From positions 1-39,222 of IMG/VR virus record IMGVR_UViG_3300033144_007217: a stretch of 39,222 nt of DNA. The stretch is one strand, 5' to 3'. Positions within the stretch are counted from its first letter, which is position 1. Each line of letters starts with the position of its first letter. This stretch comes from a virus. Of this stretch, positions 1 through 39,222 are shown in pieces. The position numbers and the translations under genes are program-made. Below the pieces are notes generated by a model, which saw only the letters and a list, made by a program, of their open reading frames with translations, had not been told where the DNA came from and did no database searches.

Positions 1-7
1 ATGGGCA

Positions 8-340
8 ATGTTCTGGGAGGACATGAATCAAATACTAGAGCAAATAGTAACGAAATTCAATCCATTGGCATATATACGGGTACAAGGTGTGACGAACTGG
101 GAAAGTACTGTAAGGATCGATTCGATAGCCAATAACGTAGATTTGGAACCCGGTGACACTAATAAGAGAGTATTCAAATTTCAAATTAACGTAACAGCCG
201 AATCATATATTCCACAACCCATTGTAAGAAGGAAGGCCGTGCTGAAAACGAAGGTTGAGTTCACTGATAACATTGATGATACCGACGTTCAACGCATAGT
301 ATCCAGAATTGAAGAGGCTGTAGGAGATATCGAAACATGA
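8..340 (+). CDS. Putative tail-completion/tail-terminator-type virion protein
   Basis: A 110-residue protein immediately upstream of the tail sheath operon. I do not recognise a catalytic motif. The central part (about residues 45-85) is a beta-rich stretch with a YIPQP turn, followed by an acidic C-terminal helix. Position (small gene, small gene, sheath, tube) matches where T4-like phages keep tail-completion proteins such as gp15, so a structural role at the tail end is inferred from context only. The frame is open to the window edge; an internal ATG at 23 has GGGAGG only 2 nt upstream, so the true start could be 8, 23 or outside the window. It overlaps the next gene by ATGA. Confidence 0.6.
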   Translation: MFWEDMNQILEQIVTKFNPLAYIRVQGVTNWESTVRIDSIANNVDLEPGDTNKRVFKFQINVTAESYIPQPIVRRKAVLKTKVEFTDNIDDTDVQRIVSRIEEAVGDIET

Positions 341-567
341 TTAAGATTCGTAATAAGACCTCAGGTCCAGTACAGTTGATTGTAAGATCATTCTCGCCTA
401 GGCGAGAGCACGCTAAAGCCTTTACGTGCCAAAACATCCCGGCTCATCAGACCATTCTGCTGCCCGACGAGAGAGTAGTAGACACATATTTAGAAAGAAG
501 CAAAAAATGGGGGTTGCTTTCGGCTACATATATCCCAGATAACGAGGTGCACAAAGAGGAGAAATAA
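337..567 (+). CDS. Hypothetical 76-aa protein of the tail operon
   Basis: A short basic protein that starts within the stop of the preceding gene (ATGA overlap) and ends 2 nt before the sheath start, so it is almost certainly co-translated with them. It is rich in beta-branched residues, with an IPAHQTILLPDE segment in the middle that looks like a small beta domain. No family is recognised. Context suggests a minor virion or tail-assembly protein. The end of this gene carries the AAGAGGAG ribosome site of the sheath gene. Confidence 0.65.
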   Translation: MIKIRNKTSGPVQLIVRSFSPRREHAKAFTCQNIPAHQTILLPDERVVDTYLERSKKWGLLSATYIPDNEVHKEEK

Positions 568-569
568 GT

Positions 570-2903
570 ATGGCGATTCTCAGGGGATTCCCACCAAGCA
601 ATACGATTAGTCCTAGTGTTAGGATTAAAGAAACAGACTTAAGTCTAGTTTTACCTGCGCCAAGTACCCATAGGGCTGGGCTAGTTGGCTTTTCATCTAA
701 AGGACCCATTAACATTCCAACGTTGATTCAGACGCAGCGTGAGTTGCATCGTACGTTCGGATTTCCACATCCGGATCAGAGCGATCCATACCTCATCTAT
801 GCTGGTGAGCAATATCTGTTGGTTGCAAATGAACTTGTCGTCGTTCGTGTCGGCGATGAAAATCCTGTAAGTGACAAACAGGCCCAAATAGCAAGCGTAG
901 AGGTACCTGCCTCTGGATCAACAGTCCAGATCGAGTCCGATACGCCAGGGCCCTACACGTTCGCTTCTGATGCGTTTTTCCGCTGGAGGCTGAATGGAAT
1001 TCTTAAGAGCAAAACTTTGGTTGTTTTGGCTGACACCTATACCACGGATGAGTTGGTAGAAAGTTTGAATGAGCAGCTAGAGTCGGATATTGATGGTATT
1101 ATCTTCTATGCCGCCAGCGCTGATGAGATCAGCGTGCGAACTACGTTCGCTTATGGACCTGATGCTGAACTCGAAATGGTTTCGGTTCAGGATGCCATGT
1201 ATGGTGGGGCAGTAGTCGATGGTAACATAAGTGGTTTGGGTACCGGAATGGAAGAAGCCGTTACAACCGGTAGCAACAACAAGTATCCACAGACGGCTTA
1301 CCAGACCCAGGGCAGGTACGACTTTACCGGTCTTACCGACCTAAATCTCCAAGTAGTGATTGAGGGTACCGACAACGTACTTATTGATTACGTTGTGCAA
1401 GTTATCGATCTTGAAGACCTAGAGGGAATGGATAACCCCATTGACGACATCGTGGCCGAGATCAACTCTCAGGCGCTTGGGTTTATCGCTAGTTCTACTG
1501 GTGGAAACTTAGCGTTGTCTACAGAAGCTCATGGACGTGATTCGAGACTTCTCGTCAAGACGGCCAGTACTGCTGATGGGATTTTTGGATTCGACAACTT
1601 GACCGCTACGGGCGTAAGCCCAACTGGCGTGACTGGTGATTCTGACATCCATACAGTCGGTATTGCTAATGGTGCTGCTGATGGTAGCGGTGGAATCACT
1701 TTCACTTTGCAAGCAGACTCACCCGGTATTGAAGGTAGCGAAACCCAGGTAGTAATTGTCAACGACTCCCGAGAGGGCGTCTTCTCATTCAATATTTACT
1801 CCAACGGAGTTGAAGTTGAGCAATGGGGCCGGTTGACGAAGGATGATACCAGCAGGTTCTATCTTGAGTCTTATATGTCACTTGTAAGTGACTACATCCG
1901 AGCCATAGACAATCCTGATAATCCTGCGACACCCGTTGCAGGAACATACGACTTGTCGGGTGGAACTGATGGGATTCCGGCAGACCCAGATGATCAAGAT
2001 GATCTCCTGATTGGAGATGAGATTGGCATGACGGGTATGTTCGCACTATCCGATCCAGAACAGATTGAGATTGATCTCATCGCTGTTCCGGGTCACCCAT
2101 CTACCGATGTTATCGTCTCACTGTTGAGGTTGTGCCGAGACGTTCGTATGGACTGTTTCGCTATCATTGATCCGCCGTTCGGACTAACCGTAAATGAGAT
2201 TGTGGATTGGCAAAATGGTGTCCATCCTCTCAACCTCACTAGGTTTGACTCAGACTTTGGTGCTCTGTACTGGCCGTGGTTGCGTTATAGAGACACTATC
2301 AACCAAGTTGATGTCTGGCTTCCGCCTTCTGGATCAGTTATGGCGGTCTACGCCCGATCTGATGATCTTGGCGGGGGTCCGTGGTTTGCACCTGCGGGAC
2401 TTACCCGAGGTATCGTACCTAACATCTCTGATGTGTTCTCACGTCCGACGTTGGAAGAGCGAGACCTCATGTACGGCAACCGAAATGCCGTCAATCCAAT
2501 TGTACAGTTCAGCGATATTCAAGATTTTGTCGTGTTTGGTCAGAAGACCTTGCAACGACGGCCTACCGCTCTTGACCGAGTCAATGTTCGCCGAATGCTG
2601 ATCTACCTCGAAAAACAGATCAAGAGACGATCTCGCCTCCTGTTGTTCGAGCCGCATGATGAGATTCTGCGGGAACAGTTCGTCAACATGGCAAACAATG
2701 AATGCGAAAAGATCAAGGGTGCCCGTGGCATCACCGATTATCGTGTGAAATGTGATGCAGAATTGAATCCGCCCGATGTTGTCGACCGCAACGAATTGCG
2801 GGCACGAGTAGCCGTAGTACCAACTCGTGCGGTTGAGTTCATCTACATAGAATTCTCGATCCACCGTACCGGTGCGTTCGATGAAGGTACAGATACCTTC
2901 TAA
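570..2903 (+). CDS. Contractile tail sheath protein
   Basis: A 777-residue protein with the hallmarks of a T4 gp18-type sheath. The N-terminus (MAILRGFPPSNTISPSVRIKE) resembles the start from which sheath linkers invade neighbours. The middle (about residues 100-470) is a variable surface region rich in Gly, Thr and Asp. The conserved C-terminal core (about residues 640-777) holds the helix MLIYLEKQIKRRSRLLLFEP and the final strand region ending in a T-G-A-F-D-E-G segment. Sheath subunits polymerise around the tail tube and contract to drive it through the envelope. An AAGAGGAG site lies upstream. A 7-bp palindrome (2883-2900) sits over the last codons just before the TAA. Tail-tube genes follow directly. 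Confidence 0.93.
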   Translation: MAILRGFPPSNTISPSVRIKETDLSLVLPAPSTHRAGLVGFSSKGPINIPTLIQTQRELHRTFGFPHPDQSDPYLIYAGEQYLLVANELVVVRVGDENPVSDKQAQIASVEVPASGSTVQIESDTPGPYTFASDAFFRWRLNGILKSKTLVVLADTYTTDELVESLNEQLESDIDGIIFYAASADEISVRTTFAYGPDAELEMVSVQDAMYGGAVVDGNISGLGTGMEEAVTTGSNNKYPQTAYQTQGRYDFTGLTDLNLQVVIEGTDNVLIDYVVQVIDLEDLEGMDNPIDDIVAEINSQALGFIASSTGGNLALSTEAHGRDSRLLVKTASTADGIFGFDNLTATGVSPTGVTGDSDIHTVGIANGAADGSGGITFTLQADSPGIEGSETQVVIVNDSREGVFSFNIYSNGVEVEQWGRLTKDDTSRFYLESYMSLVSDYIRAIDNPDNPATPVAGTYDLSGGTDGIPADPDDQDDLLIGDEIGMTGMFALSDPEQIEIDLIAVPGHPSTDVIVSLLRLCRDVRMDCFAIIDPPFGLTVNEIVDWQNGVHPLNLTRFDSDFGALYWPWLRYRDTINQVDVWLPPSGSVMAVYARSDDLGGGPWFAPAGLTRGIVPNISDVFSRPTLEERDLMYGNRNAVNPIVQFSDIQDFVVFGQKTLQRRPTALDRVNVRRMLIYLEKQIKRRSRLLLFEPHDEILREQFVNMANNECEKIKGARGITDYRVKCDAELNPPDVVDRNELRARVAVVPTRAVEFIYIEFSIHRTGAFDEGTDTF
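2883..2900 (+). promoter_or_regulatory. Hairpin at the 3' end of the sheath gene
   Basis: GAAGGTA (2883-2889) and TACCTTC (2894-2900) form a perfect 7-bp stem with a CAGA loop, immediately followed by the stop codon and an A-tract. It contains CAGATACC, related to the RTANATA motif found before other genes. It could stabilise or punctuate the sheath/tube mRNA; there is no U-tract on the sense strand, so it is not a standard terminator. Confidence 0.45.
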
Positions 2904-2935
2904 AAAAAACACATCAAGTTTAAGAGGAGAAGAAA

Positions 2936-3454
2936 ATGGCCTTTGATCCATCAGTAGAGGGAATGGGCGTCGGGACTGTCGGTGTCGGTGATCCGAATGT
3001 AGTGTTCAAGCGAAAGTTTCGATGGACATTCGAGGTTCAGAGCGTCGGTGGCTGTCAGTTCAGCATTCCACCATATTTCTGCAAAGTTTCGGCGAGACCC
3101 AACATCTCGTTCGAGGATACAGAAATCAACTGGCTTAATGATAAAACCTGGATTCCGGGTAAGGCCAGTTGGGAATCCATTACAGTAACATACGTAGACG
3201 TGGCAGGAACCCTACAGGGTGATGCCAATGGCGCAAATACGGGTTTATATGACTGGTTAGCGGCTGTGTTTGATTTTACACGCCCGACCCGGAAACAAAT
3301 GAACTACGCATTGAACTACATCGGCCTAGTGACGCTAAAGCTTTATGATGGCTGTGGAGCCGTTGTTGAACAATGGATACTAGCTGATGCGTGGCCCCAG
3401 GCGATCAACTTTGGGGACCTTGATATGAGTTCATCGGATACTGTGGATATCTAG
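2936..3454 (+). CDS. Tail tube protein 1, ending at an in-frame amber codon
   Basis: First of three tandem tail-tube (T4 gp19-type) paralogues. It shares with the second copy the start (MAFDPSVEGMGVGTVGVGDPN), the K-R-K-F-R motif, and the conserved W-P-Q-A-I-N-F-G-D-L-D-M-S-S-S segment near the C-terminus. GAGGAG lies upstream. The ORF stops at TAG (3452-3454) exactly where paralogue 2 has a Glu codon. Beyond the TAG the frame stays open for 27 codons that align with the paralogue's C-terminus (L-T-L-R-Y-S, then a Cys-rich end) before TAG-TAA at 3536-3541. The full protein may be 200 aa if the amber is read through. As annotated it is 172 aa and lacks the Cys-rich tail. Confidence 0.85.
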   Translation: MAFDPSVEGMGVGTVGVGDPNVVFKRKFRWTFEVQSVGGCQFSIPPYFCKVSARPNISFEDTEINWLNDKTWIPGKASWESITVTYVDVAGTLQGDANGANTGLYDWLAAVFDFTRPTRKQMNYALNYIGLVTLKLYDGCGAVVEQWILADAWPQAINFGDLDMSSSDTVDI

Positions 3455-3541
3455 CTAACGCTTCGGTACTCGCAAGTTTACTTTGAGCACAAGTGTCCGC
3501 AACACGAGCCGGGTGGCTGCTGCGTTAAGTGCGGTTAGTAA
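3455..3541 (+). other. Conserved coding extension of tail tube 1 beyond the amber codon
   Basis: Twenty-seven in-frame codons after the TAG at 3452. They encode a segment starting L-T-L-R-Y-S and ending C-C-V-K-C-G, homologous to the last residues of tail tube 2 (L-T-M-R-Y-S up to a Cys-rich end). The segment then ends in tandem stops TAG TAA. It is either the readthrough extension of an isoform or the remnant of a point mutation. Confidence 0.6.
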
Positions 3542-3556
3542 GAATAAGGAGAGCCG

Positions 3557-4153
3557 ATGGCGACAACCTTTAATCCCCAAGACCAAGGAATGGGTGTTGG
3601 GGAGGTTGGAGTTGGCGATCTCAATACAATTTACAAACGTAAATTCAGATATACGCTTGAAATCAAAGGTGTGGGGGCATGCGACTTTCTCATTCCCCCA
3701 CACTTTGTGCAGGTCGCTAACCGACCGCAAATCAGTATTGAAGAAGTAGACGTTCACTTCCTAAACCACAAATCCATTTGGCCCGGCAAACCTAGTTGGG
3801 AACCGATGACTGCGACTTACTTCGATGCTGTCGGTCCCGTCGAGGCCAACCAACTACCACAATTGCTCAAATGGCTCACAGGGGTCTATAATTTCGATGA
3901 CCGAAATGAGCTTATGACGACCAAGCGAGAAGACTATCTCGGTGAGGCCACTTTAGAGCTATATGATGGTTGCGGAAAGCGGATGGAGCAGTGGATAATG
4001 TTCGATTGCTGGCCGCAGGCCATCAATTTTGGTGATCTCGACATGAGTAGTTCAGAGGTTGTTGGTATAGAACTGACAATGAGATACTCATTCCTTAAGT
4101 ATACCACCTACTGTGGCGAACATTCAGTACCTTGTGAATGCCCAGCGTGCTAA
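3557..4153 (+). CDS. Tail tube protein 2
   Basis: Second gp19-type tube paralogue, 198 aa. It is clearly homologous over its full length to the gene before it: the same GMGVGEVGVGD start, K-R-K-F-R-Y-T, a W-P-G-K-P-S-W-E motif and W-P-Q-A-I-N-F-G-D-L-D-M-S-S-S. It ends in a Cys-rich tail with four cysteines (CGEHSVPCECPAC), suggesting a metal site or disulfides. AAGGAG precedes the ATG. Tube proteins stack as hexameric rings inside the sheath to form the DNA channel; which copy forms the main tube is unknown. Confidence 0.9.
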   Translation: MATTFNPQDQGMGVGEVGVGDLNTIYKRKFRYTLEIKGVGACDFLIPPHFVQVANRPQISIEEVDVHFLNHKSIWPGKPSWEPMTATYFDAVGPVEANQLPQLLKWLTGVYNFDDRNELMTTKREDYLGEATLELYDGCGKRMEQWIMFDCWPQAINFGDLDMSSSEVVGIELTMRYSFLKYTTYCGEHSVPCECPAC

Positions 4154-4162
4154 GGAGTCGTA

Positions 4163-4699
4163 ATGCCAACATGCGAAAAACGCCCACATATGAGCCTCGA
4201 TTTTGGGCTGCAAGACGACCAAGTCTGCCAGAAACAGAAGTTTCGTTGGTTATTCAAGATCGATGGTGTCTCTGGTGTTTCTGATGCGCTTCCCCCGCTG
4301 AAATCACACCGTCCTAAGTTGGACCTTAGAGAGCAACAGATTCAGCATCTTGTCCAACAGATTTATTACCCCTTAAAAGCCGATTGGAAGACCATCCAAT
4401 TGAGCTTGTATGACATCAAGGTTAATGAAAATCCGGTTTTCGAGTGGCTACGGGTGCTGTATGACCCGTGCGGCGACCCTGAGTGGCGACCGATTTATCA
4501 GCCTGGGTGTGATGACGGTTCGTGTTTCAAACGAAACGCCATGCTGTGTCTCTACGATGGTTGTGGAAACGTCATAGAGAGTTGGAGATACGAGAACTGT
4601 TATCCTCAGACAATCGACTGGGGAGAGCTTGATATGGGAAATTCAGAGGTCGTGATGGTTGACATCACGCTACGTTATGATCGGGCTTGCCTCCAGTAA
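4163..4699 (+). CDS. Tail tube protein 3 (divergent paralogue)
   Basis: Third member of the tube-like tandem, 178 aa. The N-terminal K-Q-K-F-R-W, the C-terminal Y-P-Q-T-I-D-W-G-E-L-D-M-G-N-S-E motif and the final T-L-R-Y match the other two copies, but the middle is divergent and several Cys are scattered (about residues 103-113). It lacks the Cys-rich C-terminal tail. AAGGAG lies 6 nt before the ATG. Divergence suggests a specialised tube ring, for example tail tip or terminator contact. The 3' end overlaps the convergent kinase gene by 25 bp. Confidence 0.8.
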   Translation: MPTCEKRPHMSLDFGLQDDQVCQKQKFRWLFKIDGVSGVSDALPPLKSHRPKLDLREQQIQHLVQQIYYPLKADWKTIQLSLYDIKVNENPVFEWLRVLYDPCGDPEWRPIYQPGCDDGSCFKRNAMLCLYDGCGNVIESWRYENCYPQTIDWGELDMGNSEVVMVDITLRYDRACLQ

Positions 4700-5391
4700 C
4701 AGGACTCTTGTAGTGCGGCCAAAATCCTTTGTCGATCATCGACGTTGATAATCTCGTCAAAACCTTCTTCTCTGGTGGGAGGCTCGTAGGCAGAGAACAT
4801 GTTTTGCATAACATCTTCTGGGATGGTTTTACTGCCACCTTGGGCTGCGATCTCTTTTGATCTTTTGTTCGCAAGGTTAATTACCGCCTTCTGAACATCT
4901 GAGCCTTGGAAGTTGAACACTACAGCAATCTTTTTGTATCCTGGGAGGTCGCCGATGGACGCAAATCCTCGTTGTCTATTAGCGACATCCATGTTGGTCA
5001 TGTCAACAACGATGTCTTTTCCGGATTGCCCGGCCCCGGCGAAACGTTGATTCAGGGCCTCATATACTTCATTGTTGGCATCCGTGACATTGTTCCAGAG
5101 TTTTTCTGGTAGGAAGTCAGGTAACTCAGGCGGTCTGTTGATCACCACGCCATAAGGTGCTTGCTGGTACCCGATCTCTGCATCCTTGGGCGGGCTTGCG
5201 AACATATCATCATATGTAAGACCCTTTCCCTTCGCAATCTGTGTAACGATGTCATCCCTGTTGACAACGTAAGCGTCGGGGACGTTTTGTGCAATCCAGG
5301 TAGACTTACCGATTGCAGGAGGTCCGACTAGAACGAATATCTTCTTCTCGTCTTCGTTCTCGAACCAAGTTCTGAATGCTAATGCTCTCAT
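4675..5391 (-). CDS. P-loop kinase, polynucleotide-kinase-like
   Basis: A 238-residue protein with a Walker A motif GPPAIGKST (about residues 23-31), followed by an N-R-D-D motif and a DMTNMDVANRQR segment (about residues 150-162). That layout is typical of the 5'-kinase domain of phage T4 PseT-like polynucleotide kinases and related zeta-toxin-fold kinases; no phosphatase domain is present. The N-terminus (M-x-x-L-A-F-R-T-W-F-E) resembles T4 capsid-targeting sequences seen on several proteins here. There is no Shine-Dalgarno sequence; instead GTACATA lies 5 nt before the ATG inside an inverted repeat. A role in nucleic-acid or tRNA repair is plausible but inferred. Confidence 0.75.
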   Translation of the reverse strand: MRALAFRTWFENEDEKKIFVLVGPPAIGKSTWIAQNVPDAYVVNRDDIVTQIAKGKGLTYDDMFASPPKDAEIGYQQAPYGVVINRPPELPDFLPEKLWNNVTDANNEVYEALNQRFAGAGQSGKDIVVDMTNMDVANRQRGFASIGDLPGYKKIAVVFNFQGSDVQKAVINLANKRSKEIAAQGGSKTIPEDVMQNMFSAYEPPTREEGFDEIINVDDRQRILAALQESCYWRQARS

Positions 5392-5424
5392 GCAGATATG
5401 TACGAACTAGATTGACATATCTGC
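5392..5424 (-). promoter_or_regulatory. 10-bp inverted repeat with late-promoter-like motif at the kinase start
   Basis: GCAGATATGT and ACATATCTGC form a perfect 10-bp inverted repeat with a 13-nt loop, abutting the kinase ATG. The loop contains the stop codon of the upstream 79-aa gene. The ATG-proximal arm contains GTACATA (5397-5403), an RTANATA match 5 nt before the ATG. It could be an operator, an mRNA hairpin or a late promoter. Confidence 0.5.
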
Positions 5425-5646
5425 CAAGTCCTTTTCGAGCAGCTTCTTCATGATGGCGAAGCTGTCATCCAGTTGTTTCGGCTTGTAATCGAGAACTCGA
5501 CATGCACCGCTCTTATTGAGGCGACCCTTCTTGGTGTAGCACTTGGTATCATTCAGTAGAAATGCATCTACGATATGTCCGTGGCCGTGTTGGATCAATT
5601 TCGCAATAAGTTCCTTGGTTTCGATATCACTTACAAAGTCTGCCAT
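5407..5646 (-). CDS. Hypothetical 79-aa protein downstream of the late sigma factor
   Basis: A small charged helical protein with the segment KGRLNKSGACRVLDYKPKQL (about residues 39-59), which looks like a compact DNA- or protein-binding helix pair, followed by a C-terminal amphipathic helix. AGGAG lies 5 nt before the ATG. It follows the gp55-like sigma gene on the same strand, so a transcription co-factor role comparable to T4 gp33 is conceivable, but there is no sequence proof. It ends in TAG and reads in frame into the kinase gene. Confidence 0.65.
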   Translation of the reverse strand: MADFVSDIETKELIAKLIQHGHGHIVDAFLLNDTKCYTKKGRLNKSGACRVLDYKPKQLDDSFAIMKKLLEKDLADMSI

Positions 5647-5704
5647 AGGTCTCCTAGAGATGCTCTATAATTAACTATCGTCATATCCAAGTACATTCTT
5701 GAAT

Positions 5705-6193
5705 CTAACTCCTGAATCTGCCGTATCTGTTGGAACCATCCTTGTAAGCAGCACGGGATGAGCCGTTGGTTCCCCAATCACGAAAGATGAAGTCGAGCTT
5801 GTCAATGAGATGCTCGTAGTACTTCTTTTGCAGTTCGTGCTGATTTTTTGCACCCCGATACAGTTGGCGGAAGTGATTTAGCACGCATGTCGTCATATAA
5901 TTGAAAGCTTTAGCCTTCTTACCGTTCTTACCGACATAGGTATGGTCGAACCTATCGACCTTTTGGAGCGCTATCAGCACGCCCTCTTGTAGGGCATCGT
6001 CACGATCAATTAGCTTGAAGCCAAATGCCCGTATGATGTTCTCTGATAGCTCGTAGAAGAAATTCGCCAACTCAGTTTGGAGACGATCATATTCGGCTTG
6101 ATAGCTAGGGTCGCTACCCACCTTCCGCTTCGCCTCTTGGAAGAGAGCGATGGTCTCTTCGAGTTGAGAATTGATAATGTACTCATTTGCCAT
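5705..6193 (-). CDS. gp55-like late-transcription sigma factor
   Basis: A protein of 162 aa from the ATG at 6193, preceded by AAGGTGACT. Residues about 55-115 match sigma-70 region 2 as found in T4 gp55-type factors: a helix ending in DDALQEGVLIALQKVDRFD, then K-A-F-N-Y-M-T-T-C-V-L-N-H-F-R-Q-L-Y, which corresponds to the region 2.3/2.4 helix contacting the -10 element. There is no region 4, as expected for gp55. It would direct host RNA polymerase to T4-like late promoters (TATAAATA class). RTANATA motifs near many start codons in this window are candidate targets. The C-terminus is polar and ends in TAG. Confidence 0.8.
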   Translation of the reverse strand: MANEYIINSQLEETIALFQEAKRKVGSDPSYQAEYDRLQTELANFFYELSENIIRAFGFKLIDRDDALQEGVLIALQKVDRFDHTYVGKNGKKAKAFNYMTTCVLNHFRQLYRGAKNQHELQKKYYEHLIDKLDFIFRDWGTNGSSRAAYKDGSNRYGRFRS

Positions 6194-6312
6194 AGTCACC
6201 TTAGATTAGAATGTAGCCGGGAAAAATTATACAGAACAAACCATATAGTATATCTGCATTCCTTTTTGTTTTTTTGACGGAATTTTCTAAAAATTTCGTT
6301 CTAATATCATAA

Positions 6313-6531
6313 ATGGACATCTCATCACTCTATGTCGAGCTTCTGAAGAACCCGATATCACTACAGACGTACCGTCAGCTTCAAGCACATTACGCTTCTC
6401 AGAATATGCAACATGAGGCAGATGCTTTTACTCTCTTATTACAAGAGTGTTTTAACGTACTACCAGACTGGGATCGGAAATCATCTCGTGACATCGCAAA
6501 TCTCAATTCAAATGGTGATCCAGAACAATGA
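6313..6531 (+). CDS. Small helical (TPR-like) protein overlapping a glycosyltransferase
   Basis: A 72-aa ORF with a helix-turn-helix pair (about residues 8-50, LLKNPISLQTYRQLQAHYAS) resembling one TPR unit. It overlaps the following glycosyltransferase by 20 nt in the +1 frame. Neither gene has a visible Shine-Dalgarno sequence, so translational coupling or a frameshift fusion of TPR to glycosyltransferase is possible. The upstream A/T-rich region (6200-6312) separates it from the divergent sigma gene and must hold the promoters of both. Confidence 0.5.
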   Translation: MDISSLYVELLKNPISLQTYRQLQAHYASQNMQHEADAFTLLLQECFNVLPDWDRKSSRDIANLNSNGDPEQ

Positions 6532-7477
6532 GGCGACTATCAGCCGCCTACTTGATTCGCTTGAGCCGCTCCACGCCCAAGTCATGGCCGCAAATGTCGG
6601 CTGTGCGGATCGCACAGCCGACATTTGCCGTGAGCGACAAGTACGTGTGTTTGAAATTACTAACCCGACCGACATGGGCCGAGTACGAAACAAGTTGATT
6701 TCGGCCTCTCGCCATGACTGGAATTTCTGGATCGAGCCATGGGAGGTATTAACAGATGCTCGTCCCGTCATTCGGGCCCTAGAGACACCGCCAGCCGCTT
6801 ACCAATTCATGGTCTTGGGTGGTGAGGTAGCCACGTACGAGGTACGGTTATGGCATAAGGACCTTGGCTTGAAGTTCAAGAATCCTGTTTGTGAGCATCT
6901 TGATATCCAAGAGCAGGAGGTCAAGGACTTGAATTGCTCGATTTACAAGGACGGTAGCAAAGAGCTATCCTTAGAGGCTATTCAAGAGTGGCAGAAGGTA
7001 CACCCGGCATCGCCTGAGCCGTATTACTACGAAGCTTTCTATCATCTGTCGCATCAGAATTGGGAGGCGTTCACGAACAAGGCTACGGTGTATCTGTTTG
7101 ACCGTAATAACGCCACCCAATCTACGTTGATGATGAAGTATTACTTAGCGATAGTATTGTGTCATATTCAGCATGACGCCCGAGCGGCCATGAAGCAAAT
7201 TGTTGAATGTTTGATCGTAAAACCGCTCAGCGCCGAGTGCTGGTGTTTGTTGGGTGATGTCTTCTACCATCTCTCCAGAGACTATAAGAAGGCTGTTCAG
7301 TTCTATAAGAATGCACTCCTCCTGGGGTCATGTCGTCTCAAAGAAGAGACAATGCCGATGGAGATAAGTAAGTACCAGGAGTACCCACGCAAGATGATTG
7401 CGGCCTGCAAATCTGTGCTAGAAAGCGGTTCAGAGGTGGTGGCGATCCCAACCGGTCACCGTTCTTCATCTGGGTGA
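6512..7477 (+). CDS. GT2-like glycosyltransferase with C-terminal TPR repeats
   Basis: Start chosen at 6512 because the protein then opens like a family-2 glycosyltransferase: M-V-I-Q-N-N-E-A-T-I-S-R-L-L-D-S-L, then NVGCADRTADICRE, then a R-N-K-L-I-S-A-S-R-H-D-W-N-F-W-I-E-P-W-E segment where the usual D-x-D/D-A-D-E motif is replaced by I-E-P-W-E. The C-terminal half (about residues 170-310) is helical, with TPR-like repeats (AECWCLLGDVFYHLSRDYKK). Family members transfer sugars to carbohydrate or protein acceptors. Loss of the acidic motif raises the possibility of altered metal use. The 3' end overlaps the convergent DHFR gene by 22 bp. Confidence 0.7.
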   Translation: MVIQNNEATISRLLDSLEPLHAQVMAANVGCADRTADICRERQVRVFEITNPTDMGRVRNKLISASRHDWNFWIEPWEVLTDARPVIRALETPPAAYQFMVLGGEVATYEVRLWHKDLGLKFKNPVCEHLDIQEQEVKDLNCSIYKDGSKELSLEAIQEWQKVHPASPEPYYYEAFYHLSHQNWEAFTNKATVYLFDRNNATQSTLMMKYYLAIVLCHIQHDARAAMKQIVECLIVKPLSAECWCLLGDVFYHLSRDYKKAVQFYKNALLLGSCRLKEETMPMEISKYQEYPRKMIAACKSVLESGSEVVAIPTGHRSSSG

Positions 7478-8172
7478 GGTATGAAGTCGGAGGCTGCTTG
7501 GTAGCTGCGCTGTACCTCTCGTTGGTAGGCACCGATTTCTTCGTTGTTCTTTCGGAGCTTCTTTCGGCATTGTTCGAGCCTTGTCAGTAGCTCGTTTCTC
7601 TCTTTGCGTAGGGCGGCGTTTTTGATGTGGGTCTCTTCCAGACACCGTTTGAAGTCGTCTCGCTGCCGCCGAAGGGCATTCAGGGATAGATATTCGACGA
7701 CTGAGTACATCTTGTGTACCTCAACGACCTCGCTGGACCAGCCTTCGTATTCGTGAAGTTTGGGGAAATGCCGATCACCTTCATGTCGGCCCTTCACCTT
7801 GGTGGCGATGACCTTGTGGACCAGCTTATGGTACAGGTAATAGCGGTAGATAGCCTCGCCACCGATGACGAATGGCTTGAACTTGTTCTTGACGGCGATC
7901 TCGATTGCAAAATTAGGATCGTCAGTCCACATTACGGCGTCCAGGAGCCTCTCTGGGGGGCTGTTTTTTTTGGGGGCTCTGGAGACCACAATGTTGAAAC
8001 GATCCGGCAGAGGGCCTCCTGGGAGGCTCTCAAAGGTCTTCCGACCCATGATCACGGCGTGCCCTGTTGTGAGGTCCTGAAATCGCCTCATATCGGCGGG
8101 GATTCTCCAGGGCATGCGGCCATTGCAGCCGATGACTCGGCCTTCGTCATATGCTACCAGGATGGTTGCCAT
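7456..8172 (-). CDS. Dihydrofolate reductase with a C-terminal coiled-coil extension
   Basis: Residues 1 to about 165 are a complete DHFR: IGCNGRMPWRIPADMRRF (substrate loop), GHAVIMGRKTFESLP (NADPH site) and PFVIGGEAIYRYYL. It regenerates tetrahydrofolate consumed by the thymidylate synthase encoded 1.6 kb upstream in the same minus-strand cluster. Residues about 170-225 form an extra charged heptad-like helix (LRRQRDDFKRCLEETHIKN and onward) not found in normal 160-aa DHFRs, presumably a coiled coil for oligomerisation. AGGA lies about 6 nt before the ATG. Confidence 0.92.
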   Translation of the reverse strand: MATILVAYDEGRVIGCNGRMPWRIPADMRRFQDLTTGHAVIMGRKTFESLPGGPLPDRFNIVVSRAPKKNSPPERLLDAVMWTDDPNFAIEIAVKNKFKPFVIGGEAIYRYYLYHKLVHKVIATKVKGRHEGDRHFPKLHEYEGWSSEVVEVHKMYSVVEYLSLNALRRQRDDFKRCLEETHIKNAALRKERNELLTRLEQCRKKLRKNNEEIGAYQREVQRSYQAASDFIPHPDEER

Positions 8173-8179
8173 GGCAATC

Positions 8180-8380
8180 CTAGTTTGTTCGCAAGAAGAA
8201 CGTAATGGCCGTTACGGCCACGGCTGTCGCCGTGATGATGGCATCAGTCAGGATCAGTCGGAAGCCCACGTCGTTCTTCCAGAAGTCTTTGACCCAGACG
8301 CCGAGAAGGCCGAAGAATCCGCCGAGGCAGACCCCGATGATAGATAGCCAGAAAGCGATGGTGTATAGATCGACCATCAT
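8180..8380 (-). CDS. Small two-helix membrane protein
   Basis: A 66-aa protein with two predicted transmembrane helices (about residues 7-28 and 43-62) and a short basic linker. GGAG lies before the ATG, which overlaps the stop of the upstream gene (ATGA). It sits between nucleotide-metabolism genes, and no family is recognised. Superinfection exclusion, lysis accessory or membrane remodelling are all possible; nothing in the sequence decides. Confidence 0.65.
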   Translation of the reverse strand: MMVDLYTIAFWLSIIGVCLGGFFGLLGVWVKDFWKNDVGFRLILTDAIITATAVAVTAITFFLRTN

Positions 8381-8805
8381 GATTTTTCTCCTGTTGCGTT
8401 GTTTGGAATTTCAGAAGGTACACAGTAAAATTGGTCGTCCCAGAAGTAACGAAATGGCCCCGGCTTCCATTTTCCACGACCCCAATCCCATCGTGAAGCC
8501 TTGTTGAGGATCACGGGGTATACGGCCAAGTAGCCGCTTAGGTGACGCACCGAATCTTTTTCCTCGTTAGTAACAAAACGCTGGCCGTCAGGCAAATCAG
8601 GCTTATGCATCGTGCCGACTTGGATAATGACATAAGCGCCTTTGGGTTTGACATAGGCCGTCAAGATGCCGTCGATGCAGATGTTATCGGTGACACCCAA
8701 TATCTGACGCTTAACTTTGCAGCCCCTGAGTTCGGCATCTAAGCACAACCTCTTGATCTCTTTCTTTGTGGTCTTGACCACTTGGGTGAATGCTGGGTCG
8801 GGCAT
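8377..8805 (-). CDS. Hypothetical 142-aa protein
   Basis: Start set at MPDPAFTQVVKTTKKE because AAGGAAG precedes that ATG. It is a soluble mixed alpha/beta protein with a C-terminal aromatic segment (W-D-W-G-R-G-K-W-K-P-G-P-F-R-Y-F-W-D-D). No family is recognised. It is coupled to both neighbours: it begins inside the end of the upstream zinc-finger gene and ends with ATGA onto the small membrane protein. Confidence 0.6.
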   Translation of the reverse strand: MPDPAFTQVVKTTKKEIKRLCLDAELRGCKVKRQILGVTDNICIDGILTAYVKPKGAYVIIQVGTMHKPDLPDGQRFVTNEEKDSVRHLSGYLAVYPVILNKASRWDWGRGKWKPGPFRYFWDDQFYCVPSEIPNNATGEKS

Positions 8806-8806
8806 G

Positions 8807-9211
8807 TTATACTTCCTTGTTTTCATACGCAAAGATCATGTGCTCTGGTAGCCCGTTTTGGCCCGAGAAGAAGATTCCTGGCGCAAACACTGTGCCTTTC
8901 TCCTCGACCACCTTTGCAGTTCGGCGTAAGAAGTTGGAGTCAGTACCGTCTATTTGCACCTCTTTTCTCCCCTTTGGTGACTCCATCCAATGGTTTGATG
9001 GTGTCGTACCTCGCCACAAGTGCAACGTCCAACCAGCCTTGAATTTCTTGAATAAAGCACGGAGATCAGGGTCAGAACGATATCGTTTACAATATCCGCA
9101 ATAAGCTTTCGGTTTGAATCTCTCACATTTGTCAGGGTTGATGTTTGTAGCAATGATTGTGCGACATCGATCACAGATCACCGAACCTTTGCCGTCGTCG
9201 AATTTGAACAT
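8807..9211 (-). CDS. Small zinc-finger protein
   Basis: The ATG at 9211 is preceded by GAGAGG. The N-terminus carries two cysteine pairs, C-D-R-C (about residues 14-17) and C-G-Y-C (about residues 38-41), spaced as in a treble-clef or zinc-ribbon finger. The C-terminal part is a basic alpha/beta domain (R-G-T-T-P-S-N-H-W and onward). It may bind nucleic acid. It lies in the minus-strand cluster between DHFR and TS. Confidence 0.6.
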   Translation of the reverse strand: MFKFDDGKGSVICDRCRTIIATNINPDKCERFKPKAYCGYCKRYRSDPDLRALFKKFKAGWTLHLWRGTTPSNHWMESPKGRKEVQIDGTDSNFLRRTAKVVEEKGTVFAPGIFFSGQNGLPEHMIFAYENKEV

Positions 9212-9236
9212 CTTTCGACCTCTCAAACGCCATTAT

Positions 9237-9413
9237 TCATTGATGTGTTGCCCATTTTCCAATGCTGAGGCAGGCAAAGGCGCTTAGGTAGACGTGCCAA
9301 TACTTGTAGATCACTTGCATTCCGGTTAGCTCAGGTTGGGCAACCCAACAGAAGAACGGAATCCAGAACGTCAGGAATCCAAGCAGTGCCATTATGAATC
9401 CAAAGGTCTTCAT
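9237..9413 (-). CDS. 58-aa membrane protein
   Basis: A short ORF of 58 codons. It begins M-K-T-F-G-F-I-M-A-L-L-G-F-L-T-F-W and ends ATHQ before TGA at 9237. Two hydrophobic helices (about residues 4-24 and 36-52) predict an integral membrane protein. Its ATG overlaps the stop of the upstream membrane protein as ATGA, and its own stop lies 25 nt before the next ATG, which fits the spacing of this operon and supports a real gene. Confidence 0.65.
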   Translation of the reverse strand: MKTFGFIMALLGFLTFWIPFFCWVAQPELTGMQVIYKYWHVYLSAFACLSIGKWATHQ

Positions 9414-9814
9414 ATCAGGTCCTTTTTCGCTTGTTCTAGGGCGTCGATAAGTTCGTTGATATTTCGCAGTGGACTGTCATACAGATCGATCTGGAGTTGT
9501 CGCTTATCACGAGAGACGGTTATGTCGCCAGGGTAGTCAATGACCATCTGGAATGTCTCTTTGTTTAACTCTTCGTCGATGTCTACCGACCACAACTCAG
9601 AGCGGCCTAAGGCGGCGAGACCCCACTTTTCCTCTCGCTTATACGACTTGGCTTTTGACTTCTTCCCTAGGTATTGGTAGTACATGTAGAACTCTTTGCA
9701 CTTCCGCTCGTCTCGGATAAAGACGCCGATCCAGAAGCAGGCCAGCAGATGGATGCCACCTAAGACCCAGGTAATGGGGGTAGTGATCCATAGAACGATT
9801 GGTTTGGTTTTCAT
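9410..9814 (-). CDS. Membrane-anchored hypothetical protein
   Basis: A 134-aa protein with an N-terminal hydrophobic hairpin (about residues 8-32) followed by a charged cytosolic domain of about 100 aa that ends in an acidic helix (NELIDALEQAKKDL). It starts 2 nt downstream of the TS stop and is coupled by ATGA to the next small membrane gene. No family is recognised. Confidence 0.6.
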   Translation of the reverse strand: MKTKPIVLWITTPITWVLGGIHLLACFWIGVFIRDERKCKEFYMYYQYLGKKSKAKSYKREEKWGLAALGRSELWSVDIDEELNKETFQMVIDYPGDITVSRDKRQLQIDLYDSPLRNINELIDALEQAKKDLI

Positions 9815-9816
9815 CC

Positions 9817-10782
9817 CTAAACCTCAACTTGGATGGCAATCTTAGGTTCTGGACAATACTCTTTGACCTCAAAATCATCTAATTCATACGATAGCATGCC
9901 TTTAGATTTGTGCAATATCAGTCTAGGCGAGTCTGGTGTTGGGCGGGACAGATACTCTTCTACGGCCTCGATCTGGTTGACGTAGATGTGAGAATCGACC
10001 GTTGTATGGACAAACTCGTATGGCTCGTATCCGGCCTGCTGGGCGAACATATAGGTTAGGGCACTGTAGAACTGGATATTGGCCGGAACGCCCACGGGGA
10101 AGTCACAGGAGCGTTGTGTGAGGTGTCCTGAAAGCTTCCCGCCATGTACAAACAACTGGAAAGTGAAATGGCATGGAGGGAGCCGCATCTTATCCATATC
10201 CTTCGGGTTCCAGAGCGAGAATAGGATACGCCGAGAGTCGGGGTTCTCTTTCAGTTCTTTGAGCATGTATTCGAGTTGATCGAAGCCGTCCTTGCCATAT
10301 ACGTTCTGGGCGTTACCATCACGCCATAGGCCCCTTGTTGCATTTCGCTGTTTCTCGAAATTCCAGTTTCGTGGGGTCGGGCCGTCACTATCGTTCCATA
10401 TCGCAGCACCGCCGCCGTTGCCATTCCCGTAGTATCCACCAAAGTGTCTTAGTTGGAACCCATATACCGGCCCGAATGCGCCTGAAACGTATCCGTGCTT
10501 CTCCTCGAACTTCTCGTCAAGCCACGGCGTCCAGATATTAGAACCCAGGTCTTTCAGGTCCTTGTTGTTGGTGCTGCCTGAGAGAAACCATAGTAGTTCG
10601 CCAAAGATCGCCTTAGGCCACACTTTCCGCTTCGTCAGAAGCGGAAAGTGTTCATCGATGCGGTACCGTTTCTGCATTCCAAAGATAGCTAGTGTATCAA
10701 CGCCGGTGCGGTTCTCTTTACGGACACCGTCTTCGAGTATTTCATGTAGGGCGTCGTCATAAGGTTGTAAGATATATGTCAT
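9817..10782 (-). CDS. thyA: Thymidylate synthase (ThyA type)
   Basis: A 321-aa protein with all main ThyA signatures: RTGVDTLAIFG near the N-terminus (the Arg loop), the catalytic cysteine in LPPCHFTFQLF (about residue 200), Q-R-S-C-D-F-P-V-G-V-P-A-N-I, and V-D-S-H-I-Y-V-N-Q-I-E. It methylates dUMP to dTMP using methylene-tetrahydrofolate, working with the DHFR nearby. About 45 extra residues are inserted after YGFQLRHFGG, including a Gly/Asn-rich stretch (GGYYGNGNGGG), which would sit near the dimer surface. It ends in a V-E-V close to the canonical end of the fold. It is coupled by ATGA to the upstream small gene. Confidence 0.95.
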   Translation of the reverse strand: MTYILQPYDDALHEILEDGVRKENRTGVDTLAIFGMQKRYRIDEHFPLLTKRKVWPKAIFGELLWFLSGSTNNKDLKDLGSNIWTPWLDEKFEEKHGYVSGAFGPVYGFQLRHFGGYYGNGNGGGAAIWNDSDGPTPRNWNFEKQRNATRGLWRDGNAQNVYGKDGFDQLEYMLKELKENPDSRRILFSLWNPKDMDKMRLPPCHFTFQLFVHGGKLSGHLTQRSCDFPVGVPANIQFYSALTYMFAQQAGYEPYEFVHTTVDSHIYVNQIEAVEEYLSRPTPDSPRLILHKSKGMLSYELDDFEVKEYCPEPKIAIQVEV

Positions 10783-10973
10783 TTTGGAAGTGTAGCCCCC
10801 AAAATTTCAAACCATATGATATAGGCAACTCCCATGCCGACCAGTTCCCACATTGCAACATGGACCATGCATTTAAGGTTATCGGGTATTTTTATACCCA
10901 TCCTGCCATCGATGCGGCAAGCTAATCTAGGCGCAAAAACAACCCATAGCAAGAATAAAATCCAACCGTTCAA
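10779..10973 (-). CDS. Small membrane protein with TTG start
   Basis: A 64-aa protein starting at TTG (10971-10973), which overlaps the preceding stop as TTGA. Two hydrophobic segments (about residues 3-16 and 39-60) flank a basic loop, suggesting a membrane protein with two helices. It is translationally coupled on both sides. No family is recognised. Confidence 0.55.
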   Translation of the reverse strand: MNGWILFLLWVVFAPRLACRIDGRMGIKIPDNLKCMVHVAMWELVGMGVAYIIWFEILGATLPK

Positions 10974-11359
10974 AATATCACTCCAGGTTCATTGATGATC
11001 ACTGTTATTTTGTCCTCATATCGGGCGACAGCGAGTTGCGGCCTACCGACCTTGTGTAGTTTGTTGAGAACCTCTTCTAACTCATCGGCTTTGCAGTTGA
11101 TCACATTCCAGTTATTCTGGTTCATTTCCTGAACTTCTTCTTCAGGAGACTTGATATCACGTTTTGAGAAGTACTTAGCGAGTCGGTTCTTATACTTAAA
11201 AAACTTGTCATAGACGGGCACATTGCACCCGCAGGACGGGTCGTTGAGAACTTTGAGGATATCTTCGTTGAGTTCTGGGAACAGTTTTCGGAAGCGTCCA
11301 TCTGTGAGGATGGCATGCTTAATCTCCAAGCGGCTTAGTCTCGTCTTCTTCGCAGTCAT
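10970..11359 (-). CDS. Hypothetical 129-aa protein
   Basis: Start placed at the ATG at 11359 (MTAKKTRLSRLEIKHA), with GGAGA 8 nt upstream; an alternative ATG lies at 11374. It is a charged helical protein with an internal Cys pair (PSCGCNVP) and a C-terminal beta segment (ARYEDKITVIINEPG). It overlaps the end of the upstream membrane gene. No family is recognised. Confidence 0.55.
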   Translation of the reverse strand: MTAKKTRLSRLEIKHAILTDGRFRKLFPELNEDILKVLNDPSCGCNVPVYDKFFKYKNRLAKYFSKRDIKSPEEEVQEMNQNNWNVINCKADELEEVLNKLHKVGRPQLAVARYEDKITVIINEPGVIF

Positions 11360-11738
11360 CTTCGTAATCTCCATCTACTTCTTCAATGTTAAAGCTCACG
11401 CTCATCGTGAGTCGATCAATTATGGCTCGGGTTAGCCAAGATAACACGCTGATGGCGCAGCCAGACAGGATGAACGTGACGGGCATTGCCACAAGCCCAT
11501 AAAGCCAGTGTATGTACGGGTTGGGAATCCAAGGCATCAGGTATGGGAAACCCAACAGCCCTACCCAGAACCCAGCACATTGATGACAATCTACGATCTC
11601 GGCGATGTCGTGGCCGAAGAGTTTGTACTTCATGTGATCCCGCCACCATTTACGGAAGCCGGTAGCGATGGTGCTATCAACGATGATGAATGTCATGCCG
11701 ATAAGCCCGATAACGAAAAACAAAAACGCACAAACCAT
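11319..11738 (-). CDS. Membrane protein with Cys-rich loop
   Basis: The ATG at 11738 has a strong CTGGAGG site; longer frames lack one. There is an N-terminal transmembrane helix (about residues 1-22), a loop containing D-C-H-Q-C-A-G-F-W, two further hydrophobic helices (about residues 56-105), and a strongly acidic tail (E-E-V-D-G-D-Y-E-D-D-C-E-E-D-E). The H-Q-C-A-G-F-W segment resembles DUF1360-type phage membrane proteins, recalled with moderate certainty. Function unknown. Confidence 0.6.
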   Translation of the reverse strand: MVCAFLFFVIGLIGMTFIIVDSTIATGFRKWWRDHMKYKLFGHDIAEIVDCHQCAGFWVGLLGFPYLMPWIPNPYIHWLYGLVAMPVTFILSGCAISVLSWLTRAIIDRLTMSVSFNIEEVDGDYEDDCEEDETKPLGD

Positions 11739-11742
11739 AAAA

Positions 11743-12105
11743 TTACCTCCAGAAGGATAAATAGGCATACTCAGCATCTCTACTGATGCTGAAGTAGTCT
11801 GCGAACTCGTCGAGTTCGTTTAAGACTACTTCTAGGGTTCCAATGGGCACTTTGTGGTGCCGTGCTATGTGATAATCAATCGGCGAGACACCCACCTTTT
11901 CGCCAAAGTATTCTTCGAGAACGCTCATGTTGTCATCTAGTCGTTCCAGCAATTCAAATTCTGACTTTTGTGACAGAAATCGCATCGCAGGAATCCGTTG
12001 ACCTAGGACCCACTGATTAAACAAATTTTCATGTTCAGGTAGGAGCCTTTGGAGTTTTTTGTCCATGAAGACCAATTCGGCAACATTATTGTTATGAATA
12101 CGCAT
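11743..12105 (-). CDS. Hypothetical 120-aa protein
   Basis: A soluble acidic helical protein (L-F-N-Q-W-V-L-G-Q-R-I-P, then E-L-L-E-R-L-D-D-N-M-S-V-L-E-E-Y-F). GGGGA lies about 8 nt before the ATG. It is divergent from the baseplate gene at 12165; the 59-bp gap contains a 7-bp hairpin at 12121-12140. Its stop codon overlaps the ribosome site of the next gene. No family is recognised. Confidence 0.55.
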   Translation of the reverse strand: MRIHNNNVAELVFMDKKLQRLLPEHENLFNQWVLGQRIPAMRFLSQKSEFELLERLDDNMSVLEEYFGEKVGVSPIDYHIARHHKVPIGTLEVVLNELDEFADYFSISRDAEYAYLSFWR

Positions 12106-12120
12106 GACAATTTCCCCATC

Positions 12121-12140
12121 TTACTATTATCAGATAGTAA
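12121..12140 (+). promoter_or_regulatory. Hairpin in the divergent intergenic region
   Basis: TTACTAT and ATAGTAA form a perfect 7-bp stem with a 6-nt loop 24 nt before the baseplate gene ATG. It contains CAGATAG, similar to the late-promoter-like motif elsewhere. It is a candidate 5'-UTR stem-loop or operator for the divergent pair. Confidence 0.4.
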
Positions 12141-12164
12141 GCAAGATTAGAAAGAGGAGCGAAT

Positions 12165-13373
12165 ATGGCAGATGATGCATTCCGTCAGCAAAGAAAAAAG
12201 GAAAAGATAACCCCAGAGGAAATTGCAGGGGAGCCAAAGACTGAGCCAACTATCGGAGATAGTGGCATTGGGGATCGAGAAAAGCTTGAAAAGATGATGG
12301 CGATCCAAAAACAAGCGGGTGTTGATGTGCCAACCGATGTGCCGCCAGATGCGGCATTCTCGCACGGTCAGTCTCCTGAAGGGTTGCAGGTATCTGGTAA
12401 TGTGCCGCCCATTTTTCAGAACAAATTGAAGGATCGGATCAACGAGGTTGATTCCGGCGCAGACCCAGCACCGTTTGGCGCAACGAGGCAAACATCTCCA
12501 CAAGAGGCACCAATGATGCCTCCAGGGCAAGGTGGACGACCTCCGCTGAGGCCCGGCGAGATGGTAACAAGTGATCCAAGCCTAAATGCCCTTTTGACTG
12601 GTTTGAGCACACAGACTTACGAAGTAGTAACGCTGCCGTCCCGAGGCCGTTTTTACGATGGTGCAGATTCGCCGACAGATGGTGTTTTGCATATCCGACC
12701 GATGACCGGTCAAGAAGAGACAGTGTTGTCCACTGTTCGGTTTATGCGAGGTGGACGTGGGATCGAGATGATCTTCAAGGCATGTATCCAAGAGAAGAAC
12801 ATCAATACCGAAAAACTGCTCAGCCTTGACCGTACATTCCTCTTGATTTACTTGCGAGCTATTTCTTATGGTAACCTCTATGAAGTGAGTGTCAGGTGTC
12901 CAGAGTGTGATCATCAGTTTGATTACGACATCGACCTGAACTTGCCTATCGATTACTGTCCTGAGAACTTTACAAATAACGATCTGACAAGGACATTGCC
13001 CAAGTCCGGTTATCTGTTTAAGTACCGACTAATGACTGGTGACGATGAAACCCAGATTACTGCTTACCGAGATCGCCGAGCGAAGTTCTCAAATGCAATC
13101 GATGACTCATTCCTGTATAAGGCCGCTACCTTGGTCGAAGAAATCGGCAACAAGGAAGCTAAGATCACGAACCGCACCGCTATTCAGTCGTTGCTGGAGA
13201 GGTTGCCTGCTCAGGATGTGAACTATATCAGAAATACCGTTAATGAACCACCGTTTGGTGTGGATACCAAGGTTCAAGTGATATGCCCAGCATGCGCAAG
13301 AGACTTCCCGGTTGAATTACCGTATGAAGCCAATTTTTTCTTCCCACGGGAGAAGACCGAGATCGAGCTATAA
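12165..13373 (+). CDS. T4 gp26/gp51-type baseplate protein
   Basis: A 402-aa protein. The first 120 residues are a Pro/Gly-rich disordered leader. Residues about 145-395 match the T4 baseplate family (recalled as PF12322): E-V-V-T-L-P-S-R-G-R-F-Y-D, then LHIRPMTGQEE, then an R-T-F-L-L-I-Y-L-R-A-I-S-Y-G helix. Two Cys pairs, CPECDHQF and CPACARDF, form a zinc site that is characteristic in this family. It probably acts in baseplate hub assembly. AGAGGAG precedes the ATG. Its stop overlaps the start of a 56-aa gene (TAATG), a T4-like arrangement. Confidence 0.8.
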   Translation: MADDAFRQQRKKEKITPEEIAGEPKTEPTIGDSGIGDREKLEKMMAIQKQAGVDVPTDVPPDAAFSHGQSPEGLQVSGNVPPIFQNKLKDRINEVDSGADPAPFGATRQTSPQEAPMMPPGQGGRPPLRPGEMVTSDPSLNALLTGLSTQTYEVVTLPSRGRFYDGADSPTDGVLHIRPMTGQEETVLSTVRFMRGGRGIEMIFKACIQEKNINTEKLLSLDRTFLLIYLRAISYGNLYEVSVRCPECDHQFDYDIDLNLPIDYCPENFTNNDLTRTLPKSGYLFKYRLMTGDDETQITAYRDRRAKFSNAIDDSFLYKAATLVEEIGNKEAKITNRTAIQSLLERLPAQDVNYIRNTVNEPPFGVDTKVQVICPACARDFPVELPYEANFFFPREKTEIEL

Positions 13374-13543
13374 TGATGTACTCCAAGTGGTTGTGGGATG
13401 AAATGTTCTTCCTGGCATACCACTTGAGGCAAGACCTCATTAGAGTGAAAACCTGTCTCTCTCCCATCGAGCGGCGATACTTGATCGAAGCTTTCGTCGA
13501 GCAGCGGGAGAAGGAACATAAGGAACTCAATAAGAAGACATAG
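13373..13543 (+). CDS. 56-aa protein coupled to the baseplate gene
   Basis: This ORF starts in the TAATGATG junction at the end of the baseplate gene and ends at TAG 13541. The protein opens M-M-Y-S-K-W-L-W-D-E-M-F-F-L and continues as two amphipathic helices (L-S-P-I-E-R-R-Y-L-I-E-A-F-V-E). Tight coupling suggests a baseplate assembly partner; in T4-like phages similar tiny ORFs follow gp26/gp51-type genes. Its last codons overlap the ATAGATA motif of the next gene. Confidence 0.65.
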   Translation: MMYSKWLWDEMFFLAYHLRQDLIRVKTCLSPIERRYLIEAFVEQREKEHKELNKKT

Positions 13544-13546
13544 ATA
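13540..13546 (+). promoter_or_regulatory. Late-promoter-like ATAGATA, 5 nt before an ATG
   Basis: ATAGATA-CTCTT-ATG precedes the 245-aa gene at 13552, which has no Shine-Dalgarno sequence. It fits the RTANATA-N(4-5)-ATG pattern seen before seven other genes. If used like a T4 late -10 element, the transcript would start at or next to the AUG. Confidence 0.5.
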
Positions 13547-13551
13547 CTCTT

Positions 13552-14289
13552 ATGGCAGATAAAGAACGTAATCAGAACCTTGTTATTGGCGACAATGTTA
13601 CGCTTCGTTTCTTCGTGTGGAATGAGGTTTTTGCCGATCCCCACGAAATGACCCAAGTAGATATTTATAAACTGCTCGACGAAGAGGTCACGGAAGACAA
13701 TCCGCTAGGCAAACGACTGGTAGAGACTGTGGACGCTGCCGACATCGTCAAAGACGATGTCGGCAAGTACCACATCGAACTAGCACTTAGCGGACCACTC
13801 TATACACAGGGTCGGTACCAAGATGAATGGAATATCATCTTCGAGGATACCTATCCAGCCTCTTTGTCGCCCATGAATTTTGAGGTCGGCCCAGATAAGT
13901 GGTTTACGGATAGTCAGCCATTGGTGCATGACTTCAGTTTCTCATATCGACCCAATCGGATCGTGCAGGGGTCCAAGAAGTACATCGAAATCAAGGTAAC
14001 TCCCGATGTACCTAGAGGTACAGATAAGCAGCGATATTACGAAAATATCGCTATCGGCGGCACCATCTACTTCTCGATGGAGCAGAAGTGTGGTGAGTGT
14101 CTGCCGCAGGAGCAAGACCTGCGAATCATTGTAGAAAACGAAGAAGTCACCAATAGAGACGGTTGTATGGCCTACTATCTCCTGGACACAAGGGAGTTAG
14201 ATTGTGGACTTTATGACGTTTGGTTCACCTTGGAGATCGGTGAAAACATCTATGTGGGTGATAAGCAACCCTTACAGATATTTCACTAG
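13552..14289 (+). CDS. Putative virion protein with Ig-like beta domains
   Basis: A 245-aa protein, mostly beta strands. An N-terminal domain (V-T-L-R-F-F-V-W-N-E-V-F, about residues 13-30) is followed by a second domain beginning near residue 125 (F-S-F-S-Y-R-P-N-R-I-V-Q-G-S-K-K-Y-I-E-I-K-V), which resembles Ig-like folds decorating tails and capsids. Two Cys pairs lie near residues 179-183 and 205-219. It follows the baseplate genes on the same strand. A virion role is inferred. Confidence 0.6.
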   Translation: MADKERNQNLVIGDNVTLRFFVWNEVFADPHEMTQVDIYKLLDEEVTEDNPLGKRLVETVDAADIVKDDVGKYHIELALSGPLYTQGRYQDEWNIIFEDTYPASLSPMNFEVGPDKWFTDSQPLVHDFSFSYRPNRIVQGSKKYIEIKVTPDVPRGTDKQRYYENIAIGGTIYFSMEQKCGECLPQEQDLRIIVENEEVTNRDGCMAYYLLDTRELDCGLYDVWFTLEIGENIYVGDKQPLQIFH

Positions 14290-14296
14290 GATCACT

Positions 14297-14836
14297 ATGT
14301 CCCATTCAAATCAAGTTAAATTCTGCGATGCTGTCAAGTACATGTTTCCCCAGTACTTTGAGTCTAATAAGTTGGCGATAGACATCGGTTCGTTAGACGT
14401 GAATGGGAACAACAGGGGCCTGTTTGAGGGCCATTACGTTGGGATCGATGTTGCCGATGGCAAAAATGTAGACATCGTATGTACGGCCCATGAGGTGACT
14501 GACATCATCGATGGAACTGCCGATGTGGTCCTTTCCACGAATGCACTAGAGCACGATATGCACTATCCTAAGACGCTTGCTAAGATGGTAGCATTACTCA
14601 AGCCTAATGGCCTGATGTTCTTTTCCGTTGCCAATTCATGGGAGGAGCATGGCACAGAATCACATGATGCACACGAGTCTGGTACATCGCAACAAGACTC
14701 CGAGTGGAAGAACTACTACAAGAATCTCGATGAAAAGGATGTACGAGAAGCGATTGATCTCGACAAAGAGTTCTTAGTGTACCAGATGGGTGTCAATCAG
14801 CATGATCTGCAATTCTATGGGATCAAGAAGGCTTAA
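14297..14836 (+). CDS. SAM-dependent methyltransferase
   Basis: Start at 14297 with AGGA upstream. Class I methyltransferase layout: L-A-I-D-I-G-S-L-D-V-N-G (motif I variant), Y-V-G-I-D-V-A-D-G (motif II acidic), then A-D-V-V-L-S-T-N-A-L-E-H-D (motif IV) and L-K-P-N-G-L-M-F-F-S-V (motif V/VI). The substrate is unknown; similar phage proteins cluster with glycosyltransferases and may methylate sugars. It lies 7 nt after the virion gene, so it is probably in the same operon. The stop codon overlaps that of the convergent RMF-like gene. Confidence 0.75.
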   Translation: MSHSNQVKFCDAVKYMFPQYFESNKLAIDIGSLDVNGNNRGLFEGHYVGIDVADGKNVDIVCTAHEVTDIIDGTADVVLSTNALEHDMHYPKTLAKMVALLKPNGLMFFSVANSWEEHGTESHDAHESGTSQQDSEWKNYYKNLDEKDVREAIDLDKEFLVYQMGVNQHDLQFYGIKKA

Positions 14837-15057
14837 ATCCATTTGGCCTGTCCCATTGTGCCTTGGCATAGATCGGGTCTGACCTTGCAAATACGAGTTT
14901 CCTGACCGGCGATCCAACCTGATCGATATGCTTCGGTCTCTTCGGCCCGTGGCTTTCCCTTTAGACCATCTTCATAGCCTCGGTTGTGATCCTTGCTGCG
15001 GAACAGTTTGCGAAGCGTTCCCTCTTGTACCTGGATGTCAAATTCATAGAAGTTCAT
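14833..15057 (-). CDS. RMF-like small protein
   Basis: A 74-aa protein whose centre (H-N-R-G-Y-E-D-G-L-K-G-K-P-R, then A-Y-R-S-G-W-I-A-G-Q-E) matches the pattern of ribosome modulation factor and related phage proteins (R-G-Y-x-x-G-x-x-G-x, about 15 residues, G-W-x-x-G-x-x). RMF binds the ribosome and promotes hibernation dimers; for phage versions the role is unproven. It lies just downstream of a strong terminator that isolates it from the upstream minus-strand gene. Confidence 0.6.
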   Translation of the reverse strand: MNFYEFDIQVQEGTLRKLFRSKDHNRGYEDGLKGKPRAEETEAYRSGWIAGQETRICKVRPDLCQGTMGQAKWI

Positions 15058-15083
15058 GCTCTATCTAGTCTGCGCAAAACAAA

Positions 15084-15116
15084 ACCCACCCCCGGCAAAG
15101 CCGGGGGTGGGTTTTT
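15084..15116 (-). terminator. Intrinsic terminator, strong, bidirectional in form
   Basis: A 13-bp GC-rich stem (ACCCACCCCCGGC with its complement, loop AAA) is followed on the plus strand by TTTTT and on the minus strand by TTTTGTTTT. On the minus strand it lies after the 296-aa His-rich gene and before the RMF-like gene. Confidence 0.9.
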
Positions 15117-15133
15117 ACTGCGATCCACACCGA

Positions 15134-16024
15134 CTAGTACTTATGCGCACACACGTGGCAGAAGTTAGCCTGGGGTGGTTTTCGTTTGGCACCACAGTTC
15201 GGGCAATAGCCCGAACTTTCGCTAGGGTTTGCGGAGGCGACCTCCTCCACCCTCTCTTCATCCTGGTATCCTTTGAGGTATACCTTGATGGCGGTGAATT
15301 GTTCTTCCAGATCGACTTCGACCTTGCGGAATGTCTGGCTGGAGTGGCTTCCTTCTACGGTAACACCAGCGGTAACTTCCCGCTTCTTTGCACGGCTACG
15401 GACCATCCGTAAGGCTTGCGGTGCCGCTTCATTCAGCGATATTTTGCCCATGTCGGCATTGTCAGAGCAACATTCCATTTTTGGCTCATTGCTATTGCTG
15501 AAACCGAACTCCGTTGTGTCGTCCGTTCTTGACCCCTTAACAGGTCCACCTAGAGTTGCATCACCAAAGCACGGGTAGACCCAATCATCTCGGCGACGAC
15601 GCCATGGTGGACGATCACGCCAGTGATCGTGATGGTGGTGGTGTACTTCTTTGACCACCGGTTGCTCTTTCTCAAGGTAAAACCTAGCCTCGATCACACC
15701 ATTGAGTCGCTCTTTGTTGTCTGGGTCCTTACCGAAGTCTTGTGCGTCGGCGGAATCCGGGGCCACGAAGAGGAATTTTGTGGGTGAGTAGCTGTTTCGC
15801 TCGATGTCGACAAAGCCATTGGGCTGTAGCACATAGCCGCTTTTGCTTTGTTCTTCGCCATCGATGTACAGTCTGACGACTGCACGTTGGCTGCGATGTT
15901 TGTTCCGAAATCGCAAGGCGTATTCAGAACCGAAGGGAAGCTCGACGGTGTTATCACCGAGTTCTTTTTGGACTTTGCCGTTTACCAGGATGGAAACGAC
16001 GAAACGTTGGCTGTATGCCATCAT
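15134..16024 (-). CDS. Putative decoration/capsid-associated protein with His cluster and zinc ribbon
   Basis: A 296-aa protein. Residues about 1-125 are a beta-rich domain (V-S-I-L-V-N-G-K-V-Q-K-E-L, F-G-S-E-Y-A-L-R-F-R-N-K, A-V-V-R-L-Y-I-D-G-E) of a type I recall in jumbo-phage structural proteins. Then come five consecutive His (H-H-H-H-H-D-H-W) and a W/R-rich linker, a middle helical region, and a C-terminal zinc ribbon with C-P-N-C and C-H-V-C pairs. GGAGAG precedes the ATG. It probably binds metals and may decorate the virion; localisation is inferred. Confidence 0.55.
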   Translation of the reverse strand: MMAYSQRFVVSILVNGKVQKELGDNTVELPFGSEYALRFRNKHRSQRAVVRLYIDGEEQSKSGYVLQPNGFVDIERNSYSPTKFLFVAPDSADAQDFGKDPDNKERLNGVIEARFYLEKEQPVVKEVHHHHHDHWRDRPPWRRRRDDWVYPCFGDATLGGPVKGSRTDDTTEFGFSNSNEPKMECCSDNADMGKISLNEAAPQALRMVRSRAKKREVTAGVTVEGSHSSQTFRKVEVDLEEQFTAIKVYLKGYQDEERVEEVASANPSESSGYCPNCGAKRKPPQANFCHVCAHKY

Positions 16025-16256
16025 ATCAACTCTCCTTTAGCTACACGTCTAAGACGTGGTTCGGCGTACCCTCAACCTCATTGGGCAGTGTTTGGTTTGG
16101 GGCCCGAGTCTGGACCCCGAGGTGTTTTCGCCTATAATATCTATCGGTACTGGAGTAAAGCGACTTTACAAAAACACAAAAAAACCTTTTGGGAGGGGGG
16201 TTTTTGCCTATTTATGCCTTGATTCCCACTTGACGGAAAAAGGGGGGCACCTTACA
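16025..16256. other. Non-coding region between divergent genes
   Basis: About 230 bp with no convincing gene. It contains TATAAT at about 16134, a 6-bp hairpin GTAAAG/CTTTAC near 16155, an A-tract and a G-rich tract (about 16180-16205) that can form an AAAAACC/GGTTTTT stem. It probably holds the promoter of the minus-strand 296-aa gene. Confidence 0.4.
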
Positions 16257-16481
16257 ATGAACATATTACCGAGCGGCCCAGACAATCAGTCCTCACAACA
16301 ACAGGAACATCACCCACCCCCAGAAGAGGAAGAATCGGTGCCAATCGCCACGACGGAGAAATCCAATCCTACACGCCAAGAGACTACTATTCGCTTCACA
16401 TTATTGGACACCATGCCCGCCGACCAGGGCCAATCAAACGTCCGTGATGAAGAACGAGTTGGGCAGAGCGAAGAGGGGTAG
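16257..16481 (+). CDS. Possible small acidic Pro/Glu-rich protein
   Basis: A 74-codon ORF whose middle is low-complexity (H-H-P-P-P-E-E-E-E-S-V-P). An AGGGGGG tract about 10 nt upstream may serve as ribosome site. It converges on and overlaps the nuclease gene by 48 bp. The ORF is not clearly a shadow of another gene over most of its length, but compositional bias keeps this call weak. Confidence 0.35.
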   Translation: MNILPSGPDNQSSQQQEHHPPPEEEESVPIATTEKSNPTRQETTIRFTLLDTMPADQGQSNVRDEERVGQSEEG

Positions 16482-16958
16482 GAGGCCGGTCCCCAGCCAG
16501 TCTCGATACCTCAGTTGGTAGTCGAACCTCTTTTTCACAAGTGTCCGCTTGACAAATCCCAACCAAGGGTGGCGGTCCTTCTTCCAGCAAACTAGTGGCT
16601 CTTTGCCGCTGCGCCGGGCGTCTTCTTCGGCCTGAGATAGGAACTCGTCCAAAGCCGCTACAGGGCCTTGTGTGGCTGCGTAGAGGTCGATATCGTTGTA
16701 GCCGTTTTTGCATTCGATGGTAAATCGAAATCCTGGTGGGCATACAATATCGCCAATGTAATCTCGTGTCACGCACTCGATCTGAGCCCACCGATTACCA
16801 CTACCGACAACCCTAGAAAATGTGTGGGTCTGGAATCGTTCATTGAAGAGCTTCACTAGGGCAAGTTCACCACGCTTACCTTTGTGCTTGGAGTTCTTCT
16901 TCTTACGGCGTTGGTTATCCGCAAGAACATCGTCGACATCGTAGCCGTCAAAATCCAT
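16434..16958 (-). CDS. PD-(D/E)XK nuclease, Holliday-junction-resolvase-like
   Basis: A 174-aa protein. After a Lys-rich start comes K-G-K-R-G-E-L-A-L-V-K-L-F (the helix with the first acidic residue), F-S-R-V-V-G-S-G-N-R-W, G-D-I-V-C-P-P-G-F-R-F-T-I-E-C-K-N, which is the D...ExK catalytic core, then a conserved alpha/beta end. This matches archaeal Hjc-type resolvases and related phage nucleases, consistent with the recombination genes gp46/gp47 in the window. A GAGGGAG ribosome site is present but embedded in a hairpin. Confidence 0.7.
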   Translation of the reverse strand: MDFDGYDVDDVLADNQRRKKKNSKHKGKRGELALVKLFNERFQTHTFSRVVGSGNRWAQIECVTRDYIGDIVCPPGFRFTIECKNGYNDIDLYAATQGPVAALDEFLSQAEEDARRSGKEPLVCWKKDRHPWLGFVKRTLVKKRFDYQLRYRDWLGTGLLPLFALPNSFFITDV

Positions 16959-16962
16959 AATT

Positions 16963-16984
16963 CTCCCTCATATATTAGAGGGAG
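16963..16984 (-). promoter_or_regulatory. Hairpin sequestering the nuclease ribosome binding site
   Basis: In the sense direction CTCCCTC, an 8-nt A/T loop and GAGGGAG form a perfect 7-bp stem, 4 nt before the nuclease ATG. The 3' arm is the Shine-Dalgarno sequence itself, so the fold would block translation. It could be temperature-, protein- or ribosome-controlled. Confidence 0.5.
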
Positions 16985-16992
16985 TAGTCAGA

Positions 16993-19278
16993 TTAAATGG
17001 CAGCTTTCCTTGCATTATCCAGGACGAGGTTCTCGCCTCGGAGGCTGTTGGCGATGTCTCGGAGCGAAGAGACCACGTCTTTGAACTCATTGGGACCAAG
17101 AGAGTCCTCTCGGATAAGCTCGTCCACCGTGGTTTCAATGTCCGCTAGTTCCTGACGCAGTTCTCGAAGTGCCTCATGGTACAGTTCTACGTCGACTGTA
17201 TCGAGGGTTTCGTCTGAATTACCTACGGTCATGTGTGATGTCCTTATGTCAATGTAATCGTCCTCGTCCCAGGCGTCCTTGTCACTCCGAGCACACCACA
17301 GGTCGTACTCGGCTTTGTTGTCCGCATCTGGCGGCTCAGAGCCCTCTCCGTTAGGCTCAAAGGGGACGTTCAGATTTTCCTTGGGTGGTTGTATGGGGAC
17401 CACTTTGTGATCGGTATCTGTAGTTTCGATGAAGCACAGCCATGTTTCTCGGGCATCCTTGAGGAGGCCAGACATGGAGTGGGCTTTGCCTTGTATGGAA
17501 CGGTCGCACCATCCGTAGTGGCCTTGAAGTGCTTTGGCCCATTCATCATAGTCGTCGTCGTCGAGGATGGCATTGGTCGCTGTTGGGTCGGGAATTGCCG
17601 CCCGAAGGTATGACCTTTCGATATCTTGGGAGGGCCCGCAGACGACCCGGCCCTTATCTGACCAGTTTCCACGGGGTTCAGAGGCGGTCACCAGGAACTT
17701 GTGCATGAAGGGGTAACAGTCCTTCGGGAAGTGGTCGATACTGGTAAGTTCGGCGGTATCCTGATTGGTCTGGGCGGTCTGGATGTGCGCTTCCCACGAT
17801 TCATGGGCTTGTTGGAGAATATCGGTGAGGTTGATCAGGAGGTTGTTACGGTACCGAGGCTTCCAATAAAATTCGGTTTGAAGCGTTTGGGCCCACTTGA
17901 TGTAATCCATCTTGGAGGTGATCTTGGCGGCGACCCGCTGGTTCTTGAGGACCCAGGTCTCAGCCGGATCGGGAGCCTTCATTTCTTTAGCAGCGACTGC
18001 AAGATCAGAATCGGAGCCAGGAGCACAAGGCTTACTACACCCAAGGACGCAGGTTGAGTACATGATGTACTTTCGCATGTACTTGTAGCAGTCTTCGGGC
18101 CAATCATGGACCTGCGTGAGGGCATACAATCCAGGGACGCTCTGGGTTGATTGGGAGTTTTTTTTTGACTCGTCTACGGTCTCAGTAGACGTTTTATTGG
18201 TCGTTTTGATTCCGGTAGGCGTGGCAGGCTTGGTGGCAGGCTTTTTCGGTATGGCCGCAGGATCAATATCTTTGGGAATCCCAGCGTCGACCTCATGGTT
18301 GTTGTAGTTGAGGTTCGTGATGACCCGAACCGCCTTGGGTTTGTCTTGATTTTCGACAAGGGCCGGGCGCTCACGTTCAGAGGTCGTATCATGACGCCGG
18401 GTCCGGTTGACCTTGAACTTCCGAATGGCAAATTCGCCGTTGGTCTTGTACATCAGCAACCAGATGTACATCGCCGGAAATTCCAAGATGGGCGTGTTCG
18501 CCTTCACGAACCGCTTGAGGCCGGTGACGGCTTCGACGCCATCCCGGAAGATTCGCTTATCGGACACGACATATATCTGGCCGAGGGTCTCCCTCATGTC
18601 GATAACATGAAGGGGTCGGTCACGATCTCGGAACAACCAGAGGGCTCGGGTATCATCGGCCCACCGCTCCCCGATGGCTACTGCCATGGCTCCGTAGTTG
18701 ATACGAGCAAAGATATCCATCAGCCCCAAGACCTTGTGCGACCACTCCGGAATCTCTTCATCCTTGCAGTCTTTGATCAGCTTATCTGAGGTGCTTTTAA
18801 GCCCGCCAAGTTGGGACTTGAGAAATTCGGTTGGGTATTGGTACCCTCGCTCCATGATACGAAGCAAAATCTCGCTATCACAATCGCTCATGACATCATA
18901 TTTGTCACGCAGCACGTCGAACTCGGGAACATTACCGTTGTGGACCAGCGCCGAGAGACTATCTTTCGAGACAAACGGATGATTGTTGCGGTTCTTGTTT
19001 TCAGAACCCTTGGTTGATGACCGACGACAGTGTGATATGAGCAGGTTGATATCTTTGTTTTCCCATGCCTCCCATGGTTCGCCTTTTACGAAGAGGCTAG
19101 ACTTCTTAGGCTCTTTCGAGAAGAAGACCCTGCCCTCTTTATCGTTCCGATCATTTGTGGCCCAGTACCCTGAGGCGTCATCACCCCGGAGTTCGGTCCG
19201 AACAAGTAATGATGTCGTTAGATCGAAACAGGCTTGGTTATCTGTCGGTTTACCAATGAACCCAACGATGCCGCACAT
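16993..19278 (-). CDS. Class II glutamine amidotransferase fused to a duplicated unknown domain
   Basis: A 761-aa protein starting MCGIVGFIGK, with the N-terminal nucleophile Cys2 exposed after Met removal. Other glutaminase motifs follow: R-T-E-L-R-G-D-D-A-S-G, S-H-C-R-R-S-S-T-K-G, L-V-H-N-G-N-V and S-D-C-D-S-E. The domain (about residues 1-240) resembles GlmS/PurF-type glutaminases, but no SIS or PRTase domain follows. Instead a Thr/Lys-rich linker (about 350-385) leads to two tandem copies (about 395-505 and 530-635) of an unrecognised domain sharing W/F-P-x-D-C-Y-x-x-M and W-A-x-x-L-Q motifs. The C-terminus is acidic. GAGGTAAC precedes the ATG. It would release ammonia from glutamine for an unknown acceptor. 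Confidence 0.8.
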   Translation of the reverse strand: MCGIVGFIGKPTDNQACFDLTTSLLVRTELRGDDASGYWATNDRNDKEGRVFFSKEPKKSSLFVKGEPWEAWENKDINLLISHCRRSSTKGSENKNRNNHPFVSKDSLSALVHNGNVPEFDVLRDKYDVMSDCDSEILLRIMERGYQYPTEFLKSQLGGLKSTSDKLIKDCKDEEIPEWSHKVLGLMDIFARINYGAMAVAIGERWADDTRALWLFRDRDRPLHVIDMRETLGQIYVVSDKRIFRDGVEAVTGLKRFVKANTPILEFPAMYIWLLMYKTNGEFAIRKFKVNRTRRHDTTSERERPALVENQDKPKAVRVITNLNYNNHEVDAGIPKDIDPAAIPKKPATKPATPTGIKTTNKTSTETVDESKKNSQSTQSVPGLYALTQVHDWPEDCYKYMRKYIMYSTCVLGCSKPCAPGSDSDLAVAAKEMKAPDPAETWVLKNQRVAAKITSKMDYIKWAQTLQTEFYWKPRYRNNLLINLTDILQQAHESWEAHIQTAQTNQDTAELTSIDHFPKDCYPFMHKFLVTASEPRGNWSDKGRVVCGPSQDIERSYLRAAIPDPTATNAILDDDDYDEWAKALQGHYGWCDRSIQGKAHSMSGLLKDARETWLCFIETTDTDHKVVPIQPPKENLNVPFEPNGEGSEPPDADNKAEYDLWCARSDKDAWDEDDYIDIRTSHMTVGNSDETLDTVDVELYHEALRELRQELADIETTVDELIREDSLGPNEFKDVVSSLRDIANSLRGENLVLDNARKAAI

Positions 19279-19351
19279 GTTAGTTACCTCGCCATAGGAC
19301 TTAGAAGTCTGCTACAGTTGTAAGATTTACGGATAAAAAAGGCAATAGAGA

Positions 19352-19738
19352 TTATTCTTGCGACTCAGGTTTTGCCTCGGCGGTTGCCGCCAAATCATTC
19401 ACGGGCTCTTCTGATTCCCCTGAAGCTTGTTGTAAGTCTTCCACTGCGGTTGATATGATCTGTTTGAGGTCCTCATTTGAATCGATGGCGAGCTTTAAGG
19501 CAACCCCAATTCGTTGGAGAGACTGAAGAGTAGCCAATTCGGTGTCGGGCCACTTGGCGCTAAGGACCGGCTGGATGTTATCTACGATGCCCTCGGCGGA
19601 AGTAATGAGGGCTTTGTTACCTAAATTGGCGGCATCGTTATCCAGGTTTTGCAAAGATGAGAGGATATCGCCAACTTTCTCCCCTAAATGTGAGCGTGTC
19701 TCGTTGAGCACGAATGTTTTGAATCTATCAACTACCAT
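19352..19738 (-). CDS. Hypothetical helical 128-aa protein
   Basis: A helical protein (F-K-T-F-V-L-N-E-T-R-S-H-L, then L-N-E/N-D rich helices) with an acidic, Ala/Glu-rich C-terminus. There is no Shine-Dalgarno sequence; GATACATA lies 5 nt before the ATG, so it may be made from a leaderless late mRNA. No family is recognised. Possible small virion or internal protein. Confidence 0.55.
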   Translation of the reverse strand: MVVDRFKTFVLNETRSHLGEKVGDILSSLQNLDNDAANLGNKALITSAEGIVDNIQPVLSAKWPDTELATLQSLQRIGVALKLAIDSNEDLKQIISTAVEDLQQASGESEEPVNDLAATAEAKPESQE

Positions 19739-19743
19739 GATGC

Positions 19744-19750
19744 TATGTAT
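19744..19750 (-). promoter_or_regulatory. Late-promoter-like ATACATA, 5 nt before an ATG
   Basis: GATACATA-GCATC-ATG in the sense direction precedes the 128-aa gene, which lacks a ribosome site. It is part of the RTANATA-N(4-5)-ATG group. Confidence 0.5.
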
Positions 19751-19793
19751 CTTTCTGACTTGAAAATTGCTTAGCTACTGATATGATATGGCC

Positions 19794-19985
19794 CTATAGG
19801 TCGCCAAGTATTTTTTTGACTTCAGCTACCGGGACAATCCCAGTCTTCGGGATGCCATCCTCATTCAGCCAAACGCCTTTGTAGTGGGCGGCGTTACCAG
19901 ATTCTTGTAGGTATGCCATCACGGTTTTACCTAGCCTGTTGATCTTAACGGTTTTTCCCACATAGGGGTCGTTCTTTTTTGTCAT
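19794..19985 (-). CDS. Hypothetical 63-aa protein
   Basis: Start chosen at MTKKNDPYVGK because GAAGG lies 6 nt upstream of that ATG; longer starts lie within the preceding gene. It is a small beta-rich protein (Y-V-G-K-T-V-K-I-N-R-L-G-K-T-V-M) with an SH3-like appearance and a C-terminal helix. It overlaps the upstream gene in another frame. No family is recognised. Confidence 0.55.
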   Translation of the reverse strand: MTKKNDPYVGKTVKINRLGKTVMAYLQESGNAAHYKGVWLNEDGIPKTGIVPVAEVKKILGDL

Positions 19986-20163
19986 TGTTACCTTCATCTT
20001 TTGGTCTTGGTCTTCTAAGGATGATGGCAAATTCGCCATCACCCGTATAGCATACGTCGAAAATCTCCCAATTCGTCTTGGTTTCAAGCTCGTTGAGAGA
20101 AATCGTCAGTTTGCCAGATTGGCAGACGATATGTTTCCACTCGTATCTACCTTTGCCCATCAT
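19945..20163 (-). CDS. Hypothetical 72-aa protein
   Basis: A small protein (residues about 8-50: K-H-I-V-C-Q-S-G-K-L-T-I-S-L-N-E-L) with a basic C-terminus. Its ATG overlaps the upstream stop as ATGA, and its end overlaps the next gene by 41 nt. Translational coupling is the main evidence that it is real. Confidence 0.5.
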   Translation of the reverse strand: MMGKGRYEWKHIVCQSGKLTISLNELETKTNWEIFDVCYTGDGEFAIILRRPRPKDEGNNDKKERPLCGKNR

Positions 20164-20453
20164 AGAACCTCATCGGGGCCATACCATTCATCTGGGGCCG
20201 ATGGTATGCTCAATGGTTTGATCCGGCCAGACCGAACCGCTTTCAACAGCGTACGCAAATCCTCTCCCTTGAAGATCATCTCATACTTGATGGCGATCTG
20301 TTCGATGGAGTCGTTGGTGAAAATCGTCGGGGCCGACTCGGTCAATATCTGGAGGACACGCTCCTTAGCGTGGATGCCCATAAATTCCTTTACCCGAGTC
20401 GCTACCTCCTCAGCCAAAGCGTCCAACTCTTCCGGAGTGAGTTCCGTAGTCAT
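20160..20453 (-). CDS. Hypothetical 97-aa protein downstream of the ribonucleotide reductase
   Basis: A helical acidic protein (L-T-P-E-E-L-D-A-L-A-E-E-V-A-T-R-V-K-E-F) with a basic middle. It starts 12 nt after the nrdJ stop, with GGAG about 9 nt before the ATG, so it is probably in the same operon. No family is recognised. Confidence 0.6.
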   Translation of the reverse strand: MTTELTPEELDALAEEVATRVKEFMGIHAKERVLQILTESAPTIFTNDSIEQIAIKYEMIFKGEDLRTLLKAVRSGRIKPLSIPSAPDEWYGPDEVL

Positions 20454-20465
20454 ACCTTTGTCTCC

Positions 20466-22661
20466 TTAGATCAATTCACAGCTACCACCGGCACACGCCA
20501 CTTCTTCGAGTGGTTTCGTGTTATCTTCGGTTTCGACAAGCTCTGTATAGTCTACATCGACATAACTTCTTCGTAAATCCAACCATTTTTTCCAGTTGTT
20601 GACTTCCTTGATGAGATAGGTAGCCTTTCTGACATCCCCATCACAATACCGGCCAGCAAATTGTTCGACTCTGCGACACCAATCTTCTTTACGTTCTTGG
20701 TCGGAATCGGTTTCGCCATGCATCAAATGCCCATTCAGCCCTAAGGCGGCATCGCATGCGGCCCAGAGGTTGTTCTGGAATGCTGCTAGGCCGTCTACAA
20801 CAAGTCCACTTGCCAGGAGAGCGCCGTCACCATACATGCTGAGAATTTCACGGGGAGTATGGATATTCGTCATCGGGGCTTGGGGGTAATCCAGGTCGCC
20901 CGAGGCGGGCAAGAGGCTGACCCCAGCAAACCATTTGCGGTTTTTGTAAATAAAATCAGCCACATCGCCCCATTCGTCGGGGCGGACGTTGATCGTATTA
21001 CTGACATTATGTGTTAGCCATTCCTGGGTGCAAAGCTCTTTGCGTTTTCCTGCTGTGACCCAATTCTGTTGGGTTGTCTTAACATCTTCAAGTAACTCAA
21101 TAGCTGATACGTCATTCTTGGTCTTAGCGCCATCAGGGACCTCAACGCAGAATGTAACGATCTCATCAGTATCATTTGCACTCCATACACTCTTCTCGCA
21201 TGCTTGCGGGTTGTATTTTTTGAAGTGCTGGAAAACCTCTTCTAATTGATTGGCTTGTACCCGTCGTGCATATCGACGAGCATGGTGAGGATGAACACCG
21301 CTTGCTGATCCTAGAATACAGGATGCAGTACCAGACGGCTTTATGCATGTACATCTTGCCGCTGGGTTGATACCAATCAACTGGGCGAGCCAACTATTCG
21401 TATCAATTACAAGTTGCGCCATCTCACGTTGCAACTTGGGATCAAACGTGACGTGGGGGTTATCTTGCATCCCGGTCACAGAAACACCAAGTAACGATTC
21501 TTTCTTCACGATCTCTTCTGTGACTGGTCCTAGATATGAAAGATTCGTATAACCAGCCTGTAGTGTGCCCAAAATGGCTGCGGCTCGTGCGGCTAAGGCG
21601 AAATCTTCTCTACACTTTACCTTCTTGCCATTGATCTCTGATAGATTACATGCCTGCCATCCCGACTCTTTTGTCTTCCAGTGTACCGGCCATCCGCCAA
21701 TTTCGACACATGGGTTCGGTAACTGTTCTGTTGAGTCGCTCCAATAGAAGCCGGGTTCGCCAAATTGCTTGACGGAATCGATGAGTGAGAGGAACTCTGC
21801 TTTGGTGACTTTATCACGGATCAACATCGTTGAGTTGTTGGATCGTCCTCGTTGTGGGTTCTCTCGGAACCAGTTGCCAGTCTTGGCCTTAATCATCTCT
21901 TCGTCATCGAGTGAAAAGATACACAAACTCGCCGAGCGTCGTACGCCGCCTGAAAGGACGGCGTCCGACGCATGCATAGCAATGTCATAAGCATCAATAG
22001 AATGAAGGCGACTTTGTGTCTGGGTCCGGTTTTGCAAGAGACTGCGGATGATCTCAAGCGATCTTCGTAGTGGTTCGGGCCCAGGAGCTTTGCCGCTACA
22101 TGATGAAAGCGAAGAGCCTTCGAGACGTATCTCTGAGTAATCAAACTCGACATTAGAGCAGGCGTATTCCGGAAAGTCGGGGTTGGGTAAAAAGCTTGCC
22201 AAGAGGACACCAACTGCGTCGGCCCAACCTTCAATCGAGTCAGGAATGACAAACTTCTTCTTTTTCTTCCTGCCTTTGGGGATATCGAACGGCGGTAGTT
22301 TGGCGATATGATGTTTCTGTACAGAGAAGCCAACCCCACAGCCGCACAACAGCAACCAGAAGTATTCCTGAAAGAATCGGATGCGGTCGCAAAACGACAT
22401 CGTGCAGTTGTATTGGCGGGCGTTGCATTTCTCTACCGTCTTGCCACCAAACTGAAGTGCTCTTTGAGAACCGAGAACCCTCTTCTCTTTCATCAGGGGT
22501 CTTACCCATTCGATTTCTTCGGCTGCTTTTGGATATCGCCGTAGATGCATATCCATCACACGATCCACAGCTTCATTCCATGTTTCTCTTCGATTCTTTC
22601 CCGAGTTGTATCTTGCGTATTTCGAGTAGTATGTATATTCTTGCAATGCTCTTATCGACAT
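20466..22661 (-). CDS. nrdJ: Class II (B12-dependent) ribonucleotide reductase
   Basis: 731 aa from the ATG at 22661, chosen because GGGAGAAGG precedes it; an upstream ATG (22691) has no site. It resembles the monomeric Lactobacillus-type ribonucleoside-triphosphate reductase. L-P-N-P-C-V-E-I-G holds one redox Cys and the catalytic Glu, A-C-N-L-S-E-I-N the thiyl-radical Cys, S-G-K... G-V-H-P-H-H-A-R and P-S-G-T-A-S the phosphate-binding loop, and the C-terminal C-A-G-G-S-C the swinging Cys pair. It reduces ribonucleotides using adenosylcobalamin, so the host must make or import B12. It supplies dNTPs with TS and DHFR. Confidence 0.93.
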   Translation of the reverse strand: MSIRALQEYTYYSKYARYNSGKNRRETWNEAVDRVMDMHLRRYPKAAEEIEWVRPLMKEKRVLGSQRALQFGGKTVEKCNARQYNCTMSFCDRIRFFQEYFWLLLCGCGVGFSVQKHHIAKLPPFDIPKGRKKKKKFVIPDSIEGWADAVGVLLASFLPNPDFPEYACSNVEFDYSEIRLEGSSLSSCSGKAPGPEPLRRSLEIIRSLLQNRTQTQSRLHSIDAYDIAMHASDAVLSGGVRRSASLCIFSLDDEEMIKAKTGNWFRENPQRGRSNNSTMLIRDKVTKAEFLSLIDSVKQFGEPGFYWSDSTEQLPNPCVEIGGWPVHWKTKESGWQACNLSEINGKKVKCREDFALAARAAAILGTLQAGYTNLSYLGPVTEEIVKKESLLGVSVTGMQDNPHVTFDPKLQREMAQLVIDTNSWLAQLIGINPAARCTCIKPSGTASCILGSASGVHPHHARRYARRVQANQLEEVFQHFKKYNPQACEKSVWSANDTDEIVTFCVEVPDGAKTKNDVSAIELLEDVKTTQQNWVTAGKRKELCTQEWLTHNVSNTINVRPDEWGDVADFIYKNRKWFAGVSLLPASGDLDYPQAPMTNIHTPREILSMYGDGALLASGLVVDGLAAFQNNLWAACDAALGLNGHLMHGETDSDQERKEDWCRRVEQFAGRYCDGDVRKATYLIKEVNNWKKWLDLRRSYVDVDYTELVETEDNTKPLEEVACAGGSCELI

Positions 22662-22794
22662 TCCTTCTCCCTCTATTCCTTTGTGATCCATTTCAAAACG
22701 TAGAGATATGTAACTAGCTATTCCTCTTTTTTGGCGCTTATTATATCGTTAATTTTCAGTTAATATGGTAATACAGAAACGGCTTAAAACCGGT

Positions 22795-24828
22795 CTATTG
22801 AAGCCTTGTAGTGAAGCCATTTTCCTTTTGAACAATAACTGTGTTGACGCCTTCAAGCATCTGGTTGAGATGCACATTATGCGTGATAACGAAGACCTGT
22901 TTTTCTTCTGAAAGGGCACAGATCATTCGATAGATGCTCTTGATTCCTCGTTGGTCGATGCTGTCAGAAATTTCATCAAGAAATACGACCGAGGGCCACG
23001 TCCCGCTTGATAACATCATGACGTGAGCAAAGGCTTGAGAGATCGCTAAGTTGATACGTTTGCGTTCGCCGCCACACGTGGTGAAGTAATCAGTTTCGCC
23101 TGTGGGCGGATTGGATGTAATCGTCACATGAAGATGCTTGTCAAAGGTGACAAGCATCTTCCCGTTGATAAGGAACTCCATCCAATATGCAATGCGTGCG
23201 TTCAGTGCCGGAACGATTCCTTCGATTATGAAGGATCGGATACCTTCTGGGCCGAATACTTTGACGTAGTATTGGTAGTAGGGAATCAGTTCTTCTGTCT
23301 CTTTAATCTTTGCTTTCTGGATTCCTTTCCTTTTGACGATCTTAGCCAAATCGCTTCTGGTTCCTTCTAGGATTTCCAAGTAAGGTCCGCCTTTGGTAAG
23401 CTCCTTATTCTTGGTCTCTATGAGCTTTTTCGCCTGTGTTATCTTTTCGCCGAGCACCAGTTCTTTGCTGGTGAGGTCTGGGCGGGAGATCATCTGGAAC
23501 TTGGTAAGCTGCGACTTTCCCTCTTGGATACTCTCCTTAATGTGGCTGAGCTTTTGCTCAGCCACATTCTTGAGTTGGTCCAGCTTGTTGAGTGTTTTTT
23601 CGTATTTTCCGATCTCTAGTTGCGTGACTTTCTTCTTCGCATCGGCGGCTTCGATTTTGGGGACGACGGCCCTCTTTTTGTTGGTGTGCAATTGAAGCAC
23701 GTGCTTGTAGTGTTGTTTATCAATCATTCCGTAACAGTGTGGGCATTTAGCGCCAACTGGTAAGTCTGTGAGCTTCTTAATTTCTCGGTCTGTCTTGACT
23801 TGATCTTTGTTGTAATCTGTTATCTCACGTTCGACAGATGTGACCTGAAGACGTAGTTCATGAATCTTTTGGCTGATCTTATTGTAGTGTTCTTGTGTTT
23901 GTTGCAATGCGTTTGTAAGTTTGGCTTCGTTTTCATCTTTTTGGACCAACACATCTTGTGTAATAAGAATCTTTTCCTGAGCGGTTTCATATTCGAGTAG
24001 GGCAGCGCCGAGATCGGTGTTCGCCATCTGATTCTCTATCTCTACGAGATACTGCTTGGCCTCTACGATATCTTGTTCACAAGAGATAACCCAGTCTTCA
24101 TGCCGTTTCTCGATTTGGGAGATTCGTTTCAAGCTAGTGCCTTCTGCGTCTTTGATCTCTTCATAACCGGTGATCTGCTCTTTCAGGTTTGCTTTGAGGT
24201 CTTTAACTTTGTTCTTCGCCGTATCCAGATACTCGTTGTAGATTTCGAGTGACAAAAGGCTTTCGGCGATTGCCCGTTGCTCTTTGGGTTCGCATTCCAG
24301 GAAGTTGTAATCGTTATGTTGGCCGAAGCAGACTACGTTTACGAAAGCTTTGTGATTCATACCCAGAATAGATTCTTCGATATGTGTTTGGGTAGCCGGT
24401 TGTCCGCCTATCGTCATCTCGTTGTTGCCTTCTTCGGAGGCATCGATCCATGGCGGGCCACCATGCCATAGTCTGATTTTGTCAGGCTTACGAGTTCGCA
24501 AGATACGGTAACGAGTGGTGCCGATGGTAAAGATGACTTCAACCTCAAGCTTCTTTTTGATTTGATTGTGGATGGCGGTATTGTGGGTGACCTTCTTCCT
24601 GATGGTGTTCCCATACAAACCATAGACGATCATCTCGGCGAGTGTACTCTTACCTGAGGCGTTTGAGTGGTACTCGTTACCAGATTCGCTGTAGTCTTCT
24701 TCATCGTCATGTAGATCAAGATTGCGGCCTTGGATTCGGATGATATTCCCAAACCCGTCAAAGTTGATTTCAAGCCCTTCTTCTCCTACACATAGAAAGT
24801 TTTTGGCTCGGACATATTCGATTTTCAT
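22795..24828 (-). CDS. gp46/SbcC-like recombination ATPase subunit
   Basis: A 677-aa SMC/Rad50-type protein. Walker A is S-N-A-S-G-K-S-T-L (about residues 55-63), with the usual first Gly replaced by Ser; the Q-loop is V-C-F-G-Q-H-N-D-Y. Two long coiled-coil arms (about residues 190-350 and 385-520) flank a zinc hook C-P-H-C. The signature region T-C-G-G-E-R-K-R-I-N-L-A is followed by Walker B V-V-F-L-D-E-I-S-D and a His-switch I-T-H-N. With gp47 it forms an end-processing nuclease for recombination-dependent replication. The start overlaps the preceding gene (ATGA) without its own ribosome site. Confidence 0.92.
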   Translation of the reverse strand: MKIEYVRAKNFLCVGEEGLEINFDGFGNIIRIQGRNLDLHDDEEDYSESGNEYHSNASGKSTLAEMIVYGLYGNTIRKKVTHNTAIHNQIKKKLEVEVIFTIGTTRYRILRTRKPDKIRLWHGGPPWIDASEEGNNEMTIGGQPATQTHIEESILGMNHKAFVNVVCFGQHNDYNFLECEPKEQRAIAESLLSLEIYNEYLDTAKNKVKDLKANLKEQITGYEEIKDAEGTSLKRISQIEKRHEDWVISCEQDIVEAKQYLVEIENQMANTDLGAALLEYETAQEKILITQDVLVQKDENEAKLTNALQQTQEHYNKISQKIHELRLQVTSVEREITDYNKDQVKTDREIKKLTDLPVGAKCPHCYGMIDKQHYKHVLQLHTNKKRAVVPKIEAADAKKKVTQLEIGKYEKTLNKLDQLKNVAEQKLSHIKESIQEGKSQLTKFQMISRPDLTSKELVLGEKITQAKKLIETKNKELTKGGPYLEILEGTRSDLAKIVKRKGIQKAKIKETEELIPYYQYYVKVFGPEGIRSFIIEGIVPALNARIAYWMEFLINGKMLVTFDKHLHVTITSNPPTGETDYFTTCGGERKRINLAISQAFAHVMMLSSGTWPSVVFLDEISDSIDQRGIKSIYRMICALSEEKQVFVITHNVHLNQMLEGVNTVIVQKENGFTTRLQ

Positions 24829-25229
24829 GCGTTAAGGTTCTGCTCAATGTTATTGATTAGGTCTTCCCAGTAGCCAAGATGATCGTGACCTTCTCTAAGA
24901 AGGGTCCGTCCGTCGTCTGGCGTGGAGTCTAGGCCGACAAACTTGCTCCGAATACGGCCTAAGATTATCTTCGATTGACATAGACTTCCGTATCGCAGCA
25001 GTCGCTCATACGTCTCTTTGTGTTCTTGCCAATCGATCTGTTCATTCAGCCTCTTCTCGGTGACTTCGATTGCCAAGTCTATCTGTTTATCATCAAGCTC
25101 GATCTCGACGACTGGTGCGCCTAGCATGAGCATGATGTAGTCTTTGAGTTCTTGGTTGTTTGTATCCATCATTAAGTACCCTTTCTTTGTTACACCGATT
25201 GGCTTCCAATTCCCTACGATAGTGTTCAT
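24825..25229 (-). CDS. 134-aa protein between gp47 and gp46, neck/baseplate-like N-terminus
   Basis: Start at 25229, with AGGAAG upstream, 11 nt after the gp47 stop. Residues about 25-65 (L-K-D-Y-I-M-L-M-L-G-A-P-V-V-E-I-E-L-D-D-K-Q-I-D-L-A-I) resemble the L-G-A-P-V-I-x-V-x-V-D-D-x-Q module found at the start of T4-like neck and baseplate-associated virion proteins. The C-terminal half is helical. Finding such a module between gp47 and gp46 is unusual; it may be a structural gene moved here or a partner of the nuclease. Confidence 0.55.
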   Translation of the reverse strand: MNTIVGNWKPIGVTKKGYLMMDTNNQELKDYIMLMLGAPVVEIELDDKQIDLAIEVTEKRLNEQIDWQEHKETYERLLRYGSLCQSKIILGRIRSKFVGLDSTPDDGRTLLREGHDHLGYWEDLINNIEQNLNA

Positions 25230-25239
25230 GGTGGTCTTC

Positions 25240-26313
25240 CTATTCGATTTGGCTTTCTTCACAAATGCTTTTTCCGATTTCCAGTAACTTATCAAAGTCA
25301 AGTTCTTCTGGAATCTTTTGGGCTCTGAGATATTGTTCTAACATCTCTTCACGGTCCTTCATGAGCATGTTTTCTACATCCTCAATCTTTGCCTTTATTT
25401 CGTGATCATCTTGGCCTTTGGGCGAAGCAAATTCGACTGTCAAAACTTCTCGTTCTTCGACCAAATTTTTCTTGAGATCAACAAGGTTCGTTGCAGAGAT
25501 ATCTTTGGGTTCTAGCTTGACGAACGTATTCTTGAGATCGTAGTAGTCAAGCTCTTCTTCTTTCAGGATCAGATGACGTGGCGAGAAGGTATTGATGATA
25601 TAATCAGTCTCTAACGTCTCTGGGTCTAGGGTCAATAGATGCTTCTGTTGGAAAGCTTCGGCAAAGTTGATCTGAAGAGGTGATCCAACATACTCAATAT
25701 GGCCGATGCGTTGTTCGCCATGATAGTGACCTAAGAAGACACGTTCCCATGCGGTGAACTTCTTAGCATCCATCTTGACCATATCGCCATCGTACTCAAC
25801 AGATACATCTGCTTGTATTTTGTAGAGTGTGTTCAATTCTGCGCCATCCAACGCACTGTGACCACATAAAACCCGAGAACGTGTGCCAGCAAAACCTTCT
25901 AATGATTTCAGAGGGTTAAGAGCAAACGGTAAGAAGTCGATGTCCAAACCTTCGATGTTGATGGTTTCACATCTGTTGATGATATGGACGCCGGGTACAG
26001 AGCCTAGAGGGTAGACGCTGCTGACATCTCGTTTGTCGGCGAACCACATATCGTGATTACCGATTAGCAGATAGAGATCGAGCGATTCGCCCTCAACGTA
26101 TTCTTTGATGATTTCATACGTTCGCTGATAAGGGAGTACCTGAATCCGCTCTCGATCCTGGAACAGATCGCCGAGAAAGATGACGCTCTTGATCCCCTCT
26201 TTCAGCGCAGTCCGGAAGACCCATTTGAACGCATCGAGACAATCTTGTAGACGATACAAGCTGTGTTTGTGTGGATGGACATGTAAGTCCCCCGTCAATA
26301 AGATTTTAGCCAA
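25240..26313 (-). CDS. gp47/SbcD-like metallophosphoesterase nuclease subunit
   Basis: A 357-aa calcineurin-like nuclease: G-D-L-H-V-H (motif I), F-L-G-D-L-F-Q-D-R (motif II), L-L-I-G-N-H-D (motif III), C-G-H-S (motif IV) and L-G-H-Y-H (motif V), with a capping domain and a helical C-terminus. It partners with gp46 in end resection. The start is TTG, directly after the TAG of the Pro-rich gene and in the same frame, with TAGGAG 5 nt upstream. The 5' end is therefore embedded in the upstream gene, enforcing coupled translation. Confidence 0.9.
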   Translation of the reverse strand: MAKILLTGDLHVHPHKHSLYRLQDCLDAFKWVFRTALKEGIKSVIFLGDLFQDRERIQVLPYQRTYEIIKEYVEGESLDLYLLIGNHDMWFADKRDVSSVYPLGSVPGVHIINRCETINIEGLDIDFLPFALNPLKSLEGFAGTRSRVLCGHSALDGAELNTLYKIQADVSVEYDGDMVKMDAKKFTAWERVFLGHYHGEQRIGHIEYVGSPLQINFAEAFQQKHLLTLDPETLETDYIINTFSPRHLILKEEELDYYDLKNTFVKLEPKDISATNLVDLKKNLVEEREVLTVEFASPKGQDDHEIKAKIEDVENMLMKDREEMLEQYLRAQKIPEELDFDKLLEIGKSICEESQIE

Positions 26314-26802
26314 CTATGCTCCTAAGCCTAAACCGGGAGGAGGTCCCGCAGGTGGGGCCGCACCGGGTGCGGGTCCACCAAGAGGTCCAGGTGGTCCAGG
26401 AGGTGCGCCAGGTGGTGGTGGAGCACCCGGAGGTGCGCCAGGTGGCGGTGCGCCTGGTCCAGCAGGAGCCTGTTGAGCAGGAGTTTCTCCCTCTTTATTA
26501 CTATCGGCAATAGGCTTGCCTGACACTAGTTTTTCTAGCAAAGACCAGACATCTTTTGCCGTCAGTTGTTCGGGCTCAGCTTGTTGGCCTGGAGCACCTC
26601 CAGGAGCCGGTGGGCCACCAAGTCCTGGTGGGCCACCCAAGCCAGGAGGTCCGCCCATACCGCCACCCATCGGTGGAGGAGGAGGTCCGCCCATACCGCC
26701 AGGAGGAGGCGGGGGGGGTGCGCCTGCCATACCACCCGGAGGTGGTGGAGGAGGTCCGCCCAATGGCTGCTCGGTCAAGAAAAAGAACTCTGTAAATCTC
26801 AT
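26314..26802 (-). CDS. Pro/Gly-rich low-complexity protein with capsid-targeting-like N-terminus
   Basis: A 162-aa protein. It starts M-R-F-T-E-F-F-F-L-T-E-Q, similar to T4 capsid-targeting peptides. It then has long P/G repeats with G-G-M and G-L-G-G-P-P units (about residues 14-70), a short helical segment (A-K-D-V-W-S-L-L-E-K-L-V, about residues 80-91), and a second P/G/A-rich tract. It is intrinsically disordered. It is read together with gp47 (TAG then TTG). TATATAC lies upstream but no clear ribosome site. Function unknown; perhaps a packaged internal protein or a scaffold. Confidence 0.65.
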   Translation of the reverse strand: MRFTEFFFLTEQPLGGPPPPPPGGMAGAPPPPPPGGMGGPPPPPMGGGMGGPPGLGGPPGLGGPPAPGGAPGQQAEPEQLTAKDVWSLLEKLVSGKPIADSNKEGETPAQQAPAGPGAPPPGAPPGAPPPPGAPPGPPGPLGGPAPGAAPPAGPPPGLGLGA

Positions 26803-26992
26803 GATACGGTATATAGGAATAATTTTCTGATCTTCTAGCGAACATTTTGGGAACCTGGAGCGTCTAGTTAAATATGTTCTGCTTGTCTAAAGGACGAAGA
26901 CCCAGTAGAACAGCCTCGTCGCCGCAATCGGCGAGGTCAGTACAATACACCCCGGCGTTCCAGAGGGATGTCGGGAAATAATGAGGAATACC
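26803..26992 (+). promoter_or_regulatory. Leader region upstream of the tRNA array
   Basis: About 190 bp without a gene on the plus strand. TTGGGA (26847) and TTAAAT (26868) are a weak -35/-10 pair (15-nt gap). A hairpin at 26914-26936 (CGCCG/CGGCG core, loop CAAT) follows. Its 3' arm GCGAGG can also pair with CCTCGC at 27033-27038 inside the leader ORF, so it may take part in the attenuator. Confidence 0.45.
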
Positions 26993-27070
26993 ATGAGAAA
27001 CCTACTGTCCAGCTTGTTTAGTCTTTTATCATCCTCGCTCTATAGCGATGGTCGAGGAGGGCCTGTCTAA
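26993..27070 (+). CDS. 25-aa Leu/Ser-rich leader peptide, tRNA-sensing attenuator
   Basis: ORF ATG-AGA-AAC, then fifteen codons of only Leu, Ser, Phe and Tyr (L-L-S-S-L-F-S-L-L-S-S-S-L-Y-S), then D-G-R-G-G-P-V and TAA. AGGA lies 5 nt before the ATG; an in-frame ATG also exists at 26981. The six Leu codons CTA, CTG, TTG, CTT, TTA and CTC each occur exactly once. Ser uses TCC twice, AGC twice, AGT, TCA and TCG. Every one of the fifteen codons is read by a tRNA encoded in this window, nearly all of them downstream of the terminator at 27094-27139. The arrangement is that of trp/leu/phe leader peptides. The Leu/Ser stretch covers segment 1 of the attenuator; the final codons form segment 2. Confidence 0.8.
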   Translation: MRNLLSSLFSLLSSSLYSDGRGGPV

Positions 27071-27139
27071 GCATATTGGACATAACGGGGAACAAAAAAC
27101 CCCATCGGCCCTTCTGGAAGGGCCGATGGGGTTTTTTTT
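27032..27139 (+). promoter_or_regulatory. Attenuator with mutually exclusive pairings before the tRNA array
   Basis: Four segments can be read directly. Segment 1 is TCCTCG (27032-27037). Segment 2 is CGAGGA-GGGCC (27053-27063). Segment 3, the terminator left arm, contains GGCCCTTCT (27107-27115). Segment 4 is the terminator right arm. 1:2 gives 6 bp; 2:3 gives 9 bp (one G-U) and destroys the terminator; 3:4 is the terminator. An alternative antiterminator pairing is CGATGG (27046-27051) with CCATCG (27102-27107). A ribosome stalled in the Leu/Ser codons masks segment 1 and frees segment 2; one at the stop codon masks segment 2. Confidence 0.75.
27094..27139 (+). terminator. Intrinsic terminator directly before tRNA-Phe
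   Basis: A 15-bp GC-rich stem (CCCCATCGGCCCTTC with its complement) with a minimal loop, preceded by six A and followed by eight T. It ends 3 nt before the first tRNA, so transcripts starting in the leader can only reach the tRNAs by reading through it. Confidence 0.93.
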
Positions 27140-27142
27140 ATT

Positions 27143-27216
27143 GGTGCGGTAGCTCAGCAAGGTAGAGCACTTGGTTGAAGCCCAGGGTGTCGGTGGTTCA
27201 ATTCCGCCCCGTACCA
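27143..27216 (+). tRNA. tRNA-Phe(GAA)
   Basis: Acceptor GGTGCGG/CCGTACC, D-arm GCTC/GAGC, anticodon stem CTTGG/CCAGG with loop TTGAAGC, T-arm GGTGG-TTCAATT-CCGCC, discriminator A. No CCA is encoded. It reads UUU and UUC; a UUU codon occurs in the leader peptide. Confidence 0.93.
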
Positions 27217-27293
27217 CTTGCGTTTGATCTTTGACAATTTGGTAACTCAGTGATCTTCGTGCCAATCCAGGGCGCACGCAAGTGCGTCCTATT
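27217..27293 (+). other. Spacer with GNRA-capped hairpin
   Basis: No gene seen. An 8-bp stem GGGCGCAC/GTGCGTCC capped by GCAA lies at 27270-27289, 4 nt before a tRNA-like sequence. It may guide processing of the precursor. No U-tract follows, so it is not a terminator. Confidence 0.5.
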
Positions 27294-27380
27294 GGGAGGT
27301 GCTCCACACGGGTGTCTGTAAAACACTTGGCCTTGTTATGTCGTGGTGGTCGCCAAAAGGTTCAATTCCTTCACTTCCCA
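27294..27380 (+). tRNA. Tyr-type (GTA) tRNA-like sequence lacking a D-arm
   Basis: Acceptor GGGAGGT/ACTTCCC pairs, T-arm AAGG-TTCAATT-CCTT pairs, and GGTGT-CTGTAAA-ACACT forms an anticodon arm with GTA. Only about 10 nt separate acceptor and anticodon stem, so no D-arm fits. A long extra arm (TTGGC/GCCAA around a 20-nt loop) follows. It is either a degenerate tRNA-Tyr or an unusual tRNA-like RNA. An intact tRNA-Tyr lies 4 nt downstream. Confidence 0.5.
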
Positions 27381-27384
27381 CTTA

Positions 27385-27465
27385 GGGAGTACTGGGCATA
27401 GGTGAGCCCACCTGACTGTAAATCAGACGCCATCGGCTGTGGCGGTTCAATTCCGTCTGCTCCCA
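27385..27465 (+). tRNA. tRNA-Tyr(GTA)
   Basis: Acceptor GGGAGTA/TGCTCCC, D-arm GGGC/GCCC, anticodon loop CTGTAAA, long variable arm GCCA/TGGC (class II, as in bacterial tRNA-Tyr), T-arm GGCGG-TTCAATT-CCGTC, discriminator A, no CCA. Confidence 0.92.
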
Positions 27466-27487
27466 CTAGATGTTTGACGATTGGTAC

Positions 27488-27823
27488 TTACTCGTCTGAA
27501 TCGGCTTGCACTGGCATGCCGGTGTATTGGGCGAACTCTTCATCTGACATACGATCACCTATTTTGGTCGGATTATATCCGAGGGCTTTCATACGAAACA
27601 TATGAGCTTCGACATCGTCTGTGGTGGCTCGGGTCATGTCGTCCCAAGTAATGGTTTTCAGTTCAGGGGATTCATTGGCGTTCATCACTTCACCACCGAA
27701 ATCATCTGCCGCATTGGCAATTTGGTAATCAGGAGGAGTTGTGTCGCCTAGAGATCGTTCATCATCCGGCTCCGAGACCGGAGGATTTTCAAGTTGGTCT
27801 GAGAAATCATGAAAGTTTAGCAT
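27488..27823 (-). CDS. Hypothetical 111-aa protein inside the tRNA array
   Basis: Start chosen at the ATG at 27823 (M-L-N-F-H-D-F-S-D-Q-L-E), which has GTATATA 4 nt upstream and no Shine-Dalgarno sequence. It is an acidic, mostly helical protein; D-D-V-E-A-H-M-F-R-M-K-A-L-G-Y-N-P-T-K-I-G-D-R-M is a plausible helix-turn-helix-like pair. The N-terminus fits the capsid-targeting-like pattern. It lies antisense between tRNA-Tyr and a Leu-anticodon tRNA, and its promoter motif abuts that tRNA. Confidence 0.6.
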   Translation of the reverse strand: MLNFHDFSDQLENPPVSEPDDERSLGDTTPPDYQIANAADDFGGEVMNANESPELKTITWDDMTRATTDDVEAHMFRMKALGYNPTKIGDRMSDEEFAQYTGMPVQADSDE

Positions 27824-27827
27824 GAGG

Positions 27828-27834
27828 TATATAC
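27828..27834 (-). promoter_or_regulatory. Late-promoter-like GTATATA, 4 nt before an ATG
   Basis: GTATATA-CCTC-ATG in the sense direction, directly abutting the 5' end of the divergent tRNA at 27835. Same motif class as at 31185, 33149 and 37010. Confidence 0.5.
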
Positions 27835-27909
27835 GGGGTGGTACGCAAAAGGCAAAGCGACATGACTTAAAATTATGTGATTCTGTGGGTTCGACTCCCA
27901 CCCGCCCTA
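27835..27909 (+). tRNA. Short-variable-loop tRNA with Leu anticodon TAA
   Basis: Acceptor GGGGTGG/CCGCCCT (G1-U72 wobble), D-arm CGC/GCG, anticodon stem CATGA/TTATG with loop CTTAAAA, variable loop about 7 nt, T-arm GTGGG-TTCGACT-CCCAC, discriminator A. The anticodon reads UUA (Leu), but normal tRNA-Leu has a long variable arm. It is the only UUA reader in the array. Charging identity is uncertain. Confidence 0.8.
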
Positions 27910-27913
27910 CTAC

Positions 27914-28004
27914 GGAAGCGAGGCAAATAATGGTTCGTTGCGGCACTTTGCTAAAGTGTTCCGGTGAAATAGTCCGGTGCTAGGTTCAATTCCTGCCGCT
28001 TCCG
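27914..28004 (+). tRNA. tRNA-Ser(GCT), first copy
   Basis: Perfect acceptor GGAAGCG/CGCTTCC, D-stem GCAA/TTGC, anticodon stem GCACT/AGTGT with loop TTGCTAA, variable arm CCGG/CCGG, T-arm with TTCAATT, discriminator G as in tRNA-Ser. Reads AGC and AGU. No CCA. Confidence 0.93.
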
Positions 28005-28012
28005 CTTATTTT

Positions 28013-28100
28013 GGAGAGTAATGCAGTTGGCTTGCTAAGCGATCTCGAAAATCGTCGCCGTGAAATACCGGTCGGTTGGGTTCGATTCCCCCACTCTCCG
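28013..28100 (+). tRNA. tRNA-Ser(CGA)
   Basis: Acceptor GGAGAGT/ACTCTCC, anticodon stem CGAT/ATCG with loop CTCGAAA, class II variable arm, T-loop TTCGATT, discriminator G. Reads UCG. Closely similar in body to the next tRNA, suggesting duplication. Confidence 0.92.
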
Positions 28101-28112
28101 CTTACAACTTAT

Positions 28113-28200
28113 AGAGAGTATGGCAGTTGGCTTGCCAAGCAGTTTGGAAGACTGTAGCCGTGAAATACCGGTCGGTTGGGTTCAATTCCCCCACTCTCTG
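28113..28200 (+). tRNA. tRNA-Ser(GGA), first copy
   Basis: Acceptor AGAGAGT/ACTCTCT, anticodon stem CAGT/ACTG with loop TTGGAAG, class II variable arm, T-loop TTCAATT, discriminator G. Reads UCC and UCU. A near-duplicate of the CGA tRNA outside the anticodon arm. Confidence 0.92.
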
Positions 28201-28205
28201 CTTAC

Positions 28206-28288
28206 GGAAGGTATCCGAATGGTGAGGAAGATGGTTGCTAACCATCCGCTGCTATACGCAGTTGCGGGTTCGAGTCCCGTGCCTTCCG
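28206..28288 (+). tRNA. tRNA-Ser(GCT), second copy
   Basis: Acceptor GGAAGGT/GCCTTCC, D-stem TCC/GGA, anticodon stem GATGG/CCATC with loop TTGCTAA, variable arm CTGC/GCAG, T-arm GCGGG-TTCGAGT-CCCGT, discriminator G. Same anticodon as the copy at 27914 but a different body, so not a recent duplicate. Confidence 0.93.
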
Positions 28289-28293
28289 CTTAC

Positions 28294-28379
28294 AGAGGGT
28301 ATGACAGTTGGCTTGTCGAGCAGTCTTGAAAACTGTAGCCGTGGAATACCGGTCGTGGGTTCGATTCCCTCACCCTCTG
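28294..28379 (+). tRNA. tRNA-Ser(TGA), first copy
   Basis: Acceptor AGAGGGT/ACCCTCT, anticodon stem CAGT/ACTG with loop CTTGAAA, class II variable arm, T-loop TTCGATT, discriminator G. Reads UCA. Belongs to the same body family as the CGA and GGA tRNAs upstream. Confidence 0.92.
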
Positions 28380-28381
28380 CT

Positions 28382-28388
28382 ATAGATA
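28382..28388 (+). promoter_or_regulatory. Late-promoter-like ATAGATA, 4 nt before an ATG
   Basis: ATAGATA-AGGC-ATG immediately follows the tRNA-Ser(TGA) and precedes the methyltransferase at 28393. The AGG could also act as a short ribosome site. Confidence 0.45.
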
Positions 28389-28392
28389 AGGC

Positions 28393-28920
28393 ATGTACGA
28401 AAAGGAACAAAAGCTACTGAAACATTACAACAAACACCTGAGTTACTCTTCAACTGCTGGTGGTTTTGCATTAAGTACTCTGGAGATATCGCTGACAACT
28501 GGTAGTCTGTTGGATTTGGGGTGTGGCGATGGTCGATTGTCGGGTGCTGTGCCGGAAGGGATTGAGTACCTGGGTGTTGATTTCTCATCTGGTCGTATTG
28601 AGAAGGCCAAAAAGAATCACCCTGATAGGGCGTTCGTTTGTCAAGATGCATACGAGTTCTTAGAGGGCGATGATGGGAAGTACGACTTCATAGCGTGCTT
28701 TGAGTTCCTAGAACATCTTGTGGAGCCTAAGCGAGTGTTGGAATTGGCGAAGGTGAGGTTGAACGACGGTGGTATGATCTTTGGTTCCGTCCCGGTTAAG
28801 ATGGGATATGTCGCACACTTACAAGTTTTCGAGGATGCAGAAGACCTCAAGGAGAAGCTAGACCCAGATTTTTGGGTGGAGAAGAACAAGCATTTTTGGT
28901 GCAAGTGGAATCCTGGTTAG
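28393..28920 (+). CDS. SAM-dependent methyltransferase within the tRNA array
   Basis: A 175-aa class I methyltransferase: S-L-L-D-L-G-C-G-D-G-R-L (motif I), Y-L-G-V-D-F-S (motif II), C-Q-D-A-Y-E-F-L (motif III), Y-D-F-I-A-C-F-E-F-L-E-H-L (motif IV), L-N-D-G-G-M-I-F-G-S-V (post-motif). The substrate is unknown; tRNA or glycan are both possible given the neighbours. The last codons and the TAG stop lie inside the 5' half of a tRNA-Ser(GGA) relic, so the C-terminus may be shortened or rebuilt by recombination with a tRNA gene. Confidence 0.78.
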   Translation: MYEKEQKLLKHYNKHLSYSSTAGGFALSTLEISLTTGSLLDLGCGDGRLSGAVPEGIEYLGVDFSSGRIEKAKKNHPDRAFVCQDAYEFLEGDDGKYDFIACFEFLEHLVEPKRVLELAKVRLNDGGMIFGSVPVKMGYVAHLQVFEDAEDLKEKLDPDFWVEKNKHFWCKWNPG

Positions 28921-28962
28921 CAAGCCAGTTGGAAGCCGGTCGCCCGAAAGCTGTCTTTTCCG
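28901..28962 (+). pseudogene. tRNA-Ser(GGA) relic
   Basis: Aligns with the intact tRNA-Ser(GGA) at 34859: the D-arm GGTTAGC, the anticodon arm with TTGGAAG and the 3' acceptor TTTTCCG are recognisable, but about 18 nt of the variable/T-arm region are missing and the acceptor has mismatches. Its first part overlaps the end of the methyltransferase CDS. Confidence 0.75.
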
Positions 28963-28967
28963 CTTAC

Positions 28968-29051
28968 GGAAGTGACCCGGCTGGATGAGGAGCCAATCTT
29001 GAAAATTGGTGGGTGTAACAAGCCTTGTGGGTTCGAGTCCCACCGCTTCCG
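28968..29051 (+). tRNA. tRNA-Ser(TGA), second copy
   Basis: Acceptor GGAAGTG/CGCTTCC, anticodon stem CCAAT/ATTGG with loop CTTGAAA, class II variable arm, T-arm GTGGG-TTCGAGT-CCCAC, discriminator G. Reads UCA. The body differs from the TGA copy at 28294. Confidence 0.93.
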
Positions 29052-29062
29052 CTTGGAGGAAA

Positions 29063-29239
29063 ATGGAGACATTAGACGACAATAAGAAAGCGTTGATTGA
29101 TTTGATCACGTGGTATCGTGACGAGTGGCACAAGTGTGATGTCGCTCATACGGAGATGATCGAAAAGATTAAGGAGACAGATGATCCAAAGCTGCTGGAG
29201 CTTTATTGGCAGGTTACAGATGGTTGGTTGGATTACTAA
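29063..29239 (+). CDS. 58-aa acidic helical protein between tRNAs
   Basis: GGAGG lies 3-4 nt before the ATG. The protein (M-E-T-L-D-D-N-K-K-A-L-I-D-L-I-T-W-Y) is acidic and helical, ending W-L-D-Y. It lies between tRNA-Ser(TGA) and tRNA-Leu(GAG), and its stop is 2 nt before the latter. No family is recognised. Confidence 0.65.
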   Translation: METLDDNKKALIDLITWYRDEWHKCDVAHTEMIEKIKETDDPKLLELYWQVTDGWLDY

Positions 29240-29240
29240 T

Positions 29241-29323
29241 GGCCTCGTGACGGAAAGGTAGACGTGCGACGTTGAGGGCGTCGTGTCCGAGAGGGCGTGC
29301 TGGTTCAAGTCCAGTCGAGGCCA
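29241..29323 (+). tRNA. tRNA-Leu(GAG)
   Basis: Perfect acceptor GGCCTCG/CGAGGCC, anticodon stem CGACG/CGTCG with loop TTGAGGG, class II variable arm, T-arm CTGG-TTCAAGT-CCAG, discriminator A as in tRNA-Leu. Reads CUC and CUU. Confidence 0.93.
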
Positions 29324-29328
29324 CTTAT

Positions 29329-29411
29329 GGCGGTGTGGTGGAATGGTAGACACGCAAGTCTCAAAAACTTGTGCTCGAAAGGGCGTGTCGGTTCGACTCC
29401 GACCACCGCTA
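29329..29411 (+). tRNA. tRNA-Leu(CAA), class II
   Basis: Acceptor GGCGGTG/CACCGCT (G1-U72), anticodon stem CAAGT/ACTTG with loop CTCAAAA, long variable arm, T-arm GTCGG-TTCGACT-CCGAC, discriminator A. Reads UUG. A class I tRNA with the same anticodon follows 3 nt downstream. Confidence 0.92.
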
Positions 29412-29414
29412 CTT

Positions 29415-29489
29415 GGCGAGGTAGCCCAACTGGTAGCAGGCGGTAGTTTCAAACACTACAGGTTGCGGGTTCGAGTCCCGTTCTCGCCA
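29415..29489 (+). tRNA. Short-variable-loop tRNA with Leu anticodon CAA
   Basis: Acceptor GGCGAGG/TCTCGCC, D-arm GCC/GGC, anticodon stem GTAGT/ACTAC with loop TTCAAAC, variable loop AGGTT (5 nt), T-arm GCGGG-TTCGAGT-CCCGT, discriminator A. Class I body with a Leu anticodon. Shares the D-arm TAGCCCAA...GGTAGCAGGC with the two similar tRNAs at 29496 and 29973. Confidence 0.85.
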
Positions 29490-29495
29490 CTTTAT

Positions 29496-29570
29496 GCCGA
29501 GGTAGCCCAATTGGTAGCAGGCGCATGATTTAGGATCATGATGTTGCGGGTTCGAGTCCCGCTCTCGGTA
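29496..29570 (+). tRNA. Short-variable-loop tRNA with Leu anticodon TAG
   Basis: Acceptor GCCGAGG/TCTCGGT (G1-U72), same D-arm as the previous tRNA, anticodon stem CATGA/TCATG with loop TTTAGGA, variable loop of 5 nt, T-arm GCGGG-TTCGAGT-CCCGC, discriminator A. The anticodon UAG reads CUA (Leu); it is not a stop suppressor. Confidence 0.85.
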
Positions 29571-29572
29571 CT

Positions 29573-29836
29573 TTAGTCGATATTGACTGGTAAGCCTCTC
29601 TTACGTGCGAGATTTTTGATCCCATCGATAATGGTAGCGTTATCGGTTGCCACCATAACTTTAGTGCCGTCTTGGTCGGCGTGAATACTGTGTTTTTGGT
29701 TATATGCTGCAAATTTGGCAGCTAATGCTTCGTCTGGGAAAGTGATGACAATAGTTCGTTCCTGGCTGGGGTAACCTCGGCCAATTTGTGGGATATTGCG
29801 TCGGGCTTCTAGCCATTGTTGAAAAGTTGGTCTCAT
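29573..29836 (-). CDS. Hypothetical 87-aa protein with capsid-targeting-like N-terminus
   Basis: GGAGG lies 6 nt before the ATG, with GTATATA further upstream. The protein starts M-R-P-T-F-Q-Q-W-L-E-A, similar to T4 capsid-targeting peptides, then has a ferredoxin-like beta-alpha-beta pattern (T-I-V-I-T-F-P-D-E-A-L-A-A-K-F, K-V-M-V-A-T-D-N-A-T-I-I-D-G-I-K). No family is recognised. It lies antisense within the tRNA array. Confidence 0.65.
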   Translation of the reverse strand: MRPTFQQWLEARRNIPQIGRGYPSQERTIVITFPDEALAAKFAAYNQKHSIHADQDGTKVMVATDNATIIDGIKNLARKRGLPVNID

Positions 29837-29885
29837 TGGTGCCTCCGATAATGAGATATATACGGTATTGATATACGAAATTTAT

Positions 29886-29969
29886 GGCCTTGTGTCGGAA
29901 TAGGTAGACGAGCCACGCTCAGAACGTGGTGGGCGCAAGCCCGTGCTGGTTCAAGTCCAGTCAAGGCCA
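29886..29969 (+). tRNA. tRNA-Leu(CAG), class II
   Basis: Perfect acceptor GGCCTTG/CAAGGCC, anticodon stem CCACG/CGTGG with loop CTCAGAA, long variable arm GGGC/GCCC, T-arm CTGG-TTCAAGT-CCAG, discriminator A. Reads CUG. Similar to tRNA-Leu(GAG) at 29241. Confidence 0.93.
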
Positions 29970-29972
29970 CTT

Positions 29973-30045
29973 GCCGGGGTAGCCCAATGGCAGAGGCGTG
30001 TGGTTCAGGACCACAAGGTTGAGAGTTCGAGTCTCTCCCCCGGTA
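29973..30045 (+). tRNA. Short-variable-loop tRNA with Leu anticodon CAG
   Basis: Acceptor GCCGGGG/CCCCGGT (G1-U72), D-arm GCC/GGC, anticodon stem TGTGG/CCACA with loop TTCAGGA, variable loop of 5 nt, T-arm GAGAG-TTCGAGT-CTCTC, discriminator A. Follows the class II CAG tRNA by 3 nt, repeating the pairing seen for CAA. Confidence 0.85.
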
Positions 30046-30049
30046 CTTG

Positions 30050-30454
30050 TTAGAGAGTTGTAGCAGGTTGTCTTGGTTGCAGGGTAGCCTGCGGCGCAGG
30101 TCGAAGCGATGGCCGACTTGGTTCTACCCGATGTGGCTGTCTCAAACCCATCTGAGGTTTGTCTGGTGGGGGTGAAACGGTATAGCCTTCGTCTTCTAAC
30201 TCTTTCGTTTTAGATTCAACAGTTTGCCCAGGTTGCAGTTCGACACGGGCCCCTGTAGCTGTGGGTGTTGGGCTCTGTGTAAATACGGTCGTTCCATTCA
30301 TGAGTCGATGAACATATAGTGTCCCCTTTTGTCCAGCTTGTTTGGCCCCGATCCGGTCAGTAGAGGTATAGGTAATTTCTGGAGAGGGTTCTGCTTCCCT
30401 TTCAGAAATCAACTGTTTATCTTTGTTCTCGGCCCATTTGGCAAAAGTAGTCAT
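30050..30454 (-). CDS. Hypothetical 134-aa protein with capsid-targeting-like N-terminus
   Basis: GAGGAG lies 6 nt before the ATG and ATAGATA about 20 nt upstream. The N-terminus M-T-T-F-A-K-W-A-E-N resembles T4 capsid-targeting peptides. Residues about 25-85 are beta-rich (T-L-Y-V-H-R-L-M-N-G-T-T-V-F-T), and the C-terminal 50 residues are Pro/Gln/Arg-rich and disordered. Function unknown; it lies antisense between the last array tRNA and the RNase P RNA. Confidence 0.65.
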   Translation of the reverse strand: MTTFAKWAENKDKQLISEREAEPSPEITYTSTDRIGAKQAGQKGTLYVHRLMNGTTVFTQSPTPTATGARVELQPGQTVESKTKELEDEGYTVSPPPDKPQMGLRQPHRVEPSRPSLRPAPQATLQPRQPATTL

Positions 30455-30517
30455 TGTTGTCTCCTCGTTTTACTATCTATGACGTACGAGGAGCGTTTTG
30501 ACGAAATGTATACTGCT

Positions 30518-30709
30518 TAGTTGTCTGTACTGTCGCACCGCTGGTGAGGAAAGTCCCGACATCATCGCTTAAGGAAGGAGAGCGTAGCTCATTTGCACTT
30601 CCGAGGATGCAACGCAAACAGGTTGAGGGGGTGAGCGACCCTATGAGACCGGGTAGCGGCCAAAAGATAAATGACAGTCTTGAACAGAATCGGGCTTACG
30701 GGACGACTA
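30518..30709 (+). ncRNA. rnpB: Compact RNase P RNA (catalytic RNA for tRNA 5' processing)
   Basis: Diagnostic conserved blocks are present: GAGGAAAGTCC (30546-30556) and ACAGAAT-CGGGCTTA (30684-30698). P4 forms exactly as in bacterial RNase P: AAG, a bulged U554, then CCCGA pairs with TCGGG-CTT, covarying from the E. coli CCGGG/CCCGG. P1 is TAGTTGTC/GACGACTA (8 bp), P2 ACTGTC/GACAGT, and P3 is reduced to CACC/GGTG. A-rich GCAACGCAAACAGG resembles the conserved specificity-domain segment. Total about 192 nt against about 380 in E. coli, so large parts of the specificity domain and of P3 are missing. It lies between the tRNA array and the CCA-adding enzyme. It needs a protein subunit, presumably from the host. 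Confidence 0.88.
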
Positions 30710-31180
30710 TGTAGATGTAAGAAGGCCCCATTTGTCCTCGAAAGACCTGTAATCTGAAAGTTTGAATCCGGGTCTTAGGAGGTCGTTTTGCTCGACAAGC
30801 TCTTCTGCAGGAACGAAGTAATGGGAGTTGCCTTGTGGCGATAAGATTCTCAAAGCCAGAATATCGAAATCGCCCACAACGTATCGCCTCTTGTTGGCTT
30901 TCTTCTTGCTGCGAATGTCGACCCGTTTTGTATAAGTCGTCGACTTACATTGGGCTTTCAGATCGTTGATTCGTAAGTCAAATGGCAAACCTTTGCCATG
31001 CGGGTCCTCACATGACCAGTTTTGCAGTTGGCACTTTTTTTTGAGTTCATCTTCCCAAACCCAGCCGCTGATTCCGGTAGTAATACGAACATAGGCATCA
31101 GGTCGCTGGATGGCAGTATGGAACTCATCTACTAAGTTGTGGCTGGTCAGCCATCTATCAATGTCTTCGATCTTACTCAT
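30707..31180 (-). CDS. PD-(D/E)XK-like nuclease-fold protein
   Basis: A 157-aa protein. L-P-F-D-L-R-I-N-D-L-K-A-Q-C-K-S-T resembles a D...(Q/E)xK catalytic core of restriction-endonuclease-like folds, followed by G-D-F-D-I-L-A-L-R-I and H-Y-F-V-P-A-E-E-L-V. The centre of the core is Gln-Cys-Lys instead of Glu-x-Lys, a tolerated variant. There is no ribosome site; ATACATA lies 4 nt before the ATG. Its stop codon overlaps the last bases of RNase P RNA helix P1 on the other strand. Confidence 0.6.
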   Translation of the reverse strand: MSKIEDIDRWLTSHNLVDEFHTAIQRPDAYVRITTGISGWVWEDELKKKCQLQNWSCEDPHGKGLPFDLRINDLKAQCKSTTYTKRVDIRSKKKANKRRYVVGDFDILALRILSPQGNSHYFVPAEELVEQNDLLRPGFKLSDYRSFEDKWGLLTST

Positions 31181-31184
31181 GCTA

Positions 31185-31191
31185 TATGTAT
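31185..31191 (-). promoter_or_regulatory. Late-promoter-like ATACATA, 4 nt before an ATG
   Basis: GATACATA-TAGC-ATG in the sense direction precedes the nuclease-like gene, which lacks a Shine-Dalgarno sequence. Identical 8-mer GATACATA also occurs before the genes at 19738, 32533 and 33635. Confidence 0.5.
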
Positions 31192-31213
31192 CGACATGAT
31201 AGCATGCAAAACA

Positions 31214-32533
31214 TTAGATAATATCTCTAGCAGTCACGTACTCTTCAAAGCTCGGTATATCTTCGATCCCGGCCAGCTTATGAAAGTCTGTGACGTTTTG
31301 CTTGGTAATCTCTCTACCAACTTGTGGACCGTGGGGTACTTCTTCGCCACGGCTGGCATAGATTTCTCTTGCGGTCTTCGGGGTGTATTCAAGGAAGTAC
31401 TGAATCAACTCAGGGTCCAAACCGTTCCAGTTGGCCCACTCGTGAACGATCTCGTCAGGGACGTTGGCGATTTGTTGTCGCTTCTTAAGATTCAGTAGTA
31501 AACGATTGTCTTGGGCCAGCGCCTCTCTGGTGAACCCCAGTAGCTCTAGCAAGAAGGTGATTCCTTTGATATCTTTCACAGGATACTTTCGTTCGTGCAG
31601 AATAGACTGAACTTGTGCTGGGCCATTCTTTCGGAGCAACATTGCTAAGAACGGGATTTTGGTTTGTTCATCCACACCAATGTTAGGTAGCGATGAGTGA
31701 TCCATCGCCAAGCCTGGGAATACATATCGGGTTAGCAATCCTATCTCGTCGTAAATCTTGAGGTACATGGTGGGCGAAATGGCAGACTTCAGTCCCTTCT
31801 CGAACTCATCTTTGATTCTTTCGGGCGTGACACCTGTCGTATCGGCTGCGGTGCTTTGGAGGCCGTTGTCGATGAAGTGCTTAGCCGCTTCCCTGACGTT
31901 CTCCGGGACCTTGTCGGGGCCATCGGGCCGATATCTTGAGAAGAATCGGACGTACCTAAGGATTCTTAGCGGGTCCTCATTGAAACGATCCCACGGTTCG
32001 CCTGCGGTTGTGATCTTCGTCTTCTCGGGGGTGATATCATCTAATGATGATTCGTAGCCCATATCTTTGAGTCCGCCGACGAAATCCAGAATCTCACGAT
32101 TAGAGATATCGTAGAACAGGGCATTGATGGTCAGGTCCCGCCGCTGGGCATCTTCTGCGGGTGTTACACCTAATCGAACTTCGGGCCGACGACCCATGCT
32201 CACATCCTGGCGGAAGGTGGCGATTTCGTAATCCTCTTTATCAATGACAGCTATGATGACACCAAAAGCCCGACCTACATCCTTGTGTTGGACGTTCGCT
32301 GATCTCAGAATTTCCATAACCTCTTCAGGATAGGCGTCAGTTGCTAGGTCGTAATCTTTGATTGGCATCTTAAAAAGCCAATCACGAACAGCGCCGCCTG
32401 CTATCAATAGCTCTTTACCTTGATCTTTGAAGAGTTTGTGCAGGTACTCGACAGCAGGCGGAAGGGGGATATTTGCCTTCACCTGTTGCTCAGTCGCCTC
32501 TTGAAACAGTACGTAGTCCTTAAACTTCTTCAT
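31214..32533 (-). CDS. cca: CCA-adding enzyme / tRNA nucleotidyltransferase (class II)
   Basis: 439 aa. Nucleotidyltransferase core L-L-I-A-G-G-A-V-R-D-W-L, then K-D-Y-D-L-A-T-D-A (the metal-binding D-x-D), R-R-D-L-T-I-N-A-L-F-Y-D, and D-P-L-R-I-L-R-Y-V-R-F. These are the class II signatures shared with poly(A) polymerase; the C-terminal half is helical. Since none of the phage tRNAs encodes CCA, a tRNA role is favoured. The N-terminus (M-K-K-F-K-D-Y-V-L-F-Q-E-A) closely resembles the T4 capsid-targeting peptide, so the enzyme might be packaged. AAGG lies 6 nt before the ATG and GATACATA further upstream. Confidence 0.88.
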   Translation of the reverse strand: MKKFKDYVLFQEATEQQVKANIPLPPAVEYLHKLFKDQGKELLIAGGAVRDWLFKMPIKDYDLATDAYPEEVMEILRSANVQHKDVGRAFGVIIAVIDKEDYEIATFRQDVSMGRRPEVRLGVTPAEDAQRRDLTINALFYDISNREILDFVGGLKDMGYESSLDDITPEKTKITTAGEPWDRFNEDPLRILRYVRFFSRYRPDGPDKVPENVREAAKHFIDNGLQSTAADTTGVTPERIKDEFEKGLKSAISPTMYLKIYDEIGLLTRYVFPGLAMDHSSLPNIGVDEQTKIPFLAMLLRKNGPAQVQSILHERKYPVKDIKGITFLLELLGFTREALAQDNRLLLNLKKRQQIANVPDEIVHEWANWNGLDPELIQYFLEYTPKTAREIYASRGEEVPHGPQVGREITKQNVTDFHKLAGIEDIPSFEEYVTARDII

Positions 32534-32570
32534 TTGGGGCCTTTTATCTATGTATCATCTGGTGCTCGAA

Positions 32571-33143
32571 CTATGGCTGGTAGAATGCAAAATCGTTGGC
32601 GTGTCTATCGAACACAATTCGTCTTAGTTTTTTCGTCCAGAGATTACCGAATGGTTTTGACTGACTAGAGTTCCTTGTCGGAATGGTGCGTGCTCTGGGG
32701 AGATGTAACCGATGGAATAGACGAGGAATCCCGTCACGAAAACGTTCGAGCCGGATAATGTGGTCGACCAATGATTGGTCGTTATCATGTGTGAAGTCTT
32801 TGATATCTGTGAAATGTTTATAGCGTCGATTTTGGACGTAAATCTCAAAGGGGCATTGGGCTGACTTCATCTTTTTGTGCCGTTCAAAGGCATAGCATGA
32901 TGGGATACGAGTGAAGGGGTTGCGTATCGTCGTGATCACGAAGTAGTCATCCAACTTAAGGCCCTTGCTTGCAAGGTAACGCTTCACTTTCACTGCTGAA
33001 TCGTGCCGACCAACTGGTTTTGCCCTAATGCCTTTAGTAAAAGCCTCACAGGCATATGGTTTCAGCATCGCCTCCAATGTGGTAGACCCGCACTTCTGGT
33101 TGGCTAAGAAAATGAACTTGTGTTTGTGAGATATAAGGGTCAT
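32571..33143 (-). CDS. Sulfotransferase-family protein
   Basis: A 190-aa protein with the PAPS-binding 5' loop (F-I-F-L-A-N-Q-K-C-G-S-T-T-L-E, about residues 10-24) and the 3'-phosphate site (T-T-I-R-N-P-F-T-R-I-P-S-C-Y-A-F, about residues 71-86), typical of membrane-type carbohydrate sulfotransferases. It is shorter than usual families but covers the core. It would transfer sulfate to a glycan, perhaps the one built by the nearby glycosyltransferases. There is no ribosome site; GTAAATA lies 5 nt before the ATG. Confidence 0.72.
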   Translation of the reverse strand: MTLISHKHKFIFLANQKCGSTTLEAMLKPYACEAFTKGIRAKPVGRHDSAVKVKRYLASKGLKLDDYFVITTIRNPFTRIPSCYAFERHKKMKSAQCPFEIYVQNRRYKHFTDIKDFTHDNDQSLVDHIIRLERFRDGIPRLFHRLHLPRARTIPTRNSSQSKPFGNLWTKKLRRIVFDRHANDFAFYQP

Positions 33144-33148
33144 AATGG

Positions 33149-33155
33149 TATTTAC
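33149..33155 (-). promoter_or_regulatory. Late-promoter-like GTAAATA, 5 nt before an ATG
   Basis: GTAAATA-CCATT-ATG in the sense direction, upstream of the sulfotransferase gene. It matches the T4 core TAAATA. Confidence 0.5.
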
Positions 33156-33196
33156 GTCAGAAACACTCGAAACGATCCTTAGCTATGAGGTTACTC

Positions 33197-33403
33197 ATGA
33201 AGGTCTTTACAACAGGACAGGTTGCCAAGATTTGCAAGGTTGCCCCCCGAACGGTCTCGAAGTGGTTTGATTCCGGGGGATTGAAGGGTTGGCGGATTCC
33301 TGGAAGTCAGGATAGGCGGATTCCAGAGCCATCTTTGAAAGAGTTCATGGAAAAACACAATATGGGATGCCTGCTAGAAGAGCATGCTCAAGCTGGCAAG
33401 TAG
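33197..33403 (+). CDS. MerR/excisionase-like helix-turn-helix regulator
   Basis: 68 aa from the ATG at 33197, with GAGG 7 nt upstream; a further ATG lies at 33185. The whole protein is one winged-helix unit: M-K-V-F-T-T-G-Q-V-A-K-I-C, V-A-P-R-T-V-S-K-W-F-D-S-G, K-G-W-R-I-P-G-S-Q-D-R-R-I-P. This pattern is very familiar to me from Planctomycetota genomes (BldC-like HTH), so the gene may have come from a host of that phylum. It probably binds DNA as a small regulator. Confidence 0.75.
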   Translation: MKVFTTGQVAKICKVAPRTVSKWFDSGGLKGWRIPGSQDRRIPEPSLKEFMEKHNMGCLLEEHAQAGK

Positions 33404-33411
33404 AGTTCCCA

Positions 33412-33494
33412 GCCGAGGTGGCGGAACGGTAGACGCCCTGGTCTTAGGAACCAGTGCCCGAAAGGGCGTGCAGGTTCGACTCCTGTCCTTGGCA
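33412..33494 (+). tRNA. tRNA-Leu(TAG), class II
   Basis: Acceptor GCCGAGG/CCTTGGC, anticodon stem CTGGT/ACCAG with loop CTTAGGA, long variable arm GCCC/GGGC, T-arm GCAGG-TTCGACT-CCTGT, discriminator A. Reads CUA. Outside the main array but completes the Leu set; a class I tRNA with the same anticodon lies at 29496. Confidence 0.93.
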
Positions 33495-33635
33495 TTAGAT
33501 AAACCCAAATACTTTAAGAAACACTAGGATACCCATACTGGCTCCAATGAGCGAACCAATGGTTCGTAACAGTTCCATCTCATGGTTGTGTAAGTCCAAC
33601 CATTTTTCAAGGTTGCTTTTTTGACTTTTACGCAT
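33495..33635 (-). CDS. 46-aa membrane-anchored protein
   Basis: The ATG at 33635 has TAGGAG 7 nt upstream and GATACATA about 20 nt upstream. A basic N-terminus (M-R-K-S-Q-K-S-N-L-E-K-W) is followed by one transmembrane helix (about residues 25-46, ending L-V-F-L-K-V-F-G-F-I). Its stop abuts the tRNA-Leu(TAG). Function unknown. Confidence 0.6.
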   Translation of the reverse strand: MRKSQKSNLEKWLDLHNHEMELLRTIGSLIGASMGILVFLKVFGFI

Positions 33636-33697
33636 GAAACATCTCCTACTGTATGTATCGGTTAAAACAGGGAAAAACTTTAGTGGAGTAGGTAACA

Positions 33698-34114
33698 ATG
33701 GGTATTGAAGTCCGCCAGATTGAGTGGGATTCGTTGACAGCTACGCAACGTCAACGAATCGAACGTCGCATTGCACTCAGAATCGATGACGCCCGTCGCT
33801 TTCATCTTTATCTGAAGAGGTTAAGGAAGAGTCGGCTGCGGAGCGGTGATCCGTATGTCATTGTTCCTAAGAGCACATTACGGCCAGGAAACTTCTCATG
33901 GAAGGTCTGGAAGAGGTTGGATAAGAAGGTGATGGTTCGTCGCCGGGCCCTATGCCATGTCGTCCTCTGGGAGTTACATGGCCCATCGGTTGGCGCTGGC
34001 GGGCAGCGACGGAAGGTAGACATCCCTATGCTGGAGGGGTGCTCAGACAGGCAGGTCATGGAGGATTTTGCGGCGGCTTTGTCGACTGGGCATAAAATGC
34101 GGTCATATTCCTAA
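33698..34114 (+). CDS. Hypothetical basic 138-aa protein
   Basis: GGAG lies about 9 nt before the ATG. It is strongly basic, with R-R-I-A-L-R-I-D-D-A-R-R and K-R-L-R-K-S-R-L-R segments and a central W-K-V-W-K-R-L-D-K-K, suggesting nucleic-acid binding. No family is recognised. Confidence 0.6.
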   Translation: MGIEVRQIEWDSLTATQRQRIERRIALRIDDARRFHLYLKRLRKSRLRSGDPYVIVPKSTLRPGNFSWKVWKRLDKKVMVRRRALCHVVLWELHGPSVGAGGQRRKVDIPMLEGCSDRQVMEDFAAALSTGHKMRSYS

Positions 34115-34157
34115 AGTTCCACGAGTTTGTGGACGATAAGGAATATGGAGGATAATT

Positions 34158-34442
34158 ATGGGAATACCAGCATATGGAGACACGATGAGGCGAGAAATCG
34201 ATCTTGCCAACCAGCAGGTATTAGCGATACAGGTTATCGCTACGCAAGTAGATATGGGTTGCATGCCTGAGCTACATGTCACGATGGGCGGCAAGGAGGA
34301 GATCAACAAAGCGGTGATCAAGGCGGCGTTGAACTCTCCGAATGACCTTCGCTACATCGCTAACATGTTGAACCAGATGGCGAACCGAGTGGAGCAGATC
34401 AACGAAGAGGCAAGAGATGACTACTATGAAGATGAGGATTGA
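34158..34442 (+). CDS. Hypothetical 94-aa protein
   Basis: GGAGGA lies 6 nt before the ATG. It is a helical protein with a beta segment in the middle (M-P-E-L-H-V-T-M-G-G) and an acidic, Tyr/Asp-rich end. It overlaps the 3' end of the opposite zinc-finger gene by 19 bp. No family is recognised. Confidence 0.6.
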   Translation: MGIPAYGDTMRREIDLANQQVLAIQVIATQVDMGCMPELHVTMGGKEEINKAVIKAALNSPNDLRYIANMLNQMANRVEQINEEARDDYYEDED

Positions 34443-34588
34443 TCCCAGTCATGGTCCCAGTAATTACAGTGTTGGCAATACTTCGTATAATACCATGTCT
34501 CCTGACCGCAAAGAGAACAGATACGTTGCTTCTTAGCAATACGGTCTATACGTCGTTTTTGGAGTATCCGTTTGATCCGTTTGAACAT
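34424..34588 (-). CDS. 54-aa zinc-finger protein
   Basis: A short ORF: basic N-terminal helix (M-F-K-R-I-K-R-I-L-Q-K-R-R), then C-S-L-C and C-Q-H-C pairs 14 residues apart, typical of a zinc ribbon. ATAAATA, the exact T4 late core, lies upstream at about 34610. GAGG is 13 nt from this ATG but nearer to another ATG in a different frame, so the start is uncertain. Confidence 0.55.
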   Translation of the reverse strand: MFKRIKRILQKRRIDRIAKKQRICSLCGQETWYYTKYCQHCNYWDHDWDQSSSS

Positions 34589-34666
34589 CTAGCATTATGT
34601 CCTCGTCGCTATTTATGCGGCCTGTAAGAAAGTGAAAAGGAAACAAGAAAAACGTTAGGAAATACC

Positions 34667-34858
34667 GTGAATCATTGTTGCGAAGAAATGAAGAAACGCC
34701 TTGAGCATACATGTACAGAGCATCCGGACAAGCATGATTGTCCGGATGCCTTGATCGACTATGATCCGTACCATGAAGAGTTCGGCCTCTTGATACACGA
34801 TGGCGGCACGTCCAGAATCTTGATTCAGTATTGTCCTTGGTGCGGAACGAAATTATAA
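34667..34858 (+). CDS. DUF6980-like small zinc protein
   Basis: GTG start with AGGA upstream. 63 aa: M-N-H-C-C-E-E-M, T-C-T-E-H-P-D-K-H-D-C-P-D-A-L-I, Y-H-E-E-F-G-L-L-I-H-D-G-G and C-P-W-C-G-T-K-L. The Cys pattern and the D-C-P-D/D-G-G motifs match a small family that I recall as DUF6980, widespread in phages and bacteria; function unknown. The TAA is directly followed by tRNA-Ser(GGA). Confidence 0.7.
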   Translation: MNHCCEEMKKRLEHTCTEHPDKHDCPDALIDYDPYHEEFGLLIHDGGTSRILIQYCPWCGTKL

Positions 34859-34940
34859 GGAAGTGAAGCGAATGGTTAGCAAGCCGGTTGGAAGCCGGTT
34901 GCCGGTAAAACGGTTGCAGGTTCGAGCCCTGTCGCTTCCG
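34859..34940 (+). tRNA. tRNA-Ser(GGA), second copy
   Basis: Acceptor GGAAGTG/CGCTTCC, anticodon stem GCCGG/CCGGT with loop TTGGAAG, variable arm GCCG/CGGT, T-arm GCAGG-TTCGAGC-CCTGT, discriminator G. Reads UCC and UCU. It is the intact relative of the relic at 28901. Confidence 0.93.
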
Positions 34941-34971
34941 CTTAAGACACATCAACGCAAAGGAGACCGTC

Positions 34972-35364
34972 ATGAGTGGAGAGATCGTCCCAAGGAAAAA
35001 TTGGCAAATCAGACAGCCAGAACAGAACCCTCAGGCTCTCGAACCTCAGGTTGTGCGGGGTGAGATTGTGCAAACAGGGACGGTCGTCGAACATCGTACT
35101 CAGATGGTCGAAGTGCCAGCGAGTTGCCGAGTAATCAAAGTGGGCGGTGAGCTTTTTCAGATCGACCCAGCCCAACTCATGCGCATGATCAAACAAATCA
35201 CCCAGACTATTGGGGAATACAAAGCGATGGAGAATGCCTACGGAAGGTACATTATCCCGGCGCTACGTAAAGCCCGATCTGATATGGTGTCGGACTTGGA
35301 GAACAACTTTGGTATCCATTGGGAAATCGATGCCAGCGGTAGTTCTAGGTTCTTCAAGTCCTAA
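34972..35364 (+). CDS. Hypothetical 130-aa protein
   Basis: AAAGGAG lies 6 nt before the ATG. The N-terminal 35 residues are disordered (Q-P-E-Q-N-P-Q-A-L-E-P-Q-V-V), then a beta part and a long helix (A-Q-L-M-R-M-I-K-Q-I-T-Q-T-I). No family is recognised. It is followed by a basic gene in the same direction, probably in the same operon. Confidence 0.6.
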   Translation: MSGEIVPRKNWQIRQPEQNPQALEPQVVRGEIVQTGTVVEHRTQMVEVPASCRVIKVGGELFQIDPAQLMRMIKQITQTIGEYKAMENAYGRYIIPALRKARSDMVSDLENNFGIHWEIDASGSSRFFKS

Positions 35365-35382
35365 TGAGGTCCGGAGAAAGTA

Positions 35383-35685
35383 ATGGATAAGAAAATAGAG
35401 ATAGACGTACAAGTTGAACTTGATCTGAAACCACGCCCGCAACGGAGACAAGCCAGTAGCGGCCTCGGTAGCGGCCTCTATCCTGAACAAATGCCAGCGT
35501 TTTTTGCTCCCCCGAGGCGGATAGCGTCACATAGCATCACTGCTGAGGATATGGACCGAATACTTGCCCCTGTCGAGCCAAGTGCCGATACTCCTGCTAA
35601 GCGGCGTAAAAAGAGAAAGCAGGCTGATCGGCGTCGGCGGTCCAAGCGGTCCAAGACGGCAAAGAAAACCGTTTCTCACGGTTAG
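35383..35685 (+). CDS. Hypothetical 100-aa basic protein
   Basis: GGAG lies 6 nt before the ATG. An acidic start is followed by a Pro/Ser-rich middle and a highly basic tail (K-R-R-K-K-R-K-Q-A-D-R-R-R-R-S-K-R-S-K) that would bind nucleic acid. The last codons and the TAG lie in the first copy of the repeat at 35665-35712. Confidence 0.6.
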   Translation: MDKKIEIDVQVELDLKPRPQRRQASSGLGSGLYPEQMPAFFAPPRRIASHSITAEDMDRILAPVEPSADTPAKRRKKRKQADRRRRSKRSKTAKKTVSHG

Positions 35686-35712
35686 TGAATCAGGTATCTT
35701 CTCTATAGATAC
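35665..35712 (+). repeat. 48-bp regulatory direct repeat, copy 1
   Basis: AAAACCGTTTCTCACGGTTAG plus GAATCAGG-TATCTTC-TCTATAGATAC. It contains an ACCGT/ACGGT hairpin and a GTATCT/AGATAC hairpin whose right arm includes ATAGATA. Copy 2 lies 1.3 kb downstream. Copy 1 encodes the last residues of the preceding gene. Confidence 0.8.
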
Positions 35713-35714
35713 GT

Positions 35715-35725
35715 ATGGGGGGGGT
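35715..35725 (+). promoter_or_regulatory. Poly-G tract at the methyltransferase-glycosyltransferase start
   Basis: ATG followed directly by seven further G (eight in a row, 35717-35724) then T. The ATG is positioned after ATAGATA as in the second repeat copy, but one base out of frame with the large ORF. A single G gain would fuse them, as in phase-variable poly-G genes. Confidence 0.5.
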
Positions 35726-36946
35726 GTGAGCATTGAGTTCGATAAATACGAAAAGCATGGCGCTTATCATTGGGATGACTTTGCCAAGAAGACCATCTAC
35801 CGCAATCACGCCCTACACGTCGCCAACTGGGTTAAGGGGAAGAACGTCCTCGACATCGGGTGTGGTGACGGGCTAATTACCTCTCTTCTCCGTGCGAAGG
35901 GGATCGATAACCACGAACTTGCTATATCTATGGCGAAAGATCGTGGGGTTGATGCCCAGTTGCTTGATGCTTACGACTGTGCAACCCTTACTGATCGGTA
36001 TGATGCGGTTTACTTAGGCGACACAATCGAACATCTGGAATACCCTGATAAGGTTTTGAAGTCAATAGCCTCTTTAACGGACGACCTTTATATTGTGACT
36101 CCTCAAAAAGGCTGGAGGGATCAGAAGGGTAAACGCAGACCGCTTGACCGGTATCACTATCGTGAGTATACACAGGACGAATTGCGAGCTTATGTCAAGA
36201 GGTTCGGTTGGGGGTTGGTGAGCATCGCTGTTGCGAACCGTCGCATTTATGCCCATTTCAGGAAGATTCATATTGTCGTCTATACGGCGATATTTGGCGG
36301 GAAGGATCGTCTTATTGACCCGCTGGAGCGGCATAAGGGTGTGGATTTTGTATGCTTTACCGATGATCCGAAGATGCGGTCAAATATATGGGACGTTCGT
36401 GTTTGCTCACCGACGAATGATAACCCTTGCCGGGCCGCTAAGGTTTTTAAGGTCAGACCTCACCACTATTTTCCCGATCATGAGTACAGTCTGTGGATCG
36501 ATGGTAATTTGCGGTTGATGATTGATCCCAAAACTTTACTTACCCACCTTGATGATGCTAAATTAGCTTGCTTTGATCACTACGAGAGGTCTTGCATTTA
36601 TGATGAAGCGAACATATGTATCAAGAAAGGTCTCGATGATCCAGTTGTGATACAGAGACAGATGGCGAAGTATAGGACAGATAACTACCCGCCCGGCAAT
36701 GGTTTGCTGTATGGCGGCGTGCTCCTTCGGCGGCACAATGTTTTAGCTGCTGTGATGAATGGTTGGTGGGAAGAGATAGAAAATCACAGTAGGAGGGATC
36801 AGTTGAGCTTACCTTATGTGCTTTCTAAGAATGATTGTGACTATGCGATTATTCCGGGTTATCATGACGACAATAAGTCGCAGAAGATAGTTCGCAAATT
36901 ATACGGCCACTATCAAAAAAAGAGACATCGAATAATATCACGATGA
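35726..36946 (+). CDS. Fused SAM methyltransferase-glycosyltransferase
   Basis: About 406 aa from the GTG at 35726, which uses the G-rich tract as a possible ribosome site. The N-terminal domain is a class I methyltransferase (N-V-L-D-I-G-C-G-D-G-L-I, D-A-V-Y-L-G-D-T-I-E-H-L). The C-terminal domain (from about residue 185) matches the DUF616/TOD1-like glycosyltransferase family: V-V-Y-T-A-I-F-G-G-K-D-R-L, D-F-V-C-F-T-D-D-P-K, Y-S-L-W-I-D-G-N-L-R-L. It would build and methylate a sugar. It is flanked by direct repeats, so it may be a movable cassette. Its natural ATG may be the one at 35715, one base out of frame. Confidence 0.75.
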   Translation: MSIEFDKYEKHGAYHWDDFAKKTIYRNHALHVANWVKGKNVLDIGCGDGLITSLLRAKGIDNHELAISMAKDRGVDAQLLDAYDCATLTDRYDAVYLGDTIEHLEYPDKVLKSIASLTDDLYIVTPQKGWRDQKGKRRPLDRYHYREYTQDELRAYVKRFGWGLVSIAVANRRIYAHFRKIHIVVYTAIFGGKDRLIDPLERHKGVDFVCFTDDPKMRSNIWDVRVCSPTNDNPCRAAKVFKVRPHHYFPDHEYSLWIDGNLRLMIDPKTLLTHLDDAKLACFDHYERSCIYDEANICIKKGLDDPVVIQRQMAKYRTDNYPPGNGLLYGGVLLRRHNVLAAVMNGWWEEIENHSRRDQLSLPYVLSKNDCDYAIIPGYHDDNKSQKIVRKLYGHYQKKRHRIISR

Positions 36947-36964
36947 TTTTGGTTTATCACTCCA

Positions 36965-37017
36965 AAAACCGTTTCTCACGGTTAGCTAATCGAATCAGGT
37001 ATCTTCTCTATAGATAC
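36965..37017 (+). repeat. 53-bp regulatory direct repeat, copy 2
   Basis: Same element as at 35665, with a 5-bp insertion after the TTAG. Here the second hairpin is a perfect 8 bp (AGGTATCT/AGATACCT). ATAGATA lies 5 nt before the ATG of the next gene. Confidence 0.8.
37010..37016 (+). promoter_or_regulatory. Late-promoter-like ATAGATA, 5 nt before an ATG
   Basis: ATAGATA-CCTGT-ATG in the second repeat copy. The following gene has no Shine-Dalgarno sequence. Here the motif also forms the right arm of a hairpin. Confidence 0.5.
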
Positions 37018-37021
37018 CTGT

Positions 37022-37450
37022 ATGAGATTCAAGGTCTGGATGTTGTTAAGTGAGATACCCCAGGTTCTATTGGCCGAGCCTATAGTCTTAGGTGATGGTA
37101 GACAGTTAGCACGCATCGATCTCCGTGCTGAGCGTTGGCGTGTCCAAGATGACGACGAGAAGACCGAAAAGGCCAAAAATGAACTCCAGGTGACGCTGAG
37201 TTTGCCTACCTTCTATGGCCTGATCCCAGTGGGCCACGCCCGGCAGTGGCTTACCTATGATGGAAACGATAAGACATTGCTTACAATTACCTTTGCGCAG
37301 CCCTCAGGAGAGATCAATCTGGATGATATGAAAATCGAGGGTTCATGGTGGGATTATGTACGTGGCATAGATATGGACAACAATGTCGTCAAGAATCCTT
37401 TGCCCCAGTTCGACGACGCCGCTTCCGAACCTAGCGTGGCTGCTATATAG
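37022..37450 (+). CDS. Hypothetical 142-aa protein
   Basis: A soluble mixed protein (Q-V-L-L-A-E-P-I-V-L-G-D-G-R-Q-L-A-R, L-T-Y-D-G-N-D-K-T-L-L-T-I-T-F) that looks beta-rich. No family is recognised. It lies after the second repeat and has a late-promoter-like motif but no ribosome site. It overlaps the convergent glycosyltransferase by 8 bp. Confidence 0.55.
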   Translation: MRFKVWMLLSEIPQVLLAEPIVLGDGRQLARIDLRAERWRVQDDDEKTEKAKNELQVTLSLPTFYGLIPVGHARQWLTYDGNDKTLLTITFAQPSGEINLDDMKIEGSWWDYVRGIDMDNNVVKNPLPQFDDAASEPSVAAI

Positions 37451-38468
37451 CTTGATTCCAGTAGTGACTTCGCACATAGTCACGATCTCTACATCGGTGC
37501 CTATAGACCTGTCGTTCTAGTAACCGGTTGATGAAGCTACGAGCATTGGCTGAAGGTTCGCACCGGAGTAGCGCAACAAATTGGTTTTGGTCCATTACGT
37601 GCTCGAATGTCAGTGATTTCCACGAAAAGAGATCGTCGCCGTAAGTGAAGACTCTGCGGTTCATCAGCATCGCCTCTAATACGCTGGTGGAGTTGATCGC
37701 TATCATGGCCCGCATACGCTCGTACAACTCCCGCTTGTTCAGTCGCATCTCAGAGATGTCTATCATCCCAGGAGGCATAGATGGCGATGCTTTGCAGGCG
37801 GGGTGCCTTTTGACCAGGACCTTGATGTTTTTGGGTATGATCTCTCGTATCTTCTGGAGAAATTGCTTGTTGTTCTTGAACTTAGTGAATTGGAATTTGA
37901 AGTCAGGCTTGCCGTCGCTTGTCGGTGTGTCGACCTGGAGTGGTACATACACATAATCCTTGAAATCCACCTTCTTCCCAACGTCGAGTTTCTTCTTGAT
38001 GTACTCGATTTCTTCAGATCGTTCAGGTGCGCCTTCCAAGTCTTTCATGCCGCTTTCTCGGATGGATGATAATGGGCCGGTGCCTGAACTGTCAATGTAG
38101 AAACATTCGTTCCATGGGAGCCACCCATACTCGGAGAAGAGAAACTTGGATTTGACATGCGATTGAATCCATCTGCCTGAGTCGCAGTTGCCGTTGCCAA
38201 GACAAATGTAGTCGGGCTTGAGGCTATCGAGTTGTCGGGCTAGATCATCATGGCTTTTCCAGGGTTGGTGGGGTAGTTCAGTGATATTGGTATGGACGCC
38301 GTTTCTGTTTCCAGGACAGCGGCCACCGGTCTTGAACCAACCCTTGCGTGCTACGGAGGTGTGATACAGTACCTCAACGATCTCATGTTCCGAATGTCGG
38401 AACATGAGATCGAAGTCGCATGCATTGATGCTGTATCGCTGTGTTGCAACAATAGCTAACTTAGCCAC
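37443..38468 (-). CDS. GT-B capsule-synthesis-like glycosyltransferase
   Basis: 341 aa, GTG start with AGAGG 6 nt upstream. The C-terminal half contains K-V-L-V-K-R-H-P (about residue 220) and A-I-N-S-T-S-V-L-E-A-M-L-M-N-R-R-V-F-T-Y-G-D-D-L-F, characteristic of KpsC-type and related capsule glycosyltransferases. It would modify a glycan with the nearby GT8, sulfotransferase and methyltransferase. It is separated by only 3 nt from the upstream gene. Confidence 0.72.
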   Translation of the reverse strand: MAKLAIVATQRYSINACDFDLMFRHSEHEIVEVLYHTSVARKGWFKTGGRCPGNRNGVHTNITELPHQPWKSHDDLARQLDSLKPDYICLGNGNCDSGRWIQSHVKSKFLFSEYGWLPWNECFYIDSSGTGPLSSIRESGMKDLEGAPERSEEIEYIKKKLDVGKKVDFKDYVYVPLQVDTPTSDGKPDFKFQFTKFKNNKQFLQKIREIIPKNIKVLVKRHPACKASPSMPPGMIDISEMRLNKRELYERMRAMIAINSTSVLEAMLMNRRVFTYGDDLFSWKSLTFEHVMDQNQFVALLRCEPSANARSFINRLLERQVYRHRCRDRDYVRSHYWNQAI

Positions 38469-38471
38469 AAG

Positions 38472-39176
38472 TCACCTCTTCGCATACCGCCACCAAATCT
38501 TCTCAATCTTCTCATATCCTTCCTCGCCGCCCTCCCATGGTTTCAACCCAACAAAATGCAACCCAGCATAGAACCTGTGTTTCGGTGGGTCGTTTCTGAG
38601 ATGTCGTTTTGTAACGTTCCAGCGGCACGAAAGCTTGTTGACTGAGAGCAGCTTGGCCTGAATCGCTTCCATAATTATCGTTTGGTCTGCCAAATTCGCT
38701 TCGTCCAGGGTCCTCATGAAATTGATGATGGACCGATAGATCGTGTTTGGCAGTTTGCCAAACACGATTAGCCCGCTATTGTATTCGTCATGGGTGGCAT
38801 GATAGCACATAAGTACATCCTTGACGGGCTTCGTTGCCAGTAGGGCATTGATGGGTCTGACAAAAACGATATCTGAGTCGATAAGGATTAGCTTATCATA
38901 CTGCGAGGCTATTTTGAAAGCTTCGAGCTTAAAGAAGGCACTCTTAAGCGCCGGGGTATGTTTAGGTAGCTTCTGATACTTGGTGATATCCGGCTTTACA
39001 AAGCGGCAATTATGATAGGTGAATAAACACTCATCTCGGCTATCGTCATCGAGGTCTATATCGAGGACGATTACCTCTTGATCGAAGTTCTTGGTGTGTG
39101 TTAGTATGCTATTCATCATCGCATGGAAGCCGGGCAAGAAGCTTTGCGACACGGCTGTGAAGACACAGGTTTTCAT
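38472..39176 (-). CDS. GT8-family glycosyltransferase
   Basis: 234 aa from the ATG at 39176 (M-K-T-C-V-F-T-A-V-S-Q-S-F-L-P-G-F), the usual family start; a further ATG lies at 39194. D-K-L-I-L-I-D-S-D-I-V-F-V-R-P-I contains the D-x-D metal-binding motif, and H-F-V-G-L-K-P-W is typical of glycogenin-like enzymes. It would transfer a sugar from an NDP donor. It ends just upstream of the GT-B gene and continues the glycan cluster. Confidence 0.78.
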   Translation of the reverse strand: MKTCVFTAVSQSFLPGFHAMMNSILTHTKNFDQEVIVLDIDLDDDSRDECLFTYHNCRFVKPDITKYQKLPKHTPALKSAFFKLEAFKIASQYDKLILIDSDIVFVRPINALLATKPVKDVLMCYHATHDEYNSGLIVFGKLPNTIYRSIINFMRTLDEANLADQTIIMEAIQAKLLSVNKLSCRWNVTKRHLRNDPPKHRFYAGLHFVGLKPWEGGEEGYEKIEKIWWRYAKR

Positions 39177-39222
39177 ACGTTTTATTGATCCCATTTACAA
39201 ATGAATCCTTGTATCTGTTTCA

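Follow-up and report, generated by a model that had tools for sequence, protein, structure and literature searches.

What does a short open reading frame built largely of Leu, Ser, Phe and Tyr codons do between a Shine-Dalgarno sequence and a strong terminator, directly in front of an array of tRNA genes for the same four amino acids? The locus that raises this question lies in a 39,222-base IMG/VR virus record, analysed over its whole length (the window), whose gene content includes a tail sheath, SbcCD, ribonucleotide reductase and tRNA nucleotidyltransferase. A first-pass annotation of this DNA had proposed an attenuator with 1:2/2:3/3:4 geometry. Our analysis supports that reading: leader, terminator and array are conserved, and the antiterminator is obtained by computation, being weak in six leaders. 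Thus, we consider it very probable that a ribosome-mediated transcription attenuator stands in front of this phage tRNA operon.

The features of the locus and the leaders of its relatives are collected in Table 1. The short leader ORF is accompanied by a ribosome-binding site, and Shine-Dalgarno-like sites are found in most relatives, so that translation is predicted. A second in-frame ATG upstream of the ORF, at position 26981, is the less likely start. Fifteen consecutive Leu/Ser/Phe/Tyr codons had been noticed in a 25-codon ORF, and these are indeed codons 4–18 of 26993–27070; reading the codons also confirmed that each of the six Leu codons is used once and that the Ser codons listed in the annotation are present (five of six, UCU being absent). 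None of 4000 random segments of the same length, drawn from the proteins at the locus, reached 15/15 Leu/Ser/Phe/Tyr. Taken alone, the codon diversity of the window leader departs only slightly from expectation (13 distinct codons in 15, 10.2 expected, p = 0.013), and diversity beyond composition is significant in some leaders only. A Pro/Gly-rich repetitive protein is encoded on the minus strand between sbcD and the leader (26314–26802) and occurs at the same position in L003 and LR756511.1.

Table 1. Features of the window (positions of the 39,222-base stretch) and leaders of related phages. GTG starts are written as M; LR756511.1 is also named W01, and suffixes a, b and c mark separate leaders of one phage.
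Feature	Position	Strand	Remark
Shine-Dalgarno GAGGA	26983–26987	+	5 nt upstream of ATG; kept in L003
Leader peptide ORF MRNLLSSLFSLLSSSLYSDGRGGPV (then stop)	26993–27070	+	25 codons; Leu/Ser/Tyr/Phe leaders at equivalent place in relatives
Leader codons, in order			ATG AGA AAC CTA CTG TCC AGC TTG TTT AGT CTT TTA TCA TCC TCG CTC TAT AGC GAT GGT CGA GGA GGG CCT GTC TAA
Regulatory codons 4–18	27002–27046	+	exclusively Leu/Ser/Phe/Tyr
Segment 1 (UCCUCG)	27032–27037	+	pairs with CGAGGA 27053–27058; MFE fold
Segment 2 (CGAGGAGGGCC)	27053–27063	+	protector partner; antiterminator 5' strand is 27055–27063; inside stop-codon ribosome footprint
Hairpin across stop codon (UGUCUAA...UUGGACA)	27064–27082	+	enclosed by antiterminator; kept in L003
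Small GGGG...CCCC hairpin	27087–27103	+	at base of terminator 5' arm; most relatives have a similar motif
Intrinsic terminator	27094–27139	+	20-bp stem 27094–27137 plus end of U tract, -35 kcal/mol
Segment 3 (GGCCCUUCU)	27107–27115	+	common to antiterminator and terminator 5' arm
tRNA-Phe(GAA), first array gene	27143–27217	+	ARAGORN
boxA-like site TCTTTGACAATT	27228–27239	+	after first tRNA of window array
tRNA-Tyr(GUA)	27294–27379	+	missed by ARAGORN; covariance search and by eye
tRNA-Tyr(GUA)	27385–27466	+	ARAGORN
tRNA-Leu(UAA), tRNA-Ser(GCU)	27835–28005	+	ARAGORN
tRNA-Ser(CGA)	28012–28100	+	missed by ARAGORN; covariance search and by eye
tRNA-Ser(GGA), Ser(GCU), Ser(UGA)	28113–28380	+	ARAGORN
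tRNA-Ser(UGA)	28968–29050	+	missed by ARAGORN; covariance search and by eye
tRNA-Leu(GAG), Leu(CAA), Leu(CAA, short variable arm), Leu(UAG, short variable arm)	29241–29571	+	
tRNA-Leu(CAG), Leu(CAG, short variable arm)	29886–30046	+	
tRNA-Leu(UAG)	33412–33494	+	ARAGORN
tRNA-Ser(GGA)	34859–34941	+	ARAGORN
L003 leader MRTLLSSLFSLSLLSSLYSDGIGGSV			before sbcD-side array
LR756511.1 leader MHTFSASLRLSSYSLSSLLYSNVRRGT			before sbcD-side array
L011 leader MHTFSVNLLSSYYSLSLSLSSAGRWTE			before sbcD-side array
L045 leader MHTFSASLLLSSYYSLLSLSSARRWTN			before sbcD-side array
L012 leader MFNLSVSLLSSLSSLLYSNAGRGTE			before sbcD-side array
L037 leader MHALLSYSLSSLSSLFSEPGETAAVA			before sbcD-side array
L029 leader MNTLSLSLSLSYSLLSFSNGEGCVLT			before sbcD-side array
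L034 and L036 leader MNTLSLSLSLSYSSLYLFSDGEGCVLT			before sbcD-side array
L033 leader MNVLSSVLFSLSYSSLSSGPEEGV			before sbcD-side array
G037 leader MGIFSSSLSFLFLSLYLSDRWRCA			further array, Leu/Ser/Tyr/Phe-only
G036 leader MDRVSPLRSLNCYCSHLLSSLLFSSDGEGSVPD			further array, Leu/Ser/Tyr/Phe-only
G017 leader MKFYLSLSLSLYCLLSRLRSPSG			further array, Leu/Ser/Tyr/Phe-only
L186 leader MNCMFFSFSLSSSYLLLSNMEDIAID			before Phe-Ser-Leu-Tyr; from later sweep of newly fetched loci
W01b leader (LR756511.1) MYSATTRRWCVINKAEQQPCAFAGHKEPVFGDNIT			all 16 types besides Leu/Ser/Tyr/Met; Leu absent; array of other amino acids
G008b leader MAVLIQRHGKQWCRCHKQWNNQITYLMS			Asn/Lys/Ile/His/Gln/Arg/Cys; array Asn-Asn-Lys-Ile-Ile-His-Gln-Lys-Gln-Arg-Gln-His-Cys-Lys
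G008c leader MLTCRFTFVERTAGTTEAVAPAAVRPEGMSAVDTTV			Pro/Gly/Asp/Thr/Glu/Val/Ala; array begins Met-Pro-Gly-Gly-Asp-Asp-Thr-Glu
G037b leader MLVSVQKNQVCWQGITCPCATITPKQGETNGRTGHEDNAPAP			15 isotypes other than Leu/Ser/Tyr/Phe; array of 15 other isotypes

The array itself proved to be as described, with no isotypes besides Leu, Ser, Tyr and Phe and with a reader for each leader codon: ARAGORN finds 15 tRNAs in the whole 39-kb window, all of these four types, and three further Tyr/Ser tRNAs missed by the program are supported by a covariance search and by eye. The regulatory codons thus correspond to the tRNAs that the operon encodes. Since the gap between the terminator stem and tRNA-Phe is only 5 nt, there is no room for a promoter of tRNA-Phe's own after the terminator, and for the same reason the leader and the tRNA genes may share one transcript.

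Leu-anticodon tRNAs of 74–76 nt with a short variable arm (type I shape) are found in the window at 27835–27910, 29415–29571 and 29973–30046, where they adjoin a long-arm tRNA-Leu whose anticodon may be identical or different; similar ones are present in L003, G002, G003, G004, G005, G007, G008 and G017. The tRNA-Leu of bacteria is normally type II, and the short-arm forms might evade a type II-specific nuclease. In bacteria the Leu, Ser and Tyr tRNAs are all type II and Phe is not. A type II tRNA nuclease behind the Leu/Ser/Tyr grouping was considered and kept as a lead only: Phe does not belong to this type, and the only literature found on such a nuclease concerns human SLFN11/14.

A strong terminator directly after the ORF was likewise among the annotated features, and it is there (20 bp, -35 kcal/mol), so that an intrinsic terminator lies between the leader and the structural genes. 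In L003 its stem shows compensatory changes relative to the window (A-U to U-A, U-A to C-G). The 9-bp pairing suggested between the ORF end and the terminator 5' arm is formed by AGGAGGGCC (27055–27063) with GGCCCUUCU (27107–27115), and an earlier segment, UCCUCG, can indeed compete for the ORF-end stretch by pairing with CGAGGA. In the window fold the antiterminator encloses the stop-codon hairpin and the small GGGG-CCCC hairpin, and 8 of its 9 pairs are retained in L003, some via changes. When the fold was computed with a ribosome footprint, as the annotation had proposed, the window antiterminator outperformed dinucleotide shuffles (p = 0.015; for the switch, p = 0.03).

Relatives were gathered with sbcD, which adjoins the array, as the anchor; they include L003 (69% identity), LR756511.1 (48%) and many others (about 37–46%). 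Searches of phage and plasmid DNA gave similarity at the tRNA level only, except for LR756511.1, and an SbcD alignment search of GTDB genomes found no relative. The sbcD-side arrays of the relatives consist of Leu/Ser/Tyr/Phe tRNAs only, save one tRNA in L045 whose type is unassigned, and a leader together with a terminator precedes a Leu/Ser/Tyr/Phe-only array in 15 distinct huge-phage contigs.

These data bear on the simplest alternative, namely an ordinary terminator beside tRNA genes, bidirectional and possibly serving leftward genes, with the ORF a chance low-complexity reading. Runs of A and T flank the window terminator on either side, and there is a leftward ORF at 27488–27946, as such an explanation would have it. 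However, in terminators of several relatives the U tract lies mainly in the sense direction, and leader and array are conserved across relatives. The leader is, moreover, the sole short ORF in the window to reach 13/15; in 509 kb (the window plus related loci) 18 of 7326 short-ORF stops do so, and 14 of these 18 are leaders before tRNA arrays. We regard the probability of a chance reading as negligible.

LR756511.1, G008 and G037 carry about 60 tRNAs each, in two or three arrays (LR756511.1, W01:427701-437521 and 220-278 kb; G008, 12-18, 165-174 and 185-193 kb; G037, 309-321 and 109-168 kb). These phages distribute their tRNAs over separate operons according to isotype, with Leu/Ser/Tyr(/Phe) set apart from the rest, and in G008 the rest is split further into Asn/Lys/Ile/His/Gln/Arg/Cys and Pro/Gly/Asp/Thr/Glu/Val/Ala. 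In each of the three a Met(CAU) tRNA, possibly an initiator, precedes the second leader (W01 277952, G008 165134, G037 167905) and is therefore outside that leader's control. There are also tRNAs with stop-reading anticodons (W01 179588, G008 219242, G037 167265 and 167352; CUA, in G037 also UUA). TAG recoding was considered on account of three TAG-ended leaders with further in-frame TAGs and of the CUA-anticodon tRNA in three genomes, and was rejected, TAG being an ordinary stop in long ORFs.

In these three phages the arrays distant from sbcD encode other isotypes and are also preceded by leaders, whose residues match the arrays that they precede. The G008 leaders match their own arrays at 14/25, 17/27 and 27/35 residues (other arrays, at most 10/25), 32 of the 34 residues of W01b are found in its own array versus 2/34, and for G037b the figures are 39/41 versus 2/41. 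Against native segments, containing all types with few Leu/Ser/Tyr/Phe residues is significant for W01b (p = 4e-4) and for G037b (all 15; p = 9e-5), and two small-set leaders give p = 0.01 and 0.05; these individual values carry some choice because three of the four leaders outside the Leu/Ser/Tyr/Phe group were first spotted by eye. The G037 and L186 leaders surfaced in automated sweeps, the others having first been recognised by eye.

If the leader were a nascent-chain arrest peptide or a small bioactive peptide, its composition would belong to the peptide and not to codon sensing. An LYSD/N-like end common to the Leu/Ser/Tyr/Phe leaders of several phages would agree with this. However, composition is kept among the leaders while residue order varies, and those on other arrays differ in composition, matching the arrays concerned, which makes a peptide function very improbable. 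The annotation had made its own reading depend on codon content and pairing being kept in relatives; the codon content was found to be kept in the 15 contigs, as well as to match in the differently composed leaders, and the pairing to be conserved in part of the leaders.

The switch was then followed by folding. In the computed folds, a ribosome stalled among the regulatory codons lets the leader end capture the terminator 5' arm, and one that has reached the stop codon leaves this arm unpaired with the leader. This stop-codon-released pairing is conserved in the window (W), L003, L029/L034/L036, G036, W01b, G008c and G037b. Capture is significant against dinucleotide shuffles in W, L029, L034, L036, G036, W01b, G008c and G037b, and not significant, with a weak or absent energy switch, in W01a, L011, L045, L012, L037a and G017. 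Combined over 13 representatives, the stall-dependent capture of the terminator arm gives a Fisher p of 6.5e-9, and its release once the ribosome is at the stop codon gives p = 1.4e-6. As computed, the antiterminator switch appears strong in about half of the cases and weak in the others. G008c and G037b have five segments: A:B and C:D are predicted to form under stall, and a ribosome covering A leads to B:C and the terminator (D:E) instead. This modelled wiring, A:B,C:D versus B:C,D:E, is the classical alternative. By computation, an exclusive antiterminator is set by ribosome position, weakly so in the six leaders named.

Those weak switch energies would be expected if, at any rate in the phages concerned, attenuation proceeded through ribosome-polymerase coupling and did not depend on a specific antiterminator. 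The strong specific antiterminators of the eight leaders with significant capture argue against this, and we hold it to be improbable. In the weak-switch leaders either the wiring is other than modelled, or coupling carries part of the work.

Under the attenuator reading, the leader would be translated by a ribosome as RNA polymerase moves on. As long as the tRNAs for Leu, Ser, Phe and Tyr were all plentiful, the ribosome would come to the stop codon and cover segment 2, the 20-bp terminator would form and the tRNAs would stay off. A shortage of any one of them would make the ribosome stall within codons 4–18, the leader end would pair with the terminator 5' arm, and the polymerase would read through into the entire Leu/Ser/Tyr/Phe array, perhaps aided by the downstream boxA-like site. 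An untranslated leader would favour the terminator through the UCCUCG:CGAGGA pairing. The leader may be seen as an OR-gate, which a shortage of any isotype supplied by the operon would turn on. We infer that stalling occurs and increases tRNA output, and that loss of tRNAs during infection is the trigger.

By sequence alone, the shortage could be caused by host nucleases, host tRNA cleavage being the cause that the annotation had proposed, by host tRNA decay or by poor charging. Since the remedy consists of tRNAs, their loss is the best fit. It also may be that the attenuator is real and responds to amino-acid starvation or poor charging, the extra tRNA helping indirectly, e.g., as differently charged tRNAs. 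In the classical leader-peptide attenuators it is charged tRNA that is sensed, and the letters of a genome do not distinguish an uncharged tRNA from a destroyed one. However, the output here is tRNA, neither biosynthesis nor a synthetase, and in three phages the leaders jointly cover nearly all isotypes; both features therefore suit tRNA supply better than the sensing of one amino acid, and we consider a starvation signal plausible but unlikely. A farther-reaching reading, which we hold with moderate confidence, is that in this huge-phage lineage the tRNAs are split into isotype-group operons, each with a multi-isotype leader of its own codons, and that these operons act as self-calibrating sensors that replenish just the missing tRNAs, most likely in answer to host defences that destroy tRNAs or to host tRNA decay.

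The amino-acid operon attenuators (trpL, hisL, leuL, pheL, thrL, ilvL) consist of a short leader ORF rich in regulatory codons, 1:2/2:3/3:4 hairpins and an intrinsic terminator, and ilvL senses three amino acids. The phage device shares with them the leader ORF, the alternative hairpins, the terminator and the proposed read-through on stalling, and differs in being viral, in having tRNA genes as its output and in covering 4 to 16 amino acids per leader. The Rfam amino-acid leaders remained below the gathering threshold, the best being Phe_leader RF01859 at 26992–27141 (21.1/55 bits, E 0.43). In E. coli, the pheM leader attenuates the pheST operon for phenylalanyl-tRNA synthetase and senses one amino acid; here, too, a component of the charging machinery would be controlled by leader-peptide attenuation, but it is the tRNAs themselves. 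T-box riboswitches bind uncharged tRNA directly, have no leader ORF and use terminator/antiterminator alternatives. The proposed response to the state of tRNA through such alternatives is similar, whereas the leader ORF sets the phage device apart; no T-box match was found in the window (4227 Rfam families, at threshold) or around the leader at E <= 10.

The purpose of phage tRNAs has been debated for decades, codon compensation being set against the replacement of cleaved tRNAs. If our reading is true, a shortage-driven tRNA switch would state directly what phage tRNA genes are for, and the question would become testable. Attenuation, otherwise a matter of one to three amino acids and of enzymes, would also be extended to 4 to 16 isotypes and to tRNA genes, and the leaders could reveal which tRNAs a phage expects to lose. 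Phage tRNA arrays as a counter-defence against anticodon nucleases are treated, with regard to tRNA content and anticodon-loop mutations, in the main text of PMC10264068; the phages described there share with ours the replacement of depleted host tRNAs as the likely purpose of their tRNAs. That main text makes no mention of an attenuator, leader or terminator, nor does the main text of the huge-phage paper PMC7162821 mention leader-peptide attenuation of tRNA genes. In the main texts of the published papers searched, we found no leader-attenuated tRNA genes, no leader sensing as many as 16 isotypes and no viral occurrence. The type of mechanism is known (trpL, hisL, pheL, ilvL); its use on phage tRNA operons is likely, rather than proven, to be new.

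Promoter-like sites lie 20–120 nt upstream of many leaders (combined Fisher p = 3e-9); in the window and in L003 we recognised no sigma-70-like promoter. Downstream of the attenuator there is a boxA-like site, whose sequence TCTTTGACAATT we take to resemble the rrn boxA consensus. In 24 array loci TCTTTGACAATT(TGG) occurs 15 times in the sense and once in the antisense orientation, about one per array in most arrays, and in LR756511.1 and L012 it directly follows the terminator. A boxA-like consensus on the sense strand of a stable-RNA operon suggests that an antitermination system of stable RNAs may be superposed on the attenuator. Unlike in rrn boxA/NusB-type antitermination, the putative site of the window sits after an attenuator and within a viral tRNA operon. 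BoxA-like sites are also present in the tRNA arrays of further phages (L118, L123, L124, L130, L133, L136, L140, L151). Leaders were sought before such arrays and none was found; since these boxA-bearing arrays are without leaders, the leader device is, as far as seen, limited to one lineage. After the boxA-like site of the window there is a conserved hairpin with a GCAA loop (CCAATCCAGGGCGCACGCAAGTGCGTCCTATTGG, 27263–27296), similar in L003, which looks like a boxB-type element.
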